A stretch of 64,000 nt of DNA from Chloroflexota bacterium (GTDB lineage: Bacteria; Chloroflexota; UBA11872), in the NCBI GenBank assembly GCA_022824495.1, contig JAJDZU010000012.1, forward strand, positions 1-64,000. Reading direction: 5' to 3'. The notes beneath the pieces were generated by a model that ran no database searches, had not been told where the DNA came from, and worked only from the letters and a program-made list of their open reading frames with translations. Position 1 is the stretch's first letter. The number at the start of each line of letters is the position of its first letter. Position numbers and translations under genes: made by a program. Shown piece after piece: positions 1 to 64,000 of the stretch.

Positions 1-578
1 GCCGCTGATAGACGGCTGGGGTTCTGCATCTGGGCTGGGATTCGAGGGGCGTGTCGACAAGAAGACCGCTCACCCCCGGACCGAGTCCGGGCCAGGCTCC
101 GACTTTCTCCCACGTGGAGAGGGAGGGAGAGCGGCCGCGGCTTCGAGGACGCCGGGGGGGTACGAGAGCCTCAGGAAGAGAAGGACGGGTGTTTCGGCGC
201 GGGTTGCTGGTGATGTTGCGAGGTTGCTGGGGCTGGCAGCCACCCTCACCCCGACCCTCTCCCTCAAGGGAGAGGGAGGAGGAGGCGCTCGGCCGCTGAT
301 AGACGGCTGGGGTTCTGCATCTGGGCTGGGATTCGAGGGGCGTGTCGACAAGAAGACCGCTCACCCCCGGACCGAGTCCGGGCCAGGCTCCGACTTTCTC
401 CCACGTGGAGCGGGAGGAAGAGCGGGCGAGGCTTCGAGGACGCCGGGGGTTTACACGAGCCTCAGGAGAAGGAGGGCGGGCGTTTCGGCGCGGGTTGCTG
501 GTGACGTTGCCAGGTTGCTGGGGCCGGCAGCCACCCTCACCCCGACCCTCTCCCTCAAGGGAGAGGGAGGAGGAGGCG
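1..578. repeat. two tandem copies of a ~290-bp intergenic repeat
   Basis: The block at 1-291 is repeated almost base for base at 292-578, with a few substitutions and short indels. Each unit opens with GCCGCTGATAGACGGCTGGG and closes with a perfect hairpin: CCCTCTCCCT, a 2-nt loop and AGGGAGAGGG, at 255-276 and again at 546-567. The first copy may continue upstream of the window. Reading frames cross the block on both strands, but they only reflect the repeat and have no protein-like sequence. The block lies directly upstream of gyrA, so it may carry its promoter or the terminator of the preceding gene; no clear -10/-35 can be picked. Confidence 0.85.
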
Positions 579-598
579 GCTTCGTGCGGGGGAGGTGG

Positions 599-715
599 TT
601 GCGCGGAGGACCCCTCACGCTAGCCCTCTCGCGCAGGAGAGATCGCTGCCTAACCGGCGGTGGTTGCCCGGAAGACCCTCACCCCAACCCTCTCCCACAG
701 GGAGAGGGAGAAGAG
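599..715. repeat. two further hairpin elements of the GGAAGACCCTCACCCC family
   Basis: A degenerate copy at 599-645 is followed by a clean copy at 658-712, which begins GGTTGCCCGGAAGACCC and contains the hairpin CCCTCTCCC / GGGAGAGGG at 688-708 around ACA. The same element recurs near 6.95, 50.7 and 51.4 kb. It ends about 40 bp before the gyrA start, so its hairpin could lie in the gyrA leader. Confidence 0.8.
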
Positions 716-750
716 CAGCCAGACAGATTTGACGAGGGGAGTGGGGGGGC

Positions 751-3213
751 GTGACGGAGGAGTTTGTGGCGGACGACGGGATTCGGTCGGTCGACATCGT
801 CGACGAGATGGAGACCTCGTATATCGACTATGCGATGAGCACGATCGTCGCGCGGGCGATTCCGGACGTGCGCGACGGGCTGAAGCCGGTGCACCGGCGG
901 CTGCTGTACTCGATGGAGGAGATTTCGGCCACGCCGAACGCGGCGTACCGCAAGGCAGCGCGGGTGGTGGGCGACACGATGGGGAAGTATCACCCGCACG
1001 GCGACCAGGCGCTGTATGACGCGCTGGTGCGGATGGCGCAGCCGTTCTCGATCCGGTATCCGCTGGTGGACGGGCAGGGCAATTTCGGGTCGGTGGACGG
1101 AGATCCGGCGGCGGCGATGCGATATACGGAATCGCGCCTGACGCCGATTGCCGCGGCGATGCTGGATGACCTGGACCGGGACACGGTGGATTTCGTCGAC
1201 AACTTCGACGGGACGGCCGAAATGCCGGAGGTGCTGCCGTCGGTGGTGCCGAACCTGCTGATCAACGGGTCGACGGGAATCGCGGTGGGGATGGCGACGA
1301 GTATTCCGCCGCACAACCTGCGCGAGGTGGGGCGGGCGATCGAGCATTACATCGAGAACCCGGAGGCGACGTCGCGGGACCTGATGCGGTTTGTAAAGGG
1401 CCCCGATTTTCCGACCGGCGGGATCATCGTGGGCGCAGAGGGGATTGAGCAGGCGTATACGCAGGGCCGCGGGCGGATCAGCGTGCGGGCGGTGGTGAAC
1501 GTGGAAGAGGTGCGCGGGACGACGATGGCGCTGGTGGTTTCGGAGATTCCGTACCTGGTGAACAAGTCCAGGCTGGTGGAGAAGATCGCCGCGCTGGTGC
1601 GGGACAAGGTGGTTGCGGGCGTGCGCGATATCCGGGACGAGTCGGACCGGCATGGCATGCGGGTGGTGGTTGAATTGCGCGGGGACGCGCGGCCGGCGGC
1701 GGTGCTGAACCAGCTGTACAAGCACACGCAACTGCAGGCGACCTTCAGCATCAACAACCTGGCGCTGGTGGACGAGCAGCCGGAGCAGTTGCCGCTGCGG
1801 CGGTTCGTCGAACTCTTTGTGAAGCACCGGCAGAACGTGGTGCGGCGGCGGACCGAGTTCGACCTGAAGAAGGCGCAGGCGCGCGAGCACTTGCTGGAAG
1901 GCTATGTGATCGCGCTGGACGACATCGACAAGGTGATCGCGATCATTCGGGGGGCGGACGACACGGAGATGGCTCGCAACGGCCTGATGCAGGCGTTTGG
2001 GCTTACGGAAATCCAGGCGAACGCGATCCTGGACATGCAGCTGCGGCGGCTGGTGCGGTTGGAGCGCGAGCAGATCCTGGCTGAGTTGGAGGAAGTGCGG
2101 GCGACGATCCGGGATCTGCAGGACATCCTGGCGGACGAGTCGCGGGTGCTGGCGATCATTCGCGAAGAGACGCAGGCGGTGGTGAAGCGCTTCGGCGACG
2201 AGCGTAAGACGGAGATCCAGCGCGAGGCGTCGGGCGAGTTCAACGAGGAAGACCTGGTGGCGGATCAGGACTGCCTGATCACCATGTCGTCGCGCGGGTA
2301 CGTGAAGCGGGTGCCGGCGAATACGTACCGGCGGCAGGGTCGGGGCGGCAAGGGCATTCGCGGGTTCCGCAGCAAGACGGGCGGGGTGGTGGAGCACTTC
2401 CTGGTGGCGAACACGCACGACCACCTGCTGTTCTTCACGAACCGGGGGAAGGTGTACCGGCTGCGGGCGTACGAATTGCCGGAACAGGGACGCGACGCGC
2501 AAGGGCACAACCTGATCAACCTGCTGGCGATCGAGCAGGGCGAGCGGGCGACGGCGGTGCTGGCGATTCCGAATTTCGAGGCGGGCGACTACCTGGTGTT
2601 CGGGACGCGGAAGGGCGAAGTGAAGCGGAGCGCGCTGACGCAGTTCGTGTCGATCCGGACGAACGGGTTGCTGGCGATGGACCTGGACGAGGACGACGAA
2701 CTGGTGTGGGTGCGGCTGGCGACAGACGAGACGCACGCGATGTTCTTTACGCGGAACGGGACTTCGATCCGGTTTGCGCTGGATTCGATACGAGCCAGCG
2801 GCCGGACCAGCGGAGGCGTGCGCGCTATCAGGCTGGCAGAAGGCGACGAAGTGGCGGCGATGGACCTGACGAAGGACGACGGGTTCGTGCTGCTGGTGAC
2901 CTCGAACGGCTACGGCAAGAAGGTGGAGGTGAGCGAGTTCCGACCGCAGGGTCGGGGCGGGCAGGGGCTCAAGTCAATCATCCTGAGCGAGAAGACGGGT
3001 GAGGTGGCCGACTCACGCACATTGCTCGCCGAGAACGAGGAGATTGCGCTGGTGTCGTCGGACGGACAGGTGATGCGCTGCGGCCTTGGGAATGTGCGTC
3101 CGATCAAGCGGGCGGCGGCCGGGGTGATCATCATGCGAATGGACGAGGGCGTGGATCTGCTGCGGGTGGCGCGGCTGGCGGACGGGCGGGACGGGGAGAA
3201 CGGCGGCGGGTAG
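751..3213 (+). CDS. gyrA: DNA gyrase subunit A
   Basis: This is the breakage-reunion subunit of type II topoisomerase, which acts with GyrB to introduce negative supercoils. The 820-aa length is normal. The N-terminal domain has the HPHGD segment (81-85) and the catalytic tyrosine in MRYTES at residue 125. The C-terminal half has six beta-pinwheel blades. A GyrA-box-like QGRGGKG near residue 530 separates it from ParC. Translation starts at GTG 751, just after the hairpin repeats; no ATG lies nearer to the conserved N-terminus. The residue matching E. coli Ser83 is Gln86, while Asp87 is kept as Asp90. gyrB is not in the window. A Nudix frame follows and appears to overlap its end. Confidence 0.97.
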
Positions 3214-3319
3214 CGAGGCTGGGCGGTTCCCGGAGCTGTTTGCGCCGGGGGACTGGGGATTCGCTTCGGCGACGTTTCGACGGATCGACAAGGCGCCCTC
3301 GGACGAGGCGGTCGCCAAC

Positions 3320-3733
3320 GTGAACGTCGTGCCCTTTACGTCAGCGGGTTGGGTGGTGCTGGCGATAGCGGATGGGCGGTTGGACATCCCCGGAGGCACG
3401 CGGGAGCCGGGGGAGTCGATGGAGGCGACGCTGCGGCGGGAGTTGCTGGAAGAGGCGGGGGCGACGCTGAAGAGCTTCAAGCCGTTTGGGGTGTGGGATT
3501 GCGTTTCGACGGCGGAGGCGCCCTACAGGCCGCATTTGCCGCATCCGAGGTTTCAACGGCTGGTAGGGGTGGGGCAGGTGGAATTGGTGAGCGAGCCGAC
3601 GATTGGGAATGGCGAGGATGTGGTTGAGGTGCTGACGGTGTCGTTGGCGGAGGCGCAGGGGCGGTTTTGCGAGGTTGGGCGGGTGGATCTGGCGGATCTG
3701 TATGGGTTGGCGGCGGAGGTGGCGGGGCGGTAG
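3320..3733 (+). CDS. Nudix hydrolase
   Basis: A complete Nudix box is present (GTREPGE followed by REL-LEEAG, residues 26-47), so the product should hydrolyse a nucleoside-diphosphate-linked substrate using Mg2+; the substrate cannot be read. The first usable start is GTG 3320, but the same frame stays open and protein-like back to about 3218 (a GDWGFASATF-like segment), into the gyrA stop region, without ATG, GTG or TTG. The true start may therefore be a rarer codon such as CTG 3236, or the gene may have lost its start. It probably forms a transcription unit with gyrA. Confidence 0.8.
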   Translation: MNVVPFTSAGWVVLAIADGRLDIPGGTREPGESMEATLRRELLEEAGATLKSFKPFGVWDCVSTAEAPYRPHLPHPRFQRLVGVGQVELVSEPTIGNGEDVVEVLTVSLAEAQGRFCEVGRVDLADLYGLAAEVAGR

Positions 3734-3917
3734 AAGGGTCCGAGGGTGAGGGAACGATTAGGGGTTGGGTGGCGTAGTTATTTGCGTGGCGCTAGCTGGA
3801 GCGACTCCGATTGAGTCGATACGAACTCGCGGCGGCGCCGTTAGTCTTGAAGGGGAAGGGTCCGAGGGCAGCGCCCGGGGGCCGCTTCCCGAACGCCAAC
3901 GTCAATAGGAGCGCGTG

Positions 3918-5624
3918 ATGCCGACGGGATTCCGAGTGTTTGTGGCGGCTTTGATGGTTGGCGTGCTGGGTTTGGCGGCGTGTGGCGAGTTTCCGTTTGG
4001 CGGGGAGAGCGAGGAGCGGTCGATGGCCGCGCCCGCGATGGCAATGGCCCCGGAGGGGCCGGCGGCGATGGCTGTGCCGGAGAGCGATCGCATGTCGCGC
4101 GAAACGGCCACGGCGATGGGGATGGCGGCGGAGCGGGCGGTGGTTCGGGTTGCCGAGGCTCCGGCCGCGGCGGCGCCGACCGTGGGCAAGGTGCAGGTCG
4201 AGTCGGAGAGCCAGGAGTCCAGTGTTCAGGCATCGGCGACTGTGCGACGGGTGATTCGCGACGCAACGATCGGGATCGTGGTGGGGGACATCGCGGAGGC
4301 GGTGCGGCGGTTGCAGGCACTGGTTGACGGGATTCCCGGGGCGTTTGTGGCGTCGGCGGATGTTCGGGATGACGATCCGCGGTCGATCAGCACTGTGACA
4401 TTGCGGGCGCCGGTGGAGCGGTTTGACGAGGTTCGAGGACTGGTGCGCGAGCAGGGCAGCGAGTTGGTGTTCGAGGACGTGGGTGGTCGCGACGTGACGG
4501 CGGAGTTCACGGACCTGGAGGCGCGGCTGCGGACGGCAGAGGCGACGGAGCGGCAACTGCTGGACATCCTGGCAACGGCCCAGACGGTGAGCGACACGCT
4601 GGAGGTGCAGCGGGAGTTGCTGGAGGTGCGGTCGCGGATCGAGGTGCTGCAGGGGCAGTTGAACCTGCTGGCGAATCAGACGGACCTGGCGACGATCACG
4701 GTGCGCCTGCACCCGGCGCCGGACCTGCGGATCGAGCGGCTGTCGCCCGAGGGGTACGTGATGCACGGCAGCACGGAGATGCCGATCACGATCGCCAATC
4801 ACGGCACGGTGGACCTGCGCGACGTGGTGGTGCGGGACCAGTTGGCGCCGGGGATGGTGTTTGAGTGGGCGTCGTCGCCGGGGGTGTACGAGGCGGCGAC
4901 GCATAGCGTGGTCTGGGAGATCGACCGGGTGGGCGCGAACACCTCGCAGGACGTGTGGTCGCGGGTGCGGCTGGAGGGCGACGGGTCGCCGATGCAGGTG
5001 ACGGCGACGATTTCGGCCAGCGGAGTCGTGCGCGAACCGGATGAGGACCGGGCGGAGGCGACGCTGCCGTTCTTCGTGGACCTGAGCGTGTTCAAGGAGG
5101 GCGAGGCGTCGGCGCCGGTGGGGCGGGACGTGAGCTACTACATCAACTTCCACAATCGCGGGAACGGGGACGCGCGGGAGGTTCGGCTGACGGAGCGTCT
5201 GCCGGAGGGCATGACGTTCGTGCGCGCGGAGGGCGGCGGACGCTACGACGAGGGCTCGCGGACGGTGGTGTGGGAGTTTCCGCGCATGGCGCCGGACTCG
5301 GGGCAGGGCGTGTTCTACGAGGCGCGGGTGGAGCGAAGCGAGGGGCGGTTCCAGACCGAGACCGCTATCGAGTTCGCGGGTGAGGATCGGGCCGAGGTGG
5401 ACAACCGGGTGGTGACGTTCCTGACGGCGCTGCCGGAAGACGTGGCGGACCGGGAGGTCTTTGGTCCGGGGTCGACGGCGCGAGACGCGGTGGGCCTGCT
5501 GCTGGACGTGCTGCGGTTCCTGGCGAATGCGGCGATCGTGGTGGTGATCGTGGCGGGGCCGTTTGCGGTGGTTGGCGGGTCGATCTGGTGGGGAATCAGG
5601 ACGATCAAGCGCCGCCGGGGGTGA
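3918..5624 (+). CDS. DUF4349 lipoprotein with DUF11 repeats and C-terminal membrane anchor
   Basis: The N-terminus is a lipoprotein signal (hydrophobic stretch ending LGLAACG, so Cys becomes the lipidated residue). A low-complexity Ala/Met segment follows, then a DUF4349 domain (about residues 110-270) with the typical coiled-coil stretch ending in a TITVRL strand, then two DUF11-like beta repeats (about 275-510), and a C-terminal transmembrane helix with a basic tail (about 530-565). It is probably an exported, membrane-anchored surface protein; its role is unknown. ATG 3918 is preferred over GTG 3915 because AGGAG lies at 3907-3911 upstream. The next frame is a partial copy of this gene. 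Confidence 0.85.
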   Translation: MPTGFRVFVAALMVGVLGLAACGEFPFGGESEERSMAAPAMAMAPEGPAAMAVPESDRMSRETATAMGMAAERAVVRVAEAPAAAAPTVGKVQVESESQESSVQASATVRRVIRDATIGIVVGDIAEAVRRLQALVDGIPGAFVASADVRDDDPRSISTVTLRAPVERFDEVRGLVREQGSELVFEDVGGRDVTAEFTDLEARLRTAEATERQLLDILATAQTVSDTLEVQRELLEVRSRIEVLQGQLNLLANQTDLATITVRLHPAPDLRIERLSPEGYVMHGSTEMPITIANHGTVDLRDVVVRDQLAPGMVFEWASSPGVYEAATHSVVWEIDRVGANTSQDVWSRVRLEGDGSPMQVTATISASGVVREPDEDRAEATLPFFVDLSVFKEGEASAPVGRDVSYYINFHNRGNGDAREVRLTERLPEGMTFVRAEGGGRYDEGSRTVVWEFPRMAPDSGQGVFYEARVERSEGRFQTETAIEFAGEDRAEVDNRVVTFLTALPEDVADREVFGPGSTARDAVGLLLDVLRFLANAAIVVVIVAGPFAVVGGSIWWGIRTIKRRRG

Positions 5625-6768
5625 GCAGGGCGCCGACGCGCAGGCTACCGAGCAGCAGCTGCTGGAGATCATGGCGACGTCCAGGACCGTGAAAGACACA
5701 CTGGACGTGCAGCGCGAAGTTGCCCAGGTGCGTGAACAGATCGAGACGTTCCAGGGACAGCTCAACGTGCTGGCGGACCAGGCGGCGCTGTCAACCGTCA
5801 CGGTCAATCTGCATCCGATACCGGACCTTCGAGTGGAACGGCGGGCGCCCGACCAGTACTCCATGCACGACTCGGTCGAGTTTCCGATCAGCGTGATCAA
5901 TGACGGGACGGTGGAACTCCGGAACGTGACCGTGCGCGATCAGCTTGACCCTGGTCTTGTGTTCCAGAACGCGACGAAGCCGGGGCAGTACGACCAGTCC
6001 ACGCATAGCGTGGTCTGGACGATCGACCGAATGGCGCCGGGTCAGTCGCTGGAACTTCGCACGCGCGTTCGCCTTGAGGGTGACGGCCAGGCGATGCGAC
6101 TGAGCGCCGAGGCGAGCACGGACAGCGATGTTCGCAACGCGGAACAGGACCAGGCCGGCGTCACCTTGCCGTTCTTCGTGGACCTGAGTCTCCAGCAGGA
6201 CCCAGACCTTGAGATTGAGATCGATCAAGAGTTGACGATGGTGCTGAATTACTCGAATCGAGGTAACGGGGACGCACGCGACGTACGCCTGGTCGAGCGG
6301 CTTCCCGCCGGCATGACGTTCATGCGCGCGAATCGGGGCGGGCGACTTGACGCCGACCGGAACGAGATCGTCTGGGAGTTTCCCGAGCTCTCGCCCGGCG
6401 CCAGCGGCAGCGTGAGTTACGTGGTCCGGCTGGATGCCGATACCGGACGACAATGGCTCGCAACGTCCATCGAGTCCACGGAGAGCGACCGTGCGCGCGT
6501 GGACAACCGACGCGTGACGTTTATCACCGCGATTCCCAAGGGCGAAGACGGAGAGTTCGTCGCGAGTGAGAGCGACGACTGGGATCCCGGTGAGACGGTT
6601 GACAATTCGGTTGAGGTCTTGACGCGGGTTGGGCAGTGGACGGCCAACGCGGCCATTGTCATAGGGATCATCGTTGCCCCAATCACGGCCGTTCTCGGCG
6701 CGGTGGGGCTTGGCGCGCTGGGCGTGCACCGCACAGTGATCCGGCGAATCAGGCGGCGTATGCCGTAG
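5563..6768 (+). CDS. 5'-truncated tandem paralogue of the DUF4349/DUF11 protein
   Basis: From about 5637 this frame aligns with the second half of the preceding lipoprotein: the ATE-QLLEI-AT...DTL-VQRE helix, the TVTVNLHP strand, both DUF11 repeats and the C-terminal transmembrane segment. The signal peptide, lipobox and first half of DUF4349 are missing, and the homology begins 13 bp after the stop of the upstream copy. The only in-frame start is GTG 5563, inside the upstream gene, and the residues it adds match nothing. The frame is otherwise intact, so the loss is recent or the product is made by reinitiation. Without a signal it is unlikely to be exported like its neighbour; it may be a pseudogene. 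Confidence 0.7.
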   Translation: MRWLAGRSGGESGRSSAAGGEQGADAQATEQQLLEIMATSRTVKDTLDVQREVAQVREQIETFQGQLNVLADQAALSTVTVNLHPIPDLRVERRAPDQYSMHDSVEFPISVINDGTVELRNVTVRDQLDPGLVFQNATKPGQYDQSTHSVVWTIDRMAPGQSLELRTRVRLEGDGQAMRLSAEASTDSDVRNAEQDQAGVTLPFFVDLSLQQDPDLEIEIDQELTMVLNYSNRGNGDARDVRLVERLPAGMTFMRANRGGRLDADRNEIVWEFPELSPGASGSVSYVVRLDADTGRQWLATSIESTESDRARVDNRRVTFITAIPKGEDGEFVASESDDWDPGETVDNSVEVLTRVGQWTANAAIVIGIIVAPITAVLGAVGLGALGVHRTVIRRIRRRMP

Positions 6769-6825
6769 GTCGGCGGTGACGGTTCCTTCCGGCCCTGGCT
6801 CTCCTGAGGCCTGTGCGAAATCCAG

Positions 6826-6994
6826 GGTTGGTTGCGCGGAAGAGCCCTCACCGATTTCGGCCGAAGACGCCCGAATCTGCCTCTCCCCTCGGAGAGGGTG
6901 AAGAACCGCGGCCTCCAACTGTCTTTGTCGCTGGTGCGGTGGTTGCGCGGAAGACCCTCACCCCGACCCTCTCCCACGGGGAGAGGGAGGAAGA
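6826..6994. repeat. hairpin repeat pair between convergent genes
   Basis: A degenerate copy (GGTTGCGCGGAAGAGCCCTC, near 6831) and a full copy at 6940-6990, with hairpin CCCTCTCCC / GGGAGAGGG at 6967-6987, fill the gap between the truncated lipoprotein paralogue and the end of mnmG. As the flanking genes converge here, the hairpin may serve as a two-way terminator, but there is no T run. No gene is visible in 6769-7078. Confidence 0.75.
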
Positions 6995-7078
6995 CGGGCC
7001 CCGTCTATGAGGGCGCGGGGCGTTTTGCAAGGGTGTCTCGTTTCGGTGGACGGGCGAGGGACGGGGGATGTCCCGCGG

Positions 7079-9064
7079 CTAGGTTTGTTCGGCGTCAGCC
7101 TTTGCGGTGTGGCGCTTGAGGTAGACGAGGAGGCCGGCGATGTCGGAGGGGGTGACGCCTTCGAGGCGGGCGGCCTGGCCGACGGTGGCGGGGCGGAAGC
7201 GTTCGAGGCGGTGGCGGGCCTCGGTGCGGAGGGCGCGGAGGTCGAGGTAGGCCAGGTCGGGCGGAATCTCGTGGTCTTCCATGGCGGCGGCGCGGCGGAC
7301 CTGGGCTTCCTGCTGGCGGATGTAGCCGGCGTACTTGATCTCAAATTCGACGTGGGCGGCGGCCTCGGGCGGGGGCGGCGGATCGCCGGCGAGTTCAGCG
7401 ATGAGGTCGCAGGTCATGCCGGTGCGGGCGAGGAGTTCGAGGCCGCGGGTGGTCTGGCGGAGCGGGGCGAGTTCCAGTGCGCGTAGCCGCTGGTTAACGG
7501 TTGGCGAAGCTGGAACGCGAAGGTCTCGCAGCCAGGCGTGGGTGCGATCGGAGCGTGCCTGTTGGCGCCGGAGGCAGCTCAGGCGGCGGTCCGAGGCGAG
7601 GCCGATTTCGTGGCCGAGTTCAGTGAGGCGGCGGTCGGCGCTGTCGTGGCGGAGGAGCAGGCGGTACTCGGCGCGCGAGGTGTGGAGGCGGTAGGGCTCG
7701 GTGAGTTCACTGGTGACGAGGTCGTCGATCATGACGCCGATGTAGGCCTGGGCGCGGCCGAGCTCGACGGGTTCGCCACCGAGCGACCGGCGCGCGGCGT
7801 TGATGCCGGCCATGAGGCCCTGGGCGGCGGCTTCTTCATAGCCGGTGGTGCCGTTGACCTGGCCGGCCAGGAAGAGGCCGCGGGCGTTGCGGACTTCGAG
7901 GGATCGGCGAAGCTGGCGGGGGTGGACGAAGTCGTACTCAACGGCGTAGCCGGGGCGGAGCATTTCGGCCGATTCGAGGCCCGGAATCGTGCGAATCATG
8001 GCCAGTTGCACGTCGGCCGGGAGGCTGGTGTTGGCGCCCTGGACGTAGACCTCGTGCGTCTGGAACCCCTCGGGTTCCAGGAAAAGCGCGTGCGAGTCCT
8101 TGTGCGCGAAGCGGACGATCTTGTCCTCGATGGAGGGGCAGTAGCGCGGGCCGGAGGCGGTGATGGAACCGTTGTACATGGGCGCGCGGTGCAGGTTGTC
8201 GCGGATGAGGTCGTGGGTTTGCGGCGTGGTGTGGACCTGGTAGCAGGCCATCTGGGTGCGCCAGCCGGGGGGCGGGACGTGGGGGTAGACGGGGTCCGGG
8301 AGAGCTTCGTACCACTCGGAGCGGGGAGGCGGATCGAAGCTGAACCAGAGGGGTTGGTCGCTGCCGTGCTGCACGCGGGTCTGGGTGTAGTCGATGCTGG
8401 CGGCGGCAAGGCGGGGCGGGGTGCCGGTCTTGAGGCGGCCGAGTTCAAGGCCGGCCTGTCGCAGGTCTTCGGACAGGGCAGTCGCGGGCGGTTCGCCGCG
8501 GCGTCCGCCCGGGGAGTCGGTGTCGCCCAGGATGATCCGGCCCTGCAGGAACGTCCCGGTGGTGACTACGGTGGCGTGAGCGCGAATTTCCTGGCCCTGG
8601 GCGGTGCGGACGCCTCGCACGCGCCAGGCGGGGGCTCCACCCGACGGGTGGGGGTCCCAGATGAGGCCCTCGACGTGGGCCTCGAGCAGCGTCAGGTTGG
8701 CCTGCCCCTCCAACTCGCGCCGCATGAGCCGGCCGTAGGCGTGCTTGTCGCACTGGGCGCGGAGGGCTCGGACGGCCGGGCCCTTGCCGGTGTTGAGTTC
8801 GCGGATCTGGATCTGGGTGCGGTCGGTATTGCGGCCCATTTCGCCCCCGAGGGCGTCGACTTCGCGGACGAGGTTGCCCTTGGCGGGTCCGCCGATGGAG
8901 GGGTTGCAGGGCATCTGGGCGACGGTGCCGAGGCTGGTACTCAGCAGGGCGGTGCGGCGGCCCAGGCGCGCGGCGGCCAGGGCCGCCTCGCAACCCGCGT
9001 GGCCGGCACCCACGACCAGAATATCGAAGCTGGCGGCGGGAGCGTTGGGTCGTCGCAGACGCAT
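7079..9064 (-). CDS. mnmG: tRNA uridine-5-carboxymethylaminomethyl modification enzyme MnmG (GidA)
   Basis: This is the FAD- and NADH-dependent partner of MnmE, which modifies U34 of several tRNAs in the cytosol. The 661-aa product has the N-terminal dinucleotide-binding motif [12 protein letters not shown], the GidA signature [11 protein letters not shown] and the C-terminal helical domain. The chosen start is ATG 9064 (MRLRRPNAP...); a longer frame to 9271 adds residues that look non-coding. It is divergent from the four-gene cassette starting at 9189, so both promoters must lie within about 125 bp. Confidence 0.96.
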
Positions 9065-9188
9065 GGCTTCATCTTCCCACGCGATGGTGTGGTTAGGTCC
9101 AGTTTCAGATTCGGCGGCGATATAAACTCGGATACTCGCGCTGCGGCTGTCGTGTCGCCTCGAAGCGCCGCTGGAGCCTTCCATCGCC

Positions 9189-9917
9189 GTGCAGGACTCT
9201 GATCCCAACGCCCAGTTCATCGACGCGTTCGTGGTTCCCACGGACACCGGCAGCGCGGTGCTGATCGACACTGACTTTCGGCGGCTCGATGCCGACGCGG
9301 GGCCGTTTCAGATTGCGCTGTATAGCCGACTGCCGCTCTCCATGGGCGAGTTGGCCGTTATTCGGGCTCGGGTGGAGGCCGATCTCTTTGCCCACGCGGT
9401 GCGCACGGCCGCGGAGGGAAGGCGATGGGTGCTGGCGCTCCTGACGGGGGTGATTGAACTCGGTGTGCTCGGGGTGCTGCTGGCGTTTCTATTTCTCAAC
9501 CGGGAGCCGGTGCACGCGGTCGTGGTCTGGGCGGCGCCGCTGGGATTCCTTCCGGGCCTGGCGTATGTCTGGCGCACGGTCGCGGGCCGTCAGGCCGGGG
9601 CGCGCGCCCGTTCGACGCTTGAACTTGGTGAGTTGCTGCCGAACACGGCCGTCGGACGTGACGGCGACTCGCTGGCACGGCTGCGCGATCTCTGGCGGAT
9701 TGCCGAACAGCCTGATGAGCCACGCGACCTGATGCGCCTGGAGCGAGTCGCTCGAGAGCGAGTGCAATGGCCGGCGGCCGCGCGTTTTTATCGCGAGCTG
9801 GCCAACGCGCCGAGTACGACGGCGCCGCGTGGTCGGCTGTCCTGGCCGCGGGCGTTGGCGCGGCTCCGACGAGAGCGGCCGCATCCCCTCACGCACCTTA
9901 CGGCGCGCTCGCGATGA
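9189..9917 (+). CDS. membrane protein of unknown function, cassette gene 1
   Basis: I do not recognise this family. The 242-aa product has a soluble N-terminal part of about 75 residues, two adjacent transmembrane helices (about 77-100 and 107-126), and a cytosolic Arg-rich C-terminal part. Translation starts at GTG 9189. The stop overlaps the next start in the sequence ATGA (9914-9917), which indicates translational coupling. It is the first of four tightly packed genes (9189-13055), all with membrane segments or hydrophobic stretches and without recognised enzymes. Confidence 0.7.
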
Positions 9918-10615
9918 TGAATCTGGCCTGCTGGGCCGTGCCAATTCGCGACGGCTACGTGCTTCGCGCCGACCGGTCCACGGCAACAATCCTGCGAGCG
10001 GCGCCTGCCCGCAGCCCGCAGTTCTGGGGCTGGCGTATTGCCCTCATACAGCCGCAGAGCCAGCAATTCTCAGCGCCGCTCGCGGCGCGTGCCGCTGTGC
10101 TGGCGCTGGACTATGTGCGCCTGGCGGGCGGCGCCGCGCCGACGGATGAGTCGCCGCGCCGCCGTCGAGCCGCGATCTGGATGGAAGTCGCGCTGGGGCT
10201 GGCGCTGATCGTTGCGTCCGGTGGTCACTGGGTGCCGGCGCTGGCCGGGGCGTGGCTAGTGACGGGACGCCGCTGGGTGCGCTCGTTCCTGCAAATCGAT
10301 GCACAGGTGCCCAGCGCGCCGGCCGCGCCTGCCCAATCACCCCTCGTCAGTTCCGAGGCTCACGCCGGGCTTGCCCAAATCGAGCGGTCGATGCGTGACG
10401 TGGAAGACGACGCGGCGGCATATGCCCTGGGAGCGGTCCAGGCGCGGGGCGAAGGGTTGGACGAAGCGGCGGAGATCTATGAGGCGCTGTCGAGCGGAAC
10501 GCATCCCGCGATGCTGCCGCCGCACGTCGGATTCTGGGTCGCGAACGAGACGATGCACGACCCGTGGCGGTTGGCGTTGCCAGCGCCGGCCGCCGCTACG
10601 GACGACGCGACGTGA
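9914..10615 (+). CDS. membrane protein of unknown function, cassette gene 2
   Basis: The family is not recognised. The start ATG 9914 (or the adjacent ATG 9917) overlaps the stop of gene 1 by 4 bp; a longer open frame from 9767 only overlaps gene 1 and is rejected. The 233-aa product has an N-terminal soluble part, one or two hydrophobic segments near residues 93-125, and a C-terminal helical stretch with an AAAYALGAVQARGEG-DEAAEIYEAL pattern resembling a Sel1/TPR-like helical hairpin. It lies 25 bp from gene 3 in an apparent operon. Confidence 0.65.
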   Translation: MMNLACWAVPIRDGYVLRADRSTATILRAAPARSPQFWGWRIALIQPQSQQFSAPLAARAAVLALDYVRLAGGAAPTDESPRRRRAAIWMEVALGLALIVASGGHWVPALAGAWLVTGRRWVRSFLQIDAQVPSAPAAPAQSPLVSSEAHAGLAQIERSMRDVEDDAAAYALGAVQARGEGLDEAAEIYEALSSGTHPAMLPPHVGFWVANETMHDPWRLALPAPAAATDDAT

Positions 10616-10640
10616 CCGCCCGCACCGAGGTGACCGTCAG

Positions 10641-11549
10641 ATGATTGCCGGCAGTGTGCGCGTTGATATTCCGATCGACGAATTGCGCTACCGGCGGTTG
10701 CTGCGATCGGCGGAGTGGCGGGACGAGACGGCAAAGCTGGCTGGGGTGTATGGCGAGCGTGTGATCTACGAAGGCCCAATTGCAGGCTTGCGTGAAGGGC
10801 GAGTGGTGGAGTTGACGGCCGGGGATTCGGCGGCCGACGTTCGCATCGCGATCGACGCCGTGCCGAACACGCTCACGATGCCGGTGCTGGCCGCCGGCCG
10901 GGCCGTGGCTCGGGCACTTGGAACGCCGGCGAGCGACCGACAGTCGCTGCTCTCGCGGGTGGCGCTGTTGCTTTACCTGGTAGAGCCTGCCGCGGATGTC
11001 CAGGTTCCGCGTCCAGAGCAACCGGCGTTTGGTTTGGCTGCCGCTCTGCGGCTGCTGGCCTCGCCGATCCGGCCGCACATCTGGACGTCGCTGCGCACCT
11101 CATTAGAGGTTTTCGAGCCCTCGCTTGTGCTGGACCTGCGCGACGGCGGAACGGCCATCAGCGCCACGGAAGTCGCCCTTATCGTGCACGCTGCGGGCCA
11201 GCAAACGGACCTGGCGTGGTTTGACGAGCGGCGCGCACGAATTGGCGTGGACGAGGGCGAGCGCGTTTCGGACGAAATCCGCCGGCGCGGAGTCAGCCTG
11301 ATGGAGCCAGACGTCCACGACCTGCACGTCGCCGGCGTGCTTCCGATAGCTCCGGGTGTAATGGCCACGGCCCCGGGTCAACCTTCGGATCGGACGCTGG
11401 CCGCCTGGTCGGCGCATACCACCGGGGCCATCGGCGTTTCGGCTCTGGCCGTAGGTCGGATTGGAAGCCAGCGAGCGGCAGCCCTGGCGGCGGCCGCCGG
11501 CGCCGCGTTCATTGCGGGGCCGGCCGCGGTGGCACCCGAGGGCGTGTAG
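10641..11549 (+). CDS. unrecognised 302-aa protein, cassette gene 3
   Basis: No known domain is visible. The product begins MIAGSVRVDIPIDEL and has no N-terminal signal. The middle has alternating strands and helices, including VLDLRDGGTAIS, and the end is Ala/Gly-rich and hydrophobic (from about residue 260), possibly one membrane helix. The start ATG 10641 follows gene 2 by 25 bp, and the TAG stop (11547-11549) abuts the ATG of gene 4 at 11550. Its function should be sought with genes 1, 2 and 4. Confidence 0.6.
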   Translation: MIAGSVRVDIPIDELRYRRLLRSAEWRDETAKLAGVYGERVIYEGPIAGLREGRVVELTAGDSAADVRIAIDAVPNTLTMPVLAAGRAVARALGTPASDRQSLLSRVALLLYLVEPAADVQVPRPEQPAFGLAAALRLLASPIRPHIWTSLRTSLEVFEPSLVLDLRDGGTAISATEVALIVHAAGQQTDLAWFDERRARIGVDEGERVSDEIRRRGVSLMEPDVHDLHVAGVLPIAPGVMATAPGQPSDRTLAAWSAHTTGAIGVSALAVGRIGSQRAAALAAAAGAAFIAGPAAVAPEGV

Positions 11550-13055
11550 ATGCGCACCAACCCGTCGTCCGCAGGCAGCGTGCCCGACCGGCGGGAGGAT
11601 CCCGCGGCAATCCCCGTGGAATACGTGCCGATTCCGGCGGGACCGAACGGTTCGACGCTGATCGCGCATGACCGGCACCGGCTCGTACAGGTTGTCGCGC
11701 GGGCGCTGATTCCCGCACGAACGCTTCGAGTGGGATCGCTCCCGCATGACAGCGACGCTGTGCCGAGGATCGAGGCCAAGGCCGTGAAACGCCTACGTCG
11801 CCTACGTCGCCATGCGCGTGCCCGGCAGTGGGCTCAATTGGTCGCTTCGCTTGGACTGCCGTTCCTGGTGGCGTCGCTGTTGGGGCTGGTATCCGTGCCA
11901 ATTGGTTATGTTCCCGCCATAGGTGAGGCCGTAGCGAACTTCATCGGCAGCTCCGGTGGGTCGTTGGGCGGTCTACCGCTGGCGGCGGTGATCTCGCTGC
12001 TGCCGTCCGTCTGGCTATTCCGCCGCGCACGCCGCCAGGTGGCGGCGCGTCCGGCGGCCCGAGGTACCGAAAAGACCCTGCAGGTGGCCGAGCTCGCGGT
12101 CCGGGAAGACGCGAGCCAGTTTCTGACAGCCGCGGACGCTCTGCTGGCGGAGATTGGGAGCCTGATGAGCGGGCGGTCACGTATCGACGGTCAACGCGCG
12201 CTGCGCCTGGCGACGCGATTCGACCGGCTCACGCGATTGGCGGCCCACTACCGCGTGTCCGCGGTTCAAGCGTTTGCGGCCGACATGGCCGCGCAGTTTC
12301 GCCACGCCGGCCGACCGCCGCGCCGGTTGATTCCCGGGTTGTATGCCAAGCGGAATTCCGCGCACGTATCCACGATGGTCTCGCCCTACGACCCCGCGAC
12401 AATGTCACGGGCACCGACGTTGGTAACCGTTCCGGCGATTTTCCTGGTGGGCGCGCTCGCAGCGATCACGTCGTTTCTGGCCGCCGGCGTCTTTCGGTTG
12501 AGCGCCGACGACGCGCTGGTGCTGCTTCAAAACGAGGCGGTCGTGTTTCCGAGCAGCGCCGGCGTGTTTTCCCTGGGCCAGGGGTTCGACCAACCGAGCG
12601 ATTCCGGCGCCGGCACGCTGAGCGTGGTGGAGGGGCCAGGCTTGTTCTGGAGCTGGCCGCAGCCCGTAACGGAGCGCCGCCTCATCAATCTGACCGACCG
12701 CGAAGCGCCCGTGACGCTGATTCTTCCGACAGAGGCGGAGCCCGAGGATCTCATCGTGCAGTTTCAGTACGACGTGACCGACCTGACAGCGTTTGTGAGG
12801 CTTGGCGTGCCGGAATTTGCGGACCAGTTTATTGCGGTCATCCTGCAAGAGGGACTGACGCAGTTGCTCGGATCGTGGCGGGAATCCCTGGTCGCCGAAT
12901 TCGAAGGCAACAGCGCGAGGGTGAATGAGGAGTTGCAGTCTGGCATGGGTCAGTTCCTCGGTGACTTTGTTGATATTGCGAACCAGAACGAACGTCTGAC
13001 GGGCCTGGGCATCATTCTGAAGCCTCAGCCGAACTTCAACATTCAGCGAACCTGA
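11550..13055 (+). CDS. membrane protein with C-terminal SPFH/HflK-like region, cassette gene 4
   Basis: The 501-aa product has transmembrane segments at about 97-117, 143-157 and 291-313, with a basic cytosolic part between. Residues about 315-465 look like the start of an SPFH (band 7/HflK) domain: a GPGLFWSWPQPV segment like the PGLHW-xPxPI of HflK, then beta strands and VQFQYDVTDL. The long C-terminal coiled coil of HflK is absent. SPFH proteins form membrane microdomain scaffolds; HflK controls FtsH. The SPFH assignment is inference from motif resemblance. It is the last gene of the cassette, followed by the rodZ-like gene 41 bp on. Confidence 0.6.
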   Translation: MRTNPSSAGSVPDRREDPAAIPVEYVPIPAGPNGSTLIAHDRHRLVQVVARALIPARTLRVGSLPHDSDAVPRIEAKAVKRLRRLRRHARARQWAQLVASLGLPFLVASLLGLVSVPIGYVPAIGEAVANFIGSSGGSLGGLPLAAVISLLPSVWLFRRARRQVAARPAARGTEKTLQVAELAVREDASQFLTAADALLAEIGSLMSGRSRIDGQRALRLATRFDRLTRLAAHYRVSAVQAFAADMAAQFRHAGRPPRRLIPGLYAKRNSAHVSTMVSPYDPATMSRAPTLVTVPAIFLVGALAAITSFLAAGVFRLSADDALVLLQNEAVVFPSSAGVFSLGQGFDQPSDSGAGTLSVVEGPGLFWSWPQPVTERRLINLTDREAPVTLILPTEAEPEDLIVQFQYDVTDLTAFVRLGVPEFADQFIAVILQEGLTQLLGSWRESLVAEFEGNSARVNEELQSGMGQFLGDFVDIANQNERLTGLGIILKPQPNFNIQRT

Positions 13056-13096
13056 GATTCGAGGCACTTCGACCGCGGGCCGCGCGATAATCGTGC

Positions 13097-13771
13097 ATGG
13101 CGACGATGGGTGAAATGCTGCGCGCGGCGCGGAGCCAGGCCGGGTTGAGCCTTGAAGCCGTGTCGAGCGCGACTCGGATTCCTCGACATAACCTGATTGC
13201 CCTGGAGTCCGACGACTTTGACGTGTTGCCGGCGGAGCCGTTTACGCGGGGGCTGATTCGGGTTTATGCGCGCGCCCTGGCTGTGCCCGAAGAGCCGGTG
13301 CTGAATGCTTACGCCGCGGCGTTGAGTTCACGACGCCTTGCCGCCGCCGAGCCCGACCGAGCCTTGCGCCGCCGCCAGGGGCGCTTGATGGCCGGGGTGA
13401 CGGCCGCCGCGGCCGTAATCGCAGTCCTGGTGCTGCTGTTTGCGCGGTCGGGCGGACTTCCCGCCCCCTCGGCTTCGGAGTCTCGAACCTCCGCCCCCGA
13501 ACCAGCGGGCATCGGGCTGCGAGCAGAGAGCAAGCTCGAGCTGGTCGCCGTGCGTCCAACCGCCATCGAGGTCGTCGTGGATGGCCAGTCGGTGTTCGAA
13601 GGCGAGCTCGTTACGGGGTCCAGCCAGACGTATTCGCCGCAGCGGGAGATTGCGGTGCGAGCCGAAGAGCCCGACGCGATTGAGGTGCGGATTGATGGCG
13701 CTTCGATCGGATTCCTTGGTCCGCCCGGCGGATCGTATCAGCGGACCTGGCAGGTTGACGCCGGTGGCTGA
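13097..13771 (+). CDS. RodZ-like HTH membrane protein
   Basis: The protein has an N-terminal Xre-type helix-turn-helix (about residues 5-60, with LRAARSQAGLSLEAVS and LEAD-like ESDDFDVLPAEPFTRGLIR), one transmembrane helix (about 102-120), and an extracytoplasmic beta domain of the DUF4115 type (from about 150). This is the RodZ layout; RodZ anchors the MreB cytoskeleton and shapes the cell. In genomes where it precedes pgsA it is often annotated as a helix-turn-helix domain protein. Its stop overlaps the GTG of pgsA by 8 bp, so the two are translated together. Confidence 0.8.
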   Translation: MATMGEMLRAARSQAGLSLEAVSSATRIPRHNLIALESDDFDVLPAEPFTRGLIRVYARALAVPEEPVLNAYAAALSSRRLAAAEPDRALRRRQGRLMAGVTAAAAVIAVLVLLFARSGGLPAPSASESRTSAPEPAGIGLRAESKLELVAVRPTAIEVVVDGQSVFEGELVTGSSQTYSPQREIAVRAEEPDAIEVRIDGASIGFLGPPGGSYQRTWQVDAGG

Positions 13772-14387
13772 GCCAACAACGTCCCCGCAAGTGGACGGAG
13801 TCGGTCAGCGGTCCGTGGACCGGGGCGCCACCGGGTGGATTGCCAGTCTGCCCAACCTGTTGACCGGGTTCCGGGTTCTGGTGATTCCGTTGATGATCGG
13901 GCTGCTGCTGTGGGACGGCCAGGCTTCCAACCAGGCAGCCGCCTGCCTGTTCATCGTGGCGGGCATCACCGACGTGGCGGACGGTCTGATCGCGCGTCGG
14001 TACGGGTCCGGCTCGCAATTGGGGATTTTCTTCGACCTGGTGGGTGACAAGCTGGTGGTGGCCGCACTGGTGGTCACGATGGTGGAGTTGGGCTGGATTC
14101 CGGGATGGATGGCGTTTGGCTTTGTCGGACGTGAGATCTTCGTGATGGGGATGCGGGCCTACGCCGGGGCGCAGGGCGTTACGGTGAGCGCGGGGCAGCT
14201 GGGCAAGATGAAGATGATGTGGCAGTACATGGGGCTGACCGCGCTGATTTGGGACCGGGTACCGCTGACCTGGGCCATGGTGATGTTTGCCCTGGTCATG
14301 ACGGTGGCTTCGGGATTGCACTATGTTTTCAGCGTCTCGCGCGAATTGCGCGGGCGGCCAGCACCGGACGTTCCGGACCCGGTCTGA
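13764..14387 (+). CDS. pgsA: CDP-diacylglycerol--glycerol-3-phosphate phosphatidyltransferase
   Basis: This integral membrane enzyme makes phosphatidylglycerophosphate from CDP-diacylglycerol and glycerol-3-phosphate. The CDP-alcohol phosphotransferase motif is complete: DVADGLIARR, then G, then DLVGD (D-x2-DG-x2-AR-x8-G-x3-D-x3-D). About five hydrophobic segments follow the family pattern. GTG 13764 gives 207 aa, a normal PgsA length, and overlaps the rodZ-like stop; the longer open frame from 13440 lies over rodZ and is rejected. A related phosphatidylinositol-type transferase cannot be excluded on motif alone. Confidence 0.88.
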   Translation: MAEPTTSPQVDGVGQRSVDRGATGWIASLPNLLTGFRVLVIPLMIGLLLWDGQASNQAAACLFIVAGITDVADGLIARRYGSGSQLGIFFDLVGDKLVVAALVVTMVELGWIPGWMAFGFVGREIFVMGMRAYAGAQGVTVSAGQLGKMKMMWQYMGLTALIWDRVPLTWAMVMFALVMTVASGLHYVFSVSRELRGRPAPDVPDPV

Positions 14388-14399
14388 GGTGGCACCGAC

Positions 14400-15545
14400 A
14401 TGAGTGAACGGACCGTGTTGCGAATGGGCGTGGTTGGGGCGACGGGGCTCTTTGCGCCGACCTATATGAATCCGGCCATTGACCTGCCGGAGCTTGAACT
14501 GCGGGCGATTGCCGCTCGTCGTCCGGGGCCGCTGGCGGAGACCGCGGCGGCCTATGGGAATCCCGACACCCATACGGACTGGCGCGAGCTTGTGGCACGG
14601 GACGATCTGGACGTGGTGGCAATCGTGACCAGCAACGCGACGCATCACCCGGTGGCCATTGCCGCGCTGGAGTCGGGCAAGCACGTGCTGTGCGAGAAGC
14701 CGCTGGCCAATACGGCCGAGCAGTGCGCCGAGATGGCCGCGACAGCGGATCGCACCGGGCTGGGGAACGGCGTGGGGCACTACATGCGGTTCGCGGAACC
14801 GATACAGACGGTGCGGCGGCTGATCGACGACGGTGAGATCGGCGAGGTGCAGGCGATGTTCGGCCGCATCTGGCAGCCGCGCGCTCTGCACGAACCGGTG
14901 CAATGGTGGATGACCGAGGAGGAGTGCCCGGCCGGGTCGATCGGCCTGCTGGGCGTGCATCTGCTGGACCTGGCGCGCTACCTGACCGGCAGCGAGATCA
15001 CGGCCGTGTTGGGCCACCTGCCCATCGTGGTGCCGGAGCGGCCGGATATGGGCGACATTTCACGAGTCGACGCCAACCGCTGGTCGGCCGAGAACCCGGA
15101 TGGAGCCGCACCGGGAACGCCGATGGCGCAAGTGACCGCGAGCGACTTCGGGACGATTCACGGTGAGATGGCCTCGGGGGCGCTGTTTACGTTCACCGCA
15201 GGCCAGACCACGTTTACGCGACCCGGGCCTACACCCGACGTGCAGGTGCATGGCTCGAAGGCGTCGGCGTTCGTGAGCTACTCGGGGGGCAACCGGCGGG
15301 CCGGCCAGGTGAGCCTGGTGCGCGGGGTGGACCCCGAGGTGATTGACGTGCCGGTGCGGGTGCACGAGTCGCCGCGGGCGCAGAATACGGCGATGTTCCG
15401 GGAGATTGTGATCCCGGGGCTGCGGGCGCGTGCCGCCGGCGAAGCTGCACGGCTAGCCAGCTTTCACGATGGGCTGGCGGTGGCGCGGGCGGTGGACGCG
15501 GCGCGGGAGTCGGAGCGAGAGCGGGCGTGGGTGGGGGTGAGATAA
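14400..15545 (+). CDS. Gfo/Idh/MocA family oxidoreductase
   Basis: The N-terminal Rossmann fold has MGVVGATGLFAP, and the family's catalytic EKPL motif is in VLCEKPLA near residue 99. A C-terminal alpha/beta domain of the GFO_IDH_MocA_C type follows. Such enzymes oxidise sugars, inositols or related hydroxy compounds with NAD(P). The substrate is not readable. It starts 12 bp after pgsA in the same direction and may share its transcript, but has no evident functional link to it. Confidence 0.88.
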   Translation: MSERTVLRMGVVGATGLFAPTYMNPAIDLPELELRAIAARRPGPLAETAAAYGNPDTHTDWRELVARDDLDVVAIVTSNATHHPVAIAALESGKHVLCEKPLANTAEQCAEMAATADRTGLGNGVGHYMRFAEPIQTVRRLIDDGEIGEVQAMFGRIWQPRALHEPVQWWMTEEECPAGSIGLLGVHLLDLARYLTGSEITAVLGHLPIVVPERPDMGDISRVDANRWSAENPDGAAPGTPMAQVTASDFGTIHGEMASGALFTFTAGQTTFTRPGPTPDVQVHGSKASAFVSYSGGNRRAGQVSLVRGVDPEVIDVPVRVHESPRAQNTAMFREIVIPGLRARAAGEAARLASFHDGLAVARAVDAARESERERAWVGVR

Positions 15546-15586
15546 GCCGGAGAGCGCCAACCTGCGACTAGAATCTTCAGATCTTA

Positions 15587-15605
15587 TAGTCTATGTTAGT
15601 CCATG
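15587..15605. promoter_or_regulatory. direct repeat upstream of an antitoxin gene
   Basis: TAGTCTATG at 15587-15595 and TAGTCCATG at 15597-15605 are repeated with a 10-bp period, one helical turn, in an AT-rich stretch just before the antitoxin start. This fits an autoregulatory operator bound by the Phd/YefM-type antitoxin. This is inference from position and spacing. Confidence 0.35.
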
Positions 15606-15621
15606 ATATTCGTGGGAGGCA

Positions 15622-15906
15622 GTGAAATTGGAGCACTCGACGGCCGAGCACACTTGGACTGTAGCTGAGGCTAAGGCGCGTTTGTCTGAGGTTCTGCGAC
15701 TTTCCGAGGAGGAGGGACCGCAGCGAATTGGGCGGCGCAAGTCGTTCGTTGTGGTTCCCGCCGAAACCTGGGAAGCGCATGTCCCGCCGCGTAAGCCGCT
15801 GGGGCAATGGTTGATCGAAAACATGCCGCGTGGTGTGAACCTTGAGATTCCCCACGACCGATCCTCCCAAAGGGAGATTCCTTTCCTTGACGAGGCGGAC
15901 GATTGA
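15622..15906 (+). CDS. Phd/YefM-type antitoxin
   Basis: The 94-aa product has the short N-terminal DNA-binding domain of the Phd/YefM family: W-T-V-A-E-A-K-A-R-L-S-E-V followed by a hydrophobic strand SFVVVPAETW. The C-terminal tail is the flexible toxin-binding part. A GGGAGG sits at 15614-15619, only 2 nt before GTG 15622 but 8 nt before TTG 15628, so TTG 15628 may be the true start. Its stop overlaps the toxin start in TTGA (15903-15906). Confidence 0.85.
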   Translation: MKLEHSTAEHTWTVAEAKARLSEVLRLSEEEGPQRIGRRKSFVVVPAETWEAHVPPRKPLGQWLIENMPRGVNLEIPHDRSSQREIPFLDEADD

Positions 15907-16328
15907 GTGGATTTCTCCTGGACACCAACGTCGTCTCGGAGTTGACGCGCGACGCTCCGCATCCCGGGGTAATCAAGTTTCTGGCCGAGCATGACGACCT
16001 TTGGCTGTCGTCGATCGTGATCCATGAATTGGAGTACGGGTTACAACTACTCCCCCACGGGAGGCGTCGCAATCGAATGCACGCGATCCAGGCGAGCATC
16101 ATCTCGGGCTATAGCAACCGCATTCTGGCCTTGGAACGGCGAGGGGCGGAGTGGGCAGCTCAATTTCGAGCCCGTGCGCGCCGAACTGGACGCGCCATTG
16201 ACGTAGGTGATGCGCTCATGGCCGGAATTGCGCGCAGCAAAACCTTGGCGATCGCAACGCGCAACGTCGCCGACTTTGAGCACCTGGGCATCGAAGTCAC
16301 CAACCCCTGGAGTTCGGACGCACCCTGA
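15903..16328 (+). CDS. PIN-domain ribonuclease toxin, VapC/FitB-like
   Basis: The 141-aa product starts with the PIN motif FLLDTNVVSE, has the second acidic residue in HELEYG, and DVGDALMAGIA with the third and fourth acidic positions, so the metal site looks intact. VapC toxins cleave tRNA or rRNA, and the antitoxin encoded just upstream neutralises them. The TTG 15903 start overlaps the antitoxin stop by 4 bp. Confidence 0.88.
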   Translation: MSGFLLDTNVVSELTRDAPHPGVIKFLAEHDDLWLSSIVIHELEYGLQLLPHGRRRNRMHAIQASIISGYSNRILALERRGAEWAAQFRARARRTGRAIDVGDALMAGIARSKTLAIATRNVADFEHLGIEVTNPWSSDAP

Positions 16329-16400
16329 CTACCGGGGTCACGAGCGACTCGGATAGGACGCTCGCGCCGGGCCTCACGCCAAGCCTAGCCCGCGGCTGTT

Positions 16401-16444
16401 TTACTCAACTGCCGGAGGAAAATTACTCAACGAATTGAGTAATT
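16401..16444. promoter_or_regulatory. TTACTCAA repeats with a perfect palindrome
   Basis: TTACTCAA occurs at 16401-16408 and 16423-16430, 22 bp apart, and inverted at 16435-16442. The last two form a perfect 10-bp inverted repeat (AATTACTCAA, CGAA loop, TTGAGTAATT; 16421-16444). It lies between the convergent vapC-like toxin gene and the ABC exporter. There is no T run after it. It looks more like an operator or a leftover of a lost gene's promoter than a terminator. Confidence 0.45.
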
Positions 16445-16502
16445 CGTCACGTCCGTCAAGTTGCCGTTGACCGTCTGGCCACTGGCAGCTCGCCGGGCCT
16501 TC

Positions 16503-18269
16503 CTAGGTGAGTTGGACTTCGGCGGCGCTTTCGAGGCGCCAGCGGGCGCTGAGTTGTTGGCGGCGGACCATGTCGGCGTACCAGCCGCCCGCGGCCACGA
16601 GGTCGTCGTGGGAGCCGGCGGCGGCGACGAGGCCGTCGCGCAAGACGATGATGCGGTCGGCGCGGCGGACGGTGGCGAGGCGGTGGGCAATGACAAGGGT
16701 GGTTCGACGCTGGGTGAGGCGGTCGAGGGCTTCCTGGATGAGGGCTTCGGTTTCGGCGTCGACCGCTGAGGTGGCTTCGTCCAGGATCAGGATTGGGGCG
16801 TCCTTAAGGACCGCTCGGGCGATGGAAATGCGCTGCTGCTGGCCGCCGGAGAGGCGGACGCCGCGCTCGCCGACGCGGGAGTCGTAGCCGTGGGGGAGGC
16901 GCTCGGCGAACTCGTCGACGTTGGCGGCGCGGGCGGCCTCCAGGATTTCGTCCTCGGTGGCGCCGGGGCGGCCGAAGGCAATGTTGTCGCGGATGGTGCC
17001 GGCAAATAGGAAGACCTCTTGCAGGACCAGCGAGATGTTGGAGCGCAGCCAGGCCATCGGCAGGTCTCGCACGTCAATGCCGGCGACCCGCACCGCGCCG
17101 CTATCCACGTCGTAAAACCGCGGGACCAGGTGGGCGCAGGTGGACTTACCGACGCCGGTCGGGCCGACCAGGGCGATGAGTTCGCCGGGCTCCGCGTTGA
17201 AGGACACGCCTTGCAGGACTGGTTCCACCGGTTCGTAGCGGAAGTCGACGTTGTCGAACTCGACCGACCACTCGGGCGCTGACGGGGCCGAGGCGTTCGG
17301 CTTGTCGCGCAGGTCGGATTGGATTTCCAGCAGTTCGAATACCCGTTCGGTGCTGGCCATGGCCTTCTGGATGTTCTCGCTGATGGCGGCGAGCTGGATG
17401 ACTGGCTGGTAGATCAGGCCGAGGTAGACGACGAAGACGAACAGGTCGGCGACGGGCACGGCGCCTCGCAAGGTGAGGTCACCGCCGACGGCCACGACCA
17501 GGATGAGGCCGAGGCCGGCGAGGAGTTCGATCATTCCGGCGGGAACCAGGGAGAAGAACTGTGCCTTCTGGATGTCGTCGCGGTAGCGCTGCCAGTTTCG
17601 CTGGACGATTCGCAGCTGCTCGTGCTCGCGGCCGAAGGCCTTGATGACGGCGTAGCCGGCAATACCCTCGGTGACCGTGGCGGTGACCCTGGCCACGGAC
17701 TCGCGCACGACACGCCAGGAACTGCGGATGTGCGGAAACAGAAACCGACCGGCCACGACAATGATCGGAATCGGCAAGAGCGCCAGCAGGGCCAGTTGCC
17801 AGTTGATGACGAAGAGGGCAATCAGCATGGCGGCCGGCAATGCAATGGCCATGACGGTTTCGGGGATGCCGTGGGCGATGAAGTCCTCGACCGTTTCCAC
17901 GTCGCCCACGGAACGCGAAACCAACGAGCCCACGCGCCGGTCGGTGAAAAAGCGGTGGGGCAGCGTCTGGATGTGGCGGTAGAGGCTGACCATCATGGCC
18001 TGCTGCACGTTGTAGGCCGCCCAGTGAGACAGCAGGCCGTAGGTGTAACGAGCGGCGGCGCGCACCAGGTAGGCGCCCACCAGGGCCGCCACCACGACCA
18101 GCATGGCGTTCTCGGCGGTGCTGCCGTCGGCGTGCCAGATCAGGATCTGGCGGACCAGCAAGGGCGGGACCAGCCCGCTGGCCGTGAAGAGCAAGCCAGC
18201 CGCGACCGTGCCGATGAGCATGCCGCGCTCGGGGCGGGTGAAGCGTGACAGCTGCCGGAGAAATCTCAC
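16503..18269 (-). CDS. ABC exporter, fused membrane and ATPase half-transporter
   Basis: The 588-aa product is an MsbA/MDR-type half-transporter with six transmembrane helices (about residues 15-300) and a C-terminal nucleotide-binding domain. Walker A is GPTGVGKST, the signature is LSGGQQQR, Walker B is ILILDEATS, and the H-loop is IAHRL. It should act as a homodimer exporting lipids, peptides or drugs from the cytoplasm; the substrate is unknown. It stands alone between a toxin gene and an oppositely directed TfoX-N gene. Confidence 0.92.
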   Translation of the reverse strand: MRFLRQLSRFTRPERGMLIGTVAAGLLFTASGLVPPLLVRQILIWHADGSTAENAMLVVVAALVGAYLVRAAARYTYGLLSHWAAYNVQQAMMVSLYRHIQTLPHRFFTDRRVGSLVSRSVGDVETVEDFIAHGIPETVMAIALPAAMLIALFVINWQLALLALLPIPIIVVAGRFLFPHIRSSWRVVRESVARVTATVTEGIAGYAVIKAFGREHEQLRIVQRNWQRYRDDIQKAQFFSLVPAGMIELLAGLGLILVVAVGGDLTLRGAVPVADLFVFVVYLGLIYQPVIQLAAISENIQKAMASTERVFELLEIQSDLRDKPNASAPSAPEWSVEFDNVDFRYEPVEPVLQGVSFNAEPGELIALVGPTGVGKSTCAHLVPRFYDVDSGAVRVAGIDVRDLPMAWLRSNISLVLQEVFLFAGTIRDNIAFGRPGATEDEILEAARAANVDEFAERLPHGYDSRVGERGVRLSGGQQQRISIARAVLKDAPILILDEATSAVDAETEALIQEALDRLTQRRTTLVIAHRLATVRRADRIIVLRDGLVAAAGSHDDLVAAGGWYADMVRRQQLSARWRLESAAEVQLT

Positions 18270-18360
18270 GCCCGAAGCCTAGCGAGGTGGGCATCGAGAG
18301 GCCAATACATGGGCGCCGCTGCGCGAGAATGGCGAGGTCGCACCCGGGGCTTGGTAGCAG

Positions 18361-18690
18361 ATGGCCTACGACGAGGGACTGGCGCAGCGGATACGCGAGG
18401 CGCTGGCGGACGCCGACGGTCTGAGCGAACGGCGGATGTTCGGCGGGGTTGCTTTCATGCTGCACGGGAACATGGCGGTGGGCATTTCGGGCGATGAACT
18501 GATGGTGCGGGTAGGGCCGGAGGCCTATGAGGCGGCGCTGGCGCAACCGCACGCCCGGGTATTCGACATGACGGGCCGGGTGATGCGGGGCTGGGTGGTG
18601 GTGGCCGCCGAGGGCATCGCGGATGACGGGGCGCTGGGCGATTGGGTTCGGCGAGGCGCCGACTATGCGCGGTCGCTGCCGCCGAAGTAG
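18361..18690 (+). CDS. TfoX N-terminal domain protein
   Basis: The 109-aa product matches the TfoX_N domain alone, with the RMFGGVAFMLHGNMAVGIS and DELMVRVGP segments and a C-terminal W-V-RRGADYARSLP. In competent gamma-proteobacteria TfoX (Sxy) regulates competence, but stand-alone TfoX_N proteins are widespread and of unknown role. No competence genes are nearby. Confidence 0.87.
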   Translation: MAYDEGLAQRIREALADADGLSERRMFGGVAFMLHGNMAVGISGDELMVRVGPEAYEAALAQPHARVFDMTGRVMRGWVVVAAEGIADDGALGDWVRRGADYARSLPPK

Positions 18691-18819
18691 GGCGGGCGTG
18701 TACCTTAAGTGCGAGGCTGCCGAAGACTCTTCGGCCAGGCCCGAGGAAGTTCGCAGCGCGTCCCGAGGGCGGAGAGCCGCGCCGCCTCACGACCCACGAG
18801 GTTGGATTGGAGACTCCCT

Positions 18820-19269
18820 GTGAAATACACCCGCGAGGTCGTGATTGACCTGCCGCGCGATCGCGTGATCGAGCTGTTCGACGACGCCGACAACCTGACG
18901 AAGTGGCAGGAAGGCTTGCAAGCCTTCGAGCACGTCAGCGGAGAGCCCGGACAGCCCGGCGCCAAGTCGCGCCTGGTGTACGACTACCGGGGGCGCCGCT
19001 TCGAGATGACCGAGACGATCACCGAGCGCAATCTGCCCGACGAGTTCTCAGGCATCTACGAGACCGACGGTGTCTGGAACCTGATGAAGAACCGGTTTGA
19101 GGAAGAAGGACCGGACCGCACGCGCTGGATCGCCGAGTCGGAGTTTCGCCCCCAGGGGATCAAGATGAAGCTGATGGCGATCCTTCTGCGACCGCTGTTC
19201 ACTTCGAGGACGCTGAAGACCCTGCGCGACTTCAAGGCATTCGCCGAAGGTGAGGGTCGTGGGGACTAG
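18820..19269 (+). CDS. SRPBCC (START-like) protein, tandem copy 1
   Basis: This 149-aa protein looks like a polyketide-cyclase/dehydrase type SRPBCC fold. It begins MKYTREVVIDLPRDRVIELF, the first strand and helix of the fold, has the typical W-x-GLQAFEHVSG and F-E-MTETITER strands, and a long C-terminal helix. These proteins bind hydrophobic ligands or lipids. GTG 18820 follows the sequence TTGGATTGGAG, which is conserved upstream of the second copy too. The ligand is unknown. Confidence 0.8.
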   Translation: MKYTREVVIDLPRDRVIELFDDADNLTKWQEGLQAFEHVSGEPGQPGAKSRLVYDYRGRRFEMTETITERNLPDEFSGIYETDGVWNLMKNRFEEEGPDRTRWIAESEFRPQGIKMKLMAILLRPLFTSRTLKTLRDFKAFAEGEGRGD

Positions 19270-19308
19270 CGGCCGTCGGCGGCCAACTGGTTGGATTGGA
19301 GGCTATCC

Positions 19309-19758
19309 GTGAAGTACACCCGAGACGTTGTGATCGACTTGCCGCGCGATTGCGTAATCGAACTCTTCATGGACCGGGACAACATGCCGAAATGGCAGAC
19401 GGGCCTGAAGAGCTTCGAACACGTCAGCGGCGAGCCCGGGCAGCCTGGAGAAACCTCCCGGCTGGTGTACGAGCACCGCGGCCAGGACGTCGAGATGATC
19501 GAAACGGTGACGGCGCAATGCCTGCCCGACGCGTTAGCGGGCACCTATGAGACTGAAGGCGTGTGGAACCTGGTCAACAACCGGTTCGTGGAAGAGGGAC
19601 CGAACCGCACGCGCTGGATTGCCGAGACGGAGTTCCGCTTTTCCGACTGGAAGATGCTGCTGATGTCGATTGTCATGCGGTTCGCGTTCACGGGGCAGAC
19701 CAAGAAAACTCTGAACGACTTCAAGGCGTTTGCCGAAGGTGAGGGGCGCGGGGAGTAG
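19309..19758 (+). CDS. SRPBCC (START-like) protein, tandem copy 2
   Basis: This is a same-length paralogue (149 aa) of the upstream gene, with the same start MKYTRDVVIDLPRD, the same EHVSGEPGQPG loop and the same end FKAFAEGEGRG. The ribosome-binding region TTGGATTGGAG also matches, so the whole gene and its leader were duplicated. Divergence is spread evenly over the protein, and both copies are intact, suggesting both are kept for distinct ligands. Confidence 0.8.
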   Translation: MKYTRDVVIDLPRDCVIELFMDRDNMPKWQTGLKSFEHVSGEPGQPGETSRLVYEHRGQDVEMIETVTAQCLPDALAGTYETEGVWNLVNNRFVEEGPNRTRWIAETEFRFSDWKMLLMSIVMRFAFTGQTKKTLNDFKAFAEGEGRGE

Positions 19759-20018
19759 CGGCCGGCTCGATCTGCAGTCAGCCAACGCAGCAGGGACATC
19801 CAAGACACGGCGGGCGTCACGCTGATGCATGACGGGCATGCCTGGACGGTTTTCTCCGGAAACGAGGCGCTCACCGTACACGTGCGACCAGACCCGGGGC
19901 TAATCTGCAATCTCATCGTGCTGGTGAGCCGCGTGCCTCAGTTCCTACCCCCGGTGCAGCGTGTGCGTTTGGGAATGTCGCACGCCGTCGGATCGATTGT
20001 TAACGGACTGTGCGGGCG

Positions 20019-21017
20019 TTACTGGCTGTGGAGCGGCAGCCCATCATGTTCATGAGCGGATGTTTGATCGTTGGCCGTGCCCGCTTTATCAGCGGGATCG
20101 ACATGAATGATTGCCTCGCCCAAGTAAGGGATGGCGTGAGCGAGCTCATGGGAGACGCGCTTCTGGAGTTCGTGCGCCTGCTTCAGCGAGAGGTCTTTGC
20201 TAGCCGTGATATGCACCTCCGCGTGCAGGCGGTGGCCAATCCAGCGCGCACGTGACGAGGTTATGGCTTGCACGCCTTGTACGTGCAGGGCCTCGTGCTC
20301 CAAGTTGTCGAGAATTTCAGGGTCGACTCCGTCGAGCATGCGCCCAAATACCGTCTTGGCGGAGTCGTACACAATCTTTGCAATGAGTAGGCTGATGCCC
20401 AGCCCCGCAATGGGGTCGGCCAACGGGAAGCCCGCCCAGATACCGATTGCGCCGGCGACGACGGCGAGGCTCGCGAGCCCATCCGTCCGGGCGTGGTAAC
20501 CGTCGGCCACCAGCGCGGCGCTGTTGATTTCGCGTCCGACGCGGATGCGGAACAGCGCGACAGCCTCGTTACCGATGAAGCCTATGGCCCCGGCTGCGGC
20601 GACCGCCCATACGAGTTCAACGTCGCGCGGGTTGAGCAGCCTGTCGACGGACTGGTAGGCGGCCACTATTGCGCTGGACAAGATTACGAGGACGATGGTT
20701 GCTCCGGCCAGATCCTCGACCCTGCCAAAGCCATAGCTGAAGCGCCTCGTTGCTACGCGGCGAGCAAACAGGAAGGCTATCCACAAGGGGACCGCAGTCA
20801 GTGCATCGCCCAGGTTGTGGATGGTGTCGGCCAGCAACGCCACGCTTCCGGACACTACGAAGACGGCTGCCTGGAGCACTGCGGTAATCGCCAGTCCCAC
20901 GAATGACCACTTTATGGCCCATATGCCACGACTGGTCGTCGCAATGGACGGGTCGACTGCGCCATGAGTGTGGCTGTGCTTCTCGTCGTCCCCGTGATGG
21001 CGGTGATGGTGTTGCAT
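20019..21017 (-). CDS. cation diffusion facilitator (Zn/Co/Cd efflux)
   Basis: The 332-aa product is a CDF transporter with a His-rich N-terminus (HHHRHHGDDEKHSHTHG), six transmembrane segments, and the two HxxxD metal sites in TM2 (HNLGD) and TM5 (HARTD). The C-terminal cytoplasmic metal-sensing domain has H-R-LHAEVHIT. It exports divalent cations, probably Zn2+ or Co2+, in exchange for protons. It lies alone, with no metal-responsive regulator beside it. The 260 bp downstream (19759-20018) show no gene. Confidence 0.93.
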   Translation of the reverse strand: MQHHHRHHGDDEKHSHTHGAVDPSIATTSRGIWAIKWSFVGLAITAVLQAAVFVVSGSVALLADTIHNLGDALTAVPLWIAFLFARRVATRRFSYGFGRVEDLAGATIVLVILSSAIVAAYQSVDRLLNPRDVELVWAVAAAGAIGFIGNEAVALFRIRVGREINSAALVADGYHARTDGLASLAVVAGAIGIWAGFPLADPIAGLGISLLIAKIVYDSAKTVFGRMLDGVDPEILDNLEHEALHVQGVQAITSSRARWIGHRLHAEVHITASKDLSLKQAHELQKRVSHELAHAIPYLGEAIIHVDPADKAGTANDQTSAHEHDGLPLHSQ

Positions 21018-21096
21018 GGCGCTGAATCTAGCCCGAATGCGCAGCTCGTGGCTAACAGGAAGGCCTGGCCAGCGGGGCCTTGGCCGGCCGCGCCGG

Positions 21097-22950
21097 CTAC
21101 TCCTCGTGGCCGGCGGTTGACTCCAGTTCGAGGGTGTAGGGCAACGCGCCGACGGGGAGGGGTTCGGGGCGCTCGGTGACGAGGTCGTCCAGGCCGGTCT
21201 CCGACGGATCGACCCCGAGGTATTCCAATGTGTCGGCGTACGGCAGGCCCTGGTCGGGGTCCCAGCCGCGTTCCTGGTAGTAGCCCTGGACGTAGGTGCG
21301 GACTTCGTCGCGCGGTAGGCGGTATTCGCTGAGCGGTCCCTGGCGGATGGGTTGGTGCAGGCGCTCGGGGAGGCGGTCGTCCTCGGCGGTCATGCCTTCG
21401 CGCAGGTTGAAGAGCCGCGCCATGGTGAGGCCGCGTTCGAAGGTTTCGTGCAGTTCCTCGGGCGACATGTCCCAGCCGGTAGCGGCGTTGAGCAGTTCCA
21501 GCGCCTTGGTGTCGTCGTAGTCCAGGAACTGGCAGAGGCCGACGGTGTTGCGGACGGAAGTGCGCTTGAGGCCGGCGCCGGTGTGGTCGCCGCCGGTGGG
21601 GGTGATGGGGTAGTTGTCGCGCATGTCCTTCATGGCGCGCGGGTCGTGCATGGCGACTTCGAGCCCCTTGACGTGGACGACGTAGTCCTCGGCGTCGCCC
21701 CCGATGGCGCGGGCGGCGCGGAGGGCGCCCTCGGCCAGCAGGTCGCCGATGCCGTCGCGGTAGGCGATCTTCTCGATCAGGTCCAGCAGGTCCTGTGCCG
21801 AGCCGAAGCGGAGCGGTTGTCCGTCCTCGTTGTGGTCGCGCAGGCGTCCCATCTCCTCCATTTCCATGGCCCAGGCAATGGTGGCGCCGGCGGAAATGCT
21901 GTCCATGCCCAGGAAGTTGAGCATCTCGTTGCCTTTGCAGACGGCCATGATGTCGGTGACGCCGGTGTTGGTGCCGATGGCGGCCAGGGTTTCGTACTCG
22001 GGGCCGCCGTACTTGGGCCGGACCTTGACCTTGGGCGTCTCGATCTTGACCCGCTTCTTGCAACGCACGGAGCAGGCGAAGCAGCGGTCCATGTGGTCGA
22101 TGACCTGATCGCGCATGGCGATGGCGTCGATGTTGGTGGCGCCGTCCAGTTGCCCGTCGCGAAAGTTGTGGACGATGAGGTGGCCTTCGAGTTGCTTTGA
22201 CTGCACCATCGCGCCGGTTCCCCAGGTGTGCAGGCGGTGGTGCGTGCCACCCTCGGCGAGGGTTTCGCGGGCGACCCACCGGGCGGTGTCCCTGACGGGG
22301 TCGCGGTCGGCCACCTGCACACGGGTGCTTCCGCGCACGGCGATGGCCTTGAGGTTCTTGGAACCCATGACTGCGCCGAGGCCGGTGCGGCCGGCGACCT
22401 CGTTGAGGTCGTTGACGATGCAGGCGTAGCGGACGAGGTTCTCGCCGGCGGGGCCGATCTGGGTGACGCGGATTTGCTGGTCGCCCAGTTCCTCGCGGAT
22501 GGCGGTTTCGACGGGTCCGGTGATCTTGCCCCAAAGGTGGGAAGCGTCACGGAACTCGACCTGGTCGTCCTTGATCCAGAGATAGACGGGTTCGGACGCG
22601 CGGCCCTGGATGACGATGCCGTCCCAGCCGGCCTGCTTGAGTTCCGAGCCCCAGTAGCCGCCGGCCTCGGACTCGCCGAAGAGGCCGGTGAGCGGGGACT
22701 TGGCCCCTACGCTGTGGCGGCCGGCGCCGGGCAGGGCGACGCCGGTGGTGGGGCCCATTGCGAAGACCAGGCGGTTGACGGGATCGAAGGCGTCGGCGCC
22801 GCGGGGCGTCTCGGTGAGCAGGTAGTGGGCGATGAAGTTGCGGCCGCCCAGGTGCTTGCGGAAGAAGGCGTCACCGGGGCGCTCGGTCCAGCAGCGGCGC
22901 TCGGTCAGGTCCACGCGCAGGATTCGGTTCTGGATCGCGGTTGGCGCCAT
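21097..22950 (-). CDS. aldehyde ferredoxin oxidoreductase family protein (tungsten/molybdenum)
   Basis: The 617-aa product is an AOR-family enzyme, oxidising aldehydes to acids with a bis-pterin W or Mo cofactor and a [4Fe-4S] cluster. The N-terminal domain begins ILRVDLTERRCWTER and has the GGRNFIAHYLL and SP-LTGLFGESEAGGYWG segments. The cluster ligands are C-x2-C-x3-C in CFACSVRC, with the fourth Cys in VGLCQFLDYDD. The ATG overlaps the stop of the MoaD-like gene by one base, so they are co-translated. Mature enzyme also needs cofactor synthesis genes, which are not in the window. Confidence 0.92.
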   Translation of the reverse strand: MAPTAIQNRILRVDLTERRCWTERPGDAFFRKHLGGRNFIAHYLLTETPRGADAFDPVNRLVFAMGPTTGVALPGAGRHSVGAKSPLTGLFGESEAGGYWGSELKQAGWDGIVIQGRASEPVYLWIKDDQVEFRDASHLWGKITGPVETAIREELGDQQIRVTQIGPAGENLVRYACIVNDLNEVAGRTGLGAVMGSKNLKAIAVRGSTRVQVADRDPVRDTARWVARETLAEGGTHHRLHTWGTGAMVQSKQLEGHLIVHNFRDGQLDGATNIDAIAMRDQVIDHMDRCFACSVRCKKRVKIETPKVKVRPKYGGPEYETLAAIGTNTGVTDIMAVCKGNEMLNFLGMDSISAGATIAWAMEMEEMGRLRDHNEDGQPLRFGSAQDLLDLIEKIAYRDGIGDLLAEGALRAARAIGGDAEDYVVHVKGLEVAMHDPRAMKDMRDNYPITPTGGDHTGAGLKRTSVRNTVGLCQFLDYDDTKALELLNAATGWDMSPEELHETFERGLTMARLFNLREGMTAEDDRLPERLHQPIRQGPLSEYRLPRDEVRTYVQGYYQERGWDPDQGLPYADTLEYLGVDPSETGLDDLVTERPEPLPVGALPYTLELESTAGHEE

Positions 22951-23246
22951 CAGGTCGCTCCCATTCCGCCGGACATCGGGACCAGGACCTCCAGCGTATC
23001 GCCATCGCGCAATTGCGTCTCGCGCGAGGCCAGGACGTCGTTTACGCCGAGCGTCAGGCGGCGTGACTCGTCGAGGCCGTGGGCGTCAAGCAGATCGCCA
23101 ACGGTTGAGCCGGCCGAGGCTTCGATCACGCGGATTCGGCCCTCGCCAGGGAAGAAGCGGGCGAGGTCGGCGTAGGGGCGGACGCGGATACGAATGGAAG
23201 AATCTGGCCGGACTCCAATATCTCTCGGTCGTTTCTGTGGGGGCAT
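22950..23246 (-). CDS. MoaD/ThiS-family ubiquitin-like protein
   Basis: The 98-aa product has a beta-grasp fold with IRVRPYADLARFFPGEG at the N-terminus, the STVGDLLDAHGL helix and GDTLEVLVPMSGG at the end. Such sulfur carriers supply molybdopterin or other cofactors, and pairing with an AOR gene is known. ATG 23246 is chosen; a longer frame to 23330 adds residues unlike the family. The functional Gly-Gly is followed by four residues (MGAT), so it would need trimming to be adenylated, or it acts differently. Confidence 0.82.
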   Translation of the reverse strand: MPPQKRPRDIGVRPDSSIRIRVRPYADLARFFPGEGRIRVIEASAGSTVGDLLDAHGLDESRRLTLGVNDVLASRETQLRDGDTLEVLVPMSGGMGAT

Positions 23247-23362
23247 TGCCTGGCAGTCAACTCGAGAATTGTCGTCGGGTCTAACTCTACGGTGCGAAGA
23301 ACGACCAACTGGCAGGTTTCCTGATATCATTTTGGTGGTGAACTGATAGCGCAGCTTGGAGC

Positions 23363-23611
23363 TTGACCGTGCCGCAGGTGGCAGTTCGTGGACTCCCCGA
23401 GGACGTGCATCTGAAACTCAAAGAAGCCGCTCGTCGAAACCACAGAAGCCTCAATCGCGAGATCGTGTCGAGGTTAACGGCCTCGGTGCACTCAAACCAG
23501 GTCGACGCTCAAGCGCTGCTTGAGCGCATTCGGAGACGGCGAGAATCTCTTGGTCCCATCGACGTCAATGACGACGTCATCAGGGAGTTGCGTGACGCCG
23601 GTCGACGATGA
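23363..23611 (+). CDS. ribbon-helix-helix antitoxin, FitA/VapB-like
   Basis: The 82-aa product starts with a ribbon-helix-helix fold, VAVRGLPEDVHLKLKEAARRNHRSLNREIV, typical of FitA-like antitoxins. The C-terminal half is the toxin-binding tail. TTG 23363 and GTG 23369 are both possible starts. It overlaps the PIN toxin ATG at 23608 by 4 bp (ATGA), and the pair is oppositely directed to the AOR/MoaD genes. Confidence 0.87.
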   Translation: MTVPQVAVRGLPEDVHLKLKEAARRNHRSLNREIVSRLTASVHSNQVDAQALLERIRRRRESLGPIDVNDDVIRELRDAGRR

Positions 23612-24018
23612 TCGTTGTCGACACCAATGTCGTGGTCGCGCTAGTCGTTGGCGGGCCGTATGAGGCTGCAGCAGATCGCCTCTACGAGCGTGATTCGGAG
23701 TGGACGGCACCCCCGATTCTCGAGAGCGAGCTGCGAAATGTGCTTGTTGGATACGTGCGCCGAGGCGACATTTCAAGAGAACAGGCTGTCGCGCTGTCTG
23801 ACGAGGCGTCGCATGTGCTGGGTGACCGTGTGATCGACGCGTCGCAGTCCGACGTGATCGAGGTAGCACTGAACTGCGGGCTGACCGCCTATGACGCCGA
23901 GTTTGTCGTCGTGGCCCGTCTGCTTGGAGTGCCCCTGGCGACCGCGGATCGCGCAATTCTGCGAAGTGCCCCGGACGTAGCCTCACCCTTGTCGACGTTT
24001 GCGAACGGGCAGGTCTAG
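23608..24018 (+). CDS. PIN-domain ribonuclease toxin, VapC-like
   Basis: The 136-aa product begins MIVVDTNVVVALVVGG with the first PIN aspartate, has an acidic ESELRNVL and TAYDAEFVVVARLLG for the third site, and ATADRAIL. It should be a Mg2+-dependent RNase. Its antitoxin is the preceding gene. It is unrelated at sequence level to the first PIN toxin in the window, so the modules arrived separately. Confidence 0.88.
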   Translation: MIVVDTNVVVALVVGGPYEAAADRLYERDSEWTAPPILESELRNVLVGYVRRGDISREQAVALSDEASHVLGDRVIDASQSDVIEVALNCGLTAYDAEFVVVARLLGVPLATADRAILRSAPDVASPLSTFANGQV

Positions 24019-24032
24019 AGCGACCGCACGTG

Positions 24033-24950
24033 CTAGGGCACCCGGACGCCCGTGCAATTGGTTGCGAGGCGGTAGACGCTGCCCCGGGCGGTGACGAAGA
24101 GGGTGGACCAGTTGGGGCCGCCCCAGGCGAGGTTGGCGGGTTGCTCGGGGAACTTGACGAGGCCGACCACGGCGCCGTCGGGCTCAATCACCCACACGGC
24201 GTTGCCAGGCCCGGTGGACCAGAGGCGGCCGTTCGTGTCGCACTTCATGCCGTCGGGGTTGTTGGGTTCGGGGTAGGGATCCATATCGACAATCTGGCGC
24301 GGGTTGACCAGCGTGCCGTCGTCGGCGACGTCAAAGGCCCAGATATCGCGCGGTCCGCCGGAGTCGCCGATGTACAGCGTCTGTTCGTCCGGTGAGAAGG
24401 CGAGGCCGTTTGGCCGGATGAAACGGTCGGTGGCGAGGGTGAGTTCGCCACCCGCGTTCAAGCGGTAGACGCCGCAGCACGGCTGTTCCTGGACTTCGGG
24501 CGGCAGGTCGACGATGCCGTAGGGCGGATCGGTGAAATAGATGTCGCCGTTGCGCTTGACGACGATGTCGTTGGGGCTGTTGAGGCGGCCGCCGTTGAAG
24601 TGGGTGGCGATGGGTGTGGGCTGGTTGTGCTGGTCGAATCGCAAAACGGCGCGCGCGCCATGAGTGCAGCCAAGCAGACGTCCCTCACGGTCCAGGGTGA
24701 GACCGTTGGTGGAGCCGTTGAAGGCGCGGAAAGTGGTAAGTTCCGGCCCCTCGGGCAACTGGCGCCAGCGGCAGATGCGGTCATTCGGAATATCGCTGAA
24801 GAGCAGGTGGTCGCCGCGCCAGACGGGGCCCTCGGTGAACCCGAGGCCGCCGGCGATGCGTTCCAGGTTAGCGCCGGGCTCGACCAGTTCAGTGAGGCGT
24901 CCGGATACGTCCTCAAGCTCAACGTCGAAATGCGGGATCGGTTCGGCCAC
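24033..24950 (-). CDS. SMP-30/gluconolactonase/LRE-like hydrolase
   Basis: The 305-aa product is a six-bladed beta-propeller of the SMP-30 family, with GFTEGPVWRGDHLLFSDIPN, the metal-binding S-NGLTLDREGRLL and NSPNDIVVKRNGDIYFTDPPYG, and GLAFSPDEQTLYIGDSGG. Metal ligands Glu, Asn and Asp are visible in these segments. It probably opens sugar or other lactones. GTG 24950 (VAEPIPHFDVEL) is preferred over the 38-residue extension to 25064, which is Arg/Pro-rich and unlike the family. It lies divergently next to an aldo/keto reductase. Confidence 0.88.
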   Translation of the reverse strand: MAEPIPHFDVELEDVSGRLTELVEPGANLERIAGGLGFTEGPVWRGDHLLFSDIPNDRICRWRQLPEGPELTTFRAFNGSTNGLTLDREGRLLGCTHGARAVLRFDQHNQPTPIATHFNGGRLNSPNDIVVKRNGDIYFTDPPYGIVDLPPEVQEQPCCGVYRLNAGGELTLATDRFIRPNGLAFSPDEQTLYIGDSGGPRDIWAFDVADDGTLVNPRQIVDMDPYPEPNNPDGMKCDTNGRLWSTGPGNAVWVIEPDGAVVGLVKFPEQPANLAWGGPNWSTLFVTARGSVYRLATNCTGVRVP

Positions 24951-25090
24951 TGCGCGGGCTCCCGGGGGCGAGGAGGCAATTGGCACCGATATTGCCCGAT
25001 TCGCAGGTCGGCTGCCGGCCCTTCGGGAGGGTCGCGGGTTGCGGCAAATCTGGCGCGGGCGCACGATGAGACCGGCGCTGGCGCTGGAGG

Positions 25091-26035
25091 ATGACTGCTA
25101 TGGCATCCGACCTTCCGCAGGTTCCGCCCGTGACACTGGGGCGCTCAGGCGTGCGGTCCACGAAGTTGGCGCTCGGTTCGGCCAACTGGATCGGCAGGGT
25201 GGGCGACGACGCGTACGTCGAACTGTTGCGCGAAGCCTTCCGACTGGGCATCCGCCACGTGGATACCGCGCCTTCGTATGCGCAGGGATGGCTGGTGGAA
25301 CGGCTCAAGGAGTCCGAGCCGCCGGATGATCTGCTGATCGTCACCAAGATCGGGCGGTACATGGGTGACGACGGGATTGAGTACGACTTCGGTCCTGACC
25401 GGGCGGTGCGGAGCGTGCACGAGAGCCTGGAGGAGTTGGGGCTGGAGCGTCTGCCGGTGCTGAAGGTGCACGACGCGAGGCCCGATCACTGGGACGAGAT
25501 TATGGGGCCGAACGGCATGTTGGCGGCGCTGCGGCGGTTACAGGCCGAGGGGCTGGTGGGGGCGATCGGCACGGCGGTTGGGAACGCGGACTTTGCGGCG
25601 ATGGCGGCCGAGAGCGGCGAGTTCGACATCATCGGCTCGTACCACCACTACACGCTGCTCAACCAGGACGCGGCGCGACGTATTCATCCGCACGCGCGTC
25701 GGCACAACCTGGGCGTGATCAACATCAGCCCGTTTGGCGGAAACATCCTGGGCACCGGCGCCGTGCAGGGCGCACGCTACAGCTACCGCGAGGCAGCGCC
25801 CGAGGTGCTGAACGAAGTTCGCGACATGGAAGCGCGGGCCCAAGCTCATGGTCTGACCCTGCAGACCGCAGCCCTGGCCTATTCGCTGGCCTGTCCGGAC
25901 ATCGACGTCAACGTGATTGGGCCGACGACGATTGGTGAATTGCACGCTGATGTCGCTGCGTTAACGGTTGCGGAGGAGTTCAGCAACTTCCGAGACATCG
26001 TGTCGCCAGTGGAGTTTCCGAACGACTGGTTCTAG
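25091..26035 (+). CDS. aldo/keto reductase
   Basis: The 314-aa product has the AKR TIM-barrel with the catalytic Asp in GIRHVDTAPSYAQG and Tyr in that segment, the Lys in LLIVTKIGRYMG, and a His in VLKVHDA. C-terminal NVIGPTTIGEL corresponds to the NADPH loop. It resembles the D-threo-aldose or L-fucose dehydrogenase branch, so sugar oxidation is plausible. It is followed by a strong hairpin. Confidence 0.88.
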   Translation: MTAMASDLPQVPPVTLGRSGVRSTKLALGSANWIGRVGDDAYVELLREAFRLGIRHVDTAPSYAQGWLVERLKESEPPDDLLIVTKIGRYMGDDGIEYDFGPDRAVRSVHESLEELGLERLPVLKVHDARPDHWDEIMGPNGMLAALRRLQAEGLVGAIGTAVGNADFAAMAAESGEFDIIGSYHHYTLLNQDAARRIHPHARRHNLGVINISPFGGNILGTGAVQGARYSYREAAPEVLNEVRDMEARAQAHGLTLQTAALAYSLACPDIDVNVIGPTTIGELHADVAALTVAEEFSNFRDIVSPVEFPNDWF

Positions 26036-26115
26036 CGGTACGCAAAGTGTTGTGGTGCTGCGTCTGCTCTTGGGCGTCTTTGACGCGAGTTGGTCCGTGT
26101 CAGACAATACGCGCA

Positions 26116-26155
26116 CCCCAATTGAGGGGTAGTTGGTTCAGCCCCAATTGAGGGG
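26116..26155. repeat. two 14-bp direct repeats in the leader of the NYN gene
   Basis: CCCCAATTGAGGGG occurs at 26116-26129 and 26142-26155, with a 26-bp period. Each can fold as a 4-bp stem with a 6-nt loop. They lie between the aldo/keto reductase stop and the NYN gene start, directly before the terminator-like hairpin at 26163. Confidence 0.7.
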
Positions 26156-26162
26156 CAGATTC

Positions 26163-26186
26163 GGGGCTCCTGCTGGAGCCCCTTTT
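26163..26186 (+). terminator. intrinsic terminator or attenuator hairpin
   Basis: GGGGCTCC (26163-26170), a 4-nt loop, and GGAGCCCC (26175-26182) form a perfect stem followed by TTTT (26183-26186). It is the best intrinsic terminator in the window, but sits 2 bp before the ATG of the NYN gene. Its right arm contains the GGAG that would be the ribosome-binding site for ATG 26189 (10-nt spacing), so it could block translation as well as end the upstream transcript. Confidence 0.75.
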
Positions 26187-26188
26187 CC

Positions 26189-27022
26189 ATGGGGTTCATG
26201 GTCGGCCGCTACTGCGTATTCGTGGATGCGGGATATCTCTACAGGGCGGGCGGCCTCACCTGTCTCGGCGTCGGCGACCGAGCATCGCAGTTTCTTGATG
26301 CCGAGGCCTTAGTTCCAGCGCTGTCGCGGTTCTGCAATGAGCGCATATTGGGCGGTCACGGATCCTGGCTGCGGACGTACTGGTACGACAGCGCTGAGCG
26401 AAACACGGCGGACCACGAAGCCATCGGCTTTCTTCCTCGCGTCAAGCTTCGAATGGGGCGTCTGGTCGCGGGGCAGCAGAAGGGAGTCGATTCGCTGATC
26501 GTTCGCGACCTTATGGTCCTGGCAGGACGTGGAGCGATCTCGACCGCGTTTCTGCTTGGTGGCGACGAGGACCTTCGCGAAGGGGTCCGGGAGGCTCAGG
26601 ATCTTGGGATTGAGGTCGTCTTGCTGGGGATAGAACCGGTGACGGGCTCGAATCTGTCAGATCTGCTCGTCATGGAGGCAGATCAGCTTCTGTTCATCGA
26701 CCAAGAGGTATTGCGCCCTCACTTCTGGACGCCATTCTCAAATCCACCACTTTCCACCATAGAAATCTCAGCCGAAGACCCCTATGAGTTTGGCCGGCAG
26801 TTTGCGCATACGTATATCGCTCTCCTTCCGGGATTCGAGCGGCAGGTGGTTTTGCGATCGGTCATCCGCTTCAGGTGGACACCACGAGCACTCGACGCTG
26901 AACTTGTGAGGCGGGTCGAAGCCATGGCCTCGATATGGAATCCACCGGGCGATGATGCCGTTCGGCGGGCGCGCAAGGGGTTTACCGAGGGGTGTCGCGC
27001 TCTGTGGAGTACACGCAACTGA
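26189..27022 (+). CDS. NYN-domain (DUF88/LabA-like) nuclease
   Basis: The 277-aa product has the NYN fold: first acidic motif FVDAGYLYRAGG, KGVDSLIVRDLMVLAG with the second Asp, and FLLGGDEDL for the third; it is thus probably a metal-dependent RNase. Residues after about 190 form an unrecognised C-terminal domain. ATG 26189 lies inside a hairpin leader (see 26163), and ATG 26198 (MVGRY) is an alternative. NYN proteins occur in RNA decay and in defence modules. It stands alone between an aldo/keto reductase and dnaE. Confidence 0.85.
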   Translation: MGFMVGRYCVFVDAGYLYRAGGLTCLGVGDRASQFLDAEALVPALSRFCNERILGGHGSWLRTYWYDSAERNTADHEAIGFLPRVKLRMGRLVAGQQKGVDSLIVRDLMVLAGRGAISTAFLLGGDEDLREGVREAQDLGIEVVLLGIEPVTGSNLSDLLVMEADQLLFIDQEVLRPHFWTPFSNPPLSTIEISAEDPYEFGRQFAHTYIALLPGFERQVVLRSVIRFRWTPRALDAELVRRVEAMASIWNPPGDDAVRRARKGFTEGCRALWSTRN

Positions 27023-27075
27023 CCCTTACTCCCCGATAGCCATCCTTCCGTCGCTCCTGGTTTCAGCGCCCCCTT

Positions 27076-30000
27076 TTACGCGACGGCGACGCTGTCCTTG
27101 CCAAATTGGGCGCTGAGTTCGCCGAGGAGTGATTCGTCGGGCTGGACGGTGTTGGGCCAGCGGAGGCGGGCGGTGGAGCCGTCGGTCTTGACAATGTGGA
27201 GATGCAGGGGCGTTGGGCCTTCGTTGGAGGTCACGGCGGCGTTCAGGCGCTTGAGCAGGTCGAGATCGAAGCTGGGATCGGGGCTGCGGCGGAGCGTGAC
27301 GATAACCAGCGAGGGGGCCGGGCTGTCGGGCGCCGCAGGAACAGGCTCGTCAGCTTCTTGCTCCGGTGGCGCGCCGTTCGCTGTTCCGTTGGATGCGCTG
27401 CGCGGACCGTCGCCGGGTGCGCTGGGCGCGACGACGCTATCCGATCCGTTCGCCGTTCCGCTGGGCGTGGGCTGTTCCGGTGGGTCGGCTGGGGCAGGTG
27501 CATTGGACCCGTTCGCGGCTGCGGTCGGGGGCTCGACGCCGTTATGGTCGGGCGGCGCTTCCGGCTCGTATTTGGCGGAAACTTCAGACGCACCAGTCGT
27601 GGGAGACGGCGCGTCGTCGTCGGCCGCGAGAATGTCCTCGGGTTCAGGTACAGGTTCCGGGATATAGAAATCGGTTGACGATTCGTCTTTGCCGGGCGTC
27701 GGCGGGGCGTCTTCGTTATTGGGCTGTCCGGTCAAGGCCTGGGTGTCGCCGGGCGCCGGCGCCGATGCCTCGCCGTTCGATGAGGCGGCCGACAACGGGT
27801 ACAAGTTGTCAGCCAGCATCCTGGGGGAGGCATCGTCGCCCTCAATACGTCCAGTAGCCAGGACCACGCTGTCGTTACTGAGTTCTGGCGAAATGCGCTG
27901 CCAGATGCGGGGGAAGCAAATCACCTCGATGGCGCCCGGCAGATCCTCGAGCGTTACCGCGCCCATCATCTGACCCTTGCGAGTCATGAACGAGCGCAGG
28001 TTGGAGACGATGCCGCCGATCGTCATTGTCTGGCCGTGATGCGTGTCCTCCAGCTCGTAGATGCGGGCGTCCACGTTGGCGGCGAGCTGTTCGCCGATGG
28101 CCGGGTCGGAGAGAGGGCTGGGGGTGACATAGAGGCCGAGGAGTTCTTTTTCCCAGCGGCGGCGCTCGGCCTCGGCGGCGGCCGGAACGTCGGGGAGTTC
28201 GAGCGCCGGTTCAGTCGACTCCGGCAGCAGCCCGATGCCAAACATGGTCGTCTGCCCCGCGGCCCGGTCTGTCTGAGTTTGCTGGCCGCGCTTCATGGCA
28301 GGTTCCAGCGCTTCCAGCATCGCCTGGCGTTCGCCGAGTTCGTCCAGGGCGCCGACCTTGATCAGCGACTCCCAGGCGCGTTTGGGGGCGCGGCGCAGAT
28401 CGACGCGCTCGCAAGCGTCGGCCAGTGAGCTGAATGGACCGTCTTCCTGCCGTGCCGCCGCGATGGCTTCGACGGCGGCCTCCCCCACGTTCTTGACGGC
28501 CGCCAGCCCGAACACAATGGAGTCACCGCTTGGCTCGAATGTGACGCCGCTCTGGTTGATGTTGGGCGGCAGCACGTTGACGCCGAGTAGTTCGGCCTCC
28601 AGGCGAGTGCTGGCGACCTTGCCGACGTCGCCGGCGTCGGTGTCCAGCAGCGCCGTGAGGAACTGCACGGGGTAGTGAGCCTTGAGCCAGGCGGTCCAGT
28701 AGGCGATGACGGCGTACGAGACGGCGTGGGCCTTGTTGAATCCGTAACCGGCGAACGGCTCAATGAGGGCGAAGATCTCCTCGGCGACCTTGGTTGGAAT
28801 CCCCTCCTGCTCGCAGCGCGACACAAATTTCTCGTGTTCGCTTTGCAGGGCTTCGCGGATCTTCTTGCCGACGGCCCGGCGGAAGTTGTCGGCTTCGTCC
28901 CAGGAATAGCCGGCCAAGTGGCGGGCGATCATAAGCACCTGGTCGGCGTAGACGAGCACGCCGTAGGTTTCGCGGAGGATCGGCTCGAGTCGTTCGTGGA
29001 GGTATTCGGGGGCGGAACGACCGTGCTTGCGGTCGATGTAGGTGGGGATGTTGGCCATGGGGCCGGGACGGTAGAGCGCGATGATGGCGGCTACCTCGCC
29101 GATGCTGGTGGGCGCCAGTTCGCGCAGCGTGCGCGTCATGCCGGCGCCCTCCATCTGGAAGACGCCGACGGTGCGGCCGCGCCGCAGCAACGCGAAGGCC
29201 TTGTCGTCGTCCAGGGGGATGTCCTGGGGCGCCAGCGCCTGGCCGGTGGCCCGCTCCACGAGCCGCAGGGCGTGCTGGATGGTGCGGAAGTTGGAGAGAC
29301 CCAGGACGTCCAGTTGGAGCAGGCCGATTTTCTCGATGGTCTGGAAGGTGAACTGCGCCACCGGCCGGCCTTCGGCGGATCGCGTGAGCGGCACGTGCTC
29401 CTGCAGGGGGTCCCGAGACACCACAAGCCCGGCCGCGTGGGTGGACGCGTGACGGGCGACGCCCTCGATTCGGCGTGCCGAGTCCAACAGGCGACGGACG
29501 GCGTCGTCCTGCTGGTAGAGGCTCTTGAGCTCTTCGACCTCGTCCAGCGAACGGCCGATGGTGTAGGGGTCGACGGGATTGACCGGAATGAGCTTTGCGA
29601 CGCGGTCGGTGAGGCCGTATTCCATGCCGAGGACGCGGCCCACATCGCGTACGGCGGCGCGGGCGGCTAGCGTTCCGAAGGTGACGATCTGGGCCACGTG
29701 GTCCGCGCCGAAGCGCCGGATCATGTACTCGATGACTTCGTCGCGCCGGTCGCTGGGGAAGTCCATGTCGACGTCGGGCATGGAGCCCTTGCGGCCAATG
29801 GTGAGGAAGCGCTCGAAGATGATGTCGTGCTGGACCGGGTCGATGTCGGACATGTCGGTGGCGAAGGCGACCAGGCTGCCGTTCACGGAGCCGCGGGGGG
29901 CGGTCAACATGCCCTGGTCTCGTGCGAAGGCGAAGATTTCGCGCACCAGCAGCAGGTACTCGCCAAAGTCAGTCTGGTCGATGACGTCGAGTTCGTAGGC

Positions 30001-30960
30001 CAGGCGTTCGTGGTACCTGGCGTCGGCATTCGGGATGCGACGGGCCAGGCCCTGGGTAGCAAGTTCGGCCAGGTGCGACTTGACGGTGAGGCCGTTCGGG
30101 ACTTCGACCGAAGGCATGGCAATGCGGCCGAATGGCAGGTCGAGATTGCAGCGCTCGGCAATGGCCACGGTGTTGGCCAGGGCGTCGGGTTGGTCGTCGA
30201 AGCCCTGGGCCATCTCCTCGGGAGACTTGAGGTGCCACTCGCCCTCCATGCGCATGCGATCGGCGTCGGCGACGAGACTGCCGGTCTGGATGCAGAGCAG
30301 GATGTCGTGGGCGTCCTTGTCGTCCGGGGTGAGGTAGTGGACGTCGTTGGAGGCGACCAGCGGTAGACCCAGGCCGCCAGCCAACTCGATGATCCCCTGC
30401 GCCAGGGGTTCCTGGTCGGGCAGGCCCGGGCGCTGGATCTCGAGGTAGTAGTTCTCCGGGCCGAACGTGTCGGCGTGCCAGCGGGCCACCTCTTCGGAGC
30501 GGGCCAGGTTGCCGGAAGAGACCGCTCGCGACAGTTCGCTCGAAGGGCAGCCGGAGAGACAGATCAGGCCCTCGGCGTGGGCCGCCAGGAGTTCACGGTC
30601 CACGCGCGGCTTGTAGTAGAAGCCGTCGAGGCTGGCCCGCGAGACCAGGCGCACCAGGTTGCGGTAGCCGGTGAGGTTGCGGGCAAGCAACGTGAGGTGG
30701 AAGGAGCGGCGGTCGAGGGCGGGGTCGCGGTCGGTGTGGGAGCGGGGGGCGACGTAGACCTCGCAGCCGATGATGGGGCGGACGCCCTTTTCGCGGGCAG
30801 CCAGGTAGAAGTCGGCGGCGGCGTACATGGCGCCGTGGTCGGTGATCGCGACCGAGTCCATGCCGAGCGCGGCGGTGCGCTCAATGAGGTCGGGGATCCG
30901 GCAGAAGCCATCGAGCAGGCTGAATTCGCTGTGGACGTGGAGGTGGGCGAATCCGGCCAA
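27076..30960 (-). CDS. dnaE: DNA polymerase III alpha subunit
   Basis: This is the replicative polymerase, 1294 aa. The N-terminal PHP domain has HLHVHSEFSLLDG and ITDHGAMYA. The polymerase active site has PDVDMDF at 395-401, with the third Asp in LDVLGLSNF. The finger and beta-binding regions follow, then an OB fold (MTIGGIVSNLR). Unusually, about 160 residues of Pro/Ala/Gly/acidic linker (about 1057-1215) separate the OB fold from the C-terminal domain. TTG 30960 is chosen because GAGGAG lies about 7 nt upstream and the PHP begins at once; the frame to 31032 adds unlikely residues. Confidence 0.95.
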   Translation of the reverse strand: MAGFAHLHVHSEFSLLDGFCRIPDLIERTAALGMDSVAITDHGAMYAAADFYLAAREKGVRPIIGCEVYVAPRSHTDRDPALDRRSFHLTLLARNLTGYRNLVRLVSRASLDGFYYKPRVDRELLAAHAEGLICLSGCPSSELSRAVSSGNLARSEEVARWHADTFGPENYYLEIQRPGLPDQEPLAQGIIELAGGLGLPLVASNDVHYLTPDDKDAHDILLCIQTGSLVADADRMRMEGEWHLKSPEEMAQGFDDQPDALANTVAIAERCNLDLPFGRIAMPSVEVPNGLTVKSHLAELATQGLARRIPNADARYHERLAYELDVIDQTDFGEYLLLVREIFAFARDQGMLTAPRGSVNGSLVAFATDMSDIDPVQHDIIFERFLTIGRKGSMPDVDMDFPSDRRDEVIEYMIRRFGADHVAQIVTFGTLAARAAVRDVGRVLGMEYGLTDRVAKLIPVNPVDPYTIGRSLDEVEELKSLYQQDDAVRRLLDSARRIEGVARHASTHAAGLVVSRDPLQEHVPLTRSAEGRPVAQFTFQTIEKIGLLQLDVLGLSNFRTIQHALRLVERATGQALAPQDIPLDDDKAFALLRRGRTVGVFQMEGAGMTRTLRELAPTSIGEVAAIIALYRPGPMANIPTYIDRKHGRSAPEYLHERLEPILRETYGVLVYADQVLMIARHLAGYSWDEADNFRRAVGKKIREALQSEHEKFVSRCEQEGIPTKVAEEIFALIEPFAGYGFNKAHAVSYAVIAYWTAWLKAHYPVQFLTALLDTDAGDVGKVASTRLEAELLGVNVLPPNINQSGVTFEPSGDSIVFGLAAVKNVGEAAVEAIAAARQEDGPFSSLADACERVDLRRAPKRAWESLIKVGALDELGERQAMLEALEPAMKRGQQTQTDRAAGQTTMFGIGLLPESTEPALELPDVPAAAEAERRRWEKELLGLYVTPSPLSDPAIGEQLAANVDARIYELEDTHHGQTMTIGGIVSNLRSFMTRKGQMMGAVTLEDLPGAIEVICFPRIWQRISPELSNDSVVLATGRIEGDDASPRMLADNLYPLSAASSNGEASAPAPGDTQALTGQPNNEDAPPTPGKDESSTDFYIPEPVPEPEDILAADDDAPSPTTGASEVSAKYEPEAPPDHNGVEPPTAAANGSNAPAPADPPEQPTPSGTANGSDSVVAPSAPGDGPRSASNGTANGAPPEQEADEPVPAAPDSPAPSLVIVTLRRSPDPSFDLDLLKRLNAAVTSNEGPTPLHLHIVKTDGSTARLRWPNTVQPDESLLGELSAQFGKDSVAVA

Positions 30961-31089
30961 ACGTGCGCTCCTCAGGTGATGGCCAATTCTAGGTTTTGGC
31001 GGGAGATTCGGACAAACAAGCGGTGCCCGCAAGGGACGGCTGCCTATACTGGCGGGGCGAGCGAGCGGCGCCGAAGCGCAGAGGCCGGT

Positions 31090-31305
31090 ATGCCACTTGA
31101 AGTGTGGATCATCTTCACGGCGCTGGTGGTGGCGGCGGTGTTGCTGTTACCGCGCATCCTGCCGCCGACTGGACCTATTTGCACGCGTTGCGAGGGAACC
31201 GGGGCGGTCAATGAGCGCTGGCCGGATCCGTCCAAGCCCGGCGGTTGGCACGAGTTGAGCGGGAAGTGCCCGAAGTGCGACGGCAAGGGGCGGCTGCGTC
31301 GCTGA
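31090..31305 (+). CDS. small membrane protein with DnaJ-type zinc finger
   Basis: The 71-aa product has an N-terminal transmembrane helix (about 4-24) and two CxxCxGxG-type pairs, CTRCEGTG and CPKCDGKG, as in the DnaJ central domain, so it should bind one zinc ion on the cytosolic side or just outside. The role is unknown. It is divergent from dnaE and 65 bp upstream of an MFS gene. Confidence 0.8.
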   Translation: MPLEVWIIFTALVVAAVLLLPRILPPTGPICTRCEGTGAVNERWPDPSKPGGWHELSGKCPKCDGKGRLRR

Positions 31306-31370
31306 GGCGCTGAGGCCGGGCCCCGTTTGGGCTTCGGCACGAATGCCACTGGCAGCGCCCAACCACTGAC

Positions 31371-32567
31371 GTGCGCCATCTGAACATTCTCGGCGGGCGC
31401 GACATTCCGCCGTTCGCCTGGCTGGCCGTGGCCGCTTTCGGGTTTGGCCTGGCCTTTTCGATCTTCATCACCGTTTCCACCAATTTCCTGGTGGAGGAAA
31501 TCGGGATCCGGCCCAGCGAGCTGGGCATGCTGGAGACCATTCGCGAGGTCCCCGGCCTATTAACGATCGTGATGGGCGCGGCGCTGATGACGATCGCCGA
31601 GCCGGTGGTGGGCGCCGCGGCGCTGTTGCTGCTCTGTATCGGCTACGTCAACTACTTTCACGTGGAGTCGATGGAGGTTCTGATTATCTTCTCGCTGACG
31701 CAGAGCATCGGGTTTCACCTGTGGTGGCCGGTGGCCAACACAATTGCGTTGCGGCTGAGCACTGTCGATACGCAGGGGCGGCGGATTGGGCAGTTGCGGT
31801 CGCTGATGGCGGGGGCGCAGTTGATTGGCATCCTGGTGGTTCTGCTGGCCGTGACGGTGCTGGCGACCGGCATCCGGCCGCTGTTTCTGCTGTCGGGCGG
31901 CGTGGCGGCGCTGGCGGCGCTGGCGGTGTGGCAGCTGCGCTCGATGGGGAAGATCGGGCAGCCGCCCAGGATCGTCTTGCGTCGGAGTTACTGGCTGTAC
32001 TACGCGTTGACGTTTCTGGATGGCGGGCGGCGCCATATCTTTATGACGTTCGCAATCTTCCTGCTGGTTGACAGTTACGGCGTGTCGGTGCGAACGATCA
32101 CGATCCTGGCGCTGATCAACAGCATGGTGTCAATCGGCGGCGCCTATGTGTTTGGCCGGCTGATCGACCGGGTCGGCGAGCGGCCGATCCTGGTGATTGC
32201 GTTTGGCGCTTTGGCGGCGATATTTGTGGGTTACGCCGTGGTGCCGTGGCTGGGCGTGCTATTTGTGCTGTACATCCTGGACCACCTGTTTTTCAGTGCG
32301 GAGGTGGGGATTACGACGTACCTGCGAAGAATCCTGGTGACGCCGGATGATTTGCGACCGAGCCTGGTGGCAGGCCAGACGATGAATCACGTGGCGGCGG
32401 TGGCGCTGCCGGTGACGGGCGGGATTCTCTGGGAGGCCTTCGGGCACCAGGTGCCATTTATCGGCGGGGCGGTGCTGGCGGTGCTGGCGCTGATTCTGAG
32501 CACGCTCGTGCGCCGCAAGGGGGACGTGCCGGTTGACGCGCCGGCGGCCGCCTCAGCGGGTTCGTAG
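31371..32567 (+). CDS. MFS transporter
   Basis: The 398-aa product has about 12 transmembrane helices with the RxxGxR-type loop signals of the major facilitator family (for example RLIDRVGERPILV between helices 8 and 9). The start is GTG 31371. The substrate cannot be read. It converges with the parvulin gene, 33 bp apart. Confidence 0.85.
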   Translation: MRHLNILGGRDIPPFAWLAVAAFGFGLAFSIFITVSTNFLVEEIGIRPSELGMLETIREVPGLLTIVMGAALMTIAEPVVGAAALLLLCIGYVNYFHVESMEVLIIFSLTQSIGFHLWWPVANTIALRLSTVDTQGRRIGQLRSLMAGAQLIGILVVLLAVTVLATGIRPLFLLSGGVAALAALAVWQLRSMGKIGQPPRIVLRRSYWLYYALTFLDGGRRHIFMTFAIFLLVDSYGVSVRTITILALINSMVSIGGAYVFGRLIDRVGERPILVIAFGALAAIFVGYAVVPWLGVLFVLYILDHLFFSAEVGITTYLRRILVTPDDLRPSLVAGQTMNHVAAVALPVTGGILWEAFGHQVPFIGGAVLAVLALILSTLVRRKGDVPVDAPAAASAGS

Positions 32568-32600
32568 GCCACCAGGAGGCGGGGCTACTAGGCCAGACGC

Positions 32601-33707
32601 CTAGCGCCGAGTGGCCCAGTCGATGATTTCAGGCGTGAGCAGGAACTCGACCTCGGCGGTGGTGCGCAGGGCCTGGAGCCAGTTGTCGTAGGTGACCTGG
32701 CGGCGGCGTTCGGCTGTCGCGGGGTCGAGTTCGCGCGACGACGAGACTTCATGAACCTGGATCACGTGCCAGCCCTGCGCGGTGGGTACGGGTTTGCCGC
32801 GGGCGCCCGGCCGAAGAGCGAAGGCGGCTTCGTCCCAGGCGTCGGGCATGAGGCCGCGGGGGAGCCAGCCGAGATCGCCGCCCTGGGTGGCGCTGGCTGC
32901 GTCGGTTGATTGCTGTTCGGCGATCAGGGCGAATGGCTGGAGGGCATCGAGTTGGGCGATGACGGTTTCGGCCTCTTCCTCGGTCGCGACGACAACCTGG
33001 GAAGCCCTGACCTGGGGTGGCGCGGGGTCAAGTCTCTGCGCCAGGTGATCGGCGACTGCCTCGGCCAAGGCCCGGTCGGAGATGAAGCTGCGAATAGAGT
33101 CTTCGTCGAGCCGGGTTTGGTCGCGGATCTCGGAAAACGCGTCGTTGAAGTTGAACTCGTCGTCCACCTCGCCTGGGCCGCGCACGAACTCGTTGAGCGC
33201 TGCGTCGATAGCGGCGTCGTCCACGGAGACGCCGAGGGCGGATGCTTCGGACCGCATGAGAATCGTGTTGGTGAGTTCGGTTACAGCGCTGATGGTGAGT
33301 GCGGAGAGTTGCGCCTGGGGGTGATTGGGGTCGCGGGGATCGGCGGAGGTTGGCGCGTTGGCGAGCTCGCGACTTAGCTCGAACCGGCGGAAGGCCAGGA
33401 AGTCGGCGTAGCGAGAAGATGGAATCGGCTCGCCGTTAACGGAACTAACGGGCTCCGCGGGCCGAATCACGAGTTCGCCGTAGAGCGCTACGCCGATCAG
33501 GGCACTTACGACCGAGAGGATCAGGATGGCGGCAACGGCCACGATCTTGGCGGCAGCGGCCGCGCGCTGGGCGCGAGTTAGCTCGCGCCAGTCGCGAACC
33601 GAGTTCGGGACATCGCGCCAGCGGACGTGCGCCTGGACAGGCCTGCGCGCCGCGCGCCGCCGGTCGCGCTGGGCGCGGCGGCGTTGGGCCCTGGTGCGCG
33701 GGGGCAT
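32601..33707 (-). CDS. membrane-anchored parvulin-type peptidyl-prolyl isomerase
   Basis: The 368-aa product has a basic N-terminus, one transmembrane segment (about 52-78), a SurA/PrsA-like helical chaperone region starting with VSSVNGEPIPSSRYADF, and a rotamase domain around residues 235-330 (VRASQVVV...GGDLGWLPRGLMPDAWDEAAFAL...GWHVIQV). It should fold exported proteins at the outer face of the membrane. It lies just downstream of rpsR in the same direction but is unlikely to be functionally linked. Confidence 0.87.
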   Translation of the reverse strand: MPPRTRAQRRRAQRDRRRAARRPVQAHVRWRDVPNSVRDWRELTRAQRAAAAAKIVAVAAILILSVVSALIGVALYGELVIRPAEPVSSVNGEPIPSSRYADFLAFRRFELSRELANAPTSADPRDPNHPQAQLSALTISAVTELTNTILMRSEASALGVSVDDAAIDAALNEFVRGPGEVDDEFNFNDAFSEIRDQTRLDEDSIRSFISDRALAEAVADHLAQRLDPAPPQVRASQVVVATEEEAETVIAQLDALQPFALIAEQQSTDAASATQGGDLGWLPRGLMPDAWDEAAFALRPGARGKPVPTAQGWHVIQVHEVSSSRELDPATAERRRQVTYDNWLQALRTTAEVEFLLTPEIIDWATRR

Positions 33708-33725
33708 CCGCGCGGCTGCCGGAGG

Positions 33726-34130
33726 CTAGCCGCGGAGGCGGCGCCGCACGATGTAGGGCAGCAGCCCCAGGTAGCGGGCGCGCTTGATGGCGATTGCCAG
33801 CTTGCGCTGGTTCTTGGCTGTTATCCCGGTCTTGCGGCGTGACTCAATGCGGCCGCTGTCGGCAATAAAGCGTCGCAGCAATTGGGAGTTCTTGTAGTCG
33901 ATTGGCTCGCCGGTCTGCTTGAAGTAGTCGCCACGACGCCGGAATCCGCGTCCACGGCCGCGACCTCGACCACGCCCACCACCGCCGCGTGGGCCACCGC
34001 CTCCGCGCGGCCCGCCACCACGAGGGCCGCCGTCCCCACGGGACCCACTGCCGCGCGGAGCTTCGCTCGCCGCGCCGCTGGCGGGCTCTTGGGTCGTTGC
34101 TTCCTGGGTTGGCTGGCCGTCCTGGGTCAT
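33726..34130 (-). CDS. rpsR: 30S ribosomal protein S18 with RGG-rich N-terminal extension
   Basis: The last ~72 residues are ordinary S18 ([19 protein letters not shown], then [17 protein letters not shown] and [21 protein letters not shown]). In front is an unusual ~62-residue extension with Gly/Arg repeats ([26 protein letters not shown]), which should be disordered and RNA-binding. The zinc-binding Cys of some S18 proteins is absent. The order rpsF-ssb-rpsR on the minus strand is the conserved operon. The start is ATG 34130. Confidence 0.95.
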
Positions 34131-34156
34131 TGAGCTTGTTCCTGTTTCACGCGCCG

Positions 34157-34639
34157 TCAGAACGGCAGGTCATCGGGGCTGATTTCGTCGTCCTGGGCCG
34201 CTGAGCGTCCGGCAGCTTGTCCACCAGCATAGCCGCCGCGCTGGCCATCGTAGTCGTCGCGCTGGGCGCTATCCTCACGACCGCCCAGCATGATCATTTC
34301 CTGGGCGACGAGCTCGGTTGTTGTGCGCTCGTTGCCCTCGCGGTCCTGCCACGTGCGGGTGGCCAAGCGGCCTTCGACATAGACCTTGGAACCGCGGCGC
34401 AGGTACTCGTTGGCTATCTCGGCCAGACGAGTCCAGGCGACTACGCGGAACCACTCCGTTTCCTCCCGCATCTCGCCGTCACGCGACTGCCAACTGCGGC
34501 TGACCGCGACGGAGAAGTTGGTGACGGGCGTGCCACCCTGGGTAAAACGCATCTCCGGATCGCGCCCCAGGTTGCCGATGATCTGCACACGATTGAGTCC
34601 TCGCGAGCGACCGCGGCGCTGCCCGCTTTGGTCGGTCAC
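34157..34639 (-). CDS. ssb: single-stranded DNA-binding protein
   Basis: The 160-aa product has an N-terminal OB fold ([52 protein letters not shown]) and a flexible Gly-rich tail ending in the acidic DDLPF that recruits replication proteins. The start overlaps the rpsF stop in ATGA (34636-34639), and rpsR follows 26 bp later. It is part of the rpsF-ssb-rpsR operon. Confidence 0.96.
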
Positions 34640-34968
34640 CGATGAAGCTCAGCCAGTTGCTTGGCCTCGTAGGCGGCGACTTCGGGGTCTTCGGCAACGA
34701 TGAGGAAACGGGTGACGTCTTCGACGAGGCGCAGAGAACTCTCGAGTTCACCGATGTTGGCGGGGTCGATGGTGAATTTGAGGAGGACGTAGTGGCCTTC
34801 GCGCTGTTTCTTGATGGGGTAGGCGAACTTGCGGCGGCCCCAGGTGTTGGCGGTGTCGACCTCGCCGCCGTGCGCGCTGATACGTTCGGTTACGGCGTCG
34901 ATGTGGGCGGCGGTGAGTTCGGGGACTTGCTCGACTCCGTAGATCACCACGAGCTCGTAGTTGCGCAC
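34636..34968 (-). CDS. rpsF: 30S ribosomal protein S6
   Basis: The 110-aa product starts VRNYELVVIYGVEQVPEL and has the family segments GRRKFAYPIKKQREGHYVLLKF. GTG 34968 is chosen because the S6 fold begins there; the open frame continues to 35163 without similarity. It is first in the rpsF-ssb-rpsR operon, whose promoter should lie between 34969 and the divergent hydrolase at 35084. Confidence 0.95.
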   Translation of the reverse strand: MRNYELVVIYGVEQVPELTAAHIDAVTERISAHGGEVDTANTWGRRKFAYPIKKQREGHYVLLKFTIDPANIGELESSLRLVEDVTRFLIVAEDPEVAAYEAKQLAELHR

Positions 34969-35083
34969 AGGCGGATTGTTCTCAATGGGTGGTTTGCGTC
35001 GCGCAACGGCAGGCCCGGCGCGACGGGCTGCGAAGCTGCAGCCTAGCATAGGGAGAGGAAGTGTCGACCCTGGGAGATTCTGC

Positions 35084-36013
35084 GTGAGAAAGCTGGCGCT
35101 AGCAGCGGCAGTGGCGGCGGCCTGGTTCGCCTTTCGCGGGCGTCCGGAGCCGTATGACATCACCGATCACTTGGAGGACGGTCACCGCACACCGCTGCGT
35201 GAGGGCCGCGTGTATAGCCGCAGCTTTGGCGCCGGACCGGACCTGGTGCTGCTGCCAGGATTCGCCGGCAATTCACAGACCTGGGAGTTTGTTACGCCGG
35301 CACTGGCGCGCGAATACCGGGTTCACTGGCTGGATCCGCTGGGGCATGGCCTTTCCGACAAGCCGGCGGATGCGAGGTATAACGGCGAGGCGCAGGCGGA
35401 CCGACTGCGGGAGTGGCTGGACGAGCATCAGCTATCGCAAGTTGTCCTGGCGGCAAGCTCGGCCGGCGCGCAGGCGGCGGTGTCACTGGCCGCAATGCAC
35501 CCGGAGCGCGTGCTTGGCCTGCTGCTGGTCGATCCGTTCCTGGTCGCGGGCCGGTACATCCGTTACTCGCTCAAGCTGGGGAAGTTGGCCCCGGCACTGT
35601 CAGCGGCGATGGCCCGGCGACTGTATGCGCAACGCTGGTACGTGCGGACGGGGCAGATGCTGGGACGCTACAACGCCTGGGCTACGACGGAGTCTGACGT
35701 GGACCGGCAGTATCTGCCGTACGGAAGCCCCGGGTTTTTCGAAGCGCTGCCGGCGATGCTGCGGGGAGTGGATCCATCGGACTATGAGGGCGCCATTGCC
35801 GCGACGCGGTGTCCGGTGCTGCTGGTTTGGGGGGAGGCGGACCGAACGGCGGCTTCGTCGCAGGCGGAAGCGCTGGCCGGGCAGTTTCCCGACGCGGAGA
35901 TTCGGATCGTCCGCCAGGCAGGACACTTGGTGCAGGAAGAGCGGCCGGAGGAGTTGCTGGCGCTGGCGCGGCCGTTCCTGGAGCGGGTGACGAAGGCGGC
36001 CGCGACGGCGTGA
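35084..36013 (+). CDS. alpha/beta hydrolase
   Basis: The 309-aa product has an N-terminal hydrophobic segment (about residues 3-20) and an alpha/beta hydrolase fold: LLPGFAGNSQTWEFV (oxyanion region), nucleophile Ser in LAASSAGA (Ala replaces the first Gly of GxSxG), Asp in WGEADRTA, and His in RQAGHLVQEE. Its target ester or amide is unknown. GTG 35084 follows GGGAG at 35072-35076 by 7 nt. Its stop overlaps the next start (GTGA at 36010-36013), so it is coupled to a uracil-DNA glycosylase gene. Confidence 0.85.
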   Translation: MRKLALAAAVAAAWFAFRGRPEPYDITDHLEDGHRTPLREGRVYSRSFGAGPDLVLLPGFAGNSQTWEFVTPALAREYRVHWLDPLGHGLSDKPADARYNGEAQADRLREWLDEHQLSQVVLAASSAGAQAAVSLAAMHPERVLGLLLVDPFLVAGRYIRYSLKLGKLAPALSAAMARRLYAQRWYVRTGQMLGRYNAWATTESDVDRQYLPYGSPGFFEALPAMLRGVDPSDYEGAIAATRCPVLLVWGEADRTAASSQAEALAGQFPDAEIRIVRQAGHLVQEERPEELLALARPFLERVTKAAATA

Positions 36014-36696
36014 GCGAACTGGCGGCGCTGGCCGGGCGGATTCATGGCTGTCGCCGGTGTCCGCGGTTGGTTAGCTGGCGGGAAGAGGCGGCGCGGACGA
36101 AGCGGGCAGCGTATCGCGGCGAGACGTATTGGGGTCGGCCGGTTGCCGGGTTTGGCGATCCGGAGGCTCGGGTGCTGCTGGTGGGGCTGGCGCCGGCGGC
36201 GCATGGGGGGAACCGGACCGGGCGGGTGTTTACGGGGGATAGGTCGGGGGATTTCCTGTTTGGGGCGCTGCATCGCGCGGGGTTTGCGAACCAGGCAGAG
36301 AGCCGGAACCGGAGTGACGGGCTGGAACTGCGCGATGCGTTTGTGACGGCGATCGTGCGGTGCGCGCCGCCGGCGAATCGACCGTCGGCGGAGGAGCGCG
36401 CGGAGTGCCAGCGGTGGCTGGAGGCCGAGTTGGATCTGTTGGCGAATGCTCGAGTGGCCGTGGCGCTGGGTGGGGAAGCGTGGCGGCAGTTGCTGCGGGT
36501 GTTCAGGGATCGGGGACTGCCGGTGCCTCGGCCGGCGCCGAAGTTTGGGCATGGGATGGAAGCGGCGATTGGGGAGTGGACGTTGCTGGGGGCGTATCAC
36601 CCGAGTCAGCAGAACACGTTCACGGGGCGGCTGACGCCGCCGATGTTGGATGCGGTGCTGGATCGAGCGCGGGAGTTGGCTGCGACTTCAGCTTGA
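36010..36696 (+). CDS. uracil-DNA glycosylase family 5 (UdgB-like)
   Basis: The 228-aa product excises uracil (and often hypoxanthine) from DNA. Family 5 marks are present: HGCRRCPRL supplying two of four [4Fe-4S] cysteines, GLAPAAHGGNRTGRVFTGD, IVRCAPPAN and ECQRWL supplying the other two, and the late motif HPSQQNTFTG. GTG 36010 overlaps the upstream hydrolase stop. The 9-bp overlap with the downstream convergent ABC gene at 36688 suggests the last codons are shared. Confidence 0.88.
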   Translation: MSELAALAGRIHGCRRCPRLVSWREEAARTKRAAYRGETYWGRPVAGFGDPEARVLLVGLAPAAHGGNRTGRVFTGDRSGDFLFGALHRAGFANQAESRNRSDGLELRDAFVTAIVRCAPPANRPSAEERAECQRWLEAELDLLANARVAVALGGEAWRQLLRVFRDRGLPVPRPAPKFGHGMEAAIGEWTLLGAYHPSQQNTFTGRLTPPMLDAVLDRARELAATSA

Positions 36697-37473
36697 GGCG
36701 CTGGTGTAGCGGCTGAGGCCGATGCGCCAGAAGCGGGCGGCGGCGAGCAGGGCCACGACGCCGATGAGGGGCGCCAGCCAAATGGCGACGAGGGGTTCGC
36801 GGCCGGTGATGGTCTGGGCCGGGACGGTGGTGATGAAGGCGACGGGGAAGACGAAGGTCAGCAGCTGGCGCAGCCAGAAGGGGTAAATCTCAACGGGGTA
36901 GCGGCCAGTGTCGAAGAAGAGTTGGAAGATCATGGTGATGTTCTCGACGCGGACGAACCAGAAGACGAGGGTGGTGAGCGCCAGCCAGATCGAGAAAACG
37001 ATGGCGACGCCTCCGATCATGACACCTATGAAAATTGCGGCGACGCCGAACGTGATCTGAGCCTCCAGGCGGATGAGGCCGATGGCGATGATTGCTCCGC
37101 CCAGCATTACGTCGGCGACGTGCCAGACGACGAAGCGTCGAGTGCTGGAGAGGAGCAGCGAGGGGACGGGCTTGAGGAGGACGTAGTCGAAGGTGCCCTT
37201 GTGGACTTCCTCAACCACCTCGTTGAGGCTTGGGCTGAGGGCGGTCTGGACGATGCCCTGGACCAGGTAGTAGACGCCAAGCAGGACCATGGCCTGTTCG
37301 AGGCGCCAGCCGCTGAGTTCGCTGGTGTGGGAAAAGACGACCGCCAGGCCGCCGACCGCAACCCCGATGTTGATGACGCTACGGAAGAGGTTTCCGACGA
37401 GTTCGGCGCGGTAGGCGGTTTCCTTGAGGATGGCGGCCCGCAGGAAGGCCGAGACGATGCGGAGGATACGCAC
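36688..37473 (-). CDS. ABC-2 type exporter permease (second)
   Basis: The 261-aa product has six hydrophobic segments and the ABC-2 pattern, with the characteristic KGTFDYVLLKPVPSLLLSSTRR loop between helices 2 and 3 (DUF990-like). It pairs with the permease upstream (37476) and the ATPase (38279) to form a NatAB-type or daunorubicin-type exporter. The substrate is unknown. It is the third gene of the operon, 2 bp from the second. Confidence 0.86.
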   Translation of the reverse strand: MRILRIVSAFLRAAILKETAYRAELVGNLFRSVINIGVAVGGLAVVFSHTSELSGWRLEQAMVLLGVYYLVQGIVQTALSPSLNEVVEEVHKGTFDYVLLKPVPSLLLSSTRRFVVWHVADVMLGGAIIAIGLIRLEAQITFGVAAIFIGVMIGGVAIVFSIWLALTTLVFWFVRVENITMIFQLFFDTGRYPVEIYPFWLRQLLTFVFPVAFITTVPAQTITGREPLVAIWLAPLIGVVALLAAARFWRIGLSRYTSASS

Positions 37474-37475
37474 GG

Positions 37476-38282
37476 TCAGGCGCCCACGGCGGAGTACTGG
37501 CGGATGCCGGCGCGCCAGACCGCACGGACAACAAGCGCGGCGGCGATGAGCCAGGCGAATTGGATGGCGAAGCCGAGGGCTAGCTCGCCGGCGTCGAGGC
37601 GGTTGAGCAGGACCTCGATGGGGAAGCCAAGGGTGTAGCGCATGGGGAGGGCGGTGGCGAGGTTCTGGACGAAGCCGGGGAGAAGCTCGACCGGCGCGAC
37701 CTGGCCGCCGAGCAGGAAGGTGAGTCCGATCCAGATCTCCCAGAACGAGAACGAGCGGGTGGTCCAGAAAGCCAGAAGGGCGAAGGTGGTTCCGACGAGG
37801 AAGGAGAGAAGGGCGGCGACTACGAGTGCCACAAGGAAGAGCGCCACGCTGCCCGGGGTAACCGTGAACGAGGGTCGCAGGATGATCACCAGGCCGATCC
37901 AGACGGGGATGAGCAGCAGCATGCTGACGCTCTTGTAGGAGATGTTGCGGGCGGCGGCGACCCAGACGGGATGCATGGGGCGCAGGAGGTGGGGTGAAAG
38001 CTGGCCCTGCTGGATCATCGGGCCGAAGGTGTAGATCTCAATGGCCGCGGTGACGTGGGACACGAGCATGAAGGTCAGGTAGTAGGCCGCGAAGTCGCTG
38101 AGGCGCAGGCCGCCGACCTCGCCCTCACCGGCAATGGCGCCCCAGACGGCCAGGTAGACGATGGGGTGAACGACTTCCCAGAGCGAGTACAGGAACAGCA
38201 CGACCCGGTACTGGAACATGTCGGCCAGTTCGGCGCGGGTCAGGGCCAGCGCGCCGGCCAAGGCGGCGCGACGGATGGTCAA
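37476..38282 (-). CDS. ABC-2 type exporter permease (first)
   Basis: The 268-aa product has six hydrophobic segments and the ABC-2 loop QLSPHLLRPMHPVWVAAARNI, homologous in position to the loop of the second permease. Two different permeases with one ATPase form a heterodimeric exporter. Its ATG overlaps the ATPase stop (38279-38282, ATGA), coupling the two. Confidence 0.86.
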   Translation of the reverse strand: MTIRRAALAGALALTRAELADMFQYRVVLFLYSLWEVVHPIVYLAVWGAIAGEGEVGGLRLSDFAAYYLTFMLVSHVTAAIEIYTFGPMIQQGQLSPHLLRPMHPVWVAAARNISYKSVSMLLLIPVWIGLVIILRPSFTVTPGSVALFLVALVVAALLSFLVGTTFALLAFWTTRSFSFWEIWIGLTFLLGGQVAPVELLPGFVQNLATALPMRYTLGFPIEVLLNRLDAGELALGFAIQFAWLIAAALVVRAVWRAGIRQYSAVGA

Positions 38283-39262
38283 GGTCCTTCTCCGCGGAAG
38301 ACCTGTTCGATGACCTCCTCGAGGGGTGGGTCCTCGACGCTGAGATCGGCGATGGGGAGTTGGGTTAGCAGGCGTCCGGTGACTTCGGGGGCGTCATCCT
38401 TGCCGGCGCGGACGGTGACTTGGAGTCCCTCGACGCTGAGGATTTCGGCCTGGCCGTTGAGGTCGGGGAGATCGGCCTCACGCTCGAGGTGGACGGTGAT
38501 GGTCTTGTGGGGGGCGTAGCGTTGGACGAGGCCGTTGAGGGCGCCGTCGTAGAGCAACTGGCCTTGATCGATGACGATGACGCGGCGGGCCAGGGCCTTG
38601 ACGTCGGCCATGTAGTGGCTGGTGAGGAGGACGGTGGCGCCGGTCTCGGCGTTGTAGGCGGTGACAAATTCGCGGATGCGCTGCTGCATGGTGACGTCGA
38701 GGCCGATGGTGGGCTCGTCCAGGAAGAGCACGCGGGGCGTGTGCAGCAGGCCGGCGGCGAGTTCGACTTTCATGCGCTCGCCAAGGGATAGCTGGCGGAC
38801 GGGCTTGGTGAGGAGGTCGCCGAGGTCGAGCAGCTCGGTCAGCAGGTCGACGGTGCGCTTATAGACGGCGTCGTCGATGCCGAAGACGGCCTTGTTGACG
38901 AGGAACGAGTCGGCGGCGGGGAGGTCCCAGAAGAGTTGCTGGCGCTGGCCCATGATGAGGGTGATGCGGGAGAGGTACTCGGCGCGGCGGTCCCAGGGGG
39001 TGAAGCCAAGGACGTCGACCTGGCCGTCGGTGGGGTGCAGCAGGCCGCTGAGGACTTTGAGGGCGGTGGTTTTGCCGGCGCCGTTGGGGCCTAGGAAGCC
39101 GACGACTTCGCCGCGGTCGACCTCGAAGGAGATGCCGTCGACGGCGCGGACGAGGCGGTGCTTGCGGCGGATGACGCTGCGGAAGGAGGCGCGGAGTCCG
39201 CCGGCGCGTTCGGGGACGACGTAGTGCTTGACGAGGTCGCGGACGGAGACGTCGGGGGGCAT
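38279..39262 (-). CDS. ABC exporter ATP-binding subunit
   Basis: The 327-aa product has Walker A GPNGAGKTT, signature LSLGERMK, Walker B VLFLDEPTIGLD and a switch His in LLTSHYMAD. A C-terminal regulatory tail (about 240-327) of the NatA/DrrA type follows. It energises the two permeases downstream. The start is ATG 39262; the 677 bp upstream carry no gene but a strong AT-rich palindrome at 39371. Confidence 0.9.
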   Translation of the reverse strand: MPPDVSVRDLVKHYVVPERAGGLRASFRSVIRRKHRLVRAVDGISFEVDRGEVVGFLGPNGAGKTTALKVLSGLLHPTDGQVDVLGFTPWDRRAEYLSRITLIMGQRQQLFWDLPAADSFLVNKAVFGIDDAVYKRTVDLLTELLDLGDLLTKPVRQLSLGERMKVELAAGLLHTPRVLFLDEPTIGLDVTMQQRIREFVTAYNAETGATVLLTSHYMADVKALARRVIVIDQGQLLYDGALNGLVQRYAPHKTITVHLEREADLPDLNGQAEILSVEGLQVTVRAGKDDAPEVTGRLLTQLPIADLSVEDPPLEEVIEQVFRGEGP

Positions 39263-39939
39263 GCGTTCAGCCTAGCGGGGCATTGCGTGGTGGCAATGCC
39301 GGAGACCGCCCGGGCTCGGGGCCAGTGTAAGGGCGGGGAGGGGGGCGGAATGGGTGGTCTCGCGCGCATTAAGAGTTTTTTCCAAAAAACTCTTGAGGTG
39401 CGGCGGGGTGCATTTTGGCGGGGTTTGGGGCGTGGTGGGGCGGGACGAATTTGGGGGTTTCGGGTCGTGCCGGGCTCGGGACGGGGCGGCTGGCGGGGGC
39501 GTAGGGGCGGTTGACGAATTCGACGCGGACGGGCTGGGGCTGACGGTGCGTGGTGAGGGGCGTGGCGGGAGAGGGGGCGAAGGGAGCGGGAAGGGGATGC
39601 GGTTGAGGGTGAGCAGGGAGCGGAGCAGGCGGAAGAGCAGACGGATTGTGATCAGGGGACTGGACGGCCCGGCAAGGACGGTCGAATCAGGCGCTGGGGA
39701 CGGTGGAGTGGGGATCAGGGGGACCTCCAGTGAGGGTTGCAATGCGGTCTTCCGCTAGTGTACACTTGCTGCATACGAGGGGCAAGTTTCAGGGGGAAGC
39801 CGGGGTATCAGCAACGCGGTGGCCAGTGGGTCGGGGGGCGACGACGCCTGGCACCCCGGGTCCCGGGCGCGTGGTGCATGGGAGCGATGGGGAGCGCCGG
39901 GTCGGCTGCGCGGGGGAGCCGATGCAGGCGGGGTGGGTG
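39263..39939. other. gene-free region with an AT-rich perfect palindrome
   Basis: No coding frame in 39263-39939 looks real; those present are Pro/Ser-rich antisense products. At 39371-39394 is AAGAGTTTTTT, CC, AAAAAACTCTT: a perfect 11-bp inverted repeat with a 2-nt centre, very AT-rich in a GC-rich strip. It lies about 110 bp upstream of the ABC ATPase gene and could be an operator for that operon or a bidirectional terminator. Confidence 0.6.
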
Positions 39940-40428
39940 TCAGCGCAGGGTGGGCAGGGCGTCTTCGGCGGCGGGCGCCGGGGACTGCAGGAGACGGATC
40001 AAGGCGGAGCCGGTGATGGCGGCGTGAAGCGTGGCGCCCACAAAGCCGGTTGCGATGTTGATGGTTGTCAGGCTGGGTTCCTGGCCGATGACGTCACTAA
40101 CGATCGAAAGCGCCACGCCGGCTACGAATCCACCCACGACGGTGCCGGCGACCATGCCGAGACAGGTCGCGGGCACCCACCAGAAGGCCCGAAGCACCTG
40201 CCGCCGCAGGACCAGCCACTGAAGCGTTCCGAGCAGGATTCCGACTCCGAGCGCGGTCAGAAGAAACGTGGCTACGAATACTCCGTGGACCCCAAATGCC
40301 GCATAGACGGAGGCATTCACGTAGGTGCTGGCAAACGAACCGAGAACTCCGCCGACACCGCCGGCCACGATCCACCAGCCGGGCTGGGTGAGGCGCCGAC
40401 GCAACACGAATGCCTGCAGTACCGCCAC
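39940..40428 (-). CDS. small integral membrane protein, possibly 5'-incomplete
   Basis: From GTG 40428 the 162-aa product has about four transmembrane helices rich in Gly/Ala/Val (for example WWIVAGGVGGVLGSFAS and GVFVATFLLTALGVGILLGTL). The family is not recognised. The frame stays open to 40603 and reads like protein there (YFDWPLWFAWIAATT, ALAEIVFLVLF), with no ATG, GTG or TTG before the stop at 40604-40606. The true start is therefore lost, or an unusual start is used. Confidence 0.55.
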   Translation of the reverse strand: MAVLQAFVLRRRLTQPGWWIVAGGVGGVLGSFASTYVNASVYAAFGVHGVFVATFLLTALGVGILLGTLQWLVLRRQVLRAFWWVPATCLGMVAGTVVGGFVAGVALSIVSDVIGQEPSLTTINIATGFVGATLHAAITGSALIRLLQSPAPAAEDALPTLR

Positions 40429-40787
40429 AAAGACCCCGATCCCCGGGTCGCCCCTTAGCCAGGCGACGATGGCGAACGTGTCGAAAAGGACCAGGAAGAC
40501 GATCTCGGCCAGGGCCCAACCGCCGGTGGTGGCCGCGATCCAGGCGAACCAGAGCGGCCAGTCGAAGTACCGACCGCGGTACGACGAGCGGATGGGTGTT
40601 TGGGCGGGGTTATCGGAGATTCGTGGCCTCCCAGCGGCGATGGATCACTGGCGTGCGGCCGTCGCGGCGGAGTCTAGGTTCTCGGCTTCGATACGACTGG
40701 TTCGGCCGGCGGCTGAGGGGCTGGCAGGGGCACCTGGACCTGGGGCCGGCGCTGGGGGCGGCGACCCGGGCTTTGGCGGCGCGGTGG

Positions 40788-41117
40788 TCAGGCGGCGTCG
40801 TTGCGGCGGTCGGGGTCGGCGAAGAGGCCTTCGATGGCGCCTTCGAGGCGGGCCGTGCGCTCGGTGAGCGCCTGGACGTCCTGGCGCAGGCGCTGATTGT
40901 CGCTGCGGACTTCCTCACGAAAGGTCTGCATGTCGGCGCGGACTTCGGCGCGCAGGCGTTGACTGTCGGCACGGACTTCTTCACGCAGGCGCTGATTGTC
41001 GGCGCGAAGTTCGGCTAAGCCCCGGTCCGTGTGGGCGCGGCCGTCGCGCCAGATGGCCACAATCAGCCCGGCCAGGGTCGCGCTCATGGCCAGGATTCCG
41101 ATGAGTTCCGGGGTCAT
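40788..41117 (-). CDS. small membrane protein with 11-residue coiled-coil repeats
   Basis: The 109-aa product has an N-terminal transmembrane helix (about 5-23) and four tandem 11-residue units, RADNQRLREEV and three variants, forming a hendecad coiled coil (about 37-85). The DNA repeat has a 33-bp period. The C-terminus ends in a short acidic stretch. ATG 41117 is chosen; the frame to 41399 is Pro/Arg-rich and rejected. Function unknown; such proteins often tether partners near the membrane. Confidence 0.7.
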   Translation of the reverse strand: MTPELIGILAMSATLAGLIVAIWRDGRAHTDRGLAELRADNQRLREEVRADSQRLRAEVRADMQTFREEVRSDNQRLRQDVQALTERTARLEGAIEGLFADPDRRNDAA

Positions 41118-41322
41118 TGGGCGGCTCCCATGGATGCGTCTGCAGAAGTACGGTCCGCCCGAGTCGGAGCCTAGCAGGGGGCGCCGGTGGGTTGCGGTTG
41201 GTGAGTACGGGTGGCGGCACAGGACGCCTGGCGGCGTGCGCGAAGGGTGGCAGATTGGTCGGCAGGTGACATTAGGGTGTCGAATCTGACTTGCCGGGAG
41301 GGTCGGTCGCCTGCCCGCCGTC

Positions 41323-42552
41323 TCAGGCGGCGAGTTGGTCGGACGTTGGTCTGTGCGTGTGCGCTCGGACCTTGTGGGCCAGGTTCTTGACACGCTCAAG
41401 GATCGCGTCTGGCTCTCCCTGCAGGTCCAGGACGGTGACTTCGATGCGCTTGCCTGCTTCCGGGATGTCGTAGGTGACCGGATAGATTCGGTCCTGATCG
41501 TCGTGGGCGTAGATCAGGAGGGCGCTGGGCAGGCCGGCGGCGACGGCGTAGGCGAGGGCCTGGTAGATGTCGTGGTTTTGGGCGCCGTGGACGGTGGTGC
41601 GCTTGTACTTGGCGTCGCCGACGAAGACGCAGCGGTTGCCTTGCCACCAGGAGATGTCGGGCTTCAGATTAATTCTGCCGTGTGTGTCCAGCCGGAGGTC
41701 GTGGCGGTGGGCCTCCTGGGGAAAGCTGTAGTCGCTGAGTCCCAGCGCTTCGCGTAGTGCGACGACCACGAAGTCTTCGAAAACCTGGTTCATGTCGATC
41801 AGGAATGAGGCGGATTCGACTTTGCCGGCGGCCAGTTCGACCGTGGCTGACTTGAGGATGAGTCGGGCGAGGGCCAGGGCGGGCTGGTAGTGGGCGTTGA
41901 GGGGGTTGATCGGGAGTTCTGGTAGATCGGTGGGTCGGTAATCGACGTCCGAGATGTTGGCAAAAGCGGCTCGCATGGCACTTAGCAATGGCCGCGTTCG
42001 CGGGGAGCGCTGCGGCAGCCAGGACAGACGGCGGTTCGCGGCCTTGAGGAGGCGGTTGGGTGGGATGTCGGGCGTGAATTCGTCGTACCTGACCTCAATT
42101 GGTACCGCGATGCCGTAGCGCCGGCGCAATTGATCCTCGATGCGAATGCGTCCACGGACGACGCTCAACGTTTCTTCGTGAGTCAGATAGCCCTGCAGAA
42201 GGCCACGCCCTGTTGCCTGGCGAACCGCGGCGTGGAACAGGTGGACCATTGCCTCCACCAATTCGGTCGACCGATCGAGGTCGGCAACCTCGGTGTTGAG
42301 CTTGAAGACACGGAGCGCGTAGGAGGCCAGGAATAGGACGCGGTCGATGGGGAGTTTGGGTTTGATTTCGACGGTGAGGTCGGGGAGGCGGACAACGCCG
42401 ACCTTTGATCCCGGACGCAGATCCCATCGCCCCGCTTCAGATGCAGGGGATACGTCAACGGAGGGGGCGCTCTGTCGAAGGGCGTGAAGCTGGCGGGCGG
42501 TGAGGCGGACGCTCTCGCGGGTCTGGTGCTCAGCTAGATGGAGACGCCGCAT
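41323..42552 (-). CDS. mcrC: McrC, subunit of a 5-methylcytosine-dependent restriction system
   Basis: The 409-aa product has the McrC N-terminal fold (RLPDLTVEIKPKLPIDRVLFLASYALRV) and the PD-(D/E)xK nuclease core at the end: INLKPDISWWQ with the Asp, then CVFVGDAKYK giving D-x-K. McrC cuts DNA in complex with McrB. ATG 42552 gives a 23-bp overlap with the mcrB stop; a TTG at 42588 is less likely. It lies downstream of mcrB in one operon. Confidence 0.92.
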   Translation of the reverse strand: MRRLHLAEHQTRESVRLTARQLHALRQSAPSVDVSPASEAGRWDLRPGSKVGVVRLPDLTVEIKPKLPIDRVLFLASYALRVFKLNTEVADLDRSTELVEAMVHLFHAAVRQATGRGLLQGYLTHEETLSVVRGRIRIEDQLRRRYGIAVPIEVRYDEFTPDIPPNRLLKAANRRLSWLPQRSPRTRPLLSAMRAAFANISDVDYRPTDLPELPINPLNAHYQPALALARLILKSATVELAAGKVESASFLIDMNQVFEDFVVVALREALGLSDYSFPQEAHRHDLRLDTHGRINLKPDISWWQGNRCVFVGDAKYKRTTVHGAQNHDIYQALAYAVAAGLPSALLIYAHDDQDRIYPVTYDIPEAGKRIEVTVLDLQGEPDAILERVKNLAHKVRAHTHRPTSDQLAA

Positions 42553-45139
42553 CGTCGTCCGTGTCTGCACCGGCGTCGGGTGGCTCAATCTCGGCGCGAA
42601 GCGTGGCGAGATTGAACTCCGACAGACGTTCTTCCTGCCCGAAGAGTTGCTCCTCGATGTAGGGGAGGATCGAGTGATTCCAAATGAGGTCTACCCACTC
42701 CTCGTCAAGGTCTTTGCGCATGAAGTGGCTGGGGCCGATGGCCAGGTGGCGGTCGGCGAGTTTGGCGTTGGCGTGCTCGAGGAGGTCTGCTGCCCACCGG
42801 AGCGAGGGCTTTTCTCTTTCGAGCCAGCGGTCCAGCAGCCCGTCCACTGGCGGTTGATCAGGGAAGAACGGGACAAAGTGGAATCGGCGGCGGAGGGCAG
42901 CGTCCACCAGGGCGATGGAGCGGTCAGCGGTGTTCATGGTGGCGATGAACCAGAGGTTCTTCGGGAGCGTGAACGGGACGTCGGAGTACTGGAGCGACAT
43001 CTTGCGGTCTCGGTATTCGAGGAGGAAGTACAGTTCGCCGAATACGCGAGCGACGTTGCCGCGATTGATTTCGTCGATGATCAGGACGTGCGTTTCGTGG
43101 GGAATGGCGCTTGCTTTGTCAGCGATGCGCTTGAGGGGGCCTTCGCGAAGTTTGAATCCCGGGCGGCCGTTCTGGTCTGCCGGGCGGAAGCCTTCGACGA
43201 AGTCCTCGTAGGCGTAGGAGGGGTGGAACTGGACGAGGTCGGTGTGGCCGTTGGCACCGGCGAAGTGGTGGGCTAGTTCCAGGGCGACGTAGGTCTTGCC
43301 GGTTCCAGGCGGGCCGTAGAAGACGATCTGGCGTTTGTCTTGGAGGAGACGCTGGATGGTGCGGAGGTGATCCGTGTCCCAGAAGAGCCGGTGAGCGAGG
43401 GCCTCGAGGGACTCTGGTGTCACAGTGAGCGAGAAGGTGAGTTCGGCACTTTGCGCGTCCTCATCCATTGCCATGTAGGTATAGGTAGTGGCCGATTGTG
43501 CTGCAGCCGGCGTACCGCTCACCGTGCGGGCGATTGGATCAAACGTCATCCCCGATGGGAGTGCTGGCGTGACCGAGTAGGTCGGCAGCCCAATACCTCC
43601 CGTGGCGGAAGGCATGTGTAGCGTCTTCATCAGGCGGTTCTGCGAAAGCACTTGATCAGGCAAAGCATGTTCGAGTTCCAGAGGAGGAGGAGCACCACGC
43701 TCCCGAAATCGAACAAATGCATGCTGTTCGACCTCAGGGATTATTTTCTTGAAGACGTCCGAGTGGACGGTCCAGAGAACTGACTGAGCGTCTAGACGGT
43801 CTCGCAACGGAAGCCGATGCGCCCTCGCCTCTTCTAGTATTGCGTCCAACAGATTCAATGCATTGCAGTAGGTCGTTGCTTCATCCGCACCCTCAGCCGG
43901 CGGTTCGAAGCCGGTCAAACTGTAACCCTTCTGGAAAAGAGTGGCCATGAAAATAGGGTATTTCTTAGGATCAATTGCCATTGCCAGAAATGATATGAGT
44001 CTCAGCCGCGTCCCAATGCCACTAACTGCGTCAGCCGGGAGTCGCAAAGAGAATTCTCGAATCGCAGATTCGATATCCGTCTGCTTGATCCACAGCTCCT
44101 GAAGTGCTTCCTTTGCGTCCTCCGAATGCTCGCTACACCAATCCAATAGTCGGGAATGCGAGTAGTGGATCGTGAGGTTATTCTTGGGATGCTGAATAGA
44201 TTTCTTTAGTTTGGTGAGCCAATCGTCATCGCCGTATTGAATAGCCGACATTGCTTTCCGAGTATAGCTCGCAATCTCAACCTTGTAGTCAATCTCTAGA
44301 TCCGCGAAAGTCGGATGTTCTGCAAAACGGGATCCCCAACGAACAAACCGTTCCAGATCCGTCATGCTGGTGTCCCATACAAATCTCTTATTATCATCGT
44401 AGAAGTGAAAGCCCTCGCCATAGGCCTCTTTCAGCTGACTGCGAATCTCTAGCAAGTCCTTGTCTATACCACCGTCCTGTGGGATCAATTGGTTGGAAAA
44501 GGACTCCAAAATATCACGCTTGTTTCTCATAGAAGTGATAGGTTCGAAGTGGCTTGGATGGACCAAATGTAGTAGCGCATTCTTTTGCGTCGAGGCATAG
44601 GGGAAGTCAATCAAATCAATGTCGTCTTTGAATTTCCAAGGATCGGAGAGTGCGTTGGTTCTACGCTCCTCAGATTGCTCTTTAGAGCGCTGGGAGAACT
44701 CAATGATCACACGAATACTCGCATATATTTGACCAAGAGCGGGACCCAAATCGATTAGACCTGCATCAAGAGCACTGTCGAGTTGACCTGGAATTGATAT
44801 ATGCGGCCTTGTCCAGGCAAGAACACTGTCAATTCTGGCTCGCTTCGTGGCCTGCGGTATTTTGCCCGGCCATATAATCAAGTAATAGACATATAGAACT
44901 TCAGCGGCGAGTTGAATGGTCGCGTGGGGCGCGTCGGCCAACTGGTCTGCAAATTTCTGGATGAATCCTCTTCCCGAGGTGTCAGGATTTCCGACAAAGC
45001 GTAGGTGGAGATCGCTGAGGTTTTCTGTCGACCAGATTGATTCGCCAGGGGTAAAGAGAGAATCATCGCGGTGCAGCGCGCTCTCCACCCAGCGTTCCGC
45101 AACCTCGTAAACGGGCTCGTGCCCAGCAACTCGCGCCAT
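42530..45139 (-). CDS. mcrB: McrB-type AAA+ GTPase with Ig-like domain
   Basis: The 869-aa product is larger than E. coli McrB (about 460 aa). Residues 1-485 form an N-terminal part with a KYPIFMATLFQKG...RDRLDAQSVLW segment seen in other McrB-like proteins, probably reading the modified DNA. About 492-574 resemble a bacterial Ig-like domain (YSVTPALPSGMTFDPIARTV then SGTPAA). Then comes the AAA+ GTPase with Walker A GPPGTGKT (609-616), VLIIDEINRGN and MNTADRS. The N-terminal coding DNA is AT-rich (24-26 G+C per 60 at 43921 and 44701), the C-terminal coding DNA GC-rich (38 per 60 at 42841), so the gene seems to be a mosaic. Confidence 0.88.
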   Translation of the reverse strand: MARVAGHEPVYEVAERWVESALHRDDSLFTPGESIWSTENLSDLHLRFVGNPDTSGRGFIQKFADQLADAPHATIQLAAEVLYVYYLIIWPGKIPQATKRARIDSVLAWTRPHISIPGQLDSALDAGLIDLGPALGQIYASIRVIIEFSQRSKEQSEERRTNALSDPWKFKDDIDLIDFPYASTQKNALLHLVHPSHFEPITSMRNKRDILESFSNQLIPQDGGIDKDLLEIRSQLKEAYGEGFHFYDDNKRFVWDTSMTDLERFVRWGSRFAEHPTFADLEIDYKVEIASYTRKAMSAIQYGDDDWLTKLKKSIQHPKNNLTIHYSHSRLLDWCSEHSEDAKEALQELWIKQTDIESAIREFSLRLPADAVSGIGTRLRLISFLAMAIDPKKYPIFMATLFQKGYSLTGFEPPAEGADEATTYCNALNLLDAILEEARAHRLPLRDRLDAQSVLWTVHSDVFKKIIPEVEQHAFVRFRERGAPPPLELEHALPDQVLSQNRLMKTLHMPSATGGIGLPTYSVTPALPSGMTFDPIARTVSGTPAAAQSATTYTYMAMDEDAQSAELTFSLTVTPESLEALAHRLFWDTDHLRTIQRLLQDKRQIVFYGPPGTGKTYVALELAHHFAGANGHTDLVQFHPSYAYEDFVEGFRPADQNGRPGFKLREGPLKRIADKASAIPHETHVLIIDEINRGNVARVFGELYFLLEYRDRKMSLQYSDVPFTLPKNLWFIATMNTADRSIALVDAALRRRFHFVPFFPDQPPVDGLLDRWLEREKPSLRWAADLLEHANAKLADRHLAIGPSHFMRKDLDEEWVDLIWNHSILPYIEEQLFGQEERLSEFNLATLRAEIEPPDAGADTDDDAASPSS

Positions 45140-45339
45140 CGTGATCCGCCCTCACTGTTGGCGTGGCGATGATACGTCGGCCGATGGGAAGCAGGGATTG
45201 CGCCATGGGCAGTGCGCTCACGAACATGAGGGGTCCCGCGTATGGGGCCGGAGGTCGGGCCAATGATGCTGACGCGCTCGACGCTCGTGGTCATACTTGC
45301 CCGCTATGGCTTGAGCCGGGTATCGAGGGCTGTCGGAGC

Positions 45340-45630
45340 TCACCAGGCCTCCGCCATTGACGGAGAGACACGAGGAGTTTCAGGCGCCTGCGCTTGGCCC
45401 TCGTCGTTGGCGTGGACCCAGACGGCGCTGGTGGGGATGCGGGTGTGGTGGATGGAGGGTTCGCCGAATTGGACGGCTGGATCGGGCAGGATGCCGGGTT
45501 GGGGCGACCAATTGGCGGCCACGTGACCGGAGAATCTCAGGCCGCTGACGGGAATCAGGTAGTCCTTGACGATGGACATGGCGAGTTGTCCGTGCCCTCT
45601 GCGTTGGCGGTCCCAGCCCGTGCCCAGAAC
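45340..45630 (-). pseudogene. inverted remnant of a DUF433 antitoxin
   Basis: From ATG 45579, and for about 15 residues before it, this minus-strand frame aligns to residues of the intact DUF433 gene on the plus strand at 45861-46496: LAMSIVKDYLIPVSGLRFSG with YAMDLLVPYLNRVDHYPGLTF, then the DUF433 core, here FGEPSIHHTRIPTSAVW against FGAPCVEHTRIQTEVLW. Homology stops after VWVHANDEG, so the C-terminal helix and most of the N-terminus are lost. It is a divergent, inverted fragment of the same family. The rest of 45140-45705 shows no intact gene. Confidence 0.6.
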
Positions 45631-45860
45631 TCCCGATAGGTGACTTCCGGTCTTCCGTCGACTGACGGCCGAAAGCGTGACATGCGTGGTATTGCAGGCT
45701 TTGGGATGGCGGTGATAGAACTGAGGGTGACCGAGGGCCCCTGGGAGACGAACTGATCGAGACGCTGGCACCGGCGCGTTCGGGGTTTGACCTGAGTGAG
45801 GGTGCGTACACCATCCAGGATGTCTCCCTGTACCTGAGGGCAACGACCCCGGCGGAATGT

Positions 45861-46496
45861 ATGACGCCAGTTGACTGGGTGCAGTCTTCTGAGCGGCCGT
45901 ACCCCAGAGCATCGTCACAGGCGATTGCCGCCTGGATCAGGCGGAGCGCTCATGTCGAGGCTGTCGAGTTGGGAAGGCGAAGTCGAGCCCTGCACTTTCA
46001 CGATCTGATCCGAATGCGGATGATTTCTCTGCTCCGGTCGCGCGGCATCAGTTTCAAGGCCATCCGCGAGTCCGAGCAGTTTGTGCAGGACCTCACGGGC
46101 AGCCGAAATCCGTTTGCGACGGAGGACCTCTGGCACTCTGACTCGGACATCTTCCTGAACTTTCGCGAACGAATTATTTCCACCGCAGAACGGCAGGGAC
46201 AGTACGCGATGGACCTGCTGGTGCCGTATCTCAATCGTGTCGATCACTATCCCGGCCTGACGTTTGACGGCGACGGTCTGGCCAACTTGTGGCGCCCGCA
46301 TCATTCGGTGGCTCTGAATCCCCACATAGGGTTTGGGGCACCTTGTGTTGAGCACACCAGGATTCAGACGGAAGTCCTGTGGTCATTGCACAACGCGGGT
46401 GAGTCGCTTGAGTCATTGGCCGAGGTGTACGACATAGCACTAGACAAAGTGAAGGCGGCGATCGAGTGGGAACACCGTCTGGCAAATGCAACATAG
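45861..46496 (+). CDS. MerR-like/DUF433 antitoxin
   Basis: The product ends in a DUF433 domain (FGAPCVEHTRIQTEVLWSLHNAGESLESLAEVYD), typical of antitoxins that pair with DUF5615 PIN-like toxins. From ATG 45861 it is 211 aa, but the same frame is clearly coding upstream to about 45750 (GFDLSEGAYTIQDVSLYLRA, the HTH helix), with no in-frame start. A plausible start, ATG 45706, lies in the next frame (MAVIELRVTEGPWET), so a one-base shift around 45740-45755 seems to have broken the gene's N-terminus. Its stop overlaps the toxin ATG by 11 bp. Confidence 0.75.
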   Translation: MTPVDWVQSSERPYPRASSQAIAAWIRRSAHVEAVELGRRSRALHFHDLIRMRMISLLRSRGISFKAIRESEQFVQDLTGSRNPFATEDLWHSDSDIFLNFRERIISTAERQGQYAMDLLVPYLNRVDHYPGLTFDGDGLANLWRPHHSVALNPHIGFGAPCVEHTRIQTEVLWSLHNAGESLESLAEVYDIALDKVKAAIEWEHRLANAT

Positions 46497-46899
46497 GAGC
46501 GTCGGCTTCTATCTCGACGAGTGCCTCCCGCATACGGTCGCCCAGGCTCTCCGGCTTGTGTGTCATGACATTGAAGACCCCACAAACACCGGACAGAAGG
46601 GACGGAACGACGAAGACTTATTGACTTGGCTTCAACAAGAAAATCGTATATGGATTACCAAAGATGCCAGAGCCAGATACGCTCACCGCGAGGCTATTGC
46701 CAGCAGCAATGTCAGTATCGTCTGGATTCGAGGATTGGACCGGAAGGCCACACTTGGAAGCTCAACTAATCCTCAGACTCTTCTGCTTATGTTGGCCGGG
46801 TTTCTCAACCGTATCTTGTCTGAGGTCAGTACATCTCCGACTCCATGTTATTTCGAGATTCTGCCAGGCCGTGCGTGGCCCAGGCTCAAGCGCATTTGA
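46486..46899 (+). CDS. DUF5615 PIN-like toxin
   Basis: The 137-aa product begins with the PIN-like motif FYLDECLPHTVAQAL and has IWITKDARARYAHR for the second acidic site, the marks of the DUF5615 toxins that pair with DUF433 antitoxins. It should be an RNase. ATG 46486 overlaps the antitoxin stop. The antitoxin may have lost its N-terminal DNA-binding domain (see above), while this toxin looks intact. Confidence 0.85.
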   Translation: MQHRSVGFYLDECLPHTVAQALRLVCHDIEDPTNTGQKGRNDEDLLTWLQQENRIWITKDARARYAHREAIASSNVSIVWIRGLDRKATLGSSTNPQTLLLMLAGFLNRILSEVSTSPTPCYFEILPGRAWPRLKRI

Positions 46900-46914
46900 T
46901 TCGTAGCGGCTGGC

Positions 46915-47133
46915 CATGGGAGAAATGACGAGATAGTTCAAGGAGCGGAGTACGGAGTCGCCGCGGTATCGCTTGGTTGGGTTCCGGTCGATAGCGAGGA
47001 GTTCGTTTGCCCTCAGGTCGTAGAGTCTCCTCGATTCTGGGTCAACTTCCGGTCAGACCTCTTCACGCGTGACTACGACGTGTTCGTATTCGTCGGGCAG
47101 CCAGGCGGGCCGCTCGTCGACGGTGGTTGTCAC
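46915..47133 (-). pseudogene. broken small gene B (paralogue of 47740-47976)
   Basis: From GTG 47133 the minus strand reads VTTTVDERPAWLPDEYEHVV and so on for about 73 codons, aligned throughout with copy A at 47740-47976. An in-frame TGA (47053-47055) stands where copy A has TGG (Trp in EVWAELD). Its GTG overlaps the stop of the 209-aa gene upstream (GTGA at 47130-47133). With the TGA, only a 26-residue peptide is made. The homology ends near 46915 and no clear stop follows. Confidence 0.6.
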
Positions 47134-47762
47134 GCTGGGTTGCCGGAACCAGTTGGCGGCGGATCGAAGGGCGGGTCGTAGGGCCAGTTTCTACTTCGCT
47201 GGATGTCGCGGAAGTGGGATTCGTGGCGCCAGAGGGTTTGGCGCCAGTTGGGGCGGCGGGGTTGGACGCCGTGTTCCTGGATGAGGTGCCAGACGATCTG
47301 TTCGAGGGTGATGCGGCGGGTTGGGAGGTGGAGTCTTGCGAGTGGTTTTGGGGGCGTGTAGTGGTGGGGCGTGGCGTGCACGTGCAGGTGGCAGCGGGGA
47401 TATTGAGCGGGGGCGTTTCGGTTGTACTCGTACACGAAGAACGGCTTGGGGTCGTCCAGATCGTGGCCCGCCTGATAGCGATAGGCCGTGCGCAGTGTTT
47501 GAAGGCGCGGCGGGCCGCCATTGGGGGTGCGAAACAGGCGCAGGGTTATCTGAACGTTGAGGTACATGCCGTTACTTAGCGGTACCGGTCGGCCACGGCG
47601 AGATGACCTGGATACGCCGTGGCCAACAATCAGCACATCCGAGTCCGCACGAAGCCAAACGTCACCAAGATCGGCGGCCGCGACGAGCTTGTAGACCTCG
47701 CGGATGCGGCGGAGGAAGTCCTGGGCGACGCGCCGGCTGCTAGGCCTCGGCGGGTTGGGCAA
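47130..47762 (-). CDS. unrecognised 210-aa protein between two broken small genes
   Basis: I do not recognise the family. The product has no signal or membrane segment; it has a beta-rich middle (MYLNVQITLRLF, FFVYEYNRNAPA), a HLHVH motif at 125-129, and a helical end with ITLEQIVWHLIQEHGVQP. The start is TTG 47762, overlapping the stop of the broken small gene A by 23 bp, and the stop overlaps the GTG of broken gene B. So the order A - this gene - B suggests a two-gene module (small partner plus this protein) that was duplicated or inserted. It could be a toxin-antitoxin pair, but there is no direct evidence. Confidence 0.6.
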   Translation of the reverse strand: MPNPPRPSSRRVAQDFLRRIREVYKLVAAADLGDVWLRADSDVLIVGHGVSRSSRRGRPVPLSNGMYLNVQITLRLFRTPNGGPPRLQTLRTAYRYQAGHDLDDPKPFFVYEYNRNAPAQYPRCHLHVHATPHHYTPPKPLARLHLPTRRITLEQIVWHLIQEHGVQPRRPNWRQTLWRHESHFRDIQRSRNWPYDPPFDPPPTGSGNPA

Positions 47763-47976
47763 CGAGGTCGGCGAGGAAGCAGAGCGAATGGAACACGGGG
47801 TCGCCGTGGTATCGCTGGGGCGGATCCTGGAAGATGCGGAGAAACTCGTCAGCCGTCAGGCCGAAGAGCCGCCGCGCTTCTCGGTCGAGTTCCGCCCAGA
47901 CCTCTGCGTGCGACACGACAACAACCTCGTCTTGTTCCGGCAGCGAATCGGGCCGCTAGTCGACGGTTGTTGCCAT
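47740..47976 (-). pseudogene. broken small gene A (paralogue of 46915-47133)
   Basis: ATG 47976 opens MATTVD, then TAG (codon 7), then the frame goes on RPDSLPEQDEVVVVSHAEVW and further to a normal TAG at 47740, 78 codons in all. Copy B has GAG (Glu) where this copy has TAG, so a single G-to-T change broke it. A GTG within VVVVSH could allow a shorter product. The end overlaps the 210-aa gene. The family is a small acidic helical protein of a type found next to toxin genes, not one I can name. Confidence 0.6.
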
Positions 47977-48108
47977 TGGGTGTGCCTCGCGGTGCTTGGA
48001 ATCAGGATAGCGCGGGAAGAAGGAGTGAGCGGAGAGTAGTAAAGAGTGAGGGAAGACCAAGAGGGGAGTGAGAGGAAAGAGGGCGTGGGTGCTGACGCTT
48101 TCGGGGTG

Positions 48109-48158
48109 TGTGGTTCGACGCGGGCCTCCGAGAGACTCCGGCCCGGCTCACCATGAAC
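48109..48158. repeat. dispersed ~50-bp repeat, copy 1 (others at 50045 and 50153)
   Basis: TGTGGTTCGACGCGGGCCTC...GACTCCGGCCCGGCTCACCATGAACG is repeated with a few changes at 50045-50094 and 50153-50201. The three copies flank the AlbA-type gene (one downstream of it, two upstream). The copies are not full of stop or start codons and look like a non-coding mobile or regulatory element. The 200 bp around 47977-48174 have no other gene. Confidence 0.75.
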
Positions 48159-48174
48159 GGCGGGGGTGACTTGT

Positions 48175-49914
48175 TCAGGCGATGGGTCGGTATTCGAGGA
48201 GGGCTGAGCGGCCGACGACATCGAGGATTCGAATTAGCGATTTCCGGCCGTCGGCGTCGGTGAGGCGCAGCTGTTCGCCGGGGGCGAAGTGGACGGGTTG
48301 GGGCTGGCCCTGGTTGATCGCGATGTTGTTGGCGTAGAGGTAGGTCTTGTCCCGCGGGTCGCGGATGGGGTTGAGACGGCCTTTGAGGGTGGGGAGGTGT
48401 CCAACCGCCTCGGGGAAGATGACGCTGCCGCCATTCGGTAAGAGCAGCAGGTCAAGCGTTAGCGCGCCCCGGCTGGGTGTCCATTGGCGTTCGAGGCGCG
48501 CGGCGTGTCCGGGAGCGGCGGCGAACACGGACATGGGGAGGTTGGACGTGGATAGCTCGACCGACGCCTCGCCATCGCTATTGGTGGTGGAGCGTTTCCA
48601 AGTCTTGTTCGGAAACAGCGCAAGGACATCGGCGCCAGGCAAGGGCTGACCGGCGGATCGAACGGTGATGACGGCACTGGTAGGGCTGTATTCGTGGGTG
48701 GCGGCGGGGATGGTGAGGCGGACTTCGGCGTCGTCGATGACCCGGTACTCTGGCGGCTTGCCGCAGAGTTCCTGAGTCTCGCGCCGGATGATGGGCACGC
48801 CGTCGCCGCGGCGTTCCATGAAGTACTGGCGCTCCTCCGAGCCCTGGATGCCTCCAACCGGCAAACGCGCCAACACGGAGGTCAACGCTTCGTTGCGGGT
48901 GACCTGGCGAGTTTCCATGCTCTCGACGGTGAGGTTGTTGGGCAACGAGCCGGGCGACTGGATTTCCAGGCGATCAGCGAACATCGAGAGCCGAATCTTG
49001 CTGCCGCGTATCGAGTAGTCGCGGTGCACGACGGCGTTGACGAGGGCTTCGAACACGGCCCGGTGGCGGTACTGGGGGAGATCAACACGGCCTGGATTCT
49101 TGCGGGCGGCGACCTGCATATTTCGCAGGGCGAAGGCGACGGCCTGGGCGATCTGCCGGTTCAACGGGCCGGTGATTTCCTGCGCGTCGATCTGGCCGGA
49201 CGCGCGGTCGTTACCCCGATACAGGGTGGCGGTGATAGCGGCGTTTGGCAGCCACCGCAGGGGATCCGGCGTGCATAGCAAGACGCCGGCGACCGTGGCG
49301 CGCGGGATGCCAGCCTCGTCGTTTGCGAGAAGAGCCAGTCTGCCGAGCGCCGCCTCGGGTTCGGCGGCGCCTTCGGCGCTCAACAGTGGTTTCCAAAGGG
49401 ACTCGTCCAGGGTGTTGAATCCGGTGCCGGGAACCGTCTGTTCGTCAAAGGATCGGTAGCGGGCCTGCGCGCGACGTTGCGCCAAGCGCAGCCACTCATC
49501 GCCGGTCATCCTTCGCTTGGAGCCGCCGACGCGGATGTACCGCTGACCGGAACGCTCATGCGGAGAATCGCCCGCCGGGATATCGACGATTAACAACCGC
49601 TGGCCGTCAGGCAGCTCCATGTGCTGCGTGCGGATGCGAACGGGTGGCTCGATGGCGTCGGAGCTGACCCGGACGACGTAGTTGTCCAGCGCACTGAGGC
49701 GTTCACGCGTCATGTCCCGCACTTCGCCGCCATCGGTGACGCCGCAGAGCAGCGTGCCGCCGTCAGCGTTGGCGAACGCCACGATCTCGTCCGCCAGGTC
49801 GGCGCGTTGCGGGCTTACCGGTCGGTTGCCAGCGAATTGGACCTGCTTGAATTCCCAGGCGCTGTCCTCGCCCAGTTGCAGCCGGCGGACGATCTCATCG
49901 GTGCTGTAAGTCAC
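48175..49914 (-). CDS. AlbA/Schlafen-type ATP-binding protein
   Basis: The 579-aa product has an N-terminal AlbA_2 (Schlafen AlbA) domain with the EFKQV segment and VAFANADGGTLLCGV, then a region like the HATPase_c_4 fold (about 265-400, EALVNAVVHRDYSIRGSKI and FADRLEIQSPGSLPNNLT), and a C-terminal carboxypeptidase-regulatory-like/Ig domain (about 405-480) plus a beta tail. Such proteins often act as DNA-binding or RNase-like regulators, some in phage defence. It lies beside a TA-like module and between copies of a dispersed 50-bp repeat. Confidence 0.82.
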   Translation of the reverse strand: MTYSTDEIVRRLQLGEDSAWEFKQVQFAGNRPVSPQRADLADEIVAFANADGGTLLCGVTDGGEVRDMTRERLSALDNYVVRVSSDAIEPPVRIRTQHMELPDGQRLLIVDIPAGDSPHERSGQRYIRVGGSKRRMTGDEWLRLAQRRAQARYRSFDEQTVPGTGFNTLDESLWKPLLSAEGAAEPEAALGRLALLANDEAGIPRATVAGVLLCTPDPLRWLPNAAITATLYRGNDRASGQIDAQEITGPLNRQIAQAVAFALRNMQVAARKNPGRVDLPQYRHRAVFEALVNAVVHRDYSIRGSKIRLSMFADRLEIQSPGSLPNNLTVESMETRQVTRNEALTSVLARLPVGGIQGSEERQYFMERRGDGVPIIRRETQELCGKPPEYRVIDDAEVRLTIPAATHEYSPTSAVITVRSAGQPLPGADVLALFPNKTWKRSTTNSDGEASVELSTSNLPMSVFAAAPGHAARLERQWTPSRGALTLDLLLLPNGGSVIFPEAVGHLPTLKGRLNPIRDPRDKTYLYANNIAINQGQPQPVHFAPGEQLRLTDADGRKSLIRILDVVGRSALLEYRPIA

Positions 49915-50320
49915 TGGCGGATTGCGGTTTCCCTCGTGGCCATCCTATCCGCCGTGGGTTCACCCGCCGCCGGGATTACGGAGGGGCGTGAAGAAGGAGG
50001 GAGGAGGCCTGAGGGGCTCGGGAGCTTGGGTGCTGCGGTTGGGGTGTGGTTCGACACGGTCCACCGAAAGACTCCGGCCCGGCTGGCCACGAACGGGATG
50101 AGGAAGGAGTGAGAGGTGAGAGGCGGAGCCTGAGGTTGGGAGCGTTTGGCTGTGTGGTTGGACACGGGTCTCCGATGGACTCCGGCCCGGCTGGCCACGA
50201 AAGGTTGGGGGTGGATGGTTGTGAAGGTGACTGACGGGGGGTGGGTGGAAGGACGATGGTGAAGGTAGAGGGTTGGGCGTGGGCCTGGCCCGGATGGGAT
50301 CTATACGGAAAGGAGACGGC
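49915..50320. repeat. two dispersed-repeat copies and low-complexity spacer
   Basis: Copies of the 50-bp element lie at 50045-50094 and 50153-50201, spaced by GGAGTGAGAGGTGAG-like sequence. No gene is visible in 49915-50320. The reading frames crossing it are Ser/Pro/Arg-rich and follow the repeat. Confidence 0.7.
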
Positions 50321-50419
50321 ATGAAGCGGAAAGCCTGGATTGGGCTGCTGGGGCTGGTGGTGGCGATGGTTCCGTTGGCGCTGTGGTGGTACCGCATGGA
50401 GCGGGACACGGCGGCCTGA
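50321..50419 (+). CDS. 32-residue membrane microprotein
   Basis: ATG 50321 follows AAGGAG (50310-50315) with 5-nt spacing, an ideal ribosome-binding site. The 32-aa product has a basic start (MKRK), one transmembrane helix (about 5-24) and a polar end (MERDTAA). It is too short for ordinary gene calling. A 12-bp inverted repeat (CGCGGGGCCGCG, 15-nt loop, CGCGGCCCCGCG; 50440-50478) just after the stop could end the transcript. Function unknown. Confidence 0.6.
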   Translation: MKRKAWIGLLGLVVAMVPLALWWYRMERDTAA

Positions 50420-50439
50420 GGCCGTAGACGACGTTGACG

Positions 50440-50478
50440 CGCGGGGCCGCGTGGATTGGTTTCTGACGCGGCCCCGCG
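50440..50478 (+). terminator. hairpin downstream of the 32-aa membrane microprotein
   Basis: CGCGGGGCCGCG (50440-50451), a 15-nt loop, CGCGGCCCCGCG (50467-50478): a perfect 12-bp GC-rich stem starting 20 bp after the microprotein stop. No T run follows, so it may be an mRNA-stabilising stem or a factor-dependent terminator. Confidence 0.5.
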
Positions 50479-50659
50479 GGGCGGCGAAGCTCGAGGCTGG
50501 TGTGCGAGCGGCGGATGTTGGGGGTGCCGGCCCGCGTGGTTTGATCGGACGCCCGTCGCCCCCGGATCGCGTCCGAGGCAGGCGCTACTCGTCTCCCCCT
50601 AGGTACGTCTATAGGCGGCACCGCCGCGGACGGCGGTAATGGGGCGGTCTCACAGGAGA

Positions 50660-50745
50660 GAGTCTTGCCTGACCCAGTGGTGGTTGCCCGGAAGTCCCTC
50701 ACCCCAACCCTCCCACGGGGAGCGGGAGTAAGAACGGACGCGGGT
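50660..50745. repeat. hairpin element of the GGAAGACCCTCACCCC family
   Basis: A copy of the element (GGTTGCCCGGAAGTCCCTC, near 50683-50735) with a shorter stem, CCTCCCAC / GGGGAGCGGGAG. The stretch 50420-51032 otherwise contains no gene that I can support. Confidence 0.7.
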
Positions 50746-51032
50746 CTGGGGGACGCGGGGCGTTATGCGTAGGTCACCCTGGGGAGGGGAACGAACGGCG
50801 GCTTCTCGAAGGGATTGGCGACGCGTACGCTCCGGCGAAGACGGCACCGGCCGCTCACCTGGGCGAAGTAACTGGCCGATCAGCGCAGGACGAGGGTTCT
50901 GCAAGGGTCTCAGGAGAGGGAAGAAACCGGTATCGGTGCGAGTAGCTGTGGACGGCGGCGGGTGGGGGCGGCTACGGGTTGGACCGGTGGGTGCGTAGGC
51001 TTTAGCACTGGTTGCGGGTGTGGGGTATTCGG

Positions 51033-51245
51033 ATGTCTACTCCTGGACCTTTGGTTTTCGTGTTTCTGCTGGCGGCGATTGCGTTTGGGTGGCAGACGGC
51101 GCGTGTGGCCGGAAGGAAGGATCAGCCGGAGCATTGGGGTGAGTTCTGGGTGCCGGCGTGGTTTTTTGTGGGGTTTGTGCTGGGACCAATCGGGCTGCTG
51201 ATTGCGATGTCGCTGGCGGACAAGCCGCCAAGGCCGCCGTATTGA
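51033..51245 (+). CDS. small two-helix membrane protein
   Basis: From ATG 51033 the 70-aa product has two transmembrane helices (about 6-22 and 38-58, LVFVFLLAAIAFGW and AWFFVGFVLGPIGLLIAMSL) and a short Pro-rich tail. GTG 51012 is an alternative start. There is no known family. It lies in a repeat-rich stretch between two hairpin elements. Confidence 0.55.
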   Translation: MSTPGPLVFVFLLAAIAFGWQTARVAGRKDQPEHWGEFWVPAWFFVGFVLGPIGLLIAMSLADKPPRPPY

Positions 51246-51285
51246 GGGGGCGGGGATTGGCGATGGAGTTTTGATGACGGGTGTG

Positions 51286-51540
51286 ATGGGGTGTGCCTTT
51301 GACCGGAAGACCCCTTATCCCAGCTCTCTCCGCCTGGAGAGACCTTGACGTAACCCGGGCATGGTTGCCCGGAAGACCCTCACCCCAACCCTCTCCCACG
51401 GGGAAAGGGAGCAAGATCAGCCGCACGTTTGAGGGCGCAGGGCGTCTTGCAGAGGCCTCCCAGGCGTAGGGGCACGATCCGTCCGCTCTCGAAGGGACCG
51501 TTGCGAAACCCGGGCTTGGGTGCCCGGACGACCGCTCACC
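51286..51540. repeat. hairpin elements of the GGAAGACCCTCACCCC family (2-3 copies)
   Basis: A degenerate copy at about 51297-51345 (hairpin CTCTCTCC / GGAGAGAC), a good copy at 51362-51412 (GGTTGCCCGGAAGACCCTCACC; CCCTCTCCCACGGGGAAAGGG), and a partial copy near 51520-51540 (TGCCCGGACGACCGCTCACC). No gene is visible in 51246-51613. Confidence 0.75.
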
Positions 51541-51613
51541 AGCCGGAAGGAGTGAGAGGTGAGTGACGTCGGGGAGGAGAAAGGAGATCGGAGGGCGGGT
51601 CTGAGATTCGCCG

Positions 51614-52366
51614 CTAGGAATGTTGTGGCGTGGGGCAGGCGAGGCAGATGTAGCGGTTGAGGGTGAAGAGGTAGTCGCCGCGGGTCGCGGTGTGGTGGAG
51701 GTCGGCCTGGAAGTCGTCGAGTTGGGTGGGGGTGATGTCGCCGACGGTGCGGAGCCAGTCGTCGATGACCTGGGCCTGGTGGTGGCCGAGGGTGTGGGGG
51801 GCGAATTGGCGCTCGGTGATGACGCGGACGTGGAACTGGATGTCGCGCAGGCCTGCCTAACGCATGAGTGACGGCGCCGCGCGTCCGATCCAGCCGTTGG
51901 GGCCGGTGTCGCAAAAGGTCCGGAGGATGCGGCGGGCGCGGGCGGTGTCGGACACGGCGTAGACGAGGGTGTCCCAGTCGGAGTCGTCGGTGATGACGAG
52001 GCCGCTGGGGGTGCAGACGCGGGCGGCTTCCTGGAGGTAGCGGATGGGGTTTTTGATCCATTCGAGGGATTCGTTTTCGACGACGCAGTCGAAGGCGTCG
52101 GTTGGGAAGGGGAGGCGGTGGGCGTCCGCGATGGTGGGGACGAAGTCGCGGTTGGCGGGGTTCCAGCGGTGTTTGCGTTCCAGGCCGAGGAGGCGGGGGA
52201 TGCCGAGGTCGGCGGCGACTTGGAGGAGGCGGCCGTCGCCAGCGCCGACGTCGAGGAGGCGTTGGGGCGGCGGGGTGGGGAGGGTGAGGAGCCAGCGATA
52301 GTGCCGGGCCAGGGGGGCGGGCAGGGGCGTGCGATCTCTCGTGGCGTCTGCTTGAGAATCGCCCAC
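51614..52366 (-). pseudogene. class I SAM-dependent methyltransferase broken by an amber codon
   Basis: The N-terminal ~169 residues are a class I methyltransferase (LLDVGAGDGRLLQVAADLG for SAM binding, ADAHRLPFPTDAFDCVVENESLEWI). A TAG (51857-51859) follows PSLMR, yet the frame continues AGLRDIQFHVRVITERQFAP and on to a normal TAG at 51614, for 250 residues in total, which fits the expected C-terminal subdomain. So a nonsense change, most likely GAG to TAG, cut the last third. It may still make the truncated form. The substrate is unknown. Confidence 0.75.
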
Positions 52367-52431
52367 AGCTAGTTCTCAGTACCCAGGTGGCATGAGCGTA
52401 CGGGACGGTACGACGCGTGCGAGGATGGCCT

Positions 52432-52644
52432 ATGACCAAGCGAGATTCTGGCCTGACTGCCGAGGAGAAGGCCGAACTTGATGCGCTTGAGGCGCTGCCG
52501 GACGACCAGATTGACACGAGCGATATTCCGGAGACTCTTGATTGGTCCGGCGCCAGGCGTGGTGTGTTTTACCGAGGTGTGAAGCGACAGGCGCCAAGGC
52601 GGGATGGCGTAAAGCACCCGAAGCCGCCTACGCCTGACACGTAG
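52432..52644 (+). CDS. small protein resembling the N-terminal half of BrnA-type antitoxins
   Basis: The 70-aa product has LDALEALPDDQIDTSDIPE and LDWSGARRGVFYRGVKRQ, similar to the N-terminal part of BrnA-like antitoxins. The ribbon-helix-helix C-terminal part is absent; the end is KHPKPPTPDT. No toxin is next to it, so it looks like an orphan or decaying antitoxin. The start is ATG 52432. The resemblance is by eye. Confidence 0.45.
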   Translation: MTKRDSGLTAEEKAELDALEALPDDQIDTSDIPETLDWSGARRGVFYRGVKRQAPRRDGVKHPKPPTPDT

Positions 52645-52730
52645 GCGCTGTGCGATGGGCGCGCCCTAAGCGCCTCCCGCACTCAGCCCTCAGGTACCCA
52701 CAAGGGGTACCCCTGCGGGATTTCGAAGCC

Positions 52731-53621
52731 CTATGAGACGGCGATGGCTGGGATGGCGAGGCGGGGTTCGGGGCGTGGGGGGTGTTGGGCGGCGAGGGCC
52801 GCGGTTTGCTCGGCGGGGGTGAGGGGGCGGAAGCGTCTTGCCGCGTCGAAGATGCGGGGGAGGAGGGTGGTCTCGCCCGTTGAAGGCGCGGTGTGGACGG
52901 GCTGGGAAAGGACCCACCAGAGGGCTTGGTCGATCTGGGGCTGTTCGCGATGGGGGTCGTACCAGCAGCTGAGTTCGCGCGGGCCGTCGCCCCAGCCACC
53001 GCGGGCGAGCATTTTGATGGTCTGGACGCCGACGTTGCGTTCCCCGCAGACATCCAGCAGGGCCTGGGCGTCGCGGCGGTAGTCGGGGTTTAGGTAGATG
53101 GCGGCCGCGAGGGGGAACATGACGGTGTCGAAGTCGAAGCGGTTGAGAGCCTCGAGCTGGACGGCGGGGGCAAGGGGGCCGTGGCCGGTGATGCCGATGT
53201 AGCGGGTGAGGCCCTGGTCACGCATTTCGACGAGGGCTTCGAGCGCGCCGCCGGGTTGGGTGACCTGGTCGAGATCCTCGAAGTCGACGACGGCGTGGAG
53301 CTGGAAAAGGTCGAAGGTCTTGACGCCGAGGCGTTGCTGGCAGGCGCGGATGTTCTCCCAGGCGTCGTCTCGGGTGCGTTGCTGGGTTTTGGCGCCGATG
53401 AACCAGCCTGCGTTCAGCAGGCGCGGCATCCAGGGGGCCATGTGTTCCATGGCGTTGCCGTAGGTGGGGGCGATGTCGAGGTGATTAACGCCGGCGGCGA
53501 GGGCTTGTTGGACAGCGGTGTCGACGACGGCCTGGGGCAGATCCTGGCGGCCGAGACCGGCAGCGCCGAGGGTGACGACGGAACTGTGGTGGTCTATGCG
53601 GCCGAGTTTGCGGCGTTGCAT
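52731..53621 (-). CDS. aldo/keto reductase (second)
   Basis: The 296-aa product starts MQRRKLGRIDHHSSVVTLG and has the AKR pattern GVNHLDIAPTYGNA with Asp/Tyr, the Lys in WFIGAKTQQ and His in LFQLHAVVDF. It has the MogR/CxxCx4-lacking form of the family and is not closely similar to the first aldo/keto reductase at 25091. It should reduce or oxidise a carbonyl with NAD(P)H. Confidence 0.86.
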   Translation of the reverse strand: MQRRKLGRIDHHSSVVTLGAAGLGRQDLPQAVVDTAVQQALAAGVNHLDIAPTYGNAMEHMAPWMPRLLNAGWFIGAKTQQRTRDDAWENIRACQQRLGVKTFDLFQLHAVVDFEDLDQVTQPGGALEALVEMRDQGLTRYIGITGHGPLAPAVQLEALNRFDFDTVMFPLAAAIYLNPDYRRDAQALLDVCGERNVGVQTIKMLARGGWGDGPRELSCWYDPHREQPQIDQALWWVLSQPVHTAPSTGETTLLPRIFDAARRFRPLTPAEQTAALAAQHPPRPEPRLAIPAIAVS

Positions 53622-53792
53622 GGGTGGAGCCTCGGCGTGGGGGTTTGGGCAGTCTAGACGGTGGCGGGGATGGCGACGTGGAGCGGATGGCGCACGCGGC
53701 GGTGAATCAGGCTGTTTTTTGGCATATGAATCGTTTTCTGTCAGCCTTGAAATACGAGCCCTCTTTCACCGGTTGGACTAAGGAGTCGAGCT

Positions 53793-53888
53793 ATGACGAC
53801 TTGCGAGTGCTGCTCTGATCAAGACCTTGACTGCGGCTGCGACAAAGACTCTGACTGCTGCAGTGATGAAGACCGCGACTGCTGCTGA
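53793..53888 (+). CDS. 31-residue Cys/Asp-rich microprotein
   Basis: ATG 53793 is preceded by AAGGAG with 7-nt spacing, an ideal ribosome-binding site. The product has nine Cys (4, 6, 7, 14, 16, 22, 23, 30, 31) and nine Asp in 31 residues, arranged as near repeats ending in CxC or CC: SDQDLDCGC, DKDSDCC, SDEDRDCC. No Lys-rich or hydrophobic part is present. The density and pairing of Cys suggest a metal-binding, metallothionein-like peptide; the repeats may also reflect a recent tandem expansion in DNA. It is too short for ordinary gene calling. The region is bordered by an aldo/keto reductase and a VapC remnant. I do not know a family for it. Confidence 0.6.
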   Translation: MTTCECCSDQDLDCGCDKDSDCCSDEDRDCC

Positions 53889-54011
53889 GATTGAGACGGT
53901 GACCGCGGCTGTGATCGAGAGCCGTGTGTCTGTGTTGGGAAGCATCGGTTGTAGGGCGAGGTGGCGAAGGGGCTGACGGGCAAGGCCGTCCAGGTTTAGG
54001 CGCTGTTCCCC

Positions 54012-54107
54012 GTGGGGTACAGCCGATTGGAGATTGCGGGATTCCTGGGGATCCGCCGCCAGTGCGTGCGAGACGTGCTGGTGGGAAGCGGGGTTGTGCA
54101 GACGTAG
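54012..54107 (+). pseudogene. possible helix-turn-helix remnant
   Basis: An open frame of 31 residues from GTG 54012 (GYSRLEIAGFLGIRRQCVRDVL...) looks like a helix-turn-helix of a small DNA-binding protein. No N-terminal part is visible. It could be the antitoxin half of a lost module with the VapC-like fragment that follows at 54120. Weak evidence. Confidence 0.25.
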
Positions 54108-54119
54108 CTCGGCCGGCCC

Positions 54120-54236
54120 ATGTCAATTGAGGCCGTTTATGCCGTTGGCGGCGATGCGGGGGTGCCGGCGGTGACGGCGGATCGGGCGTGGGCTGGGTTG
54201 GATGTGGGGGTTGAGGTGCGGGTGATTCGGGAATAG
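54120..54236 (+). pseudogene. VapC PIN-domain C-terminal remnant
   Basis: ATG 54120 opens 38 residues ending GVPAVTADRAWAGLDVGVEV then RVIRE, the typical last beta strand and helix of many VapC toxins (V-TADRAW followed by V-VRxI-R). The PIN N-terminus with the catalytic aspartates is absent, so this is a remnant. It sits in a 300-bp gene-poor stretch between the microprotein and the dipeptidase gene. Confidence 0.5.
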
Positions 54237-54255
54237 GACGGTTGAAGCGCCCCAG

Positions 54256-55290
54256 TTAGCCGCAGACTTCGCGGAAGACGCGGAGGTGGTTGAGGCCGAG
54301 GAATTTGCGGAGGTTGGGTTCGGTCCAGCCGCGGGCGGCGAGGCCCTGGGTGATTTGGGGGACCTGGCGGGCGTCGTCGAGGAGGTAGGAGCCGCCGTCG
54401 AAGTCGGAGCCGAAGCCGACGTGGTCGATGCCGGCGACGTTGACGGCGTGTTCGACGTGGTCGAGGTAGAGCTCAAGCGTTGGGTTGGTCCAGTGGACGA
54501 AGTGGTGGACGCAGCTGACGCCGACAACGCCGCCGCCTTCGGCGATGGCTTTCATCTGGTCGTCGTGGAGGTTGCGGCCGTGTTCGTTGAGGGCGCGGCA
54601 GGAGCTGTGGCTGGCGACAACGGGGGCCTTGGTGGCCCGCATGGCGTGCCAGAAGGCGGGGACGCTGAGGTGGGAGACGTCGATGAGCATGCCGAGTTGG
54701 TTCATTGAGGCGATGAGGTCATGGCCGAACTCGGTGAGGCCGCCGCCTGAGTGGTGGGCGCGCTCGCCGTCGCCGGCGTAGGTGCGGATGGAGTGGGTGA
54801 TGGTCATGGTGCGGACGCCGACCTGGTAGAGAATGGGCAGGACGTAGAGGCTGCGTTCGAGGGCTTCGGAGTTCTCGATGGCTAGCACGACGGCGACTTT
54901 GCCGGCGGCCTTGGCGTCCAGGATGTCGTCGGCGGTGAGGGCCAAGGCGAGTTGATCCGCATGGGCCTGGATTTCGGCGTGGAACCAGCCGAAGCCATCC
55001 AGCACATACGCAAGGTGATTGCCCCAGGCGCGGGTGTTGTCGACGGCGAAGTAGCCGCAGTCCAGGCCGCCTTCACGCATGGCGGGGAGGTCGGACTGGA
55101 TGGGGATTTCGGCGGTGTCGACAGGTCCGCGCAGGTAGCCGATCAGACTTTCGGGATTATCACGGGACGGGGCCTCGGGCCCGGCCATGCTCTGCCCATC
55201 TCGGCGGATGAGGCCGACGATGGTGTCGTTGTGGGAGTCGATGACGAGAGCGTCACGGTGGAGGGCTTGCCAGTCGTAGTCGGGGGTCAT
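54256..55290 (-). CDS. membrane dipeptidase family (peptidase M19)
   Basis: The 344-aa product has the M19 zinc site: IDSHNDT (HxD-like), Glu in AIENSEA, His in IDVSHLS, His in VASHSSCRALNEHGRN, and Asp in GSDFDG. These TIM-barrel enzymes cleave dipeptides, and some act on beta-lactams or D-amino acid derivatives. ATG 55290 is chosen; the open frame continues upstream, but that part overlaps the ParE gene. Confidence 0.9.
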   Translation of the reverse strand: MTPDYDWQALHRDALVIDSHNDTIVGLIRRDGQSMAGPEAPSRDNPESLIGYLRGPVDTAEIPIQSDLPAMREGGLDCGYFAVDNTRAWGNHLAYVLDGFGWFHAEIQAHADQLALALTADDILDAKAAGKVAVVLAIENSEALERSLYVLPILYQVGVRTMTITHSIRTYAGDGERAHHSGGGLTEFGHDLIASMNQLGMLIDVSHLSVPAFWHAMRATKAPVVASHSSCRALNEHGRNLHDDQMKAIAEGGGVVGVSCVHHFVHWTNPTLELYLDHVEHAVNVAGIDHVGFGSDFDGGSYLLDDARQVPQITQGLAARGWTEPNLRKFLGLNHLRVFREVCG

Positions 55291-55346
55291 GGGTTGGGTG
55301 TTGGATTGGCTTCGGGGGTTGGATAGTGCCATGCGGGGGGAGGTGA

Positions 55347-55676
55347 TCAGTCTCTGGGCGGTTCCCGCAGCCAGGCGGGGATGTCGCGCGCCGCGTGCAG
55401 GACGCGCCAGACGTCGATGTCCTCTTCCCGTTCGACATAGAAGACCAGGTATGGAAAGTCCTTTACGACCCACGAGCGAAGGCCGGGGAGGGCCAGTTCG
55501 TCCGCGTAGCGGGGCGAGCCGCTGGCGGGATGATCTGCCACTTGGCGGAAGGCATCTTGCAGCGCGTCGATAAAGTCCAGCGCCAGAGCCGAAGTCGCCA
55601 CGGTCGAATAGTGATCGATGGCCTCGTCGATATCGTGCCGCGCCCGCCCGCGAAGAACGACTGGCTTTTTGGTCAC
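55347..55676 (-). CDS. RelE/ParE family toxin
   Basis: The 109-aa product has the RelE/ParE core: AIDHYSTVATSALALDFIDALQDAF, GLRSWVVKDFPYLVFYVE and a final VLHAARDIP. ParE-type toxins poison gyrase; RelE types cleave mRNA. Its start overlaps the antitoxin stop by 4 bp (55673-55676). Confidence 0.9.
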   Translation of the reverse strand: MTKKPVVLRGRARHDIDEAIDHYSTVATSALALDFIDALQDAFRQVADHPASGSPRYADELALPGLRSWVVKDFPYLVFYVEREEDIDVWRVLHAARDIPAWLREPPRD

Positions 55677-55912
55677 CGCCTGCCGGCTTGGCGGACGCTA
55701 TCACGAAGCTGGTCGAAGTAGTCCGTGTCGGCGGTGACGGCCATCGGCGACTCGGCGCCTTCGAGGAGCAGGCCACGCAGGTGCTGGCGATCCTGATCCT
55801 TGCGGATAAGTTCGCGGACGTACTCGCTTGATGAGCTGTAGTCGCGAGACGTGACCTGCTGGTCAACGAAAGACTTAAGCGCCTCGGGAAGCGAGATATT
55901 CATCGTGCTCAT
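55673..55912 (-). CDS. ParD-type ribbon-helix-helix antitoxin
   Basis: The 79-aa product begins MSTMNISLPEALKSFVDQQV, then YSSSSEYVRELIRKDQ, the ParD antitoxin pattern, and has a long helical toxin-binding tail. ATG 55912 is chosen over a frame to 55954; ATG 55903 is another option. It is immediately upstream of the toxin in one operon. Confidence 0.9.
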   Translation of the reverse strand: MSTMNISLPEALKSFVDQQVTSRDYSSSSEYVRELIRKDQDRQHLRGLLLEGAESPMAVTADTDYFDQLRDSVRQAGRR

Positions 55913-56058
55913 GATGTAACGATAGCGGGATTGGCAAAGATTGGCAAGACGCAAGATCTACCCTGGAGCAGCTTGATTTTTCCAAGCATTGGGGATCGAT
56001 CGACTGACTTCCCAGGCGCCTTGCATTGCCCCTTTCGATACGACTACAGCCGGGATCG

Positions 56059-56805
56059 TCAGTCGGGTGTCTTGCGTGGATTCTTGACACCCGTGGCTAG
56101 CTTATTTCGGGTTTCGCGTTTTATGCGGGCGGCGAGGCGGGGTTCGTTGGTGTTGAGGAAGTTCTGGACGGCGGTGGGGTCGTGGGGGGCGAGGACCCGG
56201 AGGGCCCAGGAGAGGGCTTTGACGACCATGTCGTCGCGGTCGTCGGCCAGGAGTTCGCAGACGGCGAGGGTGCGGGGGGCGTCGCCGTAGCCGCCGCGGG
56301 TCTTGGTGTTGAGGCCGACGGTGGCGACGAGGGCGGTGCGCCGCCACCAGCGGTCGGGGGACCTGGCCCAGCGGTGAACGTCCTGATCGCTGATCTGCCG
56401 ATTGACCCAGGCGGGGCCGGCGACATATCCGCCGAAGACGTCGACCGAGGCCCAGTCGGCGAGGCCACGGCCGAGTCGCTCGATGGTTGCGGCGTCGAGC
56501 GCCCTGAGGGTGGGACGGTGGTAATGGACGATCTCGTAGGCCCAAATTCGCAGATCGAGGTCTATCAGGCGCGCGGCGAAGTCAAGCACCTGTTCGGGCT
56601 GGTCGGATGCGATTTTCCTGGAGAATTCGCGGCGGATGGGCCGGACGCGGGGCACCTTTGGAGAGGGCAGGGCGTCGACGCGGGCACGAAACTCGCGGGC
56701 GAGCGACTCGGCATCGAGGGTCTCCGATGTTCGCGCCTCCCTGGATTCCGATGGTCGTATCCAGATTAATCTCTTTTTCGGGTCGCCCGAGTCGTCAGAC
56801 CTCAC
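56059..56805 (-). CDS. AlkD-like DNA alkylation repair protein
   Basis: The 248-aa product looks like an AlkD/AlkC HEAT-repeat glycosylase: YEIVHYHRPTLRAL, WWRRTALVATVGL and DDMVVKALSWALRVLAPHDP, then the C-terminal RIKRETRNKLATG. It probably removes alkylated bases such as 7-methylguanine. Its start overlaps the stop of the SDR gene at 56795 by 11 bp, so it is the second gene of an operon. Confidence 0.85.
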   Translation of the reverse strand: MRSDDSGDPKKRLIWIRPSESREARTSETLDAESLAREFRARVDALPSPKVPRVRPIRREFSRKIASDQPEQVLDFAARLIDLDLRIWAYEIVHYHRPTLRALDAATIERLGRGLADWASVDVFGGYVAGPAWVNRQISDQDVHRWARSPDRWWRRTALVATVGLNTKTRGGYGDAPRTLAVCELLADDRDDMVVKALSWALRVLAPHDPTAVQNFLNTNEPRLAARIKRETRNKLATGVKNPRKTPD

Positions 56806-57607
56806 GACCGGTCACACGGGTGGCGGCGGAGCCGGGGAGTTCGATGGAGAGGCCGCCGTCGACGACGAGGGATTCGCCGGTGACGAAGCTGGCGAGGTCG
56901 GAGACGAGAAATAGCACGGCGTTGGCGATGTCCTGGGCGTCGCCGCGGCGGCAGATGGGGTTCTGCAGGGCCTGGCGGGCGTCGAGCTCGGGGGTGGGCG
57001 CAAGGGCGGCGGCTTCGTATTTGACGTCGGTCATGATGCCGCCGGGCAGGATGCTGTTGGCGCGGATGTTGTGTTCGCCATAAGCGACGGCGACGTTGCG
57101 CATGAGGGCGTTGATGGCGGCCTTGGCGGCTTCGTAGGGGCCTTCGATGGCATTGGCCTGGATGGCGTGAGCGGATGAGATGCCGACGATGGAGCCGCCG
57201 TCCCCGGCGATCATGTGGGGAATGGCGAGCTTGCAGGCCATGAAGTGGGACTTGATGAGCACGTCCTGGCTGCGGTCCCAGTCGGCCTCGGTGACGTCCA
57301 CCAGCTTGTCGTGGGGGTGCCAGCGGGCGTTGTTGACGAGGGCGTAGACGCCGCCGAAACGGTCGAGGGCGGTTTGGACCATCAGTTCGCAGCCGGCCAT
57401 CGTTCCCACATCCGCGTGGACGTAGGCGGCGCGTCCGCCGGCTTTTTGGATTTCGGATTCGACGCGCTGGCCGCGGTCGTCGTTGAGGTCGGCGAGGACG
57501 ACGGGCATGCCGTGGCGGGCCAGAGTGACGGCGCTGTTGCGGCCGATGCCCTGGGCGGCGCCGGTGACGATGGCGACGCGGTCCTGGAGTTCGTCAAACG
57601 GAGCCAC
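56795..57607 (-). CDS. short-chain dehydrogenase/reductase
   Basis: The 270-aa product has the SDR cofactor motif TGAAQGIG, an NNAR variant of NNAG, the active-site Ser in SSAHAIQ and YEAAK. It uses NAD(P) to oxidise or reduce an alcohol group; the substrate is unknown. Asp in VLADLND suggests NAD rather than NADP. Confidence 0.92.
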   Translation of the reverse strand: MAPFDELQDRVAIVTGAAQGIGRNSAVTLARHGMPVVLADLNDDRGQRVESEIQKAGGRAAYVHADVGTMAGCELMVQTALDRFGGVYALVNNARWHPHDKLVDVTEADWDRSQDVLIKSHFMACKLAIPHMIAGDGGSIVGISSAHAIQANAIEGPYEAAKAAINALMRNVAVAYGEHNIRANSILPGGIMTDVKYEAAALAPTPELDARQALQNPICRRGDAQDIANAVLFLVSDLASFVTGESLVVDGGLSIELPGSAATRVTGREV

Positions 57608-57760
57608 TGAGCGCCTCCTGTTTCAGGTCTGAGGTGGCCCGGAAGTTTACGGGTAAGGGCGTGGGGCTTAGGTTCGCGGGTGTGAGGCGGGGGCGGAGTT
57701 TACGGGTGGGGGCGGGGACGTTAGGTTGCATGGTGCGCGGCCGCAGGAACTGACGCCCCG

Positions 57761-58804
57761 ATGACCTCAGACACCATGCAGTGCCTTATCTGTCCCGGCG
57801 ATCGGACCGTGGAAGTGACGACGAAGCCGATTCCCGAACCGGGGCCGGACGACGTGCGGATTCGGATTGGGGGTTCGGCGATTTGCGGGAGCGACCTGCA
57901 CAAGTACCGCCAGCCCAGGGCCGAACGGGACGAGCACGGCTACAGCAAGCTGACGCTGGGGCACGAAGGGGCCGGCGTGGTGGACGCGGTGGGTCCGGGG
58001 GTGACTCATCCGGCGGTGGGCGACCGGGTGGTGATTTATCACCTGATCGGCTGCGGGCACTGCGAGCACTGCCGGCGGGGCGAGCCGGGATTCTGTCGCG
58101 ACATGCAGGGATTCAACTGGGTGCGCGACGGGGTGAATGCCGACTACGTGGTGGTGCCGGCGCGCAGCACGCTGCCGCTGCCGGACGACTTCGACTTCGA
58201 AGACGGCGCGCTGCTGGCGTGCAACCTGGGGACGGCGTTCGGGGCAGTGCGCAAGGCGAAGGCCTCGGGCGACATGACGCTGGCGGTGAGCGGGTTGGGC
58301 CCGGTGGGGCTCTATACGGTGATGTTCGCGCGGGCGATGGGGGCCTCGGTCATTGGGATCGACGTGCAGCCGAGCCGCATCGAGATGGCGGAGACGCTGG
58401 GGATCGATGCGACGTGCAACGCGGCGGAGACGGACCCGGTGGAGGCCATGCGCGAGTTCGGTGGCGGCGACGGCGTGCATGCGGCCATTGACACCTCGGG
58501 CTTCACACAGGCGCGGACTGCGGCGCTGGAAGGGCTGCGGCCGCACGGCATCTTCGTGGAGGTGGGAATCGGCGAGGAGACGGTGTACAAGCTGAGCGCC
58601 CCGTTGAACGCGCGCGAAATCACGCTGACCGGTTCGTGGATCTTCAAGCTGTACGAGTGGGAAGACCTGCTGGACTTCCTGCGCCGGCACAAGCTGCCGG
58701 TGAAAGACGTGATCGCAAAGCGCATCCGGATCGACGAGGCGGTGGAGGCGTTCAAGCTGGCGGACTCGGCGACGACCGGCAAGATCATGATCGATTGGAC
58801 GTGA
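57761..58804 (+). CDS. zinc-dependent alcohol dehydrogenase (MDR)
   Basis: The 347-aa product has the catalytic zinc ligands in AICGSD and GHEGAG, the four structural-zinc Cys in CGHCEHCRRGEPGFC, and the NAD fold VSGLGPVGLYTV. It resembles sorbitol/threonine dehydrogenase relatives. It may start at ATG 57761 or 57776. It is 7 bp upstream of a sulfatase in one operon and divergent from the SDR gene. Confidence 0.9.
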   Translation: MTSDTMQCLICPGDRTVEVTTKPIPEPGPDDVRIRIGGSAICGSDLHKYRQPRAERDEHGYSKLTLGHEGAGVVDAVGPGVTHPAVGDRVVIYHLIGCGHCEHCRRGEPGFCRDMQGFNWVRDGVNADYVVVPARSTLPLPDDFDFEDGALLACNLGTAFGAVRKAKASGDMTLAVSGLGPVGLYTVMFARAMGASVIGIDVQPSRIEMAETLGIDATCNAAETDPVEAMREFGGGDGVHAAIDTSGFTQARTAALEGLRPHGIFVEVGIGEETVYKLSAPLNAREITLTGSWIFKLYEWEDLLDFLRRHKLPVKDVIAKRIRIDEAVEAFKLADSATTGKIMIDWT

Positions 58805-58811
58805 GGTCGGC

Positions 58812-60281
58812 ATGAGCGCCACGCGACCGCACGTGCTGCTGCTGGTGACGGACCAGCAACGGGGCGACTGCCTGGGGCTTGAAGACCACCCGGTGTTGCA
58901 GACGCCGGCGATGGACGAGATCGGGGCGACGGGGACGCGGTTCCGCCGCGCCTACGCGGAGTGTCCACAGTGCATCCCGGCGCGGCGCACGCTGATGTCG
59001 GGCCAGGACCCGGCGACGCACGGGATGCTGCAGAACCACCCGGATACCGGGTGGGACCCTCCGGCGACGCTGGCGGGCGAGTTGCGAGACGCGGGGTACG
59101 AGACCTGGCTCAGCGGCAAGCTGCACCTCTCGCCGAAGCGGAAGCGGTACGGGTTTGACCGGATGGTGCTGGCGGACAGCACGCGCGGCGACGTGAATGA
59201 TTACCTGGACTGGCTGCACGGGGAGATTCCGCTGAGCCGCTGGGCCATGGCGCACGGGGCGACGCCGAATGGGTGGATCGGGCGGCCGAGTCACCTGGCG
59301 GAGGAACGGACGCATGCGTTCTGGTGTGTCTCGGAAGCGATCAACTTCCTGCAGCGGCGGGATCCGAGCGCGCCGTTTTTCCTGAAGGTGTCGTTTATCG
59401 ATCCGCATCCGCCGTTTACGCCGCCGCAGTTCTACTACGACCGCTACCACTGGCAGGACCTGCCGAATCCCGTGATCGGGGATTGGGCAGACCCGGTGGA
59501 TGCGCCGACGCGGGGGATCGACATCGAGATGCAGGAGGCGCGCTCGCAGGGGCTGGAGCTGGACGCACGGGTGATGCACGCCTGCCGGGCGGGGTATTAC
59601 GGGCTGATCAATCACGTGGACATGCAGATCAGCCGGCTGTTGCAGTACATGAACGACATGCAGCTGCTGGACGACACGCTGGTGGTATTCGTGTCGGACC
59701 ACGGCGAGATGCTGGGCGATCACCGGCTGTTCCATAAGTCGTGGCCGTACGAGGCGGCGTCGCGAGTGCCATTGCTGGTCCTGGGGCCGCCGTCGGCGGA
59801 CTATCCAACGCACGTAGTGCGCGACGAGCCGGTGGGTCTTCAGGACGTGATGCCGACGATCCTGGATGGGGTTGGGCTGGAGGTTCCGGCCTCGGTTACG
59901 GGGCGGAGCCTGATGCCGTTCGTGCGCGGGGAGTCGCCAAGCTGGCGGGAGACGCTGCACGGGGAGCATTCGGGCGGGAAGAACCGGCCGGAAACGGCGT
60001 GGCACTTCATTACCGACGGGGAGACCAAGTACATCTGGTACAGCCAGTCGGGGCGCGAGCAACTGTTTGACATTGCGAACGATCCGGACGAGACGCGGGA
60101 CCTGGCGGCGACGAGGGACCTGGCGCCTTGGCGCGAACGGCTGATTGAGCGGCTGAGGGACCGGCCGGAAGGGTTTACGGACGGGTCGCGGCTGATCGCG
60201 GGACGGCCGCATGAGCCGATGGTGCCGGGGACGCCGCGGGAAGGGAATGCGGCGGGGGTGTATGGCGGAAGGGCTGGCTAG
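58812..60281 (+). CDS. sulfatase (type I, formylglycine)
   Basis: The 489-aa product has the sulfatase motif CIPAR at Cys54 (CxPxR), whose Cys is turned into formylglycine by a separate enzyme, the metal-binding VTDQQRGD and VSDHGEMLGDH, and a His in FIDPHPPF. No signal peptide is visible, so it is probably cytosolic. The substrate could be a sulfated sugar or other sulfate ester. It follows a zinc dehydrogenase by 7 bp, suggesting a two-step use of one substrate. Confidence 0.92.
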   Translation: MSATRPHVLLLVTDQQRGDCLGLEDHPVLQTPAMDEIGATGTRFRRAYAECPQCIPARRTLMSGQDPATHGMLQNHPDTGWDPPATLAGELRDAGYETWLSGKLHLSPKRKRYGFDRMVLADSTRGDVNDYLDWLHGEIPLSRWAMAHGATPNGWIGRPSHLAEERTHAFWCVSEAINFLQRRDPSAPFFLKVSFIDPHPPFTPPQFYYDRYHWQDLPNPVIGDWADPVDAPTRGIDIEMQEARSQGLELDARVMHACRAGYYGLINHVDMQISRLLQYMNDMQLLDDTLVVFVSDHGEMLGDHRLFHKSWPYEAASRVPLLVLGPPSADYPTHVVRDEPVGLQDVMPTILDGVGLEVPASVTGRSLMPFVRGESPSWRETLHGEHSGGKNRPETAWHFITDGETKYIWYSQSGREQLFDIANDPDETRDLAATRDLAPWRERLIERLRDRPEGFTDGSRLIAGRPHEPMVPGTPREGNAAGVYGGRAG

Positions 60282-60467
60282 CGGAAAGTCTGAGACGGAC
60301 GACTTCGGTGTCTGAGTTTCCCGGCTAGGCCCGACGCCATTCGGCGTGAACCGTGCAGGCGGAGAGTTGAACTCTCCTCACCGTAATTTTTGTGTCGGAT
60401 CTATCGATGGCGAGCTCGATCTTGGCTGGCGAGAACGTGTCGAGTTTGGCCTTGAGTTCTGCGAGGG

Positions 60468-61415
60468 TCACGGTCCGTGCAGCCGGCGTTCGATGAGATC
60501 TACGAATGCCGGCTTGATCTCGACGCCTACCCAGTCACGTTCCAGCTCGCGGGCGGCAATTAGCGTCGTGCCTGATCCGGCGTAGGGATCGAGCACGACG
60601 CTGTTGCGCTTGCTGGTGATCGAGAGGCAGCGGCGCGCCAGGGACATGGGCATCATGGCAGGGTGGTCATCAGCGTTGCCGTTCGTGCGCCGGAGCGGTT
60701 CTGTCGGGATGTCCCAGACGGTTCGGAGGCGGCGGCCGCGCGGGCCTTTGACGGCTTCCTGGCTGTAGTAGTAATCCTGCTGCTTGGACAGGAGGAACAG
60801 TGTTTCGTGGGCCTTGGTTGGGCGGTCGCCGACCGATTCAGGATGGGCGTTGGGCTTGTGCCAGATCACTTCGCTGCGTAGCCACCAGCCGGCTTCCTGA
60901 AGCGCGATCGCCAGGCGCCAGGGGACGCCTATCAGGTCCTTTGGCTTCAATCCCTCCGGCGTTGGCGGACGGACGCTCATGGCGCGGGCACTGTTCTTCC
61001 GATCAGGGGCGCGATACGTGCGATTGCCGGAGGTGTATGAGTCGCCGACGTTCAGCCAGACGGTGCCGTCGGATCGGAGAACCCGCCGGATTTGCTCGAA
61101 GACAGACACGATGGCGTCCAGATATGCGTCGAGGCTGTCGTCGCGACCGATTTGCTCCTCTACCTCGTAGTCCCTGAGCGACCAGTAGGGCGGCGAGGTC
61201 AGGACGGTCTGCACGGATTCATCGGGTAGCAGCGCCAGCCCTGCGCGGGCGTCTCCGCAGAGCAAGAGGGGGCGGCTGATGTCTTCGAAGGGCGCTCGGT
61301 CCAGGTCGTCGACCCGAAGGTAGCTCGGCCACGACGCCACATCGGGCTTTGGGCGCGCGACCGGCGGAAAGAGGGTGCCCTGGTTGGCTGGTTCCTGCAC
61401 GACCCGGTTGCGCAC
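60468..61415 (-). CDS. orphan DNA methyltransferase (beta class, probably N4-cytosine)
   Basis: The 315-aa product has the catalytic motif IV TSPPYW (the SPPY form, typical of N4-cytosine enzymes) near the N-terminus and the SAM-binding motif I as DPYAGSGTT near the C-terminus, the beta-class order. The target-recognition part lies between. GTG 61415 is one start; GTG 61400 is another, neither with a clear ribosome-binding site. No restriction endonuclease gene is next to it. Confidence 0.85.
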   Translation of the reverse strand: MRNRVVQEPANQGTLFPPVARPKPDVASWPSYLRVDDLDRAPFEDISRPLLLCGDARAGLALLPDESVQTVLTSPPYWSLRDYEVEEQIGRDDSLDAYLDAIVSVFEQIRRVLRSDGTVWLNVGDSYTSGNRTYRAPDRKNSARAMSVRPPTPEGLKPKDLIGVPWRLAIALQEAGWWLRSEVIWHKPNAHPESVGDRPTKAHETLFLLSKQQDYYYSQEAVKGPRGRRLRTVWDIPTEPLRRTNGNADDHPAMMPMSLARRCLSITSKRNSVVLDPYAGSGTTLIAARELERDWVGVEIKPAFVDLIERRLHGP

Positions 61416-61509
61416 GCTACGGCCGGCTGGGGCCACTGTGCAACGACCGGTCTCCGATGACGCCAATCTGCCCCATGGCTTCAGTGTCGCGCCTTGATCC
61501 CGTTTCTGG

Positions 61510-61749
61510 CTAGCGGAAGAAGCGGAGGATGATGTTGATGAGGATGGTGAGGATGAGGCTGAGGATGAGCATGGAGGCGAGGGGGAAGAAGAAGGAGAAG
61601 CGTTCGCGTTCGATGGCGACGTCGCCGGGGAGACGGCCGAAGAAGGGGATCTGACCGAGCAGGACGAGCAGGACGCCGGCGGCGAGGAGCAGGCCGCCCG
61701 CGATGATGAGGAGGCGGCCAAGGCCGCCGATGTTGAAGCCGCCGTCCAT
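61510..61749 (-). CDS. DUF2905 membrane protein
   Basis: The 79-aa product has two transmembrane helices and the family centre IPFFGRLPGDVAIERERFSF. DUF2905 proteins are small membrane proteins of unknown role, common in many phyla. It lies just upstream of the methyltransferase gene on the same strand, divergent from the FAD oxidoreductase. Confidence 0.88.
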   Translation of the reverse strand: MDGGFNIGGLGRLLIIAGGLLLAAGVLLVLLGQIPFFGRLPGDVAIERERFSFFFPLASMLILSLILTILINIILRFFR

Positions 61750-61838
61750 GCGTCCATGGTATGGCTCCGCACGTTCCGAACCGAGGGTTCGATGTGAAAC
61801 GATGCACGGAAGTCGACAGGCCAGGGCAGGCGCGGACC

Positions 61839-63899
61839 ATGCACGCTGATTCAGGGACTGTGAAGCAGATCGACGTGGCGGTGATTGGGGGGACGCCGGC
61901 GGGGGTGGCGGCGGCGATTGCGGCGGCGCGCGAGGGGCTGGAGGTGGTGCTGGTAGAGCCGTCGCGGCACCTGGGCGGGCTGATGACGAGCGGGCTGGGG
62001 GCGACGGATATCCGGCCGAACGAGTCGGTAGGCGGGATCTTCCGGCGGTTCGTGGGATTGGTGCGCGAGCACTACGCGTCGACGTACGGCGAGGACTCGG
62101 AGCAGGTTCGGGTCTGCAACGACGGGTATCGGTTCGAGCCTTCGGTGGCGGAGCGGTTGCTGGATGAGCTGGTTGGGGATCAGGAGCGGCTGGAGGTCTG
62201 GCGGGGGTGGCGGCTGGCCTGGGAGGGCGGGGCGTCGATGCCGGAGGGCGGGCGCTGGTTGGTGCATACGGAGCCGGGCGCGGACGTGTCGCGGATTGAC
62301 GAGACGCCGGAGTGCCGGGTCAGGGCAGTGACGCTGGCGGCGGTGGACGCGCGGGGGCGGGCCACCGGTGAGCAGGCGCGGCTTGAGGCGCAGGTGTTTG
62401 TGGACGCGACGTACGAGGGGGACGTGGCGCTTGGTGCTGGCGCGGCGTACCGGATCGGGCGCGAGGGTCGAGAGGAACTGGGCGAGTCGCATGCCGGGGT
62501 GGTGTACCAGGACTTTCACGACCGGATGACGTATCCGGGGTCCAGCGGGAAAGCGGATCGGCGCATCCAGGCGTACAACTACCGGCTGTGTTTGACCGAC
62601 GATCCGGCGAACCGGCGCGACGTTGAACGGCCGGCGGATTACGACCGCCGCGTGTACGCGCCGCTGGTGGACGACGTGCGGAGCGGGCGGATGCCAGGGT
62701 TCTGGGGGCCGCGGGGCGGGACGGCGGTGCTGAACTTCGTGCCGATGCCGAACCGGAAGTCGGACGCGAACAACCATCACTATTGCTTCACGTCCAGCGA
62801 CTGGGCCGAGGCGAACCTCGACTACCCGGAGGCGGGACCGGAGCGTCGGCTGGAGATCGCAGAAGCGCACCGGGCCTATACCGAGGGTCTGGTGTGGTTC
62901 TGTCAGAACGACCGCGAACTGCCGGCGGACTTCCGGGAGGCGGCGCGGGCGTGGGGGCCGGCGGCGGACGAGTTCCAGGACAACGGCGGGTTTCCGCGGC
63001 AGATGTACGTGCGCGAGGGCTGCCGGATCCTGGGCGGCTACCTGTTCAGCGCCGGTGACGCGCTGCTGGACAGTTCAGGCGGGCGTTCGCCGGTGCAAGG
63101 GGACAGCGTGGCATCGGGCGGGTACCAGATTGACTCGCACGCCACGCGGCAGCGAGAGGACCTGGGGCTTGGCGACCCAGGAGATGGAGGCGTGCCGAAT
63201 GGGCGGAAGGTAGCGCTGGAGGGGTTTATCGGGCTGCACGAGGAGACGGTGCCGTACCAGATTCCGTATCGGGTGATGGCGCCGGAGGGCATCGACGGGT
63301 TGCTGGTGCCGGTGGCGGTGTCGGCCAGTCACCTGGGGTACGGGACGATCCGCATGGAACCGGTGTGGATGGCGCTGGGCGAGGCGGCGGGGACCGCGGC
63401 GGCGCTGGCGCTAACGCGGGGCGTGCGGGTGCGGGACGTGCCGCGTGGGGTGTTGCAGCGGGAGTTGCTGGCGCGGGGACAGGTCATTACGTATTTCGAT
63501 GATGTGGCACCGGCCGGGTTCGCGGGATTCGAGAAGCAGGCGGCAGATCTGTCGAAGGCGGCGCAGTTCTGGGGCGCTCGGGGGTTCTTTGGGCAGTACG
63601 CGGCGCGACCGGATGAGCCGCTGACACAGGGCGAGGCGCAACGGTGGGCATGGCTGGCGCGGCGGGCGGTGGATCCGTGGCGGCCTGTCGAGGTGAATTC
63701 AGGGTTGTTCGACGATCAAACGCCCTGTAGCTGGTCCACGTTTACGGACATCGTGCGCGAGTGGATGGCCGAGCCGTCGCCGCTCCGAGTGTCAATGGGA
63801 GGGTTGCCGGAACTGCCGACGCCAGAGCAGCCGGAGGCAAAGATTAGCCGCAGCGAAGCCTGCCGGTTGATCGACCGGCTGTACGGCGAGTTGGTCTAG
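61839..63899 (+). CDS. FAD-dependent oxidoreductase (FAD_oxidored family)
   Basis: The 686-aa product has an N-terminal dinucleotide fold VAVIGGTPAGVAAAI with VVLVEPSRHLGG, a central FAD_oxidored region (FVDATYEGDVALGAGAAYRIGREG and GTIRMEPVWMALGEAAGTAAALA), and a C-terminal extension with an unidentified fold. ATG 61839 is chosen over GTG 61860; a longer frame to 61761 has no similarity. These enzymes are common in planctomycetes and Chloroflexota relatives that degrade complex carbohydrates; the substrate is unknown. Confidence 0.88.
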   Translation: MHADSGTVKQIDVAVIGGTPAGVAAAIAAAREGLEVVLVEPSRHLGGLMTSGLGATDIRPNESVGGIFRRFVGLVREHYASTYGEDSEQVRVCNDGYRFEPSVAERLLDELVGDQERLEVWRGWRLAWEGGASMPEGGRWLVHTEPGADVSRIDETPECRVRAVTLAAVDARGRATGEQARLEAQVFVDATYEGDVALGAGAAYRIGREGREELGESHAGVVYQDFHDRMTYPGSSGKADRRIQAYNYRLCLTDDPANRRDVERPADYDRRVYAPLVDDVRSGRMPGFWGPRGGTAVLNFVPMPNRKSDANNHHYCFTSSDWAEANLDYPEAGPERRLEIAEAHRAYTEGLVWFCQNDRELPADFREAARAWGPAADEFQDNGGFPRQMYVREGCRILGGYLFSAGDALLDSSGGRSPVQGDSVASGGYQIDSHATRQREDLGLGDPGDGGVPNGRKVALEGFIGLHEETVPYQIPYRVMAPEGIDGLLVPVAVSASHLGYGTIRMEPVWMALGEAAGTAAALALTRGVRVRDVPRGVLQRELLARGQVITYFDDVAPAGFAGFEKQAADLSKAAQFWGARGFFGQYAARPDEPLTQGEAQRWAWLARRAVDPWRPVEVNSGLFDDQTPCSWSTFTDIVREWMAEPSPLRVSMGGLPELPTPEQPEAKISRSEACRLIDRLYGELV

Positions 63900-63921
63900 G
63901 CGACGACTCGTCGAGCGGCGT

Positions 63922-64000
63922 CTAGAGCCCGATGCTGTTGAGGAGGCGGCGGAGGAAGCCGATGTGCTCGCCTTCGCGGAAGGTGAGCACATGGACGTCG
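63922..64000 (-). CDS. C-terminal fragment of a gene cut by the window end
   Basis: The minus strand reads DVHVLTFREGEHIGFLRRLL and ends NSIGL with TAG at 63922-63924. The sequence is protein-like (a strand, then a helix), but too short to identify. The gene continues beyond the window and converges with the FAD oxidoreductase. Confidence 0.6.
   Translation of the reverse strand, partial: DVHVLTFREGEHIGFLRRLLNSIGL

Follow-up and report, generated by a model that had tools for sequence, protein, structure and literature searches.

A class-specific four-gene membrane cassette beside rodZ in Chloroflexota, ending in a protein with a predicted SPFH domain

In the 64,000-nucleotide stretch of a Chloroflexota contig analysed here (the window), we find a cassette of four genes, O1 to O4, encoding three membrane proteins that share a probable paralogous module, the last of which carries an SPFH domain, together with one protein of predicted M14 metallocarboxypeptidase fold. 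This anatomy is well supported, and we hold it with high confidence. The best explanation overall, offered tentatively, is a class-specific membrane assembly.

Gene layout and conservation

The gene mnmG lies upstream of O1 on the opposite strand, and O4 is followed by a conserved neighbour, a rodZ-like gene having the Pfam domains HTH_25 and RodZ_C. The genes are as follows.

9189..9917, + strand: O1, GTG start, 242 aa
9914..10615, + strand: O2, 233 aa, ATGA overlap with O1
10641..11549, + strand: O3, 302 aa, 25-bp gap after O2
11550..13055, + strand: O4, 501 aa, start abutting the O3 stop
13097..13771, + strand: rodZ-like gene, 41 bp downstream of O4 and not among the four genes

The first-pass annotation had described four tightly coupled open reading frames, mostly for membrane proteins. 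The overlap, the gap and the abutting stop and start were all confirmed at these positions, and three of the four products (O1, O2 and O4) are indeed membrane proteins, O3 being predicted soluble. Conservation of gene order in relatives had been set beforehand as a test that could refute the proposal, and the order was found to be kept in related genomes, as detailed below. The interpretation given in that annotation was supported in part; the membrane microdomain or proteostasis device that it suggested is a hypothesis. O1 to O4 are real genes under purifying selection, with dN/dS values of 0.12–0.25 in 16 gene-by-relative comparisons.

Scans of the four products with Pfam, NCBIfam and PADLOC gave no family except a marginal Band_7 match in O4, and Pfam applied to alignments of O1, O2 and O3 homologues gave scattered weak matches only. 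A Tweety match (E 0.0022) in one of 18 O1 homologues was discounted, as were matches below cut-off to DUF4229 (O4, E 0.0019) and DUF202 (O3, E 0.093). Sequence searches of the PDB with the O4, O3 and O1 profiles returned nothing credible. No title or abstract found in the open PMC literature described such a cassette, and a PMC search combining 'Chloroflexota' with 'SPFH' gave 0 papers.

The cassette is class-specific and vertically kept. O1 and O3 were present in 33 of 41 class genomes, the identical 33 for both, where the O3 count was obtained with a wider profile, a narrow one having recovered only 26 of the 41; O4 was present in 32. The distributions of O1 and O3 agreed in all 41 class genomes, and that of O4 matched them in 40. 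A small number of independent gains and losses underlies the four-gene set, which is a point against the proposed assembly. The genes O1 to O4 were contiguous between mnmG and rodZ in 26 genomes, and five had a split arrangement, with O1-O2-O3 at one place and O4-rodZ at another. Order and short spacings recurred in all 19 complete named loci examined, one of them with a 160-bp gap between O2 and O3. Adjacency of O4 and rodZ was seen in 23 of 24 loci, the remaining locus being cut by a contig end, and it persisted even where O1 to O3 had been relocated. One genome, G021, had lost the whole set, leaving mnmG and rodZ side by side. Beyond the class, two samples of phylum genomes (301 and 400) yielded weak fragments only. 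Short fragments of O4 in two phylum genomes (E 1.5e-5 and 6.2e-4) and of O1 in two (E 4.3e-4 and 5.7e-4) were not counted as members, and neither were two planctomycete loci encoding HflK-like proteins.

A probable paralogous membrane module in O1, O2 and O4

O1, which belongs to no known family, is predicted to have a cytosolic N-domain, two transmembrane segments (approximately residues 81–128) and a cytosolic helical C-domain. The layout of O2 is the same, with one merged hydrophobic segment that reads as a hairpin. The corresponding part of O4 is this:

11607..12413, + strand: O4 N-terminal module, homologous to O1 and O2 by hhalign, residues ~20-288

Using hhalign, O1 scored 45.6 against O2 over 181 columns and 52.3 against the N-terminal half of O4 over 197 columns (30 column shuffles of the latter pair giving at most 15.0), and O2 scored 39.6 against the same half, with a null for each pair of at most 16.7 over 30 shuffles. 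Judged from these alignments, O1, O2 and the N-terminal half of O4 very likely constitute one new paralogous family, with two transmembrane segments and cytosolic domains. Matches of the O4 N-terminal half to ferritin/Dps-like helical bundles (Z ~5) were rejected as common helix packing; this half, with no clear fold match, may still have a known fold.

O4 and its SPFH domain

In O4, an O1/O2-like membrane module is followed by a third transmembrane helix and then, at the C-terminus, by an SPFH1+SPFH2 domain, the latter two placed as follows.

12438..12494, + strand: O4 third transmembrane segment, residues 297-315 by hydropathy (model helix 290-312)
12486..13052, + strand: O4 SPFH1+SPFH2 domain, residues 313-501 by Foldseek and VIA matches, with no coiled coil

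The three transmembrane segments proposed for this protein in the first-pass annotation were borne out by three hydrophobic segments in hydropathy, and an SPFH fold, whose presence had likewise been set as a test in advance, was predicted by the model and its structural matches. The model (pLDDT 78.2, whole-protein pTM only 0.58) matched human prohibitin with a Foldseek E of 6.3e-5. In VIA, residues 313–501 matched flotillin, prohibitin, HflK/C and stomatin with Z ~10, and chains of flotillin, prohibitin, erlin, stomatin and HflK/C gave Z of 10.8 to 8.2 within residues 288–501. A membrane anchor stands directly before SPFH1, which is a criterion of the SPFH superfamily. Pfam Band_7 was touched by seven of 16 O4 homologues (best E 1.6e-4), and the O4 profile matched two planctomycete HflK-like proteins (E 1.1e-10 and 1.6e-5), each adjoining an HflC-like gene. 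Since an hmmsearch with this profile gave no match to the four classical SPFH proteins of the same genome, the SPFH assignment draws on the fold, on Band_7 and on these planctomycete proteins.

The domain shares with HflK/HflC (SPFH3), which act with FtsH, a transmembrane helix followed by SPFH1 and SPFH2 that are predicted to be extracytoplasmic, a loop of the PGxxWxWPxP type and a structural match of Z 10.3 to 7vhq_G over 147 residues. The GPGLFWSWPQPV stretch of O4 is real, with G364, W367, P370, P372 and R376 invariant in 16 homologues. Unlike HflK/HflC, however, O4 is encoded by a single gene with different gene partners, lacks the coiled coil and cap, and has two more transmembrane helices as well as additional cytosolic domains. 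A tandem hflK-hflC pair was absent: each genome has a single O4, and none of O1 to O3 matched SPFH. The earlier description of O4 as 'HflK-like' thus holds for its SPFH1 loop and its planctomycete profile matches, but O4 is not HflK, being single, without a coiled coil and with a large extra N-terminal half. NfeD-stomatin and flotillin operons (SPFH1, SPFH2, SPFH5) resemble the cassette in that their SPFH gene shares a conserved operon with genes for membrane partners, whereas the partners of O4 are paralogues of its own N-terminal half and the putative pseudo-M14 protein. Neither O1 to O3 nor rodZ had a Pfam match to NfeD, a family whose divergent members can escape recognition (PMC2636767). 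NfeD-type SPFH loci are also found in the same genome.

All 20 O4 homologues considered end 12–29 residues after the invariant G487, and O4 is missing the coiled coil that classical SPFH proteins have. In classic members a predicted coiled coil serving oligomerisation follows the SPFH domain (PMC2636767), and it has been named CC1/CC2 (PMC12624060). Without it, the usual SPFH ring or cage may not form. It also counts against a scaffold role that the four classical SPFH proteins of the same genome could already supply scaffolding.

O3 as a predicted pseudo-carboxypeptidase

O3 is predicted to be soluble, its hydrophobic C-terminal stretch forming, in the model (pLDDT 81.7, pTM 0.87), the last helix of a globular fold. 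That model matched M14 enzymes with a Foldseek E of 6.8e-8 and a VIA Z of 18.5 over 230 residues, and the predicted likeness to M14 metallocarboxypeptidases (2qvp, 4b6z, carboxypeptidase A) extends over nearly all of O3. The zinc ligands of M14 enzymes are a His-x-x-Glu motif and a later His. O3 differs in having no conserved zinc ligands and no Pfam or PDB sequence match, Peptidase_M14 included. No His column reached nine of the 17 homologues, and no Cys column did so. Six of the 17 carried an HxxE motif. Its position varied between two or three sites, none of them in the loop that follows the first long strand, which is its position in M14 enzymes (placed by eye on the model). The invariant residues among the 17 homologues are W26, G61, P160, D168, G239 and R278. 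Aligning O3 by hhalign with M14 proteins encoded in the same genomes produced scores at noise level, so that the M14 claim draws on the predicted fold. O3 is thus predicted to be a pseudo-peptidase that has the fold of an M14 metallocarboxypeptidase but not its conserved zinc ligands.

Possible assembly and alternative explanations

A possible form of the proposed assembly, which we infer with some hesitation, is a lineage-specific SPFH membrane scaffold in which three paralogous membrane subunits are joined by a pseudo-peptidase acting as adaptor in the cytosol, with a possible tie to RodZ. Judged by the charge around the helices, the end domains of the modules would face the cytosol and the SPFH domain would lie on the outer side, matching HflK/C. 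In the membrane, the paralogous modules may co-assemble via their transmembrane pairs, and the SPFH domains would oligomerise, with the conserved aromatic loop dipping into the outer leaflet. O3 could be an adaptor on the cytosolic side, binding the assembly or a client peptide but performing no cleavage, and the whole scaffold would then organise a patch of membrane, which might serve the cell-shape machinery of RodZ, whose gene lies alongside. The more specific version appears rather doubtful. In it, three paralogues of two transmembrane helices each, one of them fused to an extracytoplasmic SPFH domain that functions with no coiled coil, would join a cytosolic pseudo-carboxypeptidase reading peptide C-termini in a machine not described before, coupling this SPFH platform to RodZ and MreB.

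It is unlikely that the cassette instead regulates membrane proteolysis in the manner of HflK/C, with O4 assembling around FtsH or another protease and O1 to O3 gating clients. The HflK-like loop of SPFH1, the profile matches to planctomycete proteins encoded beside HflC-like genes and a predicted topology equal to that of HflK/C all fit such a role, but the cassette has no protease gene, O4 has neither the coiled coil nor the cap by which the HflK/C cage is closed, and it occurs as a single copy and not in an HflK/HflC-type tandem pair. We give a similarly small chance to the cassette being a cell-shape accessory within the RodZ elongation machinery in which O4 works jointly with RodZ, as the persistent adjacency of their genes would suggest. 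A study of flotillins, reportedly made in Bacillus, points the same way, MreB movement being affected by them (PMC7360373). However, MreB is found in all 41 class genomes, including G021 and the f4 genomes, which have no cassette, so that its co-occurrence says nothing about a tie to RodZ and the link is drawn from gene adjacency, a contact between the proteins being a suggestion from gene order; G021 also keeps rodZ.

Four unrelated housekeeping genes sharing a transcript by chance, with no common assembly, would be in keeping with the position of the set in an old syntenic block, and co-location alone is no proof of interaction. Yet three of the four are probable paralogues, the presence and absence of O1, O3 and O4 match across the class to the extent given above, and the set survives relocation, and we find this explanation improbable. 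Least credible, and very improbable indeed, is that O3 retains enzymatic activity through an altered metal site, which would make the cassette a peptidase or amidase tied to the membrane. In favour are the strong prediction of an M14 fold and the invariant acidic residue D168, which by eye lies close to where the second zinc ligand would be. Against this, His or Cys stays below nine of 17 homologues in every column, and the HxxE motifs lie at places not matching M14.

Returning to the class-specific membrane assembly, SPFH scaffolds are present in every domain of life, yet little is known about the components that they bring together. In this cassette the SPFH domain is joined to one protein of a probable paralogous family whose remaining members are encoded next to it, so that the operon itself points to the likely partners. 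Lacking a coiled coil, such a domain would test the need for that element in assembly, and a pseudo-carboxypeptidase in such a complex would, if true, put the M14 fold to a new use.

Conservation and gene order of the cassette

The four genes of the cassette are transcribed away from mnmG, which lies upstream on the other strand, and all four reading frames were found where the first-pass annotation, made from the sequence alone, had placed them:

O1, 9189–9917 (+), membrane protein
O2, 9914–10615 (+), membrane protein with the same layout
O3, 10641–11549 (+), predicted soluble M14-fold protein
O4, 11550–13055 (+), membrane module with a C-terminal SPFH domain
rodZ-like gene, 13097–13771 (+), downstream flank

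O2 overlaps O1 by 4 bases, O3 begins after a gap of 25 bp, and the stop codon of O3 abuts the start of O4; rodZ lies 41 bp downstream. Because dN/dS was 0.12–0.25 for O1, O2, O3 and O4 in 16 comparisons with four close relatives, we regard the genes as real and under selection, and the proposed four-gene cassette, present in single copy, as genuine.

Among the 41 genomes sampled from the class, O4 was found in 32, and O1 and O3 in an identical set of 33. The eight genomes lacking O1 and O3 were G021, all six of genome group f4, and G040, which is 77% complete and in whose search a strong mnmG match was likewise missing; G039 (81% complete) had O1 and O3 with no O4 match. O2 was seen, on reading locus by locus, in 19 of 19 complete named loci and in most others examined. 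The phylum samples, both of which include the class members, comprised 301 genomes for O4 and 400 for O1 and O3; outside the class, O4 and O1 each matched two weak fragments, and O3 had no match.

The predicted conservation of gene order was borne out, with O1-O2-O3-O4 contiguous in 26 of the 33 carrier genomes (19 named loci, the window, G013, G019, G030, G034 and G037 as read directly, and G017 as judged from where its O1, O3 and O4 matches lie) and rodZ adjoining O4 in 23 of 24 examined loci, the contig of the other stopping at O4. Five carriers (G024, G026, G028, G032 and G036) have a split arrangement, with O1 and O2 on the mnmG side, together with O3 where the contig permits, and O4 elsewhere with rodZ and rimO. 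The two parts lie ~38 kb apart on a single contig in G024; in G036 a short contig without visible mnmG carries O1-O2, and the O3 match is on another contig. The cassette of G023 is interrupted by contig ends, and G039 has O1-O2-O3 only. In G021, a genome of the same order with no O1, O3 or O4 match, ~320 bp separate the facing matches to mnmG and rodZ, which makes this junction an empty site.

Elsewhere in the window, a gene beside mnmG (5563–6768) encodes a protein with DUF4349 and DUF11 matches, adjoined in several relatives by a second, more distant DUF11 copy. Two overlapping small ORFs at 15622–16328 resemble a Phd/YefM antitoxin and a PIN-domain (VapC-like) toxin, as named by eye from their translations. 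The stretch 42001–48000 has a GC content of 0.557, compared with about 0.66 across most of the window, and is possibly an acquired segment.

A divergent SPFH domain in O4

The claim that the last protein is SPFH-like was upheld. In the AlphaFold2 model of O4 (17 sequences; pLDDT 78.2, pTM 0.58), the top structural matches of residues 313–501 were SPFH proteins, with prohibitin found by Foldseek at E 6.3e-5 and flotillin, stomatin, prohibitin, erlin and HflK/C at Z about 10, and Band_7 was touched by 7 of 16 O4 homologues (best E 1.6e-4). Lower-ranked matches of the C-terminal part were the vault protein and FliL, which share the small domain. The O4 profile also matched two planctomycete HflK-like proteins (E 1.1e-10 and 1.6e-5), each with an HflC-like gene beside it (HflK and HflC named by eye). 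At one planctomycete locus (L066:9220–11163) the hflC-like/hflK-like pair is followed by a metal-transporting P-type ATPase-like gene, also named by eye.

The genome itself encodes four classical SPFH proteins, by eye two with NfeD-like neighbours, one prohibitin-like and one flotillin-like. O4 is therefore an additional divergent member, not a replacement, and a distant one, since its profile matched none of these four. Classical members carry coiled coils (PMC2636767, PMC12624060), whereas O4 is without one: in all 20 homologues the protein stops 12–29 residues past its final invariant glycine, which leaves no space for them. Judged from the charges flanking its helices (+6 preceding segment 1 and +6 following segment 2), O4 putatively has its N-terminal half in the cytosol and its SPFH domain outside.

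Probable paralogy of the membrane modules

Profile comparisons, with their controls, are collected in the table. Those of O3 and of the SPFH part of O4 with O1 and O2 gave noise.

Table. Profile comparisons of the membrane modules
Pair; aligned columns; score; best of 30 column shuffles; reversed profile; hhalign probability
O1/O2; 181, co-linear; 45.6; 16.7; 11.3; 83%
O1/O4 N-half; 197, co-linear; 52.3; 15.0; 20.4; 92%
O2/O4 N-half; 44, at C-terminal end; 39.6; 16.6; 18.8; 53%

O1, O2 and the N-terminal half of O4 are thus very probably paralogous, a strength at which we keep the claim because the hhalign probabilities are moderate.

O3 as a predicted pseudo-peptidase

The best structural matches of the O3 model (pLDDT 81.7, pTM 0.87) were M14 metallocarboxypeptidases (Foldseek E 6.8e-8; VIA, Z 18.5 over 230 residues, rmsd 3.0), a relation undetected by any sequence method applied. 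Zinc is held in M14 enzymes by His-x-x-Glu together with a His further along the sequence, and HGDE and DAH are present in four M14-family proteins from the same genomes. When 17 homologues of O3 from across the class were aligned, His was shared by nine or more in no column, and HxxE occurred in only six, at places that, judged by eye, do not correspond. The second zinc His place, located by eye, is occupied by LRD or MRD in most members from genome groups f1 and f2, and by LQD, FQD, LED, AQD or TQD in the others. Since the modelled M14 fold comes without conserved zinc ligands, O3 is most readily interpreted as a pseudo-peptidase.

Within the same genus, a gene for an M14-family peptidase has an NfeD-stomatin pair as its tail-to-tail neighbour (G000:C7, loci L068 and L094; also L089, L091, L092, L093 and L095), and the stomatin gene is within the fetched stretch in six of seven M14 loci, the seventh, L090, beginning near a contig end. 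These loci are a second, independent SPFH-M14 neighbourhood.

Proposed working of the cassette

O1, O2 and O4 may assemble together, as the common ancestry of their membrane modules suggests. The SPFH domain would collect and shape a membrane patch from outside. O3, with a fold built for holding peptide C-termini and predicted to be unable to cut, could serve as a cytosolic adaptor. No other neighbour of O4 is as constant as RodZ, which makes the cell-shape machinery a candidate client, although MreB is found in genomes both with and without the cassette. The main rival to such a scaffold is control of proteolysis of the HflK/C type. On the reading proposed here, the cassette would be a variant of the SPFH membrane scaffolds, and its new features are a predicted pseudo-M14 protein, a probable three-fold paralogy and an SPFH domain without coiled coil.
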